From: Acidimicrobiales bacterium
GTDB lineage: Bacteria; Actinomycetota; Acidimicrobiia; Acidimicrobiales; VFJN01
DNA length: 47,926 nt
NCBI GenBank assembly: GCA_030681555.1
Contig: JAUXRW010000076.1
Location: 1-47,926, forward strand
Direction of reading: 5' to 3'
In this document: positions 1-47,926 of the stretch, piece after piece
Layout: every line of letters starts with the position of its first letter
Position numbering within the stretch: the first letter of the stretch is position 1
Program-made: the position numbers and the translations under genes
The notes under the pieces: generated by a model
Database searches by the model: none
What the model was told of the DNA's origin: nothing
Seen by the model: the letters and a program-made list of their open reading frames with translations, nothing else

Positions 1-1159
<1,159 letters not shown>

Positions 1160-1171
1160 GGTTCCTCCGAG

Positions 1172-1242
1172 GGCGCGCCAAGCGAGGCGCGCGGTTGGTG
1201 GTGGAGTGGGCTGGGTGCAGCAGGCACCACCCTGATCAGCCC
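1172..1242 (-). promoter_or_regulatory. Structured 5' leader of the SAH hydrolase gene
   Basis: Two potential RNA hairpins lie between the isomerase stop and ahcY. Read on the minus strand, GGGCT and GGGTG (1242-1238 and 1232-1228) pair with CACCC and AGCCC (1217-1208), giving a ten-pair stem with a five-base bulge and a ten-base loop. A second perfect seven-pair GCGCGCC/GGCGCGC stem (1192-1186 with 1179-1173) has a six-base loop and ends about three bases before the ribosome-binding site. A TACCAT box at 1259-1254 could be the promoter. The known SAH riboswitch core sequence was not recognised, so function is inference. Confidence 0.35.
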
Positions 1243-1294
1243 GGGGGCCCCGATGGTAGCGAGGATGGTGCCTCGCCGACGAACACCGCCGGAC

Positions 1295-2323
1295 TCAGGC
1301 CTCGAGGGCGGCCTTCAGGTCGTTGAGCACCGGGATGGGGCCCGGGTCGACGCCGGCCTGCGTGGCGAGGTGCAGGCTGACGAAGTCGCCCTGGATGATG
1401 AGGTCGAAGAGCTGGGCCAGGGCGCCTTCGCCCTCGGCCTGCACGTCGAGGACTGTGTGCACGACCTCGTCGAGGATGTCGTGCGTCAGGTCGAAGCGGC
1501 GGGCCACCTGCGGGTGCTCGAAGTCGTGGCGGAACCGCACGGCCGTGAGCACCTGGCGGGTGACGTCGCCGTGCTGGCCCCAGCCGGCGATCTCGTTGTG
1601 GCACATCTCCGGGAGGGCGCCCGCGAAGGCCGGGGCCTTCGCGTTCTCGTTGACCTCGCACTTGAAGCGGTAGGCGGCCACCTCGCCGATGGCATCGCCG
1701 CCGTAGACGATGGGGATGGTGCGCCCGATCGCCGCCGCCAGCTCCTGGGCGGGGCCGCCGTCCATGATCAGCTTGCCCCGCCGGCGACGCAGCTGGTGGA
1801 CCGCGTCGGCGACGTACTGGGCGGCGCCCGGGAACAGGCCCACCCGCTCGAGCACGAGCAGCGGCGGGATGCTCACGGCGCCCACGCCGGCCCGCGGCAT
1901 CGGGATGTCGGGCAGCTGGATGTACGGGGCGTCCCAGGACTCGGCCAGCGACGCCAGCTGCCCGCCGTGCGAGAGCACCACCATCCGGGCCCCGGCGGCC
2001 GCGGCCATCTGGGCGGCCTCCACCGTCTCCTCGGTGTTGCCGGAGTACGAGATGGCGAAGCAGAGCGTGCCGTCCCCGACGAAGGACGGGGCTTCGTAGC
2101 CCTTCACCACCGTGACGGGGACGGGCATGAACGGCGCGGCCACGGCCTGGAGGACGTTTCCGGCGATGCCGCTCCCGCCCATGCCGAGCACGACGACGTT
2201 CTCGATGGCGTCGTGGTCGGGGAGCGTCTCCAGCTCCGCGCCGAGGGCGGCCGCGGCGGCGACCTGCTCCGGCAGGGCGGCGGCCAGGTCGAACATGCCG
2301 ACGGAGTCGAGGACGCCTCCCAC
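1295..2323 (-). CDS. SIS-domain phosphoglucose/phosphomannose isomerase
   Basis: The 342-residue product is a bifunctional phosphoglucose/phosphomannose isomerase of the archaeal/actinobacterial SIS type. It interconverts fructose-6-P with glucose-6-P and mannose-6-P in the cytoplasm and feeds the phosphomannomutase two genes upstream. The SIS fold is shown by GMGGSGIAGN near residue 50 and the phosphosugar-binding AISYSGNTEETVEA near residue 95. The C-terminal half carries HNEIAGW, typical of the family. The start is taken as GTG 2323, which follows the Trm112-like stop by two bases and gives the usual LDSVGMFD opening; ATG 2296 is an alternative that would remove nine residues. Tight spacing implies cotranscription with 2326-2568. 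Confidence 0.9.
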   Translation of the reverse strand: MGGVLDSVGMFDLAAALPEQVAAAAALGAELETLPDHDAIENVVVLGMGGSGIAGNVLQAVAAPFMPVPVTVVKGYEAPSFVGDGTLCFAISYSGNTEETVEAAQMAAAAGARMVVLSHGGQLASLAESWDAPYIQLPDIPMPRAGVGAVSIPPLLVLERVGLFPGAAQYVADAVHQLRRRRGKLIMDGGPAQELAAAIGRTIPIVYGGDAIGEVAAYRFKCEVNENAKAPAFAGALPEMCHNEIAGWGQHGDVTRQVLTAVRFRHDFEHPQVARRFDLTHDILDEVVHTVLDVQAEGEGALAQLFDLIIQGDFVSLHLATQAGVDPGPIPVLNDLKAALEA

Positions 2324-2325
2324 CG

Positions 2326-2568
2326 CTACTGCCCTGCCTCGAACGTCGGGATGATCCCCTTGGCGCCCGCCTTGGCCACGAGCCGGTCGTGCTCCTCGGC
2401 GGACACCGTCTCGGCTTCGTCGATCAGCATGATCGGGATGTCGTCGCGGACGGCGTAGCGCCGCTGCAGCCGGGGGTTGTAGAGCGCGTCCTCGTCCGGG
2501 ATGTAGAGGAGCGGCCCCTTGTCCTGCGGGCAGGCGAGGATCTCGAGGAGCTGGGGGTCGAGGGCCAT
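2326..2568 (-). CDS. Trm112-like (UPF0434) small protein
   Basis: This 80-residue protein belongs to the Trm112/UPF0434 family. Eukaryotic Trm112 activates methyltransferases; the bacterial role is not settled. It has the family opening LLEILACPQDKGPL and the conserved RRYAVRDDIPIMLIDEA. The usual CPxC zinc pair is reduced to a single Cys (C12 followed by PQD), so metal binding at that site is doubtful. The ATG at 2568 is preceded by AGGAG five bases upstream. It sits between phosphomannomutase and the phosphosugar isomerase, an order conserved in actinobacteria, which suggests transcription with them but does not reveal its partner. Confidence 0.88.
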   Translation of the reverse strand: MALDPQLLEILACPQDKGPLLYIPDEDALYNPRLQRRYAVRDDIPIMLIDEAETVSAEEHDRLVAKAGAKGIIPTFEAGQ

Positions 2569-2600
2569 GGGGACTCCTAGGGGCGACGTGGGATGGCGGA

Positions 2601-3956
2601 TCAGGCCGAGGTGATGTGGGCGCGGAGCTCGGCGACGCGAGCGTCACAGGATGGCTGGTCGGATGCCTCCAGGTTGAGTCGGAGGAGCGGCTCGGTGTTG
2701 GAGGCGCGGAGGTTGAACCACCAGTCGCCGTGGTCGACGGTGAGACCGTCCAGCCGATCCTGGGACGCGTCGGCGTAGGCACCGGCCACCCGCTCGATGA
2801 CCGCGTGGGGATCACCGACCTCGAAGTTGATCTCGCCGGACGCCGTGTAGCGATCGAACGGGATACGGAGCTCCGACAGGGGTACCCCCTGTTTGCTCAA
2901 CTGCTCGAGCACCATGAGGGCGGCGATCGATCCGGAGTCGGCCTTCCAGTTCTCGCGGAAGTAGTAGTGGGCGGAGTGCTCGCCGCCGAAGGCCGCCCCC
3001 GTCTCGGCCATCACGGCCTTGATGAAGCTGTGGCCGACCCGGGTGCGCACCGGTGTGCCGCCGCGCTCGCGGATCACCTCGGGCACCGACTTCGAGCAGA
3101 TGCAGTTGTGCAGGATCGTGGACCCCGGGTGCTTCTCGAGCACGCTGGCCGCCACGATCGCGGTCGTGAGCGAGCCGGACACCGGCTGCCCCTTGTCGTC
3201 CACGAGGAACACCCGGTCCGCGTCGCCGTCGAAGGCGAGGCCGACGTCGGCGCCAACCTCGAGCACCCGCGCCTGCAGGTCGACGAGGTTCTCCGCCTGG
3301 ATGGGATCGGCGGGGTGGTTCGGGAACGAGCCGTCCAGGTCGCCGTACATGATCTCGAGGTCGAACGGGAGGCCCTGGAACACGGCGGGCACGACGAGGC
3401 CGCCCATGCCGTTGGCCGTGTCGGCCACGACCTTGAGCGGGCGCAGCACCCTGGCGTCGACGAACGACCGCACGTGCGTGCCGAACTCTCGGAGCAGGTC
3501 GAGGGACTGGCGGCCGCCCGGCGTGGCGCGCGATGCGGGCACCCCTGCGGCGACCATCGCCTTGATCGTGCCGAGCCCCGTGTCCTCGCCGACCGGGCGG
3601 GCCCCGGGGAGGCACAGCTTCAGGCCGTTGTACCGGGCGGGGTTGTGCGACGCCGTGAACATCGCGCCCGGCGCGTCGAGCCGGCCGGCGGCGAAGTACA
3701 GAAGGTCGGTGGAGGCGAGCCCCAGGTCGACCACGTCGAGCCCTTGCGCCTGCACGCCCTCGGCAAAGGCGGCGGCCAGCTCCACCCCGCTCTGGCGCAT
3801 GTCCCGGGCGATGAGGATGCGCTGGGCGCCGCCGATCTGCTCGGCCGCGAAGCGGGCGAACGCCCCGCCGATGGCCCGAGCGAGCTTGGGGTGCAGCTGG
3901 TCGGGCGTCGTGCCGCGGATGTCGTAGGCCTTGAAGATGGCGTCGAGATCAGCCAT
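2601..3956 (-). CDS. manB: Phosphomannomutase/phosphoglucomutase
   Basis: The 451-residue alpha-D-phosphohexomutase interconverts hexose-6-P and hexose-1-P, here most likely mannose-6-P to mannose-1-P for GDP-mannose. The catalytic phosphoserine is in TASHNP (Ser103) and the metal loop is DGDADR (243-248). The substrate loop GGEHSAHYYF lies near residue 322, and the C-terminal phosphate loop RASNTEPLLRLNLEA near 415-430. Length matches the family. The ATG at 3956 gives the standard opening DAIFKAYDIRG. No clear Shine-Dalgarno sequence is seen before the start. It lies upstream of the Trm112-like gene and the isomerase in the same direction, so substrate supply and use are probably coordinated. 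Confidence 0.95.
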   Translation of the reverse strand: MADLDAIFKAYDIRGTTPDQLHPKLARAIGGAFARFAAEQIGGAQRILIARDMRQSGVELAAAFAEGVQAQGLDVVDLGLASTDLLYFAAGRLDAPGAMFTASHNPARYNGLKLCLPGARPVGEDTGLGTIKAMVAAGVPASRATPGGRQSLDLLREFGTHVRSFVDARVLRPLKVVADTANGMGGLVVPAVFQGLPFDLEIMYGDLDGSFPNHPADPIQAENLVDLQARVLEVGADVGLAFDGDADRVFLVDDKGQPVSGSLTTAIVAASVLEKHPGSTILHNCICSKSVPEVIRERGGTPVRTRVGHSFIKAVMAETGAAFGGEHSAHYYFRENWKADSGSIAALMVLEQLSKQGVPLSELRIPFDRYTASGEINFEVGDPHAVIERVAGAYADASQDRLDGLTVDHGDWWFNLRASNTEPLLRLNLEASDQPSCDARVAELRAHITSA

Positions 3957-4056
3957 CGGTGACCGGGGTGACGGGGAGCCGCACGGAGCAGGGCTGCGGG
4001 GAGGGGACCGGGGTCATGGGCGTGCCACCCTACTCGTGGGGTCCGGCGGCCACGGC

Positions 4057-4062
4057 TACCGT
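4057..4062 (+). promoter_or_regulatory. Candidate -10 box (TACCGT) for a leaderless GT2 mRNA
   Basis: TACCGT ends eight bases before the ATG at 4071, and there is no Shine-Dalgarno sequence. The spacing places the transcription start at or next to the start codon. Confidence 0.45.
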
Positions 4063-4070
4063 CGGCGCTC

Positions 4071-4802
4071 ATGCCTGCTGACGCCTCCGGCCCGTCGGAT
4101 GCTCCCGAGCTCTCCGTCGTGCTCCCCGCCCACAACGAGCAGGACATCCTCGAGGCCACCATCAGCACGCTGGTGGCGGGCCTGCGGAGGACGGGAACAG
4201 CGTTCGAGATCCTGATCGTCGAGAACGGCTCCACCGATGGCACGGCCCGGCTCGCCGCCGATCTGGCCGCCGCCCACGCGGAGGTGTCGGCCGTGTCGGA
4301 TCCCCGTCCGGACTACGGCAAGGCCCTGCGCCGCGGCCTGCTCGAGGCCAGGGCGGCGATCGTCGTGAACTTCGACGTGGACTACTACGACCTCGAGTTC
4401 CTCCGGCGCGCGTCCGACATGATCCGATCGGGGCAGGCAGGGGTCGTCGTGGGGTCGAAGCGCGGCGCAGGGTCCGAGGACACCCGACCGCTCCCCCGGC
4501 GTCTGGTCACCGGTGGGTTCGCCCTGCTGCTGCGCGTCGGATTCGGGCTCCGGGCGTCGGATACGCACGGCATGAAGGCCCTCGATCGCGTCGCGCTGGC
4601 CCCGCTCGCCGAGCACTGTCAGCTCGGCACGGACCTGTTCGACACCGAGCTGGTGCTACGAGCGGAGCGGGCCGGGATCGTCGTCGCCGAGATCCCGGTT
4701 CGGGTCGAGGAGGTGCGTCCGGCCCGCTCGCCCATCGCCCGCCGGATCCTCCGCACGGTCGGCGGCCTCCGCAAGCTCCGCGTTGCGCTCCGCGAGGAGT
4801 GA
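4071..4802 (+). CDS. GT2 glycosyltransferase, polyprenyl-phosphate sugar synthase-like
   Basis: This 243-residue family 2 glycosyltransferase resembles dolichyl/polyprenyl-phosphate mannose synthases. Such enzymes move a sugar from a nucleotide donor to a lipid phosphate at the inner face of the membrane. The GT-A fold shows SVVLPAHNEQDILEAT at the N-terminus, IVENGSTDGT near residue 52 and the metal/nucleotide motif FDVD at 101-104. No C-terminal membrane helix is present. The gene runs opposite to its neighbours and its last 147 bases overlap the tail of the GT-C-like gene. A plausible inference is that this enzyme makes the lipid-linked donor used by that neighbour. Confidence 0.85.
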   Translation: MPADASGPSDAPELSVVLPAHNEQDILEATISTLVAGLRRTGTAFEILIVENGSTDGTARLAADLAAAHAEVSAVSDPRPDYGKALRRGLLEARAAIVVNFDVDYYDLEFLRRASDMIRSGQAGVVVGSKRGAGSEDTRPLPRRLVTGGFALLLRVGFGLRASDTHGMKALDRVALAPLAEHCQLGTDLFDTELVLRAERAGIVVAEIPVRVEEVRPARSPIARRILRTVGGLRKLRVALREE

Positions 4803-7310
4803 GTCCCAGAAGCCCACGGGGGCCGGCGCGGGTGCGGGCGGCCAGCTCTGCGGGTTCCAGGTGTCGCCCTCATCGCTGGCGGGATCGCGCCCCCCTGCAC
4901 CGTCGGCATCCAGGTCGCCCGGTCGCCTCGAGGAGCGCACCGGGAAGGTCACCGGACCACGGCGCACGAGCAGAAACAGGCCGCCGAGAGCCACGAGCGT
5001 GAGCCCGTAGCCGAGGTACTCCACGTTCGTGTACCCGTAGGTGAGCTCGACGTGCTCCGACGTCGGGACGACCACCATGAGGTTCGGGGTGACCCGGTAC
5101 GGCCCGTCCGCCCCGGACACCTTCCAGTTGGGGAAGTACGAGGCCTTCACCAGCACCGGCTCGCCCACGCGGTCGACGTCGAAGCTGATCGACATGTCGT
5201 CCTCGTCGATGTCGGACACCCGGGTCGGCGGCAGCTCGCGCCGCTCGGGGTCGTCACCCCGCTGGATCCGCTGCCAGGCGTCGGGGCCGTCGGGGGCCAG
5301 CAGGACGTCGAGGGCCTCGGGGTCGGTGTACCAAGCGACCGCGTCGCGCTGCCACGCCGGGTTGACGTTGCTCATGCCCTCGACCACGGCCGGCTCGTTG
5401 ACCATCGGCTCGACGAGGTCGCTGTCGTCGATCTCGTAGACCACCCACGGGGGCGACGACGCCACCTCCGTGAGGTCGGGGTGGGTGGTGGCGGCCTGGA
5501 TCGCCTGGTCCGAGAAGGCCATGTAGTACCGCGTGCCCATCAGCTGCAGGTGGTCGACGCCCTTGTCGAGGTCGAAGCCGCTGTAGGGCATCGGGCGCTC
5601 CGGCATGTCCCGGACGGGGTTGGACGGCGCCACCGACGTCTCTGCCGCGTTCAGGAAGTGGAACGGCGTCGTGCCCGACGACTCGAAGTACAGGCCTTCC
5701 ATCGAGCCGATGCAGCCGTCGGTCCAGAACGGCAGCAGCATCAGGGCCATCGGCGTGCCATAGCGGTTGAGGTCGCTCTCGTACTCCCAGTGGGCGCGCC
5801 CACAGCCGTTCTCCTCGCCGAGCTCTTGCATCTCGCTGACGATCCCGCGGTACTCGGGGTAGCTGTCCTTGCGCTCGTAGCCGGAGTAGTTCCACTCGGC
5901 CCAGCTGTCGACGAAGCTGTCATCGCGCGTCTCGAGGAACAGCCACCGGTAGGTGCCGTCGGACGACAGGGAGCCGCCGGGCAGGGTGCGCAACGGGAGC
6001 GCCACCAGCACTGCGACGGCCACGAAGCCGAGCGTGGCACCGAGAGCCTCCGCGACGCGGCGGCGGCGGTCGACCTGCCCGTCGAGGATGATCGCGATCG
6101 ACCGCAGCACCTCCGAGACACCGATCGCCGCCAGCATGTAGAGCGACAGGTAGAAGAACGGCAGCAGGCGGGCGTTCCAGATGTGGACGGGCGAGGCGGC
6201 ATCGAGCCAGAAGCCGAGGCCCGACAGGCCGGCCAGGATCCCGAAGAAGGCCCCCGCCCGGATCCAGAACGCCAGCGCCAGCACGAGGCCGACGAGGGCC
6301 AGGACCAGCACCCACCTCGTGTCGTCGGGCAGCAGGGCCTCCCGGTAGCCCTCGAGCTTCTCCCAGCCCATGTCGGTGAGGTGCCCACGGCGGAGCACGA
6401 ACGGGATCGACCAGAACGAGGTCAGGAGGCAGCCGATGGCGAGCACGGGTGCCGCGAACATCATGCGGTGCCGGTCGAACCGCATCAGGACGAGTACCAC
6501 ACCACCCACGAGGGCGAAGAAGGCGGGGATGGCGTGGCAGAGGATCGCCAGCGCCAGCAGCACGGTGGCCAGCCCACGGTGACGGCCCTCGTCCAAGCCG
6601 CGAGCGAGGACCCCGAAGAACAACAGCGTCAGCGACAGGCTGATCGAGAAGCTGTACTCACCGGCCAGCGTGGAGGGGATGTTGCCGCCGTAGATCGTCC
6701 ACGTGCGGTCGAACAGGAACGGCACCGTCGCCACGGCCAGCAGCGGCGGGCCCGGGAACGGCAGCCGGAAGAGCCGGCCCATCGCGTAGGCGCAGGCGGG
6801 CATGGCGACGACCCCCAGGACCGTGACCAGCTTCATCGAGATGCCGTACGGCAGCATGACGTCGATCAGCAGGATCAGCAGCGCCGGGGGCAGCATGTAG
6901 AACTGGAACGCGGGGAAGCCCGCGTACCAGTCGGGCGTCCACCCGGTGAGGCGGAAGCTCGGCAGGAGGTTGTCGCGCAGGTAAGCGGGGCCCCACACGT
7001 GGGCGCCCATGTCGCCGCCGGCCGGCGTGGTGTCGGCGAGCAGCTCGGACGGCTGCAGCTGTAGGAAGACGAAGACGACGCAGCCCAGCGTGATGAGCGC
7101 GCCGATCCAGCTCTCGGCCGGCGCCTCCCGCCCGGTCTGCAGCGGCCCCCGTCGCTCGGGCCGGGCCGCGGCATGGGCGGGGCCGCCGGGGACGGTGGGC
7201 CGTTGTGCGCCCTCCGCCACAGGGTCCGTCGCCTGCTCCGTCACCGCCTCCGTCGGCGGATCCGACGCCGGCACAGCGCGCCAATCGGCGGTCTCGGGAA
7301 CGGTGTCCAT
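4656..7310 (-). CDS. Large GT-C-like membrane protein (YfhO/PF10131 type)
   Basis: The 884-residue product has a charged N-terminal stretch, a first membrane helix near residues 68-86, about a dozen further helices to about residue 430, a large extracytoplasmic domain, and a last helix near 785-800 followed by an 80-residue Pro/Asp-rich tail. Just after the first helix, GGDMGAHVW contains acidic D100 and H104, where GT-C transferases place catalytic residues. Similar proteins are annotated as 6-pyruvoyl-tetrahydropterin-synthase-related or YfhO-like and are thought to transfer sugars from polyprenyl phosphates. The ATG at 7310 has GGGAGG ten bases upstream. The tail overlaps the opposite GT2 gene by 147 bases; both frames have good codon use there. 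Confidence 0.75.
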   Translation of the reverse strand: MDTVPETADWRAVPASDPPTEAVTEQATDPVAEGAQRPTVPGGPAHAAARPERRGPLQTGREAPAESWIGALITLGCVVFVFLQLQPSELLADTTPAGGDMGAHVWGPAYLRDNLLPSFRLTGWTPDWYAGFPAFQFYMLPPALLILLIDVMLPYGISMKLVTVLGVVAMPACAYAMGRLFRLPFPGPPLLAVATVPFLFDRTWTIYGGNIPSTLAGEYSFSISLSLTLLFFGVLARGLDEGRHRGLATVLLALAILCHAIPAFFALVGGVVLVLMRFDRHRMMFAAPVLAIGCLLTSFWSIPFVLRRGHLTDMGWEKLEGYREALLPDDTRWVLVLALVGLVLALAFWIRAGAFFGILAGLSGLGFWLDAASPVHIWNARLLPFFYLSLYMLAAIGVSEVLRSIAIILDGQVDRRRRVAEALGATLGFVAVAVLVALPLRTLPGGSLSSDGTYRWLFLETRDDSFVDSWAEWNYSGYERKDSYPEYRGIVSEMQELGEENGCGRAHWEYESDLNRYGTPMALMLLPFWTDGCIGSMEGLYFESSGTTPFHFLNAAETSVAPSNPVRDMPERPMPYSGFDLDKGVDHLQLMGTRYYMAFSDQAIQAATTHPDLTEVASSPPWVVYEIDDSDLVEPMVNEPAVVEGMSNVNPAWQRDAVAWYTDPEALDVLLAPDGPDAWQRIQRGDDPERRELPPTRVSDIDEDDMSISFDVDRVGEPVLVKASYFPNWKVSGADGPYRVTPNLMVVVPTSEHVELTYGYTNVEYLGYGLTLVALGGLFLLVRRGPVTFPVRSSRRPGDLDADGAGGRDPASDEGDTWNPQSWPPAPAPAPVGFWDSLLAERNAELAEAADRAEDPAGDGRAGRTHLLDPNRDLGDDDPGPLRS

Positions 7311-7326
7311 CGCCCCGATCCTCCCA

Positions 7327-7344
7327 CCTCGGGCAGATCCGAGG
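7327..7344 (-). terminator. Hairpin between the CPBP and GT-C-like genes
   Basis: A perfect six-pair stem CCTCGG/CCGAGG with a six-base loop lies in the 37-base gap. There is no T tract, so it may be an attenuator, an mRNA end stabiliser or chance. Confidence 0.25.
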
Positions 7345-7347
7345 CGG

Positions 7348-8085
7348 TCACCCGGACGCCAGCAGCGCGATCACGGTCACCATGTTGAAGGCGACGTGGG
7401 CGGCGATGGCCGGACCGAGGCGTCCGGCGCGGTGGGCGAGGATCCCGGCGACGACCCCGAAGATCGTCAGAGCGGGGAGCTGCAGGAGCTGGCCGTGGCT
7501 GACGCCGAAGACCACGGCGTTGATCCCGATGGCGAGCGCCGGGGGGAACCCCCGCTTCAGCAGCGAGCCCTGGAACAACCCCCGGTAGAAGATCTCCTCG
7601 ATCACCGGCGCGCCGATGCCGACGATGAGCACGAGTAGCACCACGCCGATGGCGCCGTCGGCGCGGTCGGTGAGCTCCCGCGCCGGCTCCTCCAGGTCGG
7701 ATGCGTCGCGGTCGAGCAGGTGCAGCAGGGGCCAGTAGAGGAGGGGGAGGACGGCGAGCTGGAGGGCCACGCCAACGCCACCGCCGGCCCACGCGTCCCT
7801 CCACCGCGCCCGCAGACGCAGGTCGGCGACGAGACCGTGCCCCTTGAGGCGCGTCGCGAGGTACGGGATCCCCAGCAGCCCGATCCACAGCCCCGCCTGG
7901 GACAGGGCGACGAGGGAGAGCGGAAGCTCGTCCGCCTCGTCGACCGTGCGATCGGTGGCCGCGAGGATGATCGACAGGACGATCTGGGAGCCGACGAGCC
8001 CGAGGAGGAATCCGCCGACGACGTCGCCGAGGCCCCATCGACGGGCCGCGGGCGCGTGGGTCGTGGTCGGGACGGCCTCGGTCAC
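7348..8085 (-). CDS. CPBP-family intramembrane metalloprotease
   Basis: This 245-residue multi-pass protein belongs to the CPBP (CAAX protease/bacteriocin-processing, Abi) family. The three family motifs are all present: EEIFYR at 163-168, a VSHG motif near 205 (FxxxH-type) and HVAFN near 233. About seven hydrophobic segments are visible. Bacterial members cleave membrane-embedded substrates or confer self-immunity; the substrate here is unknown. The GTG at 8085 is preferred because longer forms would run into the DUF3499 gene and add a stretch rich in Arg, Ser and Pro with no helix. It precedes the GT-C-like gene in the same direction with a 37-base gap. Confidence 0.85.
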   Translation of the reverse strand: MTEAVPTTTHAPAARRWGLGDVVGGFLLGLVGSQIVLSIILAATDRTVDEADELPLSLVALSQAGLWIGLLGIPYLATRLKGHGLVADLRLRARWRDAWAGGGVGVALQLAVLPLLYWPLLHLLDRDASDLEEPARELTDRADGAIGVVLLVLIVGIGAPVIEEIFYRGLFQGSLLKRGFPPALAIGINAVVFGVSHGQLLQLPALTIFGVVAGILAHRAGRLGPAIAAHVAFNMVTVIALLASG

Positions 8086-8155
8086 GGCGCCAGGGTACGG
8101 GGGCCGGCCATCGCCCAGGTAGTCCTCCGGCAGGCGGTGGGAGCGCCCCGAACGC

Positions 8156-8389
8156 TCAGGAGGCGAGCGACTCCGGCACGGCGGACAGCCGGGCGTGCCG
8201 CCGGTCCTGCAGCGCCCAGCCACGCGGCACCCGGAGGGCGTCGGCGTGCTCGGCGCAGAGGTCGTACCGCATGGGGTGGGCCTCGGTGTTGAGCGGCTCC
8301 ACCCATGCCGTCATGCCGGAATAGTCGTAGGTGAGCGTGGCGGAGGCGCTCACGCTGCAGCTTGGCTTGGCGCAGGTGCGGCTGCTCAT
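8156..8389 (-). CDS. DUF3499 family protein
   Basis: The 77-residue protein matches the actinobacterial DUF3499 family: an MSSRTCAKPSCSVSA opening, TYDYSGMTAWVEPL and RYDLCAEHAD near the middle. C6, C11, C45-region Cys and the following His look like a small zinc-binding site, though this is inference. Function is unknown; the gene is typically found near ManA/ManB-type and DUF5719 genes, as here. The ATG at 8389 is chosen because family members begin there and because a TATCTT box lies seven bases upstream. A longer in-frame form beginning at 8461 has an Arg/Pro-rich extension that looks noncoding. Confidence 0.88.
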   Translation of the reverse strand: MSSRTCAKPSCSVSASATLTYDYSGMTAWVEPLNTEAHPMRYDLCAEHADALRVPRGWALQDRRHARLSAVPESLAS

Positions 8390-8396
8390 GGCTCGC

Positions 8397-8402
8397 AAGA
8401 TA
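8397..8402 (-). promoter_or_regulatory. Candidate -10 box (TATCTT) for leaderless DUF3499 mRNA
   Basis: TATCTT on the minus strand is followed by seven bases and then the ATG at 8389. No ribosome-binding site is present. It is back to back with the ftsH promoter in a 125-base divergent region. Confidence 0.55.
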
Positions 8403-8502
8403 CCGACGCCCCGGCGCCCGCGCGCGGATGCGGGCGAGGGCCAGAAGCGGCCGTCGGGCAACGAAATGCGGGTCCTGGCTTCGGTTCGAGCAGAGCGACC
8501 CG

Positions 8503-8508
8503 TATCCT
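8503..8508 (+). promoter_or_regulatory. Candidate -10 box (TATCCT) for leaderless ftsH mRNA
   Basis: TATCCT is followed by six bases and the ATG at 8515, so the first transcribed base would be close to the A of ATG. No Shine-Dalgarno sequence precedes the start. Confidence 0.6.
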
Positions 8509-8514
8509 TGCGCC

Positions 8515-10521
8515 ATGAGCCCCGAGGGTCTGCCGCCTCCCCCTCCCCCGCCCTCGCGCGATCCGCGCCGGGGTGGCCGCTCGTTCCGGACCGAGCAGGG
8601 CATGCCGAAGTGGGGCCTCTGGGCGCTGCTCGGCCTCACGCTGATGATCGTCGTGCTCCCGAGCCTGCTGTCTCCCACCGGCTCGGAGAAGATCTCCTAC
8701 TCCGAGTTCATGTCGCAGGTGCGGGCCGGCGACGTCGAGTCGATCGAGGTCGACAACACCAACGGCTCCATCGAGGGCGACCTGGACAACGGCGAGGACT
8801 TCCGCACCACCGGCCCGCTCGACGGGGGGCTCCCCGAGGCCGATCAGCGGGCCCTCGAGGAGCAGGGCGTGAAGGTCAAGTACAAGACGCCCACGCCCGG
8901 CTTCCTGAGCAGCATCCTGCCCTTCCTCATCCCCGTGGCGATCTTCGTCGCCTTCTTCTGGTTCATGCAGCGCCGGGCCCAGAGCCAGATGGGCGGGATC
9001 ATGTCGATCGGCCGCTCACGGGCGAAGACCTACTCCACGGAGCGCCCGGGCACGACGTTCGCCGACGTGGCGGGCTACGACGGGGTCAAGCAGGACATCA
9101 AAGAGGTCGTCGACTTCCTCAAGACGCCGGAGCGCTTCCGCGAGATCGGGGCCCGCATCCCGAAGGGCGTGCTGCTCGTCGGGCCCCCGGGCACGGGCAA
9201 GACCCTCATCGCCCGAGCCGTCGCCGGTGAGGCTGGCGTGCCCTTCCTCTCCGTCACCGGGTCGGATTTCATGGAGATGTTCGTGGGCGTCGGCGCCAGC
9301 CGCGTGCGCGACCTGTTCCAGAGCGCCCGCAAGCTGGGCAAGGCGATCATCTTCGTGGACGAGATCGACTCGATCGGCCGCAAGCGGGGTGCCGGCCTCG
9401 GCGGTGGCCACGACGAGCGCGAGCAGACCCTCAACCAGATGCTGTCGGAGATGGACGGCTTCGAGGCTACCGAGGGCATCGTCATGATCGCCGCCACCAA
9501 CCGGCCCGACATCCTCGACCCCGCGCTCCTCCGCCCCGGCCGGTTCGACCGGCAGGTCGTGGTGCCGCTCCCCGAGGCGAGCGAGCGCCAGGCGATCCTG
9601 CGGGTCCACTCGAAGTCGAAGCGGCTGTCCCCGGACGTCGACCTCGAGGTGGTCGCTCGCGGCACGCCCGGCATGTCCGGTGCCGACCTCGCCAACCTCG
9701 TCAACGAGGCGGCCCTCTTCGCCGTGCGGGCAGGCGAGCAGGAGATCTTCATGCGCCATTTCGAGATGGCGCGGGACCGGGTGCTCATGGGCCAGCGGCG
9801 CGAGTCGATGGCGCTGGCCGACAAGGAGAAGGAGGCGATCGCCTACCACGAGGCCGGGCACGCTGTCGCCGCTGCGGTCCTCCCGAACGCGGACCCCGTC
9901 CACAAGGTCACCATCCTCCCGATCGGCATGGCCCTCGGCGTCACCCAGCAGCTCCCCGTCGACGAGAAGCACCTGTACCGGCAGGACTACATCGAGGACA
10001 GCCTCGTGGTCCGCATGGGCGGCCGCATCGCCGAGGACCTCGTGTTCGGCGTGATCTCCACCGGTGCCAACAACGACCTCGTCGGCTCCACGGAGCTGGC
10101 CCGCAAGATGGTGCGGGAGTGGGGCATGTCGGAGCGGGTGGGCCCGATGGCCTGGGGTTCCCAGGGCGCCGTCTTCCTCGGCGACGACCTCATGCACACG
10201 CGGGACTACTCCGACGAGACGGCCCGCGTCATCGACGAAGAGGTGGAGCGGATCCTGCGCACGCAGGAGGACCGCTGCCGGGTGGTGCTCAAGGAGCAGC
10301 GCAACGGCCTCGACCTCGTCGCGCGTTCGCTGCTCGAGCACGAGACGATCGACGGCAGCGAGGTCTACCGCCTCGTGGCGCTGGGACGGGAGGGCCGCAC
10401 CGCCGTCGAGGAGTTCGGCGAGTGGCGGGCGCAGGACGGACGGGGCGAAGGCTCAGGCCGCCTGGCAGACGAGGCCGCGGTCACCCACGCCAGCGCCGAG
10501 ACGCCCCGCCCCCGTCACTAG
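8515..10521 (+). CDS. ftsH: ATP-dependent zinc metalloprotease FtsH
   Basis: This 668-residue membrane AAA+ protease degrades misfolded or short-lived membrane and cytosolic proteins. A Pro-rich cytosolic start is followed by a membrane helix (about 30-50), an extracytoplasmic segment (50-140), and a second helix (about 140-165). The AAA module has Walker A GPPGTGKT (223-230), Walker B FVDEID (280-285) and the second region of homology ending in RPGRFDRQ. The protease has zinc motif HEAGH (445-449) and a downstream GANND segment. The start at 8515 gives normal family length; an upstream in-frame extension overlaps the divergent promoter region and is rejected. It ends on CTAG shared with the convergent thioredoxin-like gene. 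Confidence 0.97.
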
Positions 10522-10979
10522 CCGTCGTCCCCGCTGTGCGGGGCGCACGACCCGGGCGTCGACCCCGGCTCCCGCGCCTCGGCGACGGCGGCCCACAGGT
10601 CGGTCGCCGTGACCGGACCCAGGAAGCTCTGCTGCACCACGCCTCCGGCATCGACGACCAACGTCGTCGGTACGGCGTCGATCCCGTAGCGGTCGTGGAG
10701 TCCCTTCTGGCGGGCGACCTCGACATCCACGACGGCCACCGAGGCGCTCTCGAGGTGGCGGGCGCGGTCCCAGACGCCCGCGCAGCTGTCGCAGGTCGCC
10801 GAGCTGAAGACGACGACGAGCCAGGGCGCGTCCGGCCGGGGGAAGTCGTGGCGGTCGACCTGAGCCGGCACCGCGTAGCCGGTGCGCACCGGGGCGTCAG
10901 GCTGGCGCCGCCGCTGGAGCCATGCCGCGAACAGGAGCACGACGGCGGCCAGGGCCAGCGCGGTGAGGGCTCGTTCCAC
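10518..10979 (-). CDS. Membrane-anchored thioredoxin-like protein
   Basis: The 153-residue product starts with a single hydrophobic helix (about residues 5-22) and continues as a thioredoxin-fold domain outside the membrane. The active site is CDSC (63-66) and the cis-proline loop is VPTTLVV near residue 106. It probably reduces or oxidises disulfides of exported proteins; whether it acts in cytochrome maturation or another pathway cannot be told. GTG 10979 is preferred because it puts the helix at the very N-terminus; a form from 11054 adds 25 charged residues. Its TAG stop and the ftsH TAG stop share the same palindromic CTAG. Confidence 0.8.
   Translation of the reverse strand: MERALTALALAAVVLLFAAWLQRRRQPDAPVRTGYAVPAQVDRHDFPRPDAPWLVVVFSSATCDSCAGVWDRARHLESASVAVVDVEVARQKGLHDRYGIDAVPTTLVVDAGGVVQQSFLGPVTATDLWAAVAEAREPGSTPGSCAPHSGDDG
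10529..10543. terminator. Hairpin at the ftsH/thioredoxin convergence
   Basis: CCCCGC-TGT-GCGGGG forms a six-pair stem eight bases after the ftsH stop, inside the last codons of the thioredoxin-like gene. There is no T tract; it may end ftsH transcription weakly. Confidence 0.35.
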
Positions 10980-11051
10980 GCCCCGAGCATGCCCGGCGGC
11001 GTCGCAGGCCGACCACCTCCGCGTCCACCGGGAGGACATGCACGGATCGTG

Positions 11052-11057
11052 CACAAT
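11052..11057 (+). promoter_or_regulatory. Candidate -10 box (CACAAT) for the MFS gene
   Basis: CACAAT is followed by eight bases and the ATG at 11066. The same hexamer lies ten bases before the mini-ORF in front of rmlA. The first base departs from TANNNT. Confidence 0.35.
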
Positions 11058-11065
11058 GTGTGCTC

Positions 11066-12697
11066 ATGTCCGCCCCGACCACCGACCCGCCCTCCGTCAC
11101 GCTGGCGCGCAAGGGGCCCGTGAGCGTCCTGCTCACCGAACCGATGTGGGTCCTGGGCCTCGTCATCCTCGTGGACGAGATGGACAAGAACATCGTGCGG
11201 GGACTCATCACGCCGCTGAAGGAGGAGTTCGGTGTCGGCGACCTCGGCATCAGCGTCCTGCTCTCCCTGGCCCTGCTCTTCAACGGGCTCATCACGGTGC
11301 CGGCCGGCTACCTGGCGGACCGCTGGAAGCGGAACCGGGCGATCGGCCACACCGTCATCGGCTGGTCGGCCCTGACTGCGGCCGGCGCGGCGTCCGTGAA
11401 CTTCCCGATGCTCGTCGGGCTCCGGTCCGCCCTCGGCTTCGGCCAGGCCATCACCGAACCCTCGGCGGCGTCGCTGATCGGGGACTACTACCCGACCGAC
11501 CAACGGGGGAAGGCCTTCTCGATCCAGCAGATGATGCTCTTCGTCGGCGCAGGGCTGGGCATCGGCGTCGGCGGAGCCATCGGCGCCACCCTGGGCTGGC
11601 GCTGGGCCCTGATCATCATGGCCCTGCCCGGGGCGCTCGTGGCGATCCTGGCCTACCGCTTGCAGGAGCCGAAGCGCGGGGCGGCCGACATGATGGCGGC
11701 CATCGGAGCCGGCCCGGCCGAGCCCGACGAGGATCCAGAGCTGTTCGAGGACGGGTTCCGCCAGTTCTGCCGGGACATGTGGGACAGCCTGAAGGCCGAC
11801 GTCCGCACCATCCTGTCGATCCGCACGATGAAGTACGCGCTGATCGGCGTGGCGGCCATCCTCTTCACGATCACCGCGGTGGCCGCCTGGCTCCCCCAGT
11901 TCTACGAGCGCCAGCTCGGGGTGAAGCCCGGGGTGGGCGAGGCCTGGGTGGGCCTCGTGGCCATGGCCGGCGTCCCGGGCGTGCTGCTCGGCGGACGGGC
12001 GGCCGACCGGTGGGCCCCCCGCATGCAGGGCGGGCGGCTCGCCCTCCCGGCCATCTGCTTGTTCGTCGGGCTCACGATCTTCAACATCGGGTACTTGCTC
12101 GAGCCGACCGCTCCCGCCGGGGTCGTCGCGGAGCAGAAAACGGCCGACCTGCGGGCCGACGAGGCCGAGGCCGCGGTGGAGCGCTTGGAGGACACCGGCG
12201 CCGGCGAGGCCGCCGTCGACCGCGCCGACGAGGCCGCAGAGGACGCGCGCGAGGAGGCCCACGACGTCGGCCGCAAGGCCCTCGGGTACGACTCCACGAT
12301 CTTCCTCGCCGTGGTGGCCTGCCAGGTCGTCGGGTTCGGGATCGTGGCCATGTCGATCCCCGGGCTCCGGGCGGGGCTGACAGATGCCGTCCCCGCCCAC
12401 CTGCGAGGCACCGGGTTCGGCGCCTTCAACCTGGCCGCAGTGGTGTTCGGGCAGGCGGCCGCCCCCTTCGTCGTCGGCGGCCTCTCAGCGGCGTTCGACG
12501 AAAATCTCCGGACGGCGCTCCTCCTGGTGAGCCCGGTCTCGCTGGTGGGCGCCCTGGTGCTCTTCCGGGCTCGCAGGTACCTCGACGAGGACACCACCAA
12601 GATCATGATGGCCGTGCTACAGGCGATGCAGTACGAGCAGGTCCGTCACGCCGAGCGCGCCGCCCAGCACGAGTCGCCGCCGCCGCAGACGAGCTGA
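11066..12697 (+). CDS. MFS transporter with charged coiled-coil insert
   Basis: This 543-residue major facilitator transporter has two bundles of membrane helices. The loop after helix 2 reads YLADRWKRNRAIG, the usual MFS signature, and a second copy (GGRAADRWAPR) lies near residue 312. Substrate is unknown; Spinster-like exporters have this look. A segment of about 60 residues (345-405), rich in Ala, Glu, Asp and Arg, interrupts the second bundle and probably forms a coiled coil. The C-terminal tail carries DEDTTKIMMAVLQAMQ, which recurs in a remnant at 14121-14237. ATG 11066 is used in place of a GTG two codons earlier because it fits the promoter spacing. Confidence 0.88.
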   Translation: MSAPTTDPPSVTLARKGPVSVLLTEPMWVLGLVILVDEMDKNIVRGLITPLKEEFGVGDLGISVLLSLALLFNGLITVPAGYLADRWKRNRAIGHTVIGWSALTAAGAASVNFPMLVGLRSALGFGQAITEPSAASLIGDYYPTDQRGKAFSIQQMMLFVGAGLGIGVGGAIGATLGWRWALIIMALPGALVAILAYRLQEPKRGAADMMAAIGAGPAEPDEDPELFEDGFRQFCRDMWDSLKADVRTILSIRTMKYALIGVAAILFTITAVAAWLPQFYERQLGVKPGVGEAWVGLVAMAGVPGVLLGGRAADRWAPRMQGGRLALPAICLFVGLTIFNIGYLLEPTAPAGVVAEQKTADLRADEAEAAVERLEDTGAGEAAVDRADEAAEDAREEAHDVGRKALGYDSTIFLAVVACQVVGFGIVAMSIPGLRAGLTDAVPAHLRGTGFGAFNLAAVVFGQAAAPFVVGGLSAAFDENLRTALLLVSPVSLVGALVLFRARRYLDEDTTKIMMAVLQAMQYEQVRHAERAAQHESPPPQTS

Positions 12698-12856
12698 GCG
12701 CTCGTTCTGTGCTGCCTGTGGTGCGACTACCCTCGGCACAACGATACGGCGGCGGGTTCGGCCGGGCCCGGCGCCATTCGCCCGATCGCACGGGAAACGC
12801 ATGGCCGCCGAGAGGCTTAGCAGCCGAGCATCGCTCCACTACGCTCGATCGGCACA

Positions 12857-13582
12857 ATGAACAGCGCTCGCACGACCCGGCTTGCCGTGCTACGACGACC
12901 CGTCCGTCGGCTGCTCGACCGGACCCATTTCCGCACGCCCGTCGCTGCTATGCGCCGGATGTGGACCGCCTACGGATTGGTCGAATCCGGACGGACGGGC
13001 ACACCGTCGGACATCTGCGGGCGCCCGCTCCCCTGGTACACCTACCCGGCCATCGAGTACCTCGCGGGTCTCGACTTCCGGTCGAGCCATGTCTTGGAGT
13101 TCGGTGCAGGCAACTCGACGCTGTGGTGGAGCGCACGCGCCAAGCAGGTCACGTCGGTTGAGGTCGACCCAAACTGGTTCGAGTCGATCCGGGCCAGGGT
13201 GGACCCCGCAAATACGAGCATCTACCTGGCGACGTCTGAGGCGGAGTTCTTCGCTCCCGCCGCGGAGCGCGGGCCGTTCGACGTGATCGTGATCGACTGT
13301 CTATGGCGACCCGAAAGCGTCGACGTGAGCGTCACGAACCTCGCTCCCGGCGGCATGATCATTCTGGACAACTCGGATTGGCTGCCAGCCACGCACCGTG
13401 ATCTGCGCAGCAAAGGACTGATCGAGGTGAACTTTCACGGCCTGGGGCCGGCGGTTCCGCACGCCTGGACGACGTCGATCTTCATGACCCGGGATGCCGA
13501 TTTCTGGACCGGCACAAATCCGCCCACTCCGATCGCGGGGGGCCCGAGCCCGTGGCCGGGCTCGTACCAGGGCGAGATCTAG
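12857..13582 (+). CDS. SAM-dependent methyltransferase-like protein
   Basis: The 241-residue product looks like a class I methyltransferase. The SAM-binding glycine motif is VLEFGAGNSTLWW (about residues 79-91), followed by the acidic strand end VTSVEVDPNWFE near 100 and a motif IV-like DVIVIDCLWRPE near 142; GGMIILDNSDW follows at about 163. The substrate cannot be told; some relatives act on sugars or lipids. The ATG at 12857 has no ribosome-binding site, and TACGCT lies 11 bases upstream. Base composition is visibly less GC-rich than neighbours, and a transposase remnant follows directly, so acquisition by transfer is likely. Confidence 0.75.
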   Translation: MNSARTTRLAVLRRPVRRLLDRTHFRTPVAAMRRMWTAYGLVESGRTGTPSDICGRPLPWYTYPAIEYLAGLDFRSSHVLEFGAGNSTLWWSARAKQVTSVEVDPNWFESIRARVDPANTSIYLATSEAEFFAPAAERGPFDVIVIDCLWRPESVDVSVTNLAPGGMIILDNSDWLPATHRDLRSKGLIEVNFHGLGPAVPHAWTTSIFMTRDADFWTGTNPPTPIAGGPSPWPGSYQGEI

Positions 13583-13703
13583 GCGCGCACCTCCGAGAGA
13601 AGCCCACAACGCTTTCCGAGGGACTGGACATGACCTGAAGGGTTCAGAAACTCACGGCCAATACCTTGACCAGCCACGACGGGCCCGGCGAGGCTGCCTC
13701 GCT

Positions 13704-14110
13704 GTGGCGCTCTCGTTCCTCTACCGCCTTGTTCACCGCGCCTTCGGGTTCGCCAGACTTCTCCCTACGGACGGCTTCGCCAAGGATGCAGAGGTTCTGG
13801 TGCTGCGCCACCAGCTCGCAGTCCTCCGTCGCCAGCTCGCACGGCCCCGCTTCACCTGGTCTGACCGGGCGCTCATCGCTCTGCTCGCGGACCTCGTTCC
13901 GCGCGAGAGGTGGACGGCGTTCCTTGTCACCCCGAAGACGATCCTCGATTGGCACCGTCGTCTCGTTCGCCGACACTGGACCTACCCGCACCGGCGCGTT
14001 GGACGACCACCACGTGATGCCGAGACAGTCCAACTCATCGTGCGACTCGCCCGGGAGAACCGGACCTGGGCTACCTACGCATTGTCGGTGAGATGAAGAA
14101 GCTGGGCGTA
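13704..14110 (+). pseudogene. Truncated, frameshifted integrase-type transposase
   Basis: About 135 codons match the N-terminal half of actinobacterial transposases with an integrase core (IS3/IS481-like). The landmarks are LRHQLAVLRRQLARP, FLVTPKTILDWHRRLV and RRHWTYPHRRVGRPP, followed by LARENRTW. Near 14070 one base is missing: the next family residues (GYLRIVGEMKKLGV) are encoded in the next frame up to about 14110. After that the similarity ends, so the whole DDE catalytic domain is absent. No terminal inverted repeats were recognised. It marks an old insertion followed by deletion next to the methyltransferase gene. Confidence 0.75.
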
Positions 14111-14120
14111 TTCGGACCCT

Positions 14121-14237
14121 TCACGACTGTTTGTCCTGGTTAGCGACCATTTCGTCGTGGCGTTCCTTCTCATCCTGGAGGGCCTGCAAAACGGCCATCA
14201 TGATCTTATTCATGTCCTCGTCACCCGGGTAGCTGTC
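14121..14237 (-). pseudogene. C-terminal remnant of a second MFS transporter
   Basis: The minus frame ending in TGA at 14121 reads DEDMNKIMMAVLQALQ followed by a charged tail and stop. The intact MFS protein at 11066-12697 ends with DEDTTKIMMAVLQAMQ and a similar charged tail. The DNA is only about two-thirds identical, so this is an old paralog or an ortholog from elsewhere, in inverted orientation. Upstream of the match the frame stays open but shows no membrane helices, so the body of the gene has been lost. Confidence 0.55.
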
Positions 14238-14290
14238 CTGGTCAGGGGTCTGCAATGCTCGGCCGTGCCCGCTACGTGCCCCTCGCTCTC

Positions 14291-14374
14291 CTACGCGAGA
14301 GCCGTGAGGACTTCGAGTCCGGGGACGTTCGTGAACACCCGGTCGGGTGCCACAAGCGGGAGGCCGCGAGCCTC
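14291..14374 (-). pseudogene. Possible PIN-domain (VapC-like) C-terminal fragment
   Basis: A short minus-strand frame reads ARGLPLVAPDRVFTNVPGLE and a few more residues before a TAG at 14293-14291. The pattern (small/hydrophobic strand, PLV-x-PD, then VPGLEV near the end) resembles the last 25 residues of VapC-type PIN toxins. No upstream PIN residues are found in the same frame, so the rest is missing. The match is short and could be chance. Confidence 0.25.
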
Positions 14375-14405
14375 GCCCCGAATCCCAGACGGCTCCGCCG
14401 CGGGG

Positions 14406-15050
14406 TCAGCGGGTCTCGTGGTAGTCGTCGCTGTCGGCGTTGGCCACGATGTCCTTCGCGGTGTCGACCGGGTCGTCGTCGCCCTCGGTGGCGATCGTGG
14501 CGATGGGATGGCCGGCCTGGCTCACCTCGTCCAGGCGGATGGGGTCGAGGTCGGCCAGGAGCTTGCGGAGCTCGGGCGTGTCGCGGCTCACTCGCAGCAT
14601 CGTGCCCCGGACGCCGGCGGGCGCCTGGGTGGGGCGCTGGGCCCCGAGCGCGGGCCCCGCCACCATGCCGATGGTGAAGCCGAAGGTGATGCCGACGAGG
14701 GCGAAGACGAGGAACTGGATCCAGTAGCTCCAGCCGAAGTCGATGAGGGCGAAGAAGAACGCTGCCACGATGCCGATGCCGGCGCCGACGAAGGACAGGA
14801 TGGAGAGGCCGCGGGCGCTCTCCTTCGTGTAGACGACCGCCGCGTTCGGGACGAACCACGAACGGCTGAACTCCTCGTGCATCTCGGCCCGGAGCGCAGC
14901 GACGGTGTCCGTCTCCGCGCCCACGTGGATCTCGTGCTCGGCGACCCCCGCCCGGAGCAGCGCATCCCTCGCAGCGTCGGCCGCGGCCTGGTCGGGGAGC
15001 ACGACGAGGAGCTCGCGCTCTGCCTCCGGAATGAACGTGGGGTCGGTCAC
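14406..15050 (-). CDS. Membrane protein with glycine-rich helices, function unknown
   Basis: The 214-residue protein has a soluble N-terminal domain (about 1-85) with ELLVVLPDQAAADAARDALLRAG, which looks like a ferredoxin/ACT-type alpha-beta fold. Two glycine-rich membrane helices follow (about 85-135), then a soluble tail ending DIVANADSDDYHETR. Related stress-associated membrane proteins (DUF1269/general-stress 17M style) have this plan, but the match is by style only. GTG 15050 is chosen because AGGAGG lies eight bases upstream. It follows the DUF5719 gene by 68 bases in the same direction. Confidence 0.7.
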   Translation of the reverse strand: MTDPTFIPEAERELLVVLPDQAAADAARDALLRAGVAEHEIHVGAETDTVAALRAEMHEEFSRSWFVPNAAVVYTKESARGLSILSFVGAGIGIVAAFFFALIDFGWSYWIQFLVFALVGITFGFTIGMVAGPALGAQRPTQAPAGVRGTMLRVSRDTPELRKLLADLDPIRLDEVSQAGHPIATIATEGDDDPVDTAKDIVANADSDDYHETR

Positions 15051-15118
15051 AGCGGCTGCCTCCTCGAGTCGTGCCCGCGCGCTCCTACCCGGGCGGGCGA
15101 GCCGCCAACCGGACGAGG

Positions 15119-16876
15119 TCAGCCGTCGACGGGATCGGGCACGACGGTGTCGGCGCCCAGCGGGATGCCCATCGAGTGCGAGAGTCCGTCGCCGCCTACG
15201 CGGTACAGGCCGCGCTCGGCGACCACTGCGCCGTCCGCCGTGACGACGATGGGGAGGTCCTCCCGTTCGACGTGGTCGCCGAGCCGGATGGATACCCTTC
15301 CCCCGGCCGGAAGGTCCACGTCCTGGAGCCCCTGCACGGCGAGCAGCTGGCCGCTGGCCAGACCCGTGATGCTGAAGGTGACCGGGTCGCCGATCGACAC
15401 GTTGAGGAGCGTGATGAACTCGTCCCGGGCGGGCGACGGCCCACCGCCGGGGAAGTACCAGGTCGACGCGCCGAGCGGCGAGCCGAGGGTGGCGCCGATC
15501 CCCCGCCGAGGCGACCCCTCCCCAGCTGTCACAACCCGCTCCGCGACGACAGGCACGCCGTTCAGCGACCGCACGAAGAGGCTGTGCGCCAGACCCGCCG
15601 GGACGCGCTCCTGCGCGTGGAGGTCGAGGATCGCGTAGCGGCCGCTCGGGACCGTGAGCTCGAAGGGCTCCGGCGGCTCGATCGGCGGGGTGGTCTCCTG
15701 CGTCGCCTCCTCGTCCGTGGCTTCTCCGTCGGTGGCTTCCGGGTCCGCGGCCGGCTCCTCCTCCCCCGCGACCGGGTCCTCGCCCGCAGGGGTGTCGTCG
15801 GTGGTGGCGTCGCCCGTCCCGAGCGCCGCCGCGTCGAGGCGCACCTCCACCTCCACCTCGGCCACGCCGTCGCTCGGGTTGAACACGACGATCTGCTCGG
15901 TGAGGCCTGCGCCGGTGAGCCCGTCGGGGAACATCCACGTCTCTGCGGCCGCAGGGGCGCCCAGGCCGAGGGTGATCCCCTCCCGGGCATCGGTGCCGTC
16001 GAAGGTCTGGATCCGGTCGACCACGAGCCGCCCGCCGCGCACCACGATGTCGGCGGAGACGTGCGCACGGCGCTGCACGTCTTCGTCGATGTACGCGCCC
16101 ACGACGCTTCGACCGGGGACGACGAAGCCCTGGAACCGCAGCGTGTCTCGCACGCCTTCGTCGGTGGCGAAGGCGATGTCGACCGTGGCGTCGTCCGGGA
16201 ACGGGTTCATGAACACGAGCAGCTCCCGAGCGCCTCGTTCGGTGACGCCCCACGGGAAGGCCCATCGCGACGAGGCCGTGGTGCTGCAGGGAGCCGTGGC
16301 CCGCCCGAGGTCGCTGGTGATCTCGTGCTCGACGGCGATCTCGCCGCCCTCCACCTCGACGACGGCGCCGGCAAGGGGCGACTGGACCATCTCCTGGAGG
16401 CGCATCGTGAAGCGGCCGTGCGCAGGGACCTCCACCACCCGGCTCACGGGTGGGGTCCGCTCCACGGGTGCGACGGTGCTGGTCGTCCCGGCCACCGTCG
16501 TGGTGGTCGAGGGCTGCGCCGGATCGGCCGGCGCCTGGGGGTCGACGGCGGGTGGTGCGGCCACGTCACCGGTGAGCGCGGTGATCGTGGCGGTGCGAGC
16601 CCGGTCGGTGGGGTTGGCCAGCAGGAGGGCGTGATCGCCGACCCCGTCGGACAGCGCGCTGCCGCCGGCACAGAACCAGGTGGAGGACAGGGTCGGTTCG
16701 GCACGGGCTGCCGGCATCACCACGCCGGCGACGAGGCGGCGAGGGTCGGCCCCCGGGTCGTCGCTCTCGGCCGCCTGCAGGGCGAGGCCGCCGACGATGA
16801 GGCCGACCAGCACGACGAGGGCGCTGAGACGCGCCGAGCTGCCGCCGCGCTCGGGGGGCTGCGTGGCCGCGGTCAC
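15119..16876 (-). CDS. DUF5719 family secreted/anchored protein
   Basis: The 585-residue product has an N-terminal signal-anchor helix (about 15-34) and a long extracytoplasmic part with repeated beta-rich modules. Each module has a WYF/WMFP segment: STWFCAGG near residue 70, ETWMFPDGLTG near 320 and STWYFPGGGPS near 470. Two low-complexity linkers interrupt it, one Thr-rich (near 125) and one very acidic (about 355-405). This matches actinobacterial DUF5719, regularly found after a large glycosyltransferase as here. The GTG start overlaps the stop of that gene as GTGA, so translation is probably coupled. Its molecular role is unknown; a part in surface glycan assembly is inference. Confidence 0.82.
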   Translation of the reverse strand: MTAATQPPERGGSSARLSALVVLVGLIVGGLALQAAESDDPGADPRRLVAGVVMPAARAEPTLSSTWFCAGGSALSDGVGDHALLLANPTDRARTATITALTGDVAAPPAVDPQAPADPAQPSTTTTVAGTTSTVAPVERTPPVSRVVEVPAHGRFTMRLQEMVQSPLAGAVVEVEGGEIAVEHEITSDLGRATAPCSTTASSRWAFPWGVTERGARELLVFMNPFPDDATVDIAFATDEGVRDTLRFQGFVVPGRSVVGAYIDEDVQRRAHVSADIVVRGGRLVVDRIQTFDGTDAREGITLGLGAPAAAETWMFPDGLTGAGLTEQIVVFNPSDGVAEVEVEVRLDAAALGTGDATTDDTPAGEDPVAGEEEPAADPEATDGEATDEEATQETTPPIEPPEPFELTVPSGRYAILDLHAQERVPAGLAHSLFVRSLNGVPVVAERVVTAGEGSPRRGIGATLGSPLGASTWYFPGGGPSPARDEFITLLNVSIGDPVTFSITGLASGQLLAVQGLQDVDLPAGGRVSIRLGDHVEREDLPIVVTADGAVVAERGLYRVGGDGLSHSMGIPLGADTVVPDPVDG

Positions 16877-19800
16877 GGACGGGCTCCCTGCCCGGTGGTG
16901 CCGGCGATGGTCAGCCGGATGCGGAGGAGGGCTCGCAGGGCGATGAGCCAACCGAGGGCCTGGGCGGCGAGGAGGGCGTACCGGAGCGGCGGCGTGCGGA
17001 ACCGCAGCGTGGCGTCGCCGCCATCGGGCACGTCGAAGCCCATCGCCCACCCGTACGGCTTGGTGACCGGTGCCGACCGCCCGCCCACGGACAGCTGCCA
17101 GCGATCGGAGTGCGAGGCCGAGAACAGCACCACGGAGGCGTCGTCGACCGGACCGGACCAGCGCAGATGGCCGCGCTCCTCGGGGAGGACGCGCTCGACC
17201 GTGGCGAGGTCGAGGCCGGCCGTGCCCGAGACGCCGCCGTCGGAGGCAGGAGCGTCGGACGCCGGCACGCTGGCCCGGGCGCCGTAGAACGCCTCGTTCC
17301 GGAAGACCCTGAGGCCGGCCGGTACGTCGAGGGGTTCGAGGTCAAGCTGGGCGTCGAGCGTCACCATGAGGCCGTCGGGGATGGGCACGCCGTCGCTGGC
17401 GAAGGGCGCCGGAGCGACGCGCTCTGGCACGACGACGTAGGCCACCGCCATCGGCGCTAGCAGCCGACCCAGCCGGGCCGTCTGACCGGACCGCGCCAGG
17501 TCGAGGGCGTCGGCCATCAGCCCCGTCCGGCCGTCGTCGGAGCCGACGAGGAGGTCTTGCAGCCGGGGCGTCCCGCCGTCGGTGGTGGCGTAGGCCACCC
17601 CCTCGCTGAGCTCCCAGCCGGCCAGCGGAAGGGCTCGCGGGTCGCCCACCCAAAGCACTCGGAAGGCGTCGTCGTCGTTCTCGGCGTCGATGAAGCTCAG
17701 GGCCCGCGCATGGTCGCCGGCGGGCATCTGCCAGCGGCCGTCGAACGCCGCGCCGAGCACCGGCACCGTGCTCAGAGCCACCGCCGCCGCCGCGACGCCG
17801 GAGGCGATCTGGCGCCACCCGAATCGGTAGCCCGGGAGATCGACCTCGAACGCGGCCACGCCCATCGCCGCGGCAAGCGCCAGCCCCACGGCGGCCGGCG
17901 CAAGCAGCACCTCGGCGGGGGGCAGCGACACGGGCAGCGTGCCGCGCTGCGACGCCCAGGCCAGCGCCCAGAACGTCACCGCGAGGGTCCAACCCCGCAC
18001 GGCCCAGGCATGCCGCTCCCCGCGCCCGATGAGCAGCGGGAGCGCCGCCGCGACGAGGACGGCGTAGCCGAGCGGCGCGCCCCCGAGCGGCCCGACCTGG
18101 AAGCGCAGCAGGGCGTCGAGCCGGTCGGGCCCCCCGGTCGACTCCACGCCGGTGAGGGCGGACACGGGCGTGCCCGGGAGGAAGAAGTCGACGCTCCACG
18201 GGAGGTGGAGCAGGACGGCCACGGCGGCTGCGCAGCCCCCGACGACGAGCATCCGGCCCGAACCCTTGGTGCGGTAGACGAGGACGGACCCGAGCACGAG
18301 GGCCACCGTCATCACGAGCACCAGCACCACCGCGACCGGCAGGATCGTGGCCACGATGGCGGTGAGCACCCCGAGGGCGAGGATGAGCTGGCGGGGCGTG
18401 CGGATCCGGAGACCCGGCCCGGGATTGCCGTCGAGGAGCCCGAACGGGGCGAGCCGACTGGCCCGGGCGAGCAGCAGCACCATGGTCGGCGTCGCGGCGT
18501 AGAGGGCCAGCGCGCCCCAGCGGCCGGCGGCCAGCGCGTTGTAGGGCACGGGGTTGGACACGTAGACGAGCAGCGCGGCGATCTGCGCGTAGCGCGAGCC
18601 GGCTGGCCGGGCGAGCTGGTAGACGCCGAAGGCACCGACGGGCACCAGGCCGAGCGTCAGGACCGTGCGGAGCACGCCCATGGCGCCGCCCAACAGCAGG
18701 CCGAGCGCGCCGAAAGCGCCGAACGCCGTCGGGTTCGGGGATTCCGAGCCGAGGCCGGCGGTGTGCCAGCCGCTGGTCCACGAGCGGAACAGGTCGAACG
18801 GCGAGGAGGTGAAGGGCAGGAGCTCGCCGACCGAGGGAACACCCCGGGTGACGAGGTGGCGGCTGCCGGCGAGGAGCACCAGGCCGATGACGGCCCACAC
18901 GGTGGCGGCGAGCCGGAACGTGCCCGACTGCAGGACGCCGGCGGCGTCGCGGCCTGTGCGCGCCAGCCCGCTGAGTCGGTCGTCGCCACCGCCGATCTGG
19001 CCGCGCAGGAACTGGTTGAAGCGGGCGCTCCCCCTCGCCATGATGTGGCGCACCTCGGCGTCGGGCACCCGCCGGAACGAGCGCACCTGCTGCCGAGCCG
19101 CACGGAGCTCGTCGATCCGTCGCAGGTTCCACACCCACGCGCCGGCGACGTCGCGCGCATGGCGGGTCCGTCCCACGAGCAGCGCGTAGATCACCTCGGC
19201 GGCGTTCAGCACCGCGAGCTTCGGGACGGCGACGAGGAGGCTGAGCGGCGAGCAGGAGCTCAGCAGAACGCGCAGCCGGTGGCGGGACTGCAAGGTGCGC
19301 CGGTCGTCGACGTTGCGCCGGGCTCCGAGCGCTTCGAGGTGTCGCACCCGGGCATCAGGGGCGACGATGACCCGAGCCCCGGCGATGTGGGCTCGCCAGC
19401 AGAGGCTCACGTCGTCGAACAGGTAGTCGATGCCCTCGTCGAAGCCGCCGACCTCGGTGAACAGGTCGGCCCGCACCAGCGTGCACGCGCCGGGCACCGT
19501 GAAGACGTCCCGGACAGCGTCGTGCTGCTCCTGGTCGAGCTCGCCGCGCTCGACGAGAGGCACGGCGTAGCCGGCGTGGTCGATGCCCTCGCCCACCTGC
19601 AGGAGGCGGTCGGGCTCATCCCAGCGCACGAGCTTGGGGCCCACGATGGCGGCGTTGGAGCGGTAGGCCTCCTCGACGAGCAGGCGGACGACGTCTGGCG
19701 CGGGCGCCACGTCGTCGTGGCACATGAGGAAGAACGCCGCACCGTCGACGACGTCGAGGACGTCGTTGGCGGCGGCGCCGTAGCCGGGGTTGTCGTCCAG

Positions 19801-20031
19801 CCTTCGGACGAAGGCCCCGGGCGCCGCCTGTCCCACGCGGGGCTTGATCTCGTGGGTGCTGCCGGCGTCGACGACGAGCACGGCCAGGTTCGGGTAGTCC
19901 TGGGCCGCGAAGGCCGCCATCGTCTCCTCGAACCACGGGCCCGGATCCCGCGCGACGACGACGGCGACGACCGCAGGTGCGATCGGAGGCGCGCCGAGGG
20001 GCGCGTCAGGGCCAGGGGTCTGGGTCTCCAA
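16873..20031 (-). CDS. GT2 glycosyltransferase fused to a large membrane region
   Basis: This 1052-residue protein begins with a family 2 glycosyltransferase domain (about 20-260). Donor-site residues are DD at 106-107 in CHDDVAP, then GGFDE at 195-199 and FDD with W212. The rest (about 260-780) has more than ten membrane helices, followed by an extracytoplasmic domain (about 780-1010) and a final helix. The plan resembles actinobacterial cell-wall transferases that extend or cap a lipid-linked glycan. It is cotranscribed with DUF5719. The start is TTG 20031: no ATG or GTG lies nearby in frame, and a TACCCT box sits nine bases upstream. The glycan acceptor is unknown. Confidence 0.85.
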   Translation of the reverse strand: METQTPGPDAPLGAPPIAPAVVAVVVARDPGPWFEETMAAFAAQDYPNLAVLVVDAGSTHEIKPRVGQAAPGAFVRRLDDNPGYGAAANDVLDVVDGAAFFLMCHDDVAPAPDVVRLLVEEAYRSNAAIVGPKLVRWDEPDRLLQVGEGIDHAGYAVPLVERGELDQEQHDAVRDVFTVPGACTLVRADLFTEVGGFDEGIDYLFDDVSLCWRAHIAGARVIVAPDARVRHLEALGARRNVDDRRTLQSRHRLRVLLSSCSPLSLLVAVPKLAVLNAAEVIYALLVGRTRHARDVAGAWVWNLRRIDELRAARQQVRSFRRVPDAEVRHIMARGSARFNQFLRGQIGGGDDRLSGLARTGRDAAGVLQSGTFRLAATVWAVIGLVLLAGSRHLVTRGVPSVGELLPFTSSPFDLFRSWTSGWHTAGLGSESPNPTAFGAFGALGLLLGGAMGVLRTVLTLGLVPVGAFGVYQLARPAGSRYAQIAALLVYVSNPVPYNALAAGRWGALALYAATPTMVLLLARASRLAPFGLLDGNPGPGLRIRTPRQLILALGVLTAIVATILPVAVVLVLVMTVALVLGSVLVYRTKGSGRMLVVGGCAAAVAVLLHLPWSVDFFLPGTPVSALTGVESTGGPDRLDALLRFQVGPLGGAPLGYAVLVAAALPLLIGRGERHAWAVRGWTLAVTFWALAWASQRGTLPVSLPPAEVLLAPAAVGLALAAAMGVAAFEVDLPGYRFGWRQIASGVAAAAVALSTVPVLGAAFDGRWQMPAGDHARALSFIDAENDDDAFRVLWVGDPRALPLAGWELSEGVAYATTDGGTPRLQDLLVGSDDGRTGLMADALDLARSGQTARLGRLLAPMAVAYVVVPERVAPAPFASDGVPIPDGLMVTLDAQLDLEPLDVPAGLRVFRNEAFYGARASVPASDAPASDGGVSGTAGLDLATVERVLPEERGHLRWSGPVDDASVVLFSASHSDRWQLSVGGRSAPVTKPYGWAMGFDVPDGGDATLRFRTPPLRYALLAAQALGWLIALRALLRIRLTIAGTTGQGARP

Positions 20032-20040
20032 GGTTGTCCG

Positions 20041-20046
20041 AGGGTA
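20041..20046 (-). promoter_or_regulatory. Candidate -10 box (TACCCT) for the GT2/membrane gene
   Basis: TACCCT on the minus strand is followed by nine bases and the TTG at 20031. No Shine-Dalgarno sequence is present. Confidence 0.4.
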
Positions 20047-20120
20047 GTCGGGCGCCTCGCGGTGCTCGGGACACCGGGAGCCGCGCCCGGATCGTCGTGC
20101 GCGTGCTCGCGAATAGCTTC

Positions 20121-20152
20121 ACAAGCGCTTGCAATAGTTTGCAAGCGCTTGT
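20121..20152. promoter_or_regulatory. Paired palindromic operators, CAAGCGCTTG twice
   Basis: Two copies of the perfect palindrome CAAGCGCTTG lie at 20122-20131 and 20142-20151, with centres exactly 20 bp apart. Together they form a perfect 14-bp inverted repeat (ACAAGCGCTTGCAA and its complement) around TAGT. They cover the space between the -35 and -10 of the next promoter, so a repressor bound there should block it. The CAAGnnCTTG core recalls TetR-type KstR2 sites, and AAGCGCTT recalls LacI-type sites. No regulator gene is in the window. Confidence 0.85.
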
Positions 20153-20157
20153 ATCGT
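20129..20157 (+). promoter_or_regulatory. Sigma-70-like promoter TTGCAA-17-TATCGT
   Basis: TTGCAA (20129-20134) and TATCGT (20152-20157) are separated by exactly 17 bp. Transcription would begin near 20164, leaving a 25-base leader with the AAGGAG of the next gene. Both elements are embedded in or abut the paired operators. Confidence 0.75.
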
Positions 20158-20188
20158 GACCTGATCGTCCAAGACAAGGAGCCCGCAC

Positions 20189-20419
20189 ATGCAGGTTGAT
20201 GATGTCGCAAGCGTCATGAAGGATGCGGCCTACGTCTCGGTGGGTCTCGGGGTCATCGCCGTCCAGCGGCTCCAGGTCCGTCGCAACGAGCTCAACAAGC
20301 TGATCGCGGAGCAGGCCGACGAGGCCAAGGGTGCGCTCGACGCCGTCGGTGCCCTCGTGGGCGACCGCGTGAAGGTCGTCGAGGAGCGCCTCACCGCAGT
20401 CCTCGACCGCAGCCGCTGA
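20189..20419 (+). CDS. Small phasin-like protein under palindromic control
   Basis: The 76-residue protein is not assigned to a named family. A hydrophobic stretch (about 13-27, AAYVSVGLGVIAVQR) is followed by a long amphipathic charged helix (about 28-74). This plan resembles small phasin or granule/lipid-surface proteins, and similar short proteins seem common in Acidimicrobiia; both statements are inference. AAGGAG lies seven bases before the ATG, which makes it one of the few genes here with a full promoter and a strong ribosome-binding site. The two operators upstream imply tight induction by a ligand-sensing repressor. It stands apart from the GT4 gene that begins 70 bases later with its own -10 box. 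Confidence 0.75.
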   Translation: MQVDDVASVMKDAAYVSVGLGVIAVQRLQVRRNELNKLIAEQADEAKGALDAVGALVGDRVKVVEERLTAVLDRSR

Positions 20420-20475
20420 CCCGCGGCTGCGCGCCCACCCCCGGCCGGGTGACCCCGGCGCCCCGTGCCAGCGGG

Positions 20476-20481
20476 TAGACC
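20476..20481 (+). promoter_or_regulatory. Candidate -10 box (TAGACC) for the GT4 operon
   Basis: TAGACC is followed by seven bases and the ATG at 20489. The last base departs from TANNNT. No Shine-Dalgarno sequence precedes the start. Confidence 0.4.
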
Positions 20482-20488
20482 CGGGGGC

Positions 20489-21631
20489 ATGACGAGCAGC
20501 GCGGCGCCGCTCCCTCGGGTGGCCGTCGACGCGACGTCGCTGTACGACGTCCGCACCGGGATCGGCCGGTTCACCGAGGAGCTCCTCCGTGCGGTCGGCC
20601 TCCGGTCCGACCTGGAAGTGCTCGCCTTCGCCGTGACGCTGCGCGGTCGGGGCGACCTGGCCACGTTGGTGCCGCCCGGCGTCGGCACGACCCGGCGCTG
20701 GCCGATGGCCGCCCGGCCGCTGCGCACCCTGTGGCGCCGCGCCGACCACCCGCGCATCGAGCGGTGGACCGGTGACATCGACCTCGTCCACGGGTCGAAC
20801 TTCGTCGCGCCGCCGTCGCGCCGCGCCCGGGTGGCGACGGTCCACGACCTGACCTTCCTCCACCACCCGGAGCTGTGCACGCCCGACGTGCTGGAGTACG
20901 AGGGGCTCGTGCGCCGGCAGCTGCGCACCGGGGCCTGGGTGCACACTCCATCCCGATTCGTGCGGGACGAGGTGGTGCACCTGCTCGGCGCCGATCCGGC
21001 CCGCGTCGTGGCCGTGCCGCTCGGCGTCACACCCGGCGCGTCGCCCCGCCCCTCCCGAGGACGAGACCTTGCGGGCGGCGACCGCTACGTGCTCGCCGTC
21101 GGCACGGTGGAGCCGCGCAAGGACCTGCCCACCCTCGTCAGCGCGTTCGACGCGCTGGCGACCGACCACCCCGACCTGCGGCTCGTGCTGGCAGGACCGG
21201 AGGGGTGGGGCACCCGTGCCCTCGACGATGCCGTGGCCCGAGCCGGCCACGCGACCCGCATCGTGCGCCTCGGCTTCGTCTCCGAGGCCGACCGGGGGGG
21301 CCTCGTGGCGGGAGCCGCCGCCGTGGCCGTGCCGTCCCGCTACGAGGGCTTCGGCCTGTCCGCCGCCGAGGCCATGGCGGCCGGCACGCCGGTCGTGGCG
21401 TCCGACGCCGGCAGCCACCCCGAAGTGGTCGGCGAGGCCGGCCTGCTCGTGCCGCCCGGCGACCCCGATGCAATGGGCGCCGCCCTCCATCGGGTGCTCT
21501 CCGACCCCGTGCTCGCCGACACTCTCCGGCAGCGGGGGCGCGAGCGGGCCGCGCAGCTCACGTGGACGGCGACGGCAGACGGCATCGTCGACCTGTGGCG
21601 CCGCGCAATCGTGGACCGGCGAAGCCCCTAA
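20489..21631 (+). CDS. GT4-family glycosyltransferase
   Basis: This 380-residue GT-B enzyme belongs to glycosyltransferase group 1 (GT4). The N-terminal domain opens with VAVDATSLYDVRTGIGRFTEELL, and the acceptor side includes VATVHDLTFLHHPE. The donor side has AVGTVEPRKDLPTLV near 195 and the E(x7)E region PSRYEGFGLSAAEAMAAGTP near 275-295. Sequences of this type often transfer mannose or rhamnose. It begins a plus-strand operon with GDP-rhamnose synthesis genes, so a rhamnosyl or mannosyl transfer is a reasonable inference. ATG 20489 is chosen over an earlier in-frame start by promoter spacing and by family alignment. Confidence 0.88.
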   Translation: MTSSAAPLPRVAVDATSLYDVRTGIGRFTEELLRAVGLRSDLEVLAFAVTLRGRGDLATLVPPGVGTTRRWPMAARPLRTLWRRADHPRIERWTGDIDLVHGSNFVAPPSRRARVATVHDLTFLHHPELCTPDVLEYEGLVRRQLRTGAWVHTPSRFVRDEVVHLLGADPARVVAVPLGVTPGASPRPSRGRDLAGGDRYVLAVGTVEPRKDLPTLVSAFDALATDHPDLRLVLAGPEGWGTRALDDAVARAGHATRIVRLGFVSEADRGGLVAGAAAVAVPSRYEGFGLSAAEAMAAGTPVVASDAGSHPEVVGEAGLLVPPGDPDAMGAALHRVLSDPVLADTLRQRGRERAAQLTWTATADGIVDLWRRAIVDRRSP

Positions 21632-21661
21632 CTAGGCTCCCGCCCGTGTCTCGTCCCCTGA

Positions 21662-24540
<2,879 letters not shown>

Positions 24541-24553
24541 CGGGAGCCCGACC

Positions 24554-25252
24554 GTGACGCTCACCATCTCCCCGATCCAGGGGATCCCCGAGGTCCGGGC
24601 CGGCGACGACCTCGGCGGGCTGGTCGCCGCCGCCGTGCCGACGCTGCAGGACGGCGACGTCGTCGTCGTCACGCAGAAGGTGGTGTCCAAGGCGGAGGCC
24701 GCCATGGCGCCGATCGACCCCTCGGACCCTCGCGGGCACAGGGCGATCGTCGAGGCGGAGTCGGTGCGCATCGTCCGGCGGCGCGGCGAACTCATCATCA
24801 GCGAGACCAGGCACGGCTTCGTGTGCGCCAATGCCGGGGTCGACCTCTCGAACGTGGACGAGGGGTGGGCGGCGCTGCTCCCCGAGGACAGCGACCGGTC
24901 GGCGCGCCGCATCCGGGACGTGCTCCGAGCCCGGCTCGGGGTCGAGGTGGCCGTCATCGTCTCCGACACCTTCGGCCGGCCCTGGCGCCGCGGCCTCACC
25001 GACGTCGCCATCGGGTGCGCCGGCATCCGGGCGGTCGTCGACCTGCGCGGCACCGAGGACAGCCGTGGGCGCGAGCTGCAGGTCACGGAGGTCTGCGTGG
25101 TCGACGAGCTGGCGGCGGCGGCCGAGCTCGTGATGGGCAAGGCAACGGGTGTGGCGGCTGCCGTCGTGCGGGGGGTCGACCCGGCCTGGCTCGGCCAGGG
25201 CAACGTCCGCGCCGAGGTCGTGCGCCCCCCCGCCGAGGACCTCTTCCGCTAG
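24554..25252 (+). CDS. Coenzyme F420-0:L-glutamate ligase (CofE domain only)
   Basis: This 232-residue enzyme adds glutamate to F420-0 using GTP. CofE landmarks include DGDVVVVTQKVVSKAE near 35-50, VCANAGVDLSN near 95 and SDTFGRPWRRGLTDVAIG near 136-153. Mycobacterial FbiB is about 450 residues because it carries a C-terminal nitroreductase-like domain that reduces dehydro-F420-0 and helps chain extension. Here the protein stops after the ligase domain. That reductase must be encoded elsewhere, or be absent. GTG 24554 follows the fbiA stop by 13 bases, with GGGAG upstream. Confidence 0.92.
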   Translation: MTLTISPIQGIPEVRAGDDLGGLVAAAVPTLQDGDVVVVTQKVVSKAEAAMAPIDPSDPRGHRAIVEAESVRIVRRRGELIISETRHGFVCANAGVDLSNVDEGWAALLPEDSDRSARRIRDVLRARLGVEVAVIVSDTFGRPWRRGLTDVAIGCAGIRAVVDLRGTEDSRGRELQVTEVCVVDELAAAAELVMGKATGVAAAVVRGVDPAWLGQGNVRAEVVRPPAEDLFR

Positions 25253-25290
25253 CGCCGACCCCTCGCCGGCGAACTGGTCCACGGATGTGA

Positions 25291-26232
25291 TCAGCCGCGG
25301 AACCAGGCGAGGACCTCGCGCACGCCGGTGTCGAGATCGGTCCAGGGCTCCCAGCCCAGGTGGATCCTGGCGCGGCCCGGGTCGAGTGACGAGCGAGCCA
25401 GCTCGCCCGTGCGCGCCGCGGCCCGAAGCGCAGGCTCGGTGACGCCGGCGGCGGCGGCCATCGCGTCGTAGAGCTGGTTCACCGACGTCTCGCGGCTCGT
25501 GCCGATGTTGCAGAGGAGGCCGCTGCCCCGGGTGGCCGCCCGCACGAAGGCGTCGACGACGTCGTCGACGTAGACGAAGTCTCTGGTCTGCGTGCCGTCG
25601 CCGAAGATCGTGCACGGCTTCCCCTCCAGCAGGAGCCCAGCGAAGATCGCCACCACCCCCGCCTCGCCGTGCGGGTCCTGCCGGGGGCCGTACACGTTGG
25701 CCAGCGCCAGCGACGTGTACTCCAGGGCGTACATCTCCCGGTAGGCGTGGAGGTAGTCCGTGACGACGCGCTTGGCCACGCCGTAGGGCGACACGGGCTG
25801 CTGCGGGTGGCTCTCGCGCACCGGGAGGTCGGCCGGATCGGGCTCGCCGTAGATGGTGCCGCCGCTCGAGGCGAAGACCACCTTCCGGGCGCCGCCGATG
25901 CGGGCGCCCTCGATGACGTTGACGCTGCCGAGCACGTTCACCGCGGCATCGAAGGCGGGTTGGGCGACCGACACCCGGACGTCGACCTGGGCGGCCAGGT
26001 GGAACACCACCTCCGGGGCTCGCCGGGCGATCAGGTCGACGACGCCGGGATCGCGCACGTCGGCCTGGTGGACCTTCAGGTCGTGATCGCGGTTGCCTCG
26101 AGCGTCGGCGAGGTTGGCCAGCTTGCCGTTGGACAGATCGTCGATGACGTCGACGGCGTGACCCTCCGCTAGGAGGCGGTCGACGAGCGTGGAGCCGATG
26201 AAGCCGGCCCCGCCGGTGACCAGCGCCTTCAC
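25291..26232 (-). CDS. NAD-dependent sugar epimerase (GalE-like extended SDR)
   Basis: The 313-residue protein is an extended SDR with TGGAGFIGSTLVDRLL at the N-terminus, HLAAQVDVRVSV near 77, the SSGGTIYG strand and catalytic YGVAK near residue 150. The downstream segment ANVYGPRQDPHGEAGVVAIF is typical of UDP-glucose 4-epimerase-like enzymes, so interconversion of UDP-glucose and UDP-galactose (or their uronates) is most likely. Exact substrate is not certain. The GTG start overlaps the guanylyltransferase stop as GTGA. Its 3' end faces the F420 ligase gene across 38 bases. Confidence 0.82.
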   Translation of the reverse strand: MKALVTGGAGFIGSTLVDRLLAEGHAVDVIDDLSNGKLANLADARGNRDHDLKVHQADVRDPGVVDLIARRAPEVVFHLAAQVDVRVSVAQPAFDAAVNVLGSVNVIEGARIGGARKVVFASSGGTIYGEPDPADLPVRESHPQQPVSPYGVAKRVVTDYLHAYREMYALEYTSLALANVYGPRQDPHGEAGVVAIFAGLLLEGKPCTIFGDGTQTRDFVYVDDVVDAFVRAATRGSGLLCNIGTSRETSVNQLYDAMAAAAGVTEPALRAAARTGELARSSLDPGRARIHLGWEPWTDLDTGVREVLAWFRG

Positions 26233-27230
26233 CGGGTCGCCTCGGGCACCCGGGCCTCGGAGAGGCGCGCCCCCGCCGGGACGACGACGTCGTCGCCCAG
26301 CACCGAACCGGATTCGACCACGGCGCCCTCGCCCACCTCGGCCCGCGGCCCGACGACGGAGCCGCGGACGACGGCACCGGCGGCAACCCGGGCGCCGGGG
26401 AACAGCACGGAGCCGTGCACGGCCCCGTCGGCCGCGACCGCTGCACCGGCGCCGATCCACGACGTCTCCACGTGGCCGGCCACGTCGGCGGACGGGTGGA
26501 CGCCGTCCTCGGGGGCGCCGCGCCGTCCCGACAGCAGGTCGAGGTTGGCGGCCAGGTAGGTGGCGGGCGTGCCCGCGTCGATCCAGTACGTGTCGCCGTC
26601 GTAGGCGTACAGCGAGCGGTCCGCCACCAGCGCCGGGAAGGTGACCCGCTCGACGTTCACGGGCACGTCGGGCTCGATCCGCCCGATCAGCGCCGGCTCC
26701 ACGACGTACGTGCCGCCGTTGATGAGGTCGGTGGGCGCCTCGTGGCGCGGTGGCTTCTCGATGAAGGCGGTAACGCGTCCCTCCGCGTCCGTGGGCACGA
26801 CGCCGTAGCCCGACGGGTCGTCCACGCGGTGGAGGGCGATCGTGGCCTCGGCTCCGGCCCGCTCGTGGGCTGCTACCAGCGCGGTGATGTCGAGGTCCGT
26901 CAGGACGTCGCCGTTGACCACGATGAAGCGCTCGTCCACGCCGCCGTCCAAGGCCGCGAAGCGGATGGCGCCAGCGGTGTCCCGGGGTTCCGGCTCGATG
27001 GCGTAGTGCAGCGCGACGCCACCGCAGCGCCCCTCCGGGTAGGCGTCCTGGAAGGCATGCGGCCGGTAGCCGAGAGCCAGCACCGCCGTGTCGACGCCGT
27101 GCCGCCCGAGGTGCTCGAGCACCCGCTCGATCATGGGCCGGTTCCCCACGGGGAGCATCTGCTTCGGGGTGCTGAGCGTGAGCGGGCGAAGGCGCGTCCC
27201 GAACCCTCCCACGAGGACGACGGCCTTCAT
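26229..27230 (-). CDS. Sugar-1-phosphate nucleotidyltransferase, likely mannose-1-P guanylyltransferase
   Basis: This 333-residue protein joins a nucleotidyltransferase domain (1-235) to a left-handed beta-helix of hexapeptide repeats (about 250-333). The catalytic signature is LVGGFGTRLRPLTLSTPKQM, with VVNGDVLTDLD near 105 and IEKPP near 155. The same layout occurs in the mycobacterial ManB/MpgA GDP-mannose pyrophosphorylase that lies near fbiA and rmlD, so GTP plus mannose-1-P to GDP-mannose is favoured. Glucose-1-P use cannot be excluded. ATG 27230 has AGGAG eleven bases upstream. It could supply the gmd enzyme 3.6 kb away. Confidence 0.85.
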   Translation of the reverse strand: MKAVVLVGGFGTRLRPLTLSTPKQMLPVGNRPMIERVLEHLGRHGVDTAVLALGYRPHAFQDAYPEGRCGGVALHYAIEPEPRDTAGAIRFAALDGGVDERFIVVNGDVLTDLDITALVAAHERAGAEATIALHRVDDPSGYGVVPTDAEGRVTAFIEKPPRHEAPTDLINGGTYVVEPALIGRIEPDVPVNVERVTFPALVADRSLYAYDGDTYWIDAGTPATYLAANLDLLSGRRGAPEDGVHPSADVAGHVETSWIGAGAAVAADGAVHGSVLFPGARVAAGAVVRGSVVGPRAEVGEGAVVESGSVLGDDVVVPAGARLSEARVPEATR

Positions 27231-27244
27231 GTGCAGCGGGACTC

Positions 27245-28057
27245 CTACGGCGCCGCGGTGGTCGTGGTCTCGGCCGGCACGGTCGTGGTGGGCTCCGAGG
27301 GCTCGCCGGTCACCGCGGAGGTGCTCGTGGTCGCGCTCGGGTCGCCGGGGGCGGTCGTCGTGGTGTTGCCCTCTTCGTCCGGCACCTGGCCGCCGTCGGC
27401 GGCGCCCAGCTCGGAGAGCTGCTCTGCGTTCGGCGGCTTCGGGATGTCGCCGTCTTCGTCGCCGTAGAAGATCGTGATGCCGGCACCGTCGTCGGTCAGG
27501 CGGAGGTCGCCGAAGTCGCCGGTGACCACCTCGGGGTCGGAGGCCTCGTCCTGGACGTCCTCCCAGTACGCCACCCGGAGCACGGGATCGTCGATCCCCT
27601 CGCACTCCGTGTCGTCCTCCTCGTACGTCTCCCCGAGGTACTCGAGCTTCGTGTTCGACAACTCGATCTCGAGGCCACCGTCGTCACGCGCGTCCTCGAT
27701 GTAGCGGTCGAGGGTGGCGTTGGCGCCGACCCCGAGCTGCGAGAACGGGTGGAGGTGGATGACGCCGTCGCCGTGGGTGTGGATGCCGATCGGCGACTCG
27801 AACTCGGGGATGTCCTGCAGGAACTGCCCGCAGGCGTTGACGGCGAAGGCCTGGTGGATGTGGTCGCCGAGCTGCGGCACCCCGCCGAGGTCGTCGTTCC
27901 GGCGGTCGTCCCGGGCGTACACGACGAGCGCGACCCCGAGCAGGATGACCAGCGTGAGCACGCTGGGGAACAGCACGCTCCTCGGCTGGCCGGACGAGAC
28001 CCGGCCGCCGGCGCGGGCTGCGCGAGCGACCTTCTTGGCTGACGATGCCTTACCCAT
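27245..28057 (-). CDS. Membrane-anchored His-rich protein with Thr-rich tail
   Basis: The 270-residue protein has a basic start, one membrane helix (about 29-47) and a long extracytoplasmic part. A His cluster (H66, H68, H93, H95, H101, H103) includes GIHTHGDGVIHLHPF and may bind metal; this is inference from residues only. One conserved-looking Cys sits at 76 (NACGQF). The last 45 residues are almost all Thr, Ala, Pro, Ser and Glu, probably a flexible and perhaps glycosylated tail. I know similar proteins in Acidimicrobiia by style but no function. It sits 14 bases before the guanylyltransferase gene. No sorting signal is seen. Confidence 0.75.
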   Translation of the reverse strand: MGKASSAKKVARAARAGGRVSSGQPRSVLFPSVLTLVILLGVALVVYARDDRRNDDLGGVPQLGDHIHQAFAVNACGQFLQDIPEFESPIGIHTHGDGVIHLHPFSQLGVGANATLDRYIEDARDDGGLEIELSNTKLEYLGETYEEDDTECEGIDDPVLRVAYWEDVQDEASDPEVVTGDFGDLRLTDDGAGITIFYGDEDGDIPKPPNAEQLSELGAADGGQVPDEEGNTTTTAPGDPSATTSTSAVTGEPSEPTTTVPAETTTTAAP

Positions 28058-28073
28058 AGGGTTCCGAACCCTA
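28057..28073. promoter_or_regulatory. Palindrome at the start of the His-rich protein gene
   Basis: TAGGGTTCCGAACCCTA is a perfect 8-bp inverted repeat with a single central base, ending on the start codon. TAGGGT on the minus strand could itself be a -10 box, ten bases before the ATG. It may be an operator, but a palindrome this size can arise by chance in a window this long. Confidence 0.3.
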
Positions 28074-28111
28074 CAAGAGGGCCCCGCACCGACCCATTCG
28101 ACGGATGGGCG

Positions 28112-29101
28112 CTACAGGTCGTCCGGGTGGTCGCGGAGCCACTGGGCCGTGAGGCGGGTGCCCTCGGCCAGGCTGTACGGGAGGTCGCCGCAGAGCGCTC
28201 GCAGCGGCTCCATGGGGAACACCGTCTCGGTGAGGATGTTCCGGAGCCGGTACGAGCTGAGCGGCGGGTGGTCCACCCCGACCAGCTTGAGGGCGTCGCC
28301 CCCGCAGGCCAGCAGGCGCAGGACGCCGAGCGGCACCTCCCGAACGCCCCGTCGTCCGAACTCGGCTGCGATGATCTGTGCCCACTCGTAGATGGGGTAG
28401 GCCTCGTAGTCGGCGAGGTACACGACCCGACCGTGGATCGCCTCGGCCGGAGCCTCCACGATCCGCTCCAGCTGGTGCACGGCGTTGCCCACGTAACCGA
28501 ACGACTTCCGGATCCGTACGCCGCGGGGGTGGAGGTAGCGGCCCTTCTGGACGGTCCGGAAGAAGGCGCTGTACAACTCGCCGAACCACGGGCCCCAGAT
28601 CGAGGTGGGCCGTAGCAGGATCCACGTGAAGGCATCGCCGGCCTCGGCCCGGACGATCTCCTCCCCGATGACCTTGCTCTCGCCGTAGGGGTTCGGGGGG
28701 CGATAGTCGAGGTCGTGGGCAGGGAGCCGCCCGGGCGTCGAGACGAGCTGCGAAGAGCCGAACAGCACTCGCTGCACTGCCGGCGTGGCCTTCGCCGCGT
28801 CGACCACGTGGCGCACGCCATCGGCGTTCACGCGGTAGTCGTCGAGGCTGTCGCCGCCGAGATCCGTGCGCGCCCCGAGGTGGACGATCACCTCGGGGGC
28901 GAAGTCGGTGACCGTGCGCAGGACGGCGCCGGCGTCGAGCAGGTCAGTCGGTCGCCACCGGTCCGCGTGGCCGTGGTTCCGGGGTGCGACGACGTCGAGG
29001 TTGCCGACCACGTGCCCCAGCGACGAGAGGTGCTCAACCAGGTTCGTGCCGATGAAGCCTGAGCCCCCCGTCACCAGGATCCGGCTGGGTGCGGTCGTCA
29101 C
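28112..29101 (-). CDS. NAD-dependent epimerase/dehydratase, sugar nucleotide type
   Basis: The 329-residue extended SDR protein opens with ILVTGGSGFIGTNLVEHL and has HLGARTDLGG near 75, FGSSQLVS near 118 and catalytic YGESK near residue 140. LRPTSIWGPWF follows at about 165. It looks like a nucleotide-sugar epimerase or dehydratase of the surface-polysaccharide kind. The substrate is not recognisable. The GTG start overlaps the stop of the upstream GT4 gene as GTGA, so its product probably feeds or follows that transferase. Confidence 0.8.
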   Translation of the reverse strand: MTTAPSRILVTGGSGFIGTNLVEHLSSLGHVVGNLDVVAPRNHGHADRWRPTDLLDAGAVLRTVTDFAPEVIVHLGARTDLGGDSLDDYRVNADGVRHVVDAAKATPAVQRVLFGSSQLVSTPGRLPAHDLDYRPPNPYGESKVIGEEIVRAEAGDAFTWILLRPTSIWGPWFGELYSAFFRTVQKGRYLHPRGVRIRKSFGYVGNAVHQLERIVEAPAEAIHGRVVYLADYEAYPIYEWAQIIAAEFGRRGVREVPLGVLRLLACGGDALKLVGVDHPPLSSYRLRNILTETVFPMEPLRALCGDLPYSLAEGTRLTAQWLRDHPDDL

Positions 29102-30216
29102 GGTGCCGCCGCCTGCTCGTAGACGGCGACCGTCTCTCGGGCCGCCCGGTCCCAGGAGAACCGCTCAGCGTTGCGGTGCCCTCGGGCCACGAGGTCCGCG
29201 CGCACCGCCTCGTCGGTCAGCCCCCGCAACAGCGCGTCGGCGAGCTCGACGACCGACTGGGGGTCGATGAACAGGGCACCGTCACCGGCCACCTCGGGGA
29301 GCGAGGCCGCGGAGGAGCAGACCACAGGCACCCCCAGCGACTGCGCGTCGAGCACGGGCAGGCCGAACCCCTCGTAGAGCGACGGAAACGCGAAGAGGGC
29401 GGCCTGGCCGATGAGCGGTGCCAGGTCGGCGTCGGGCACGAACCCGGTCGTGCGCACGCGCTCGCGCGGACCCGCGTTGTCGACGGCCTGCTCGACCGAC
29501 GAGCCGGGCGGCAGGTGGCCGATCAGGACGAGCTGCGCCTCGACCCGGTCGGCGATCCGGGCGAAGGCCTCCACGAGTCGCGGCAGGTTCTTGCTCGGGC
29601 TGAGGCTGCTGAAGGCGACGACGTACGGCGCACGGATCCGGTGCCGCTCGAGCACCGCCTCGGCATCGGCGGCCGCTCCGCCCGGCCACACTCGTCCGGC
29701 CTCGTGCACGACGCAGACCCGGTCGGCGGGGACGCCGACGTCGGCGACGATCTGCGCCTTCGACGACGTCGAGACGGCGATCACCCGCGCGGCGCGACGC
29801 ACCGACGATCGCACGAACAGGCGCAGGACCAACCGCTTGCCCAGCGGCAGGTGGTCGCGGAACCCCACGTAGATCAGGTCGTGGACGGTGACGACGTGCG
29901 GGCACCGGACGGCGAGAGGCCCCACGTACCCCAGCGAGTGCAGGACGTCCAGCGAGTCCCGCCGGACCAGCCGCGGCAGCTGGAGCTGCTCGAACGCGTA
30001 CCGGCGAGCCCGGCTGGCCGCCCGGACCGGACACGCGACGACCGTCACGTTGGGTGCGGACGGCAGGGCGAGGTCGGCCGACTCCCGGTTGACGTAGACG
30101 ACGTAGTCGTGGTCGGGCGGCAGAGCTGCCAGGCCGCCGAGCAGCGAGACCGCGTACGTCTCCGTCCCGCCAACCACGCCGGGGAGCAGGTACAGAAGGT
30201 TCAGGCCGATGCGCAT
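29098..30216 (-). CDS. GT4-family glycosyltransferase
   Basis: This 372-residue GT-B enzyme starts with MRIGLNLLYLLPGVVGGTETY, where the glycine loop binds the acceptor side. VVTVHDLIYVGFRDH lies near 110. The donor half has VAFSSLSPSKNLPRLVEAF near 212 and FPSLYEGFGLPVLDAQSLG near 290-310, with the E-x7-E acid pair. Donor sugar is unknown; mannosyl or rhamnosyl transfer is common in this clade. ATG 30216 is preferred over an upstream in-frame start because alignment to group 1 enzymes begins there. It lies 22 bases after another GT4 gene. Confidence 0.88.
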   Translation of the reverse strand: MRIGLNLLYLLPGVVGGTETYAVSLLGGLAALPPDHDYVVYVNRESADLALPSAPNVTVVACPVRAASRARRYAFEQLQLPRLVRRDSLDVLHSLGYVGPLAVRCPHVVTVHDLIYVGFRDHLPLGKRLVLRLFVRSSVRRAARVIAVSTSSKAQIVADVGVPADRVCVVHEAGRVWPGGAAADAEAVLERHRIRAPYVVAFSSLSPSKNLPRLVEAFARIADRVEAQLVLIGHLPPGSSVEQAVDNAGPRERVRTTGFVPDADLAPLIGQAALFAFPSLYEGFGLPVLDAQSLGVPVVCSSAASLPEVAGDGALFIDPQSVVELADALLRGLTDEAVRADLVARGHRNAERFSWDRAARETVAVYEQAAAP

Positions 30217-30238
30217 GACAGGGGTGCCCGGCCGTCCG

Positions 30239-31318
30239 TCAGCAGACCGACGCCACGGCGTCACGATAGGCCTGCACCGTGAGCTCGGCCGTGCGGCTCC
30301 AGGTGAAGGTGGCGGCTCGCGCGAGCGCCGAGCTTCGGAGGGCGTGCCGGCGATCGGGGTCGCTCAGCGTGATCCGCAAGGCTTCGGCGATGGCGTCGAC
30401 GTCGAGCGGATCGACGAGCAGCGCGGCGTCGCCCGCCACCTCCGCGGTGGACGTGCCCGCCGACGTCACCACCGCAGCGCCCTGGGCCATCGCCTCGAGC
30501 ACGGGGAGCCCGAACCCCTCGCGCAGGCTGGGATAGCAGACGACGGTCGCCGCCGCGTAGAGCGCGTCGAGGTCCGCACGGGGCACGAAGCCGAGGCGTC
30601 GCGCGCTGGACTCGGGCAGGTCGGCCCACCCCTCGGGGCCGACGAGCACGAGCTCGGCGTCGATGCCCTCCAGGCGGGCGAAGGCCTCGAGCAGCCGGGG
30701 CAGGTTCTTGCGAGGCTCGACCGTGCCGGCGAACAGCACGAACGGGCGTTCCAGGGCGTAGGTGGCACGCACCCGAGCCGCTTCGGAGGGCGGCACGGCG
30801 CGCTGGGAGGTGCCCCAGGGGATGACCCGGAGACGGTCGGCGTCGATGCCGGCCGCCGCGCAGTCGGTACGGGTCGCCTCGGATGGGCAGAGCACCAGCG
30901 CGGCTTCGTCCCGGACGAGGGCAAGGAACCGGTTCGCGACCGACGCCCCCCGGGCCGTGAAGTGGGCGGGCTCGTGCACGAAGTGCAGGTCGTGCACCGT
31001 CGCGACCCACGGAGCGCGCGATGCCGAGGCCACGTGTCCCGTCGCGTGCACGAGGTCGACCGGCCCGGTGGCTCGCTCCACCCGCGGTCGGCGCAGGCGC
31101 TGCCACGAGTCGTACAGCGCGACCCTCGGCAGGGGCAGGGCGCGCACGGCGATGGACGGCTGCCAGGACTGGTCGGGGGCGGCTCGGTGGCGGGCGCTCA
31201 CGCCGATCTGGTCCACGTCGCCCCGCTCGGCGACGGCGGTGACCGTGTCGAGCGCAGCGCGCGCCGTCCCACCGGGCACCCGGTGCCAGCACTGCTCGAG
31301 GGTGACGGCCACTCGCAT
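30239..31318 (-). CDS. GT4-family glycosyltransferase
   Basis: The 359-residue protein is a second GT4 enzyme in the minus-strand run. It opens MRVAVTLEQCWHRVPGGTAR. The acceptor side includes VATVHDLHFVHEPAHF near 106, and the donor side LFAGTVEPRKNLPRLLEAF near 196 and YPSLREGFGLPVLEAMAQG near 268-286. It is closest in layout to the GT4 protein at 20489 (both have GTVEPRK and WADLP/WGTRA segments), so they may use related donors. It starts the operon 31318 to 25291 and is divergent from the GT4 gene at 31376. Confidence 0.87.
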   Translation of the reverse strand: MRVAVTLEQCWHRVPGGTARAALDTVTAVAERGDVDQIGVSARHRAAPDQSWQPSIAVRALPLPRVALYDSWQRLRRPRVERATGPVDLVHATGHVASASRAPWVATVHDLHFVHEPAHFTARGASVANRFLALVRDEAALVLCPSEATRTDCAAAGIDADRLRVIPWGTSQRAVPPSEAARVRATYALERPFVLFAGTVEPRKNLPRLLEAFARLEGIDAELVLVGPEGWADLPESSARRLGFVPRADLDALYAAATVVCYPSLREGFGLPVLEAMAQGAAVVTSAGTSTAEVAGDAALLVDPLDVDAIAEALRITLSDPDRRHALRSSALARAATFTWSRTAELTVQAYRDAVASVC

Positions 31319-31348
31319 CAAGGCTTCGGGAGTCTGGCACGCCGCCGG

Positions 31349-31354
31349 TAGGGT
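31349..31354 (+). promoter_or_regulatory. Candidate -10 box (TAGGGT) before a mini-ORF and GT4 gene
   Basis: TAGGGT is followed by seven bases and an ATG at 31362. That ATG opens a seven-codon frame (METPGCA) that runs past the GTG start of the GT4 gene at 31376. Confidence 0.4.
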
Positions 31355-31361
31355 CCCTCCG

Positions 31362-31385
31362 ATGGAGACGCCCGGGTGCGCCTGA
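31362..31385 (+). CDS. Candidate leaderless mini-ORF before the GT4 gene
   Basis: Seven codons (METPGCA) then TGA at 31383-31385. The frame differs from the GT4 gene and overlaps its first ten bases. It has the promoter-to-ATG spacing seen for full genes here. Whether it is translated is unknown; it may only mark the transcription start. Confidence 0.25.
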   Translation: METPGCA

Positions 31386-32578
31386 CCATCCTCAACCAGT
31401 TCTACGCGCCGGACATCAGCCCCACGGCGCAGATCGCCGCCTCGCTGGCGGAGCACCGCGCGGGGCAGGGCGACGTCGTCACGGTCCTGGCCGGGCGGGC
31501 CGGGTACGTCGAGGGGGCGGCGCCGACGGGGCTCTCCGCGAGCCGGGAGGCGGTTCACGTCCGCCGCGTGTGGACACCGGACCTCGGCAAGTCGTCGGTG
31601 CCGCGGCGCTTGGTCGGCTACCTCTCGTTCCTCGCGGGCGCCGCCGGCCGCGTGCTGCTCCTCCCCCGGCAGGACGTCATCGTGGCAATGACCACACCCC
31701 CGCTCGTGGTGGCCATCGCCCTACTGCACAAGCTGCTCCACCCGTCGACCAAGGTGATCCTCTGGAGCATGGACTGCTATCCCGACGCGGCAGAGCGGTT
31801 CGGCAAGCTGCGTCCCGGTGGGGCCGTCAGCCGCGCGCTGCGCCGCCTCAACCGGTTCGTGTTCCGCCGGCTCCACCACGTCATCGCCCTCGACGGCGCC
31901 ATGGCCACGCTGCTGTTTTCGCAGTACGCCGCAGGCCCCGAGCGGCCGTCGGTGAGCGTGGTGCCGAACTGGGAGCGCCAGGACCGCTTCCCGGCCGGCG
32001 CGGAGGTGGCGCCGTGGGCGGGCTACGAGGAGCTGGGCATCGACGGGCGGACGGTCGTCGTCTACACCGGAAACGCCGGGGTCGGGCACCGGTTCGAGAC
32101 CGTGCTGGAGGCTGCCGCCCTCGTGCAGCACGAGGTGGTCTTCGTGTTCATCGGCGGCGGGGCTCGTCGGGCCGAGCTCGAGCAGGCGGCCGCCGAGCGG
32201 AACCTGGGCAACCTCATGTTCCGCGGGTACGTCTCCGAGGCGGAGGCCCAGGGGGTGATGGCCGGTGCGGACGGGGCGTTGATCACGCTCGACGACCGCT
32301 CGCTGGGGCTGATGAGCCCCTCGAAGCTCCACGCGAACCTCGCGGCCGGCCTGCCCGTCGTCTACGTGGGTCCGGCGGGCAGCAACGTGGACGAGGCGAT
32401 CCACCGGTTCGGCTGCGGCACCAGCCTCCGCGGGGGCGACGTCGAGGGGCTCGTCGCCGCCGTGCGGCGCCTGCGCGAGGACCCCGCGGCCCGGACGCGG
32501 GCCCGGACCGCCTTCGACCAGGCCTACAACGACGCCGTTGCGCTCCCCCAGATCGATCGCATCGTCGACGGGCCCTGA
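31376..32578 (+). CDS. WbuB-like GT4 glycosyltransferase
   Basis: The 400-residue protein resembles WbuB/WcaI-type GT4 enzymes of polysaccharide loci. It opens RLTILNQFYAPDISPTAQIA and has a hydrophobic stretch with VIVAMTTPPLVVAIA near 100-115 and KVILWSMDCYPDAAERFG near 122-140, both characteristic of this group. The donor side has VVYTGNAGVGHRFETVLEAA near 228 and LGLMSPSKLHANLAAGLPVV near 310. Members act on UDP- or dTDP-linked sugars at the membrane. It is the only plus-strand gene between two minus-strand sugar operons. GTG 31376 is the only suitable start before the conserved opening. Confidence 0.87.
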   Translation: MRLTILNQFYAPDISPTAQIAASLAEHRAGQGDVVTVLAGRAGYVEGAAPTGLSASREAVHVRRVWTPDLGKSSVPRRLVGYLSFLAGAAGRVLLLPRQDVIVAMTTPPLVVAIALLHKLLHPSTKVILWSMDCYPDAAERFGKLRPGGAVSRALRRLNRFVFRRLHHVIALDGAMATLLFSQYAAGPERPSVSVVPNWERQDRFPAGAEVAPWAGYEELGIDGRTVVVYTGNAGVGHRFETVLEAAALVQHEVVFVFIGGGARRAELEQAAAERNLGNLMFRGYVSEAEAQGVMAGADGALITLDDRSLGLMSPSKLHANLAAGLPVVYVGPAGSNVDEAIHRFGCGTSLRGGDVEGLVAAVRRLREDPAARTRARTAFDQAYNDAVALPQIDRIVDGP

Positions 32579-32584
32579 GGGCCG

Positions 32585-33523
32585 CTAGAGACCGAGCCGG
32601 GTGCGGAAGTAGGCCGCAGTGCGCTCGAGGCCCTCCCGCAGCTCCACGGTCGGAGCCCAGCCGAGGAGCTCCTGGGCCTTCGTGATGTCCGGCTTGCGCT
32701 GCGTAGGGTCGTCGACGGGGAGCGGCTCGAAGACGAGCTCGCTCGACGACCCGGTGATCTCGAGCACGAGGCTGGCCAGCTCGGCGATGGTGAACTCGTT
32801 CGTGTTCCCGAGGTTCACCGGGCTGTTGACGTCGCTGTCGAGCAGGGCGAGGAACCCGTCGATCTCGTCGTCCACGTACGTGAACGACCGGCTCTGCGTG
32901 CCATCGCCGTTGATCGGGATGGGCTTGTCCTGCAGGGCCTGGACGAGGAACGTCGACACCACCCGACCATCGTCGGGCCGCATCCAGGGGCCGTACGTGT
33001 TGAAGATCCGCACGATCCGAACGTCGAGCCGGTGGTGGCGGTGGTAGGCGGTGGTCATCGCCTCGGCGAACCGCTTCGACTCGTCGTACACGCTCCGGGG
33101 TCCGATGGGGTTGACGTTGCCCCAGTAGGTCTCCGGCTGCGGGTGGACGAGCGGGTCGCCGTACACCTCGCTCGTGGATGCCAGGAAGAAGCGAGCACCC
33201 TTCGCCTTGGCCAGGCCGAGGCAGTTGTGAGTGCCCAGGCTGCCCACCTTCAGGATCTCGATCGGGATCTGCTCGAAGTCCACGGGCGACGCCGGGCTGG
33301 CCAGGTGCATAACGGTATCGACGTTCCCGGGCACCCAGACGTAGTTGCTCACGTCGTGCTCCACGAAGCTGAAGCCGCGGCGCTCGAGGAGCCGCTCGAG
33401 GTTGTCGACGCTGCCGGAAACGAGGTTGTCGAGGGCGACGACCTCGTCGCCACGGTCGAGCAGCCGCTCGCAGAGGTGCGACCCGAGGAAGCCGGCTCCG
33501 CCGGTGACCACGAACCGCGGCAT
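32585..33523 (-). CDS. uxs: UDP-glucuronate decarboxylase (UDP-xylose synthase)
   Basis: This 312-residue extended SDR enzyme converts UDP-glucuronate to UDP-xylose with bound NAD. It has [16 protein letters not shown] at 7-22, [11 protein letters not shown] near 73, [12 protein letters not shown] near 112 and the catalytic YDESK (146-150). The segment [16 protein letters not shown] and the later [13 protein letters not shown] are typical of UXS proteins. The ATG overlaps the ugd stop by one base (TGATG), and ugd makes its substrate, so the two act in sequence. Identification as a decarboxylase and not another SDR is well supported by these motifs and context. Confidence 0.92.
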
Positions 33524-34794
33524 CAGCTGCGGCCGATGCTGCGGTACTCGAACCCGCGTCGCGTCAGTGCCGGCCGGTCGAGCAGGTTGCGGGCGTCGAC
33601 CACCTTGCGGGCTGCCATGAGCTCAGCGACCTTGTCGAGGTCGAGCCAGCGGAACTCGTCCCACTCGGTCAGGACGACGAGCACCTCAGCGTCCTCGACG
33701 GCGGCGTACGGGTCGCCGACCACCTCGATCCCGTCGAGGGGGCCGTGCACCGCGGGGTCGAAGGCGCGGATGATGGCGCCGCGGGAACGAAGACGGGCAA
33801 GCACGGCCAACGAGGGCGACTCGCGCAGGTCGTCGGTTCGGGCTTTGAACGTGAGCCCCCAGGCGCCCACGCGCGTGCCCTCCACCGAGCCTCCGCACAG
33901 GTCGACGACCTTTTCGGCCACGCGGCTCAGCTGCTCCTCGTTGACCGCGACCACGCCCTTGAGCAGGTCGAAGTCGTAGCCCGCGTCCTCCGCTATACGG
34001 ACCATGGCCCTGGTGTCCTTGGGGAAGCAGCTGCCACCCCAGCCCGGTCCGGGCCGCAGGAACTCGTGGCCGATGCGGCTGTCGTAGCCCATCCCGAGGG
34101 CGACGTCCTTGATGTCCGCGCCCACCGCTTCGCACACAGCGGCGACGGCGTTGATGAAGGAGATCTTCGTTGCCAGGAAGGCGTTGGCGGCGTACTTGAT
34201 CGTCTCGGCCGAGGCTGGGTCGGTGACGATCACCGGCGCCGTGATCCCGATGTAGAGCGAGGCCACCCGCACAGCAGCGGCTTGGTCCTCGGCGCCGATC
34301 ACGATGCGGGCGGGGTTGAGGAAGTCGTGGATGGCCGAGCCCTCGCGCAGGAACTCGGGGTTGGACACCACGCCGACGTCGCTGCGGCCGAGGGCCCGCT
34401 CGACGACGCGGGTGGAGCCGACCGGCACCGTGGACTTGTTGACGACCACGGCCTCGCTCGGCAGGAGCGGCCCGATGTCACGGGCCGCCGCCTCGATGTG
34501 GGAGAGATCGGCGGACCCGTCGAGGCCCTGCGGCGTGGGCACGCAAAGGTAGGCGAACTCGCAGTCCTCGACCGCTGCGGCGGCGCCCACCACGAACTTC
34601 AGGCGACCGCCGTCGATCCCCTCCTTCACGAGGTTGTCGAGGCCCGCCTCCAAGATGGGGACCTCGCCGCGGCTCAGCCGAGCCACCTTGTCCTCGTCGA
34701 TGTCGGCGCAGATCACGTCGTGGCCGATGTGGGCGAAGCAGGCGCCCGTGGTCAGCCCTACGTACCCCGTGCCGATCACCGCGATCTTGCTCAT
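33523..34794 (-). CDS. ugd: UDP-glucose 6-dehydrogenase
   Basis: The 423-residue NAD-dependent enzyme oxidises UDP-glucose twice to UDP-glucuronate. The N-terminal Rossmann motif is GTGYVG (8-13), followed by [12 protein letters not shown] near 88. The catalytic Cys is C256 in [10 protein letters not shown], with K260 nearby, and the C-terminal UDP-binding half has [14 protein letters not shown] near 315-328. Length and spacing are normal. It follows rmlD by 15 bases and overlaps uxs by one base. It provides uronate for uxs and possibly for the GalE-like enzymes in the window. Confidence 0.96.
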
Positions 34795-34809
34795 CGTCGA
34801 GGTGCGTCC

Positions 34810-35658
34810 CTATCCCCGTGCGTCCAGCTCGCTGAGAAGCCGGTGGAGGGATTCACGGTAGTGCGGCAGGAGCGGCAAGCCCCCAAGCCGCAGGGCCGCG
34901 TTGTCGAGCACGGAGTTGGCGGGCCGGGGCGCCGGCCGGGGCGGGTCGAGGTCGGCCGTCGTGATGGGCCGGACCTTCCCCGGGTCGTGCCCGGCGGCCT
35001 CGAGGATGTCGCGCACGAAGCCGAACCAGGTGGTGGCGCCCTGGTTGGTGACGTGGAAGATGCCTGGCAGCCGGGCCACCGCGAGACGCCGGATCGCCAC
35101 GGCCAGGTCGGCGGTGAAGGTGGGGCTCCCGTGCTGATCGTCCACGAAGGCCAGCTCCGGCCGATCGGCCAAGCGCAGGACCGTCTTGACCATGTTCCCC
35201 CCGTGGGCCCCGCACACCCAGGCCGTCCGCACGACGGTGGACGCCGGGTCGACCTCCGTCTCGCCGCCCCGCTTCGAGCGGCCGTAGGCGGACACGGGGT
35301 TGGTGGGGTCCCACTCGACGTACGGGGCCGTCTTGGTGCCGTCGAAGACGTAGTCGGTGGACACCTGCACCACGTGGGCTCCCACCCGGCGAGCCGCGTC
35401 GGCCACCCAGCGGACGCCCAGCGCGTTGATCCGCCAGGCCCGGTCAGGATCGGACTCGCAGTCGTCGACGGCGGTCCAGGCGCCGGCGTTCACCACGACG
35501 TCGGGGGCGGTTCCCGTGATGGCCTGGGCGACGGAGTCGCGGTCGCCCAGGTCGAGCGTGCTGCGGTCGCAGGCGACCACCTCGTCGCCGGCCTCCGAGC
35601 ACGTGCGGACGAGGTCGTGGCCGAGCTGCCCGCCCGCTCCCGTGACGAGGACGCGCAT
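34810..35658 (-). CDS. rmlD: dTDP-4-dehydrorhamnose reductase
   Basis: RmlD performs the last step of dTDP-L-rhamnose synthesis, the NAD(P)H reduction of dTDP-4-keto-L-rhamnose. The 282-residue protein has the Rossmann motif VTGAGGQLGHDL, VVVNAGAWTAVDDCE near 58-72, VSTDYVFDG near 100 and the catalytic YGRSK near 124-128. GIFHVTNQGATTWFGF near 210 is a family hallmark. The ATG overlaps the rmlB stop by one base (TGATG). It completes a full rmlACBD set in one operon. Confidence is high because of both motifs and context. Confidence 0.95.
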   Translation of the reverse strand: MRVLVTGAGGQLGHDLVRTCSEAGDEVVACDRSTLDLGDRDSVAQAITGTAPDVVVNAGAWTAVDDCESDPDRAWRINALGVRWVADAARRVGAHVVQVSTDYVFDGTKTAPYVEWDPTNPVSAYGRSKRGGETEVDPASTVVRTAWVCGAHGGNMVKTVLRLADRPELAFVDDQHGSPTFTADLAVAIRRLAVARLPGIFHVTNQGATTWFGFVRDILEAAGHDPGKVRPITTADLDPPRPAPRPANSVLDNAALRLGGLPLLPHYRESLHRLLSELDARG

Positions 35659-36617
35659 CAGGTGCCCGACGTGAGCGGGCGCCACCACCACTCGTTGGCG
35701 CGGTACCAGGCGACCGTGGCCTCGAGGGCCTCCTCGAGGGTGCGCTCCTTGCGCCAGCCAAGGGCAGTGATCTTGGCGATGTCGACCGAGTAGCGACGGT
35801 CGTGGCCGAGCCGGTCCTCGACGTAGTCGACAGACCCCTCGTCCTTCCCCAGCAGGGCCAGGAGCTTGTCGACCAGCGCGCGGTTGGGGGTCTCGTTGCC
35901 GGCGCCGATGTTGTAGATCTCACCGGCCGCGCCCGCGTGGAGCACGAGGTGCACGCCGGCGCAGTGGTCGTCCACGTAGAGCCAGTCGCGCTCGTTGAGG
36001 CCATCGCCGTACAGCGGGATCTTCTTGCCGTCGAGGAGGTTGGTGGTGAAGAGCGGGATGGCCTTCTCGGGGTACTGGTACGGCCCGAAGTTGTTCGTGC
36101 AGCGCGTGACCGTGACGGGGAGCCCGTGCGTGTGGTGGTACGAGAGGGCGATCAGGTCGGAGCCCGCCTTCGAGGCCGAGTAGGGCGACCGGGGCTCGAG
36201 CGGGTCGGCCTCCGTGGAGCTCCCCTCGTCCACCGAGCCGTAGACCTCGTCGGTGCCGATGTGCACGACCCGGTCGATCTCGAGCCGGCGCGCCGTGTCC
36301 ATCACGACGTTCGTGCCGAAGCAGTTGGTGTTGACGAAGTCGTCCGACCCGACGATCGAGCGGTCGACGTGGCTCTCGGCGGCGAAGTGGACCACCGCGT
36401 CGACGCCGGCCATCGCCTCCTCGAGCGTGCCGGGGTCGCAGATGTCACCCTTCACGAACCGGTAGCGCGGGTCGTCGTCGACGTCCTTGAGGGTGGAGAG
36501 GTTCCCCGCGTAGGTGAGGGCGTCGTAGACGACGACCTCATCGTCGGTGTGGGCGAGCACGTAGCGGACGTAGTTCGAGCCGATGAAGCCGGCTCCTCCG
36601 GTGACGAGCTGCTTCAC
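35658..36617 (-). CDS. rmlB: dTDP-glucose 4,6-dehydratase
   Basis: RmlB converts dTDP-glucose to dTDP-4-keto-6-deoxyglucose. The 319-residue protein has TGGAGFIGSNYVRYVL near 6-21, HFAAESHVDRSIVG near 79-92, IGTDEVYGSVDEG near 118 and catalytic YSASK near 147-151. TRCTNNFGPYQYPEKAIPLF near 175 is diagnostic. The GTG at 36617 has AGGAGG six bases upstream and overlaps the rmlC stop as GTGA. It is the best ribosome-binding site in the operon, so rmlB may be translated partly on its own. Confidence 0.96.
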   Translation of the reverse strand: MKQLVTGGAGFIGSNYVRYVLAHTDDEVVVYDALTYAGNLSTLKDVDDDPRYRFVKGDICDPGTLEEAMAGVDAVVHFAAESHVDRSIVGSDDFVNTNCFGTNVVMDTARRLEIDRVVHIGTDEVYGSVDEGSSTEADPLEPRSPYSASKAGSDLIALSYHHTHGLPVTVTRCTNNFGPYQYPEKAIPLFTTNLLDGKKIPLYGDGLNERDWLYVDDHCAGVHLVLHAGAAGEIYNIGAGNETPNRALVDKLLALLGKDEGSVDYVEDRLGHDRRYSVDIAKITALGWRKERTLEEALEATVAWYRANEWWWRPLTSGT

Positions 36618-37186
36618 GTTGCGCCTCCTGCCAGATCGGCCAGCCCGGGTGCATCGCGGTCCTTCTCCGAGATCTGCCGGCGATCGGCCAGGTCGATAGG
36701 CAGGGGCCAGTCGATCCCGAGGGCCGGGTCGAGCGGGGTGCACGCGACCCCGGCCATGCCCGGCGCCCACTCCTGGTCGAAGCAGTAGAGGTACTGCGTG
36801 CTCTCCGGGCCCGTCGCCTGGAACCCGTTGCCGACCCCCTTCGGCACGAGCACCTGGGTGCCCGGCACGAGCCGGATCGTGACGATCTTGCCGAACGACG
36901 ACGAACCGGGGCGGAGGTCGACGTAGGCGCCGAACGCCTCTCCGGCGACGACAGCGACCAGCTTGTTCATGTCCTCGCCGTGCAGGCCCCGCAACCCGCC
37001 CCGGCGGGTCTCGGTGACGTTGACCTGGAGCCACGGGCCGAGGGAAGGGAGGCCGGCGCCGACGAAGGCCGACTCCCGGTAGAACTCGCGCACCGTGCCG
37101 CGTTCGTCGGTGACCTGCTTCATCGTGATCTCGAAGAGCCCGTCGATGGCGGTCGGCCGAACGTGGAAGTCGATGATGGTCGTCAC
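36614..37186 (-). CDS. rmlC: dTDP-4-dehydrorhamnose 3,5-epimerase (variant)
   Basis: The 190-residue cupin-type epimerase inverts C3 and C5 of dTDP-4-keto-6-deoxyglucose. The segment RRGGLRGLHGEDMNKLVAVV keeps the catalytic His of the LRGLH motif and the following Lys. The usual FAHGF or LGHGF motif reads VGNGF, with Asn in place of His. The C-terminal PLDPALGIDWP keeps the Asp/Trp region. Context (rmlA before, rmlB after, both with GTGA overlaps) makes RmlC function likely, although a related 3-epimerase or 5-epimerase is possible. GTG 37186 is the coupled start. Confidence 0.87.
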   Translation of the reverse strand: MTTIIDFHVRPTAIDGLFEITMKQVTDERGTVREFYRESAFVGAGLPSLGPWLQVNVTETRRGGLRGLHGEDMNKLVAVVAGEAFGAYVDLRPGSSSFGKIVTIRLVPGTQVLVPKGVGNGFQATGPESTQYLYCFDQEWAPGMAGVACTPLDPALGIDWPLPIDLADRRQISEKDRDAPGLADLAGGAT

Positions 37187-38106
37187 GGCGAGGCATCCTC
37201 CTCGGCCACGAACCGCTCCCCCGCCTCGAACTCGAGGAACCGGAGGAGCTGCTCGCCGTAGCCGCTCTTCATCAGGTCTTCGCCCTGATCGGGGGCGGCG
37301 GCGAGGAGCTGGAGCTGCTCGGTGGAGATGAACCCCTCGCGGTGCGCGGCCGTCTCGGGCGCGCCGATGAGCAGGCCCTTGCGATGCTGCTGGCCCCCGA
37401 CCCAGTTCTGCGCGTCGAGCAGCGCGTCGAAGGTGCCCACGTCGAACCACTCGGTGGAGAACGGCAGCCGCGACACGTCGAGCTTGCCCTCCCGCAGGTA
37501 GTGGCTGTTCACTTCGCTGATCTCGAGCTCGCCCCGCGCGCTGGGGGTGATGTTGCGGGCCACCTCCACGACGCTGTTGTCGTAGAAGTACAGCCCCGGG
37601 ATCATGTAGTTGGACGGCGCGACGAGCGGCTTCTCGTGGATGGCGACGACCTCGCCGCCGGGGCCGAGCTCGAGCACGCCGTAGCGCTCGGGGTCCGGCA
37701 CCCACAGGCCGAACACGACGGCCCCGACGGGCGAGGTGTACGCCTGCAGCTGCTCGCCGAGCCCGGACCCGTAGAAGATGTTGTCGCCGAGGATGAGGGC
37801 GACGTCGTCGTCGCCGATGAACTCGGCCCCGATCAGGAACGCCGCCGCGATGCCGTTGGGCTCCGGCTGCGCGGCGTACTCGAACCGACAGCCCCACTGC
37901 GACCCGTCGCCCAGCAGGTGCTCGAAGAGCGGGAGCTGGTCGGGCGTGGAGATGATCAGGATCTCGTGGATCCGGGCGTGGATGAGGGTCGTGATCGGGT
38001 AATAGACCAGCGGCTTGTCGTAGACGTGCATCAGCTGCTTCGACGTGGCTCGGCTCGCCGGGCTCAGGCGGGTGGCCCGGCCCCCGGCCAGCACGATGCC
38101 CTTCAC
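37183..38106 (-). CDS. rmlA: Glucose-1-phosphate thymidylyltransferase
   Basis: RmlA couples dTTP and glucose-1-P to dTDP-glucose, the first step of the dTDP-rhamnose path. The 307-residue protein has LAGGRATRLSPASRATSKQL (6-25), where the usual GSGTRL reads GRATRL, then YDKPLVYYPI, LILGDNIFYGSGLG near 103-116 and EWFDVGTFDALLDA near 218-232. It is the first gene of the six-gene operon rmlA-rmlC-rmlB-rmlD-ugd-uxs. The GTG start has no ribosome-binding site; it overlaps the stop of a possible 18-codon upstream ORF as GTGA, in the same way as the downstream junctions. Confidence 0.94.
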   Translation of the reverse strand: MKGIVLAGGRATRLSPASRATSKQLMHVYDKPLVYYPITTLIHARIHEILIISTPDQLPLFEHLLGDGSQWGCRFEYAAQPEPNGIAAAFLIGAEFIGDDDVALILGDNIFYGSGLGEQLQAYTSPVGAVVFGLWVPDPERYGVLELGPGGEVVAIHEKPLVAPSNYMIPGLYFYDNSVVEVARNITPSARGELEISEVNSHYLREGKLDVSRLPFSTEWFDVGTFDALLDAQNWVGGQQHRKGLLIGAPETAAHREGFISTEQLQLLAAAPDQGEDLMKSGYGEQLLRFLEFEAGERFVAEEDASP

Positions 38107-38159
38107 GCCGTCGCCCGGGCGCGGACGGGCAGGGAGGAGCTGGGGGGTCGTGGGGCCAT
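38103..38159 (-). CDS. Candidate leader mini-ORF coupled to rmlA
   Basis: An ATG at 38159 opens 18 codons (MAPRPPSSSLPVRARATA) whose TGA overlaps the rmlA GTG as GTGA. CACAAT lies ten bases before the ATG, so the transcript may begin almost at this ATG. The peptide is rich in Arg, Pro and Ser and has no known relatives. Ribosomes finishing it could restart on rmlA, which has no Shine-Dalgarno sequence. No translation evidence exists from sequence alone. Confidence 0.35.
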   Translation of the reverse strand: MAPRPPSSSLPVRARATA

Positions 38160-38169
38160 GGCGCCGCCG

Positions 38170-38175
38170 ATTGTG
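38170..38175 (-). promoter_or_regulatory. Candidate -10 box (CACAAT) for the rml operon
   Basis: CACAAT on the minus strand is followed by ten bases and the mini-ORF ATG at 38159. The MFS gene has the same hexamer eight bases before its ATG. It lies between the acyl-CoA dehydrogenase stop and rmlA. Confidence 0.35.
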
Positions 38176-38184
38176 GCACGCATG

Positions 38185-39333
38185 TCACTCCACCGGCAGC
38201 CCGAGCTCCCGACTGATCACGAGGCGCTGGATCTCGCTGGTGCCCTCCCCGATCTCGAGGATCTTGGCGTCCCGGTAGAACCGCGACACGGGCGTCTCGT
38301 CCATGTAGCCGTAGCCGCCGAACACCTGGGTGGCGATCCGGGTGGCGGTCACCGCGCCTTCGGTGCTGTGCAGCTTGGCCATCGCGGCGGCTTTCTTGTA
38401 GGGACGCCCGGTGTCGTGCAGCCACGCAGCCTGGTACGTCAACAGGCGGGCCGTCTCCGCCATCACGGCGAGGTCGGCGATCTGGAAGGCCAGGCCCTGG
38501 TTCGCGCCGATGGGTCGCCCGAAGGCGTTGCGGTCCTGTGCGTACCGGATGCAGTGGGCCAGGCACGCGTCGATGCAGCCGACGGCGAGGGCGGAGATGG
38601 CCACCCGCCCCTCATCGAGGATCTTGAGGAACTGCGCAAAGCCTCGGCCGCGCTCGCCCAGGAGGTTCTCCGCCGGCACGCGGCACTCGGTGAAGGTGAG
38701 TCCGTGGGTGTCGGACGCGTGCCAGCCCATCTTCCGGTAGGGCGCCTGCACCTCGAATCCGGCCGTGCCGGCGGGCACGACGATGGCGCTGATCTCGCCG
38801 GGGCCGGTGCGGGCGGTCACCGTGACGAAGGAGGTCAGCTCGCTGCCGGAGTTCGTGATGAACGCCTTCTCCCCGTCGAGCACCCACTCCTCCGCCGCCT
38901 CGTCCAGGACGGCGGTGGTGCGCGTGCCGCCGGCGTCGCTGCCGGCCTCCGGCTCGGTGAGGCCGAAGCCGCCGAGCGCCCGGCCCGCGCAGAGGTCCGG
39001 GAGCCACGTCTGGCGCTGCTCCTCGGTGCCGAAGCGGTAGATGGGGTTCGCGCCCAGACCGACGCCGGCCTCCAGCGTGATGGCCATCGAGTGGTCGACC
39101 CGGGCCAGCTCCTCGATCGCGATGCACAGCATCGTGAGGTCCCCACCACCGCCGCCGTAGGTCTCCGGGAAAGGGATGCCGAACAGCCCCAGGTCGCCCA
39201 TGCTGCGCACGACGTCGACGGGGAACGTGTGGTCGCGGTCCCAGGCCTCGGCATGCGGGGCGATCTCGGCCTCGGCGAACCCCCGGACGACCTTCCGCAG
39301 GGCCTCGTGCTCCTCGGTGAACTCGACGTGCAC
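38185..39333 (-). CDS. Acyl-CoA dehydrogenase
   Basis: This 382-residue flavoprotein oxidises acyl-CoA to enoyl-CoA and passes electrons to ETF. Typical landmarks are GFGLTEPEAGSDAGGTRTTA near 122-141, FITNSGSELTSF near 157, GRPIGANQGLAFQIADLAVM near 272-291, and FGGYGYMDETPVSRFYRDAK near 337-356. The catalytic base is E363 in GEGTSEIQR, the position used by short/medium-chain enzymes. Chain-length preference is unknown. It stands alone, divergent from pabB with a 75-base gap. GTG 39333 gives the normal start HVEFTEEHEALR. Confidence 0.94.
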   Translation of the reverse strand: MHVEFTEEHEALRKVVRGFAEAEIAPHAEAWDRDHTFPVDVVRSMGDLGLFGIPFPETYGGGGGDLTMLCIAIEELARVDHSMAITLEAGVGLGANPIYRFGTEEQRQTWLPDLCAGRALGGFGLTEPEAGSDAGGTRTTAVLDEAAEEWVLDGEKAFITNSGSELTSFVTVTARTGPGEISAIVVPAGTAGFEVQAPYRKMGWHASDTHGLTFTECRVPAENLLGERGRGFAQFLKILDEGRVAISALAVGCIDACLAHCIRYAQDRNAFGRPIGANQGLAFQIADLAVMAETARLLTYQAAWLHDTGRPYKKAAAMAKLHSTEGAVTATRIATQVFGGYGYMDETPVSRFYRDAKILEIGEGTSEIQRLVISRELGLPVE

Positions 39334-39396
39334 GGCCCTTGGCCCTCCCGGTCCGGTGCCCGCCGAACCGGTGCCGGCGGGATGCGGGGCCGATCG

Positions 39397-39402
39397 TACG
39401 CT
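39397..39402 (+). promoter_or_regulatory. Candidate -10 box (TACGCT) for leaderless pabB mRNA
   Basis: TACGCT is followed by six bases and the ATG at 39409. No Shine-Dalgarno sequence is present. Confidence 0.5.
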
Positions 39403-39408
39403 GCGGGG

Positions 39409-40437
39409 ATGCCGCCCACGCCTGCCGCTCCGCCGGCGCTCGCAGTCGTCGGCGGGCGGCTGGCCACCGAGCTGTGCGACGTGACGTCGGACCTCTCGGC
39501 GCTCGACTCGGCGGGGTTCTGGGCGGTCGTCCTTCCGTTCGAGGGGCCGCCGACCTGCGCCCGCTTCGCTCAGGTGCGGGCGGCGCGGCCCTGGCCGGGT
39601 CCGCCGTGGCAGGGCCCCGCCCCCGATGCGTGGTCGAGCTCGTTGGCCGAGGCGGGGTTCCGGGCCGGCGTCGAGGAGATCCGGTCGGCCATCGCCGCCG
39701 GCGACGTCTACCAGGTGAACCTCACCCGGCGGATCTCTGCGCCGATGCCCGAGGGCGGCGACGTCGCCGCCCTCGGGGCCGTGCTTGCCGAGGGCAACCC
39801 CGCGCCCTATGCCGCCGTGGTCCGGGTACCGTCCGCCGGCTGCGCCGTGGCCTCGGCCTCTCCGGAGCTCTTCCTGCGCCTCAACGGCGACGTGGTGACC
39901 TCAGGGCCGATCAAGGGCACTGCGAAGGCTGCGGCCGGCCTCACGGCGAAGGACCGCGCCGAGAACGTGATGATCGTCGACCTCGTGCGCAACGACCTCG
40001 GGCGGGTGTGCGACTTCGGGTCGGTGGAGGTGCCGGGGCTGCTCGAGGTGGAGCAGCACCCCGGCCTCGTCCACCTGGTGTCCACCGTCACCGGGCGCCT
40101 GCGGGACGGTTGCGGGTGGGCGGAGGCGATCGGGGCGACGTTCCCGCCCGGATCGGTGACGGGGGCGCCCAAGGTGGCCGCCCTGGAGCACATCGCGCGG
40201 CTCGAGCCGGTGCCTCGCGGCGTGTACTGCGGCGCCGTCGGCTGGGTGGACGCGGACCAGCGGGCGGGCGAGCTGAACGTGGCCATCCGGACCTTCTGGG
40301 TGCACGACGGCCAGCTGCACCTGGGCACCGGCGCCGGCATCACCTGGGACAGCGACCCCGGCGACGAGTGGGACGAGACCGAGCTCAAGGCTCGCCGGCT
40401 GCTCCACGTCGCGTCAGGATCGTGGCATGACCGCTGA
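39409..40437 (+). CDS. pabB: Aminodeoxychorismate synthase component I (PabB-like)
   Basis: PabB converts chorismate and ammonia to 4-amino-4-deoxychorismate for folate. The 342-residue protein consists almost wholly of the chorismate-binding domain: AGDVYQVNLTRRIS near 101, ASASPELFLRL near 146, PIKGT (167-171), VDLVRNDLGRVCDFGSVEV near 191-209, and GSVTGAPK near 247. The PIKGT lysine is typical of PabB and not TrpE. It is shorter than the usual 450 residues because the N-terminal domain is reduced to about 90 residues. No glutamine amidotransferase (PabA) is in the window. It overlaps pabC by 11 bases, which supports the folate assignment. Confidence 0.88.
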   Translation: MPPTPAAPPALAVVGGRLATELCDVTSDLSALDSAGFWAVVLPFEGPPTCARFAQVRAARPWPGPPWQGPAPDAWSSSLAEAGFRAGVEEIRSAIAAGDVYQVNLTRRISAPMPEGGDVAALGAVLAEGNPAPYAAVVRVPSAGCAVASASPELFLRLNGDVVTSGPIKGTAKAAAGLTAKDRAENVMIVDLVRNDLGRVCDFGSVEVPGLLEVEQHPGLVHLVSTVTGRLRDGCGWAEAIGATFPPGSVTGAPKVAALEHIARLEPVPRGVYCGAVGWVDADQRAGELNVAIRTFWVHDGQLHLGTGAGITWDSDPGDEWDETELKARRLLHVASGSWHDR

Positions 40438-41257
40438 TCTCGCCTGGATCAACGGCACCCTCCGGCCCGCCTCCGAGGCCACGGTGTCGATCTTCGACCA
40501 CGGGCTCACGGTGGGCGACGGCGTGTTCGAGACGCTGAAGGCCGTGCAGGGTGTGCCCTTCGCGGCGCGGCGCCACCTCGCCCGCCTCCACACCTCGGCC
40601 GACGCGCTGAGCCTCGACATCGGGGCGACGGACGACGAGCTCCGCGGCGCCATGGCTGCGGTGCTGGGAGACGACCCGCCGCCGCTGGCGCGGGTGCGCA
40701 TCACCGTCACCGGCGGCCCGGCGCCGCTGGGGTCCGACCGCGGCGACGGCCCGGCCACCGTCATCGTGGCCACGGGCCCCCTCGCCCCTGCGGCCGCAAC
40801 CACGTCCGCGTGCACCGTGCCGTGGCCGCGCAACGAGCGCAGCGCCGTTGCGGGGATCAAGTCGACGTCGTACGCCGAGAACGTGCGTGCGCTCGCTCTC
40901 GCGAAGGCGGGCGGGTGCACCGAGGCGCTGTTCCCGAACACGGTGGGCATGCTCTGTGAGGGCACAGGCTCGAACGTCTTCGTCGTGCTGGGCGGACGGC
41001 TGCTCACGCCGCCGCTGAGCGCCGGGTGCCTGGCGGGCGTCACCCGCGACCTTGTCCTGGAGGTCACCGACGCCCTGGAGGAGGACGTTCCGATCGAGGC
41101 CCTGTCGGAGGCCGAGGAGGTCTTCCTCGCCTCCACCGGGCGCGACGTGCAGCCCGTCCACTGCGTCGACGGCCGCACGATCACGGCGCCCGGGCCGCGC
41201 ACAGCGATGGCGGCTCGGGCCTTCGCGGAGCTGGCCGCCTCGACCTCCGATCCCTGA
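40427..41257 (+). CDS. pabC: Aminodeoxychorismate lyase (PabC-like, PLP fold IV)
   Basis: This 276-residue fold-type IV PLP enzyme probably splits aminodeoxychorismate into 4-aminobenzoate and pyruvate. VSIFDHGLTVGDGVFETLKA near 20-39 is the family N-terminus, the PLP lysine is K145 in IKSTSYAEN, and EALFPNTVGMLCEGTGSNVFV near 165-185 binds the cofactor phosphate. Branched-chain or D-amino acid transaminases look similar; the overlap with pabB favours PabC. A strong inverted repeat follows the stop. Confidence 0.88.
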   Translation: MTADLAWINGTLRPASEATVSIFDHGLTVGDGVFETLKAVQGVPFAARRHLARLHTSADALSLDIGATDDELRGAMAAVLGDDPPPLARVRITVTGGPAPLGSDRGDGPATVIVATGPLAPAAATTSACTVPWPRNERSAVAGIKSTSYAENVRALALAKAGGCTEALFPNTVGMLCEGTGSNVFVVLGGRLLTPPLSAGCLAGVTRDLVLEVTDALEEDVPIEALSEAEEVFLASTGRDVQPVHCVDGRTITAPGPRTAMAARAFAELAASTSDP

Positions 41258-41267
41258 CGTAGGCGCT

Positions 41268-41320
41268 CCGTTCTGTGAACCGAACTCGGCAGCTGTTGCC
41301 GAATCCGGTTCACAGAACGG
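41268..41320. terminator. Large bidirectional terminator-like inverted repeat
   Basis: Perfect 15-bp arms CCGTTCTGTGAACCG (41268-41282) and the complement (41306-41320) enclose a 23-base interior that itself pairs CGGCA (41287-41291) with TGCCG (41297-41301). It lies between convergent pabC and birA; the birA stop codon falls inside the right arm. No T tract follows on either strand. Confidence 0.75.
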
Positions 41321-42122
41321 GGGTGCGGAGGTGGATGACGTCGCCGACGGCGAACGTCCGGACGGGGCCCTCGTCGGGAGCGACCACGAGGTGGCCGTCC
41401 GGAGTGACGTCGACGGCGGTGCCGACCACGTCCTCGTCGTCGAGCTCCACCCGCACGCGCCGACCCAGCGTGGCGGATCGGCGGCGCCACTCGTCGAGCA
41501 GGGCCTGCCGGTCGCCGTCGGCCACCAGCGCGGTGTAGTGCCGATCGAGCGCCTGCAGCAGCGCGACCAGCAGGTCCTCGCGGTCCACCGCCCGGTCCGT
41601 GATGTGGTTGCAGGCGATCGCGATGTCCGCGAGCTCGGCGGGGAGCTCAGCCGGCCACGAGACGTTGATGCCGATGCCCACCACCACGGCCGCCGTGCCG
41701 CCTTCCGCCCAGTCCGCCTCCGCCAGGATCCCGGACAGCTTGCGGTCGGGCCCCGACCCGTCGCCAGGCCAGACGAGGTCGTTGGGCCACTTGAGGCGCG
41801 GGGCGAATCCGGCGACCTCTTCGACGGCTTCGGCGGCGGCCACCGCCACCGCCGTTGCGCAGGCCTCGACGACCGCTCGGGGCGGCCGCAGGAGGACCGA
41901 GACGAGGAGCGACGCGCCCGGCGGGGCCGTCCACGTGCGACCCTGCCGACCGCGTCCGGCCGTCTGGTGGTCCGCCACGACCACGAGCCCCTCGGGGTGG
42001 CCGGTCCGTGCCTCGGCGAGGGCGTCGGCGTTCGTGGAGGCCGTCTGCTCCCGCCAGCGGATGGCCGAGAACCTGCTGCCCGGACCCGATGCCAGAGCTG
42101 ATGTGGCACGTGTGGACGGCAC
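41310..42122 (-). CDS. birA: Biotin--[acetyl-CoA carboxylase] ligase
   Basis: The 270-residue enzyme makes biotinyl-AMP and attaches biotin to the carrier lysine, very likely K552 of the divergent carboxylase gene. The biotin/ATP signature is ADHQTAGRGRQGRTW near 50-64, followed by LKWPNDLVW near 115 and VVVGIGINV near 150; the C-terminal SH3-like domain ends the protein. It lacks the N-terminal DNA-binding domain and so is not a repressor. GTG 42122 is preferred because ATG 42134, the longer option by four codons, would lie inside the proposed -10 box TATGGT. Confidence 0.92.
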   Translation of the reverse strand: MPSTRATSALASGPGSRFSAIRWREQTASTNADALAEARTGHPEGLVVVADHQTAGRGRQGRTWTAPPGASLLVSVLLRPPRAVVEACATAVAVAAAEAVEEVAGFAPRLKWPNDLVWPGDGSGPDRKLSGILAEADWAEGGTAAVVVGIGINVSWPAELPAELADIAIACNHITDRAVDREDLLVALLQALDRHYTALVADGDRQALLDEWRRRSATLGRRVRVELDDEDVVGTAVDVTPDGHLVVAPDEGPVRTFAVGDVIHLRTPVL

Positions 42123-42127
42123 GCAAG

Positions 42128-42135
42128 TAACCATA
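42128..42135. promoter_or_regulatory. Overlapping divergent -10 boxes for birA and accA
   Basis: On the minus strand TATGGT (42135-42130) is seven bases before GTG 42122. On the plus strand TAACCA (42128-42133) is six bases before GTG 42140. Both use the same CCATATGG palindrome (42131-42138), so the two leaderless promoters would compete for polymerase. Confidence 0.4.
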
Positions 42136-42139
42136 TGGC

Positions 42140-43900
42140 GTGCTCACCAAGGTCCTCATCGCCAACCGGGGCGAGATCGCCGTCCGGGTCATCCGCGCCT
42201 GCAAGGAGATGGGCATCGCCACGGTGGCGGTGTACTCCGAGCTCGACCGGGAGGCGCTGCACGTCCGACTGGCCGACGAGGCCCACGCGCTGGGCGGCCA
42301 GACGGCCGCCGAGAGCTACCTGAACACCGAGCGGATCCTCGAGGTCATCGACCAGTCGGGAGCCGACGGCGTCCACCCCGGCTACGGGTTCTTCTCCGAG
42401 AACACGGACTTCGCCCGGGCCATAACCGAGCGGGGCGTGGCCTTCATCGGCCCGCCGCCCGAGGCGATCGAGGTCATGGGCGACAAAGTCTCGAGCCGGA
42501 TCGCAGCGCAGGCCGCAGGGGTGAACGGCGTGCCCGGCACCACCGAGTTCCTCTCCTCGGCCGACGAGGTGGTGGCCTTCGGTGAGGAGTTCGGCTGGCC
42601 GGTAGCCATCAAGGCTGCGTACGGAGGCGGCGGCCGCGGCATGCGCGTCGTCGACGCCAAGGAGGAGGCGGCGGCCGCCCTCGAGTCGGCGCAGTCCGAG
42701 GCGCTCAAGGGCTTCGGGCGAGCCGAGTGCTACGTCGAGCGCTACCTCACCTGGCCGCGCCACGTGGAGATGCAGATCATCGGCGACACGCACGGCAACG
42801 TCGTGTGGGTGGGCGAGCGGGACTGCTCCGCCCAGCGCCGCCACCAGAAGCTGATCGAGGAGTCCCCGGCTCCCGAGTTCCCGGCCGAGACCCGGCAGGC
42901 CATGGGCGAGGCAGCGGTCAAGGTCGCCAAGGCCTGTGGCTACTACAACGCCGGCACGGTCGAGTTCCTCTTCCAGGACGGCGAGTTCTGGTTCCTCGAG
43001 ATGAACACCCGGCTGCAGGTGGAGCACCCCGTCACCGAGCTCGTCTCGGGCATCGACCTCGTCCGCGAGCAGATCCGCGTCGCCTCCGGCGAGCCGCTCT
43101 CGTTCACGCAGGACGAGGTCGACCTCCGGGGCTGGGCGATCGAGGTGCGCGTCAACGCCGAGGATCCGGCGGGCGGCAAGTTCCTGCCCGCCCCCGGGGC
43201 GATCACCACCCTGGTGCCGCCGCAGGGCTTCGGGGTCCGTTGGGACGGCGGGTACGAGGCCGGCGACGAGGTCAGCCAGTACTACGACAACCTCGTCGGC
43301 AAGCTGATCGTGTGGGGAAGCGACCGCACGACGGCCATCGACCGCATGATCCGTGCCCTCGAGGAGATGAAGATCGAGGGGGTCGCCACCACCATCCCCG
43401 CCGACCTCGCCATCCTGCGCCACGAGGACTTCCGAGCGGGCGAGCACTCCACGAAGTGGGTGGAGGACCGGCTCGACCTCTCGACGGTCAGCGCTCCGGT
43501 CACGCCGGCGGCCACGGACGACGAGCCGCCGAAGGTGCAGCGCGACGTCGACGTCGAGATCAACGGCAAGCGCTTCGCGGTGAAGCTGTGGGTGCCCGAC
43601 ATCCCGATGGGCGTGGTCACAGCTGGAGCCGGCGCCGCCGCACCCCGTCCGCGCCGGGCCGCGAGCGCCGGCGTCGGGGCTGCGGGCAGCGGCAAGGTGA
43701 CCGTGCCCATGCAGGGCACGATCGTGAAGGTGCTCGTGGAGGTCGGCCAGGCGGTCGAGGCCGGTCAGGCCGTGTGCGTGCTCGAGGCGATGAAGATGGA
43801 GAACAACATCGGCGCCGACAAGGCGGGCACCATCGCCGAGGTGAAGGTCGCCCCAGGGCAGTCGGTGGGACCCGGCGACATCGTGGTCGTCATCGAGTAG
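42140..43900 (+). CDS. accA: Acyl-CoA carboxylase alpha subunit (biotin carboxylase plus BCCP)
   Basis: This 586-residue subunit carboxylates its own biotin with bicarbonate and ATP for acetyl- or propionyl-CoA carboxylase. The biotin carboxylase part (1-450) has KVLIANRGEIAVRVIRA, the ATP-grasp glycine loop IKAAYGGGGRGMRVV near 155, RDCSAQRRHQKLIEE near 230 and MNTRLQVEHPVTE near 290. A linker leads to the carrier domain (515-586) with the biotin site EAMKM at K552, 35 residues from the end. It resembles mycobacterial AccA3. The beta subunit is not in the window. GTG 42140 is the only start before the conserved opening. Confidence 0.95.
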   Translation: MLTKVLIANRGEIAVRVIRACKEMGIATVAVYSELDREALHVRLADEAHALGGQTAAESYLNTERILEVIDQSGADGVHPGYGFFSENTDFARAITERGVAFIGPPPEAIEVMGDKVSSRIAAQAAGVNGVPGTTEFLSSADEVVAFGEEFGWPVAIKAAYGGGGRGMRVVDAKEEAAAALESAQSEALKGFGRAECYVERYLTWPRHVEMQIIGDTHGNVVWVGERDCSAQRRHQKLIEESPAPEFPAETRQAMGEAAVKVAKACGYYNAGTVEFLFQDGEFWFLEMNTRLQVEHPVTELVSGIDLVREQIRVASGEPLSFTQDEVDLRGWAIEVRVNAEDPAGGKFLPAPGAITTLVPPQGFGVRWDGGYEAGDEVSQYYDNLVGKLIVWGSDRTTAIDRMIRALEEMKIEGVATTIPADLAILRHEDFRAGEHSTKWVEDRLDLSTVSAPVTPAATDDEPPKVQRDVDVEINGKRFAVKLWVPDIPMGVVTAGAGAAAPRPRRAASAGVGAAGSGKVTVPMQGTIVKVLVEVGQAVEAGQAVCVLEAMKMENNIGADKAGTIAEVKVAPGQSVGPGDIVVVIE

Positions 43901-43911
43901 GCCGACCGGCT

Positions 43912-44283
43912 TCAGCCCAGCGCGTACGCCGCAGCGCCCAGGGCCAGGGCCGCGTTGAGTGCGACGTGCCACCGCTGCGGCGGGGTGTCGGCGCGACCGA
44001 AGCAGCCGCAGCTGCCGATCGGCCTTCCGGAGGCGAGGGCCGCTGCGACGAAGACGGCGAAGGCGACGTAGCTCACCGCCACGAGCCCCCAGAGCACGGT
44101 GCCGCCGAGCACCGCGGCCCCCACGCCGAGGCTCAGCTCCACCGCCGAGCCGGCGCGCACGAGCAGCGGCGACGACGGCAGCCCCATGGCCCGCAGCGCG
44201 CCGACCGTCATCGTCGGTTCCAGCAGCTTCATGGCGCCGGCCAGGGCCAGCAGGCCGGCGGCCGCGAGGGCGACGAGGACCAC
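43912..44283 (-). CDS. MauE/DoxX-like membrane protein
   Basis: The 123-residue protein has four hydrophobic helices and a short loop SGRPIGSCGCFGRADTPP (about 86-103) with two cysteines, a mark of the MauE/DoxX redox-associated group. MauE proteins take part in disulfide formation or thiol transfer during maturation of other proteins; the partner here is unknown. The GTG start follows the stop of the flavoprotein gene directly, with no gap, so the two are translationally coupled. A functional link between the flavoprotein and thiol chemistry is inference. Confidence 0.8.
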   Translation of the reverse strand: MVLVALAAAGLLALAGAMKLLEPTMTVGALRAMGLPSSPLLVRAGSAVELSLGVGAAVLGGTVLWGLVAVSYVAFAVFVAAALASGRPIGSCGCFGRADTPPQRWHVALNAALALGAAAYALG

Positions 44284-45648
44284 CTACTCGGCGGCCTCGG
44301 CCAGGACCTCGGACAGCGACGGGTGCACGAGCAGGCTCTCCACGATGTCGGCCACCCGCAGGCCGTTCGTGACCGCGACGGCGATCACCGACACCAGCTC
44401 GCCAGCATGCCGGCCCACCACCGAGCCGCCGAGCACGACGCCCGTGTTCGGGTCGCTCACGATCTTGACGAACCCCTTGCTGTGGCTCTCGATCAGCGCC
44501 TTCGGCGAGGCCGAGAACGGCACCTTCGTCACCCGCACCTTCCGCCCCGCGGCGAACGCGTCCGCCTCCGCCAGGCCCACGTCGGCGATCTCGGGCACGG
44601 TGAAGATCGCCGACGCCGCCTTGTCGTAGTCGAGCTCCCGGTCGTTCCGGCCGTGGTGGCCCATCACGTGCTCGGCGATCCGGCGGCCCTGCATCGACGC
44701 CACCGACGAGAGGGGCAACTTCCCGGACAGGTCGCCGGCCGCGTAGATGTGGGGCACGTTCGTGCGGCAGGACTCGTCGATGGGCACGTAGCCCCCGTCG
44801 TCGCTCGCCACCCCCGCCGCCTCGAGGCCGAGGGACTCGCTGTTCGGCAGCGACCCGATGGCGAGGAGGGCGTGCGAGCCTGTCGCCACGCGGCCGTCGT
44901 CGCACCGCACGGAGACGACGTCGCCGGCGACGTCGATGCCCTCCGCGCGGGCCCCCTTGAGCAGCCGCACGCCTCGGCGGAGGAGCTCCTCCTCGAGGGC
45001 GGCCGCCACCTCGGGGTCCTTCTGCGGGAGAACCTGCTGCCGAGACACGATCAGCGTCACCTGGCTCCCCAGGGAGCTGAACATGTGGACGAACTCCACC
45101 CCGGTGACGCCGGAGCCGATCACCACGAGGTGCTCGGGGAGCCGCGGCGGCGGATAGGCCTGGCGGGTGCTGAGCACGCGCTCGCCGTCGATCGGCGCCC
45201 AGTCGGGGATCCGGGGGCGGCTGCCCGTGGAGAGCAGGATCGCGTCCGCCTCCTCCACCTCGACCTCGCCGTCCGCCGTCTCGGCCACGAGGGAGTGCGG
45301 GCCCGTGAGCCGGCCGGCACCGGCGAGGAGCCGGACGCCCTGGCTCTCGAGCAGCCGGCGGGTGTCGCCCTCCAGGCGAGCCTCGATGTCACCGATGCGC
45401 TGGCGGAGGGCGTCGAGGTCGAGCGCCGCCTTCACCGGGGTGAGGCCCATCTCCTCCGAGCGCGTGATCACCCCCATCGCACCGCCCGTGGCGATCATCG
45501 CCTTGGACGGGATGCAGTCCCAGAGGTGGGCCGCCCCGCCGATGACGTGCTGCTCGACGAGCGTGACCTCGGCACCGAGCCGGGCGGCGTGGCTCGCCGC
45601 CGTGTTGCCCGCCGGGCCTCCGCCGATGATCGCCAGCCGCAACGCCAT
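44284..45648 (-). CDS. LpdA-like NAD(P)H:quinone/disulfide-family flavoprotein
   Basis: The 454-residue protein has the FAD/NAD fold of dihydrolipoamide dehydrogenases: GGGPAGNTAA at 9-18, a second dinucleotide motif VIGSGVTGVEF near 177-187, and the FAD segment YAAGDLSG near 310. The redox-active disulfide is broken: the pair that should read GGTCLN...C is GGAA...C45, with Ala at 40. Mycobacterial LpdA (Rv3303c) has the same defect and works as an NAD(P)H:quinone reductase, so that role is likely here. The HPSLSE motif near the C-terminus is kept. True lipoamide dehydrogenase activity is doubtful. Confidence 0.85.
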   Translation of the reverse strand: MALRLAIIGGGPAGNTAASHAARLGAEVTLVEQHVIGGAAHLWDCIPSKAMIATGGAMGVITRSEEMGLTPVKAALDLDALRQRIGDIEARLEGDTRRLLESQGVRLLAGAGRLTGPHSLVAETADGEVEVEEADAILLSTGSRPRIPDWAPIDGERVLSTRQAYPPPRLPEHLVVIGSGVTGVEFVHMFSSLGSQVTLIVSRQQVLPQKDPEVAAALEEELLRRGVRLLKGARAEGIDVAGDVVSVRCDDGRVATGSHALLAIGSLPNSESLGLEAAGVASDDGGYVPIDESCRTNVPHIYAAGDLSGKLPLSSVASMQGRRIAEHVMGHHGRNDRELDYDKAASAIFTVPEIADVGLAEADAFAAGRKVRVTKVPFSASPKALIESHSKGFVKIVSDPNTGVVLGGSVVGRHAGELVSVIAVAVTNGLRVADIVESLLVHPSLSEVLAEAAE

Positions 45649-45678
45649 GCCCGCAGGCTAGAGGACGACCCGGAGCGC

Positions 45679-46461
45679 TCAGACGGCCCGCCGCGTGACC
45701 CGAGCCAGGCGGTGGTCGCTGGTGAAGAGCCGACGGGTGAGCCCGATGCCCACGACGGAGGCGTTGGTGGCGACGCAGCCGAGGATGAGGAACATCACGG
45801 CCGCCTGCACGAGCACGGCGTCGACCGGGTCGGTGCCGGCGAGGATGAGGCCGGTCATGGCGCCCGGGAGCAGCACCAGCCCGACGGCCTTGGTGTTCTC
45901 GATCTGCGAGGTGAGGGCGGTGCGAAGCGCGGCCCGCACGTACGGTCGGGAGGCGTCCGACCACGGCTGGCCGAGGGCGAGCCTGGCCTCCACCTCGGCA
46001 TGGTTGTCGGACAGCTCGGCGATGACGCGGCGGGCCGCCGACACCGTGCCGCTGATGGAGTTGCCGATCATCATCCCGGCGATGGGCACGATGGCCCGCG
46101 GGGCAACCGGGTAGATGCCCAGCCCGAACACGGTGGCCAGGCTCAGGGTCGCCGAGGCACCCATCGCCGCCAGCGCCAGGGCGAACGCGCCCGGCACCTC
46201 GGGCGCCCGGCGCTGCACCGTGACGGCCGAGAACAGGAGCATCACGCCGACCCACGCCCACGAGGCGGCGACCGGGGTGTCGTCGTCGATGAGGACGGCG
46301 AGGGCGTAGCCCACCAGCAGGAGCTGAACCATCGCACGGACGCAGGCCCACAGGATGGTGCCCTCGAGGCCGAGCGACCGGCGGAACGACACGACCACGG
46401 CGACGACCACGAGCACCAGCGAGGCGGCCAGGCCGTCCCACCCGATGGCACCCTCACCCAT
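45679..46461 (-). CDS. FetB/YbbM-like ABC transporter permease
   Basis: The 260-residue integral membrane protein belongs to the UPF0014/FetB family. E. coli FetAB exports iron; substrate here is not established. About seven hydrophobic helices are present, with FRRSLGLEGTILWACVRAMVQLLLVGYAL near the N-terminus and the conserved GMMIGNSISGTVSA near 137-150. LLPGAMTGLILAGTDP near 197 is another hallmark. The start overlaps the ATPase gene by eight bases, so the two form one transporter. Confidence 0.87.
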   Translation of the reverse strand: MGEGAIGWDGLAASLVLVVVAVVVSFRRSLGLEGTILWACVRAMVQLLLVGYALAVLIDDDTPVAASWAWVGVMLLFSAVTVQRRAPEVPGAFALALAAMGASATLSLATVFGLGIYPVAPRAIVPIAGMMIGNSISGTVSAARRVIAELSDNHAEVEARLALGQPWSDASRPYVRAALRTALTSQIENTKAVGLVLLPGAMTGLILAGTDPVDAVLVQAAVMFLILGCVATNASVVGIGLTRRLFTSDHRLARVTRRAV

Positions 46462-47125
46462 CGGACACCCGCCCGGCCTCCACCAGCAGGCGGTGGTCGG
46501 CGATGCGCTCCACCTGCGCGAGGTCGTGGGTCACCCACACCACCGGGACACCCTGGCGCGCAACGCCGCAGGCGAGCTCTTCGAGCATGCCGGTCGCCGA
46601 GGCGTCCAGGGCGGACGTCGGTTCGTCCATCAGGAGCACCTGAGGCCCAGTGACGAGCGTGCGGGCCAGGCACATCCGCTGCGCCTCGCCCCCGGAGAGG
46701 TCGTCGGCGACCCGGTCGAGGAACGACGCCGGCAGCGCCGACCGCTCGAGCGCCGCGCCGAGCTCCTCGTCGGACGCGCCGGGGCAGGCCACCTGCAGGT
46801 TGTCGCGGACGGTGCCCGGAAAGGGGGTGGGCCGCTGGAACACCATGCCGACGCGGCGGCGGTGCGCCAGCGGCTCGAGGTCGGCGACGTCCGCTCCCCG
46901 GAACCGCACCACCCCCGAGGTCGGCACCTCGAGGCGGTTGCACAGCCGGAGCAGGGTGGACTTGCCGCTCCCCGAGGCGCCGACCAGGCACGTGATGCCG
47001 GCGTCGGGCACCTCGGCGGTGGCGCCGTCGAGGATCCGGGTGCGGTCCGCCTCCAGCACGACGTCCTCGAAGCTGAACAGCGACGCCGGCATCCGGTGAT
47101 TCTGCTCGCTCCAGGGCCTGGCCAT
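46454..47125 (-). CDS. ABC transporter ATP-binding protein (FetA-like)
   Basis: This 223-residue ATPase powers the adjacent permease. It has Walker A GASGSGKST (49-57), a Q-loop VFQRPTPFPG near 94, the signature LSGGEAQR near 143, Walker B VLLMDEPTSALD near 162-173 and the switch His in VTHDL near 196. The ATG at 47125 is used, but ATG 47092 (MPASLFSFED) is possible and gives a start closer to the family. It is divergent from the mutase gene, with only 14 bases between the start codons. Confidence 0.9.
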   Translation of the reverse strand: MARPWSEQNHRMPASLFSFEDVVLEADRTRILDGATAEVPDAGITCLVGASGSGKSTLLRLCNRLEVPTSGVVRFRGADVADLEPLAHRRRVGMVFQRPTPFPGTVRDNLQVACPGASDEELGAALERSALPASFLDRVADDLSGGEAQRMCLARTLVTGPQVLLMDEPTSALDASATGMLEELACGVARQGVPVVWVTHDLAQVERIADHRLLVEAGRVSDG

Positions 47126-47130
47126 AGGCT
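47125..47130 (+). promoter_or_regulatory. Candidate -10 box (TAGGCT) for the mutase gene
   Basis: TAGGCT is followed by nine bases and the ATG at 47140. It overlaps the start codon of the opposite ABC ATPase gene. No Shine-Dalgarno sequence is present. Confidence 0.4.
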
Positions 47131-47139
47131 TCCCGTCCG

Positions 47140-47926
<787 letters not shown>

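Follow-up and report, generated by a model that had tools for sequence, protein, structure and literature searches.

A doubled palindrome before a droplet-coat-like gene of an Acidimicrobiales bacterium is most likely one species' version of an actinobacteria-wide XRE switch

In Rhodococcus jostii, the XRE protein MLDSR controls the lipid-droplet protein MLDS, the N-terminal part of which carries the droplet targeting, and it does so by binding the sequence GNT(T/A)GCTNNTGCTANC (PMC5504291). Gel shifts on two adjacent motifs gave two bands, with an affinity of 62 nM for both motifs together versus 175 nM and 5.14 uM for the motifs apart; the protein represses at a high and activates at a low protein/DNA ratio, and it is sequestered by the lipid droplets (PMC5504291). 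In proteobacteria, PhaR works in a similar way: it represses coat-protein genes, and storage granules titrate it (PMC3079617). The mycobacterial protein HBHA has been reported to be involved in lipid inclusions (PMC6176652), and Rv0474 of M. tuberculosis has been described as copper-responsive (PMC10884836).

We analysed a promoter region within a stretch of 47,926 nucleotides (contig JAUXRW010000076.1, hereafter the window) of an Acidimicrobiales bacterium. A preliminary description of this DNA had reported a pair of CAAGCGCTTG palindromes with a spacing of 20 bp, which together form a perfect 14-bp inverted repeat, and a promoter built into them, all placed before a small gene starting at the ATG at 20189. 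The palindromes, the inverted repeat and the starts of this gene and of its divergent neighbour were confirmed at the positions given in Table 1. By chance 0.03 copies of CAAGCGCTTG are expected in the window, whereas two are observed, a number reached by none of 100 shuffles. The start-to-start distance of the two copies is 20 bp, and such a pair is present once in the genome. Across the 3.28-Mb genome, CAAGCGCTTG occurs in four places, i.e., the twin pair and two single copies, and since both single copies fall within open, codon-biased frames, the pair is unique in the genome.

Table 1. Coordinates of the features in and around the promoter of the 76-residue gene (positions refer to the window).
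Feature	Position	Strand	Remarks
First CAAGCGCTTG palindrome	20122..20131	.	Its right half forms the operator's left half-site
Second CAAGCGCTTG palindrome	20142..20151	.	Left part GCAAGC overlaps the right half-site of the operator; seen in this species
Perfect 14-bp inverted repeat, 4 bp between arms	20121..20152	.	Arms ACAAGCGCTTGCAA (20121-20134) and TTGCAAGCGCTTGT (20139-20152)
Operator core CGCTTGCAATAGTTTGCA	20126..20143	+	14/16 versus the order-wide operator TGCTTGCAAnnGTTAGCA; best match in the window
-35 element TTGCAA, within the operator	20129..20134	+	Same register in most orthologues
-10 element TATCGT, 17-bp spacer	20152..20157	+	TAnnnT likewise spaced in orthologue promoters
Ribosome-binding site AAGGAG	20176..20181	+	By inspection
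76-aa small droplet-coat-like (phasin/MLDS/HBHA-like) protein gene	20189..20419	+	Profile match to the MLDS/HBHA N-terminal domain
Divergent glycosyltransferase-like gene	16873..20031	-	Neighbour; control by the operator not implied

To find what is conserved at the site, the upstream regions of 30 orthologues of the 76-aa gene were read. The conserved unit is not the CAAGCGCTTG pair but an 18-bp operator with 16 specified bases, TGCTTGCAAnnGTTAGCA, that lies over the -35 box. The operator scores at least 12/17 in 23 of the 30 promoters, and TAnnnT follows TTGCAA by exactly 17 bp in 21 of them. The core in the window, CGCTTGCAATAGTTTGCA, departs from the consensus of the order at two of the 16 positions, and its score was reached by none of 2000 dinucleotide shuffles of the intergenic region. 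The exact CAAGCGCTTG pair was absent upstream of the orthologues examined, including those of three species of the same genus, and its inner part alone recurs. As the operator and not the palindrome is conserved before the orthologues, the palindromes are best described as flanking elaborations of the core. The idea that the promoter of the 76-aa gene incorporates a binding site for a regulator is supported, whereas the palindrome does not hold as its conserved element. In the orthologues, a conserved half-site GYTAGCA, a partial second copy of the operator, lies about 22 bp past the main operator and overlaps the -10/+1 region; it is absent from the species of the window.

The promoter elements themselves, TTGCAA and TATCGT at a distance of 17 bp, are present, with a register that is conserved in the orthologues. 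A strict sigma-70 consensus scan of the site called no promoter, so the earlier wording of a strong promoter was an overstatement; the argument for a promoter at this site is its conservation across orthologues and not the consensus scan. The orthologues of the 76-aa gene in the three species of the same genus (G001, G002, and G003; loci L006-L008, L078, and L079) have lost the operator, and therefore the control of this gene turns over; TATCGT is retained in two of the three despite the loss. In G001 and G003 the operator is located upstream of another gene of the phasin-like type, which diverges from a peroxiredoxin gene. The pattern in G001-G003 is a turnover of regulon members within the genus.

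As the candidate regulator we identified a 129-aa HTH-XRE protein encoded on the minus strand at G000:C64:22671-23057 of the same genome, where its gene is unlinked to the site before the 76-aa gene. Eight genomes were searched with the HTH_3 Pfam profile, and in an all-against-all comparison of 50 of the matches one short XRE group recurred in all eight. The protein shares 56% identity over 111 aa with the XRE protein of R. jostii, and the recognition helix, SNPYLSQIERGLRKPSAE, is identical. In a phylogenetic tree it groups with all operator-bearing orthologues, apart from a paralogue, with support values of 100/99. The paralogous family (type 2, SNPYLSQIERGLHEPS; L366 at G000:C27:9787-10131, and L367-L385) forms a clade of its own; in G019 its gene stands approximately 1.4 kb from PhaC, and in other genomes near phasin-like genes. 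Type 1, the group of the candidate, is present in 23/23 genomes with a strong operator compared to 31/67 of the others (Fisher p 8e-7, a value that ignores shared ancestry).

A phylum-wide search showed that outside the order the XRE orthologues usually stand directly before an HBHA-, MLDS- or phasin-like gene. There, the promoter of the XRE gene itself carries the operator at 13/16 or better in 28 of 37 loci, several of them exact, and each of these 28 scores was unmatched in 60 shuffles. Among named Nocardia and Rhodococcus genomes, TGCTTGCAAnnGYTAGCA was found upstream of the XRE gene in 68 of 80. In R. jostii NBRC 16295 (L334), GTGCTTGCAATTGCTAGCAC precedes the XRE gene, which is followed by an MLDS-like gene with a Lys/Ala-rich tail. 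This 20-mer fits the published MLDSR box at 11 of the 12 constrained positions, and we infer its identity with the 20-bp motif 1 of that publication. Within the order the picture differs: at most of the loci read, the neighbour of the XRE gene is a glycosyltransferase gene, and none of the 12 XRE promoters compared (from the own genome and 11 others) has the operator. A regular-expression search for XRE proteins near the operator sites found none, because in this order the regulator is unlinked. On sequence grounds, the regulator is most likely neither of the TetR (KstR2-like) nor of the LacI type, both of which had been suggested, but a member of the MLDSR family of HTH-XRE proteins; the operator tracks the XRE gene across the phylum.

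Compared to the MLDSR-MLDS operon of R. jostii RHA1 (ro02105 and its neighbour; PMC5504291), the locus thus has a regulator that is 56% identical with the same recognition helix, and an operator of equal geometry and almost identical sequence. The target in R. jostii is a small amphipathic droplet protein, while the likeness here comes from sequence comparison. A second target in the genome of the window has a Lys/Ala tail as in MLDS, whereas the 76-aa protein is short and tailless. Furthermore, regulator and target are unlinked here, the promoter of the regulator lacks the operator, and a single genome has the operator before two or more coat-like genes. The single autoregulated operon, which is not found here, is taken as a variation and not as a defining feature of the MLDSR-type regulator. 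In mycobacteria-like genomes (L238-L240 and L249), the orthologous XRE gene is followed by an HBHA-like gene and preceded by TGCTTGCAAAAGTTAGCA or a sequence close to it. We take these genes to be Rv0474/MSMEG_0918 and HBHA, and Rv0474 to be the MLDSR-type XRE orthologue upstream of hbhA. In that arrangement, in contrast to the present one, the genes are linked and the coat protein is a different one, and the regulator has been reported to respond to copper (PMC10884836).

The 76-aa gene had been called an orphan, which proved to be wrong, as relatives were found in 61 of 99 genomes of the same order; a comparison with the named genomes found none. No Pfam match over the cut-off was obtained for the protein, the phasin families (PF05597/PF09361) included, and for a longer relative a match to an apolipoprotein domain stayed below the cut-off. 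We therefore compared profiles by hhalign. The profile of the 76-aa family (29 sequences) matched one built from 19 droplet proteins that are encoded next to XRE genes, among them the MLDS-like protein of R. jostii, with a probability of 93.2% and an E-value of 3.1e-7, while 30 column-shuffled controls reached at most 0.6%. An earlier run with just three template sequences had given 76%. The match is strongest across the N-terminal segment. The profile comparison shows the 76-aa protein to be a remote homologue of MLDS/HBHA, which bears out its earlier label as phasin-like, and we propose that it may be a minimal droplet-coat (phasin/MLDS-like) protein. The PhaC_N domain was missing in the own genome, as it was in 21 of the 23 operator-bearing genomes, a result that refers to PhaC proteins bearing this domain. 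It favours neutral-lipid droplets over polyester granules as the probable coated structure.

To delineate the regulon, the pattern TGCTTGCnAnnGTnnGCA was searched in 297 genomes of the same order. It gave 88 matches versus 10 for the reversed pattern, and a part of the 88 are clearly due to chance, being degenerate and located within coding DNA. The operator was found in either orientation, with the palindromic TTGCAA kept as the -35 element. In addition to genes of the 76-aa type, the targets comprise PhaF-like phasins whose tails are rich in Lys and Ala, frequently with a rhomboid gene in divergent orientation, and a third family, small phasin-like proteins whose genes often diverge from that of a peroxiredoxin. 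At four loci (L072, L083, L126, and L129, in genomes of two families) the gene behind the operator encodes a CDP-alcohol phosphatidyltransferase (MFDGQFR...), and these putative sites link the control of coat proteins to phospholipid synthesis. The operator was also found before CsbD-like genes at two loci and upstream of the electron-transfer flavoprotein gene etfB at one (L121, G053). In the genome of the window, a second site at G000:C71:10772 matches at 15/16 and precedes a PhaF-like phasin with a Lys/Ala tail, for which the PF05597 match was below the cut-off. A 14/16 operator-like sequence, TGCTTGCAGGGGTTAGCG, is located at G000:C55:29900-29917 (L057) shortly before a glycerophosphodiester phosphodiesterase-like ORF, possibly a further member of the regulon.

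Conserved operator, regulon, regulator orthology and remote homology of the target are evident at the level of sequence. Together with the analogy with MLDSR, they point with good probability to the site being the operator of the MLDSR-orthologous XRE protein, a dimer of which would repress the 76-aa gene until droplets relieve the repression. For the species of the window we infer the binding itself, repression as its sign and release through droplet sequestration. An XRE dimer would bind CGCTTGCAATAGTTTGCA, which includes the -35 box, and so keep RNA polymerase off the promoter. Accumulating storage droplets would, as for MLDSR, retain the regulator at their surface, which would free the operator and allow the coat protein to be made. 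The doubled palindrome would supply extra half-sites flanking the core and probably lets a second dimer bind beside the first. Cooperative binding by two dimers, as previously suggested, is plausible by analogy with MLDSR on two adjacent motifs; the idea of two dimers stands, that of TetR or LacI dimers does not. As Rv0474 is reported to be copper-responsive, the signal may not be droplets.

The closest competing reading is that the operator is read by the type 2 XRE protein encoded at G000:C27:9787-10131, or that both paralogues compete for it. Type 2 is present in the own genome, its gene can stand near PhaC or phasin-like genes, and it shares SNPYLSQIERGL in the recognition region; with a recognition helix nearly the same as that of type 1, it could bind the site instead. 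However, all 23 strong-operator genomes have type 1, many of them without a type 2 match, the type 2 promoters are without the operator (best 8-10 of 16), and in the tree those XRE genes of other actinobacteria that carry the operator fall together with type 1. We therefore regard this reading as unlikely. That a repressor of the TetR or LacI family binds the CAAGCGCTTG pair is highly improbable. The core resembles TetR- and LacI-type palindromes, as the preliminary description stated, and one single copy of CAAGCGCTTG lies in a TetR-type-looking gene, but that copy is coding sequence; it is TGCTTGCAAnnGTTAGCA and not the pair that is conserved before the orthologues, and TGCTTGCAAnnGTTAGCA accompanies the XRE gene throughout the phylum.

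Hardly any probability remains for a PhaR of the proteobacterial type or a RamB/PrpR (ScfR) regulator acting at the site. PhaR does govern phasins elsewhere, and RamB-type sites (AAAGTTTGCAAA) resemble part of the operator. Both candidates were, however, rejected: the PhaR domain PF07879 was found in 0/99 genomes, and PF09856 of RamB/PrpR (ScfR) exceeded the cut-off in 0/99. The family of PhaR is unrelated to that of the XRE proteins. Finally, the conservation of TTGCAA-17-TAnnnT along with the operator would also be expected if the element were a conserved promoter alone, without a specific regulator. This is very unlikely, as the 16 specified bases reach well beyond the -35 hexamer, in either orientation to the gene, the same operator DNA precedes the XRE gene in other families, and the binding of MLDSR has been measured in Rhodococcus (PMC5504291).

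We conclude that the twin palindrome is most likely one species' version of an actinobacteria-wide switch in which an XRE repressor controls a droplet-coat-like protein. The preliminary description had considered the site the best candidate for an undescribed control unit, which is right in part. The regulator type and its operator are already known from one genus, Rhodococcus. The apparently new features are the wide spread of one operator over much of the phylum, a regulator encoded apart from its targets in this order, the loss of the operator at the gene of the regulator, and a coat regulon of several genes. The operator strings were not mentioned in the literature searched, the coverage of which was incomplete. 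A wider proposal, which we put forward tentatively and at somewhat less than even probability, is that an ancient droplet-titrated XRE protein controls coat proteins across the Actinomycetota via TGCTTGCAAnnGTTAGCA. In this order it would have left its operon to act in trans on several unrelated coat families and on genes of membrane lipids (CDP-alcohol phosphatidyltransferase) and fatty acids (etfB), as a droplet-sensing regulon not described before.

The results connect a promoter element from one little-known genome with a regulator whose binding site has been measured in Rhodococcus, and they yield one 18-bp operator for which actinobacterial genomes in general can be scanned, HBHA-type operons included. 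They bear on the signal of this XRE family, for which the reports differ between droplets in Rhodococcus and copper in M. tuberculosis, and they predict which genes, several of them without annotation, coat the storage droplets in this order.
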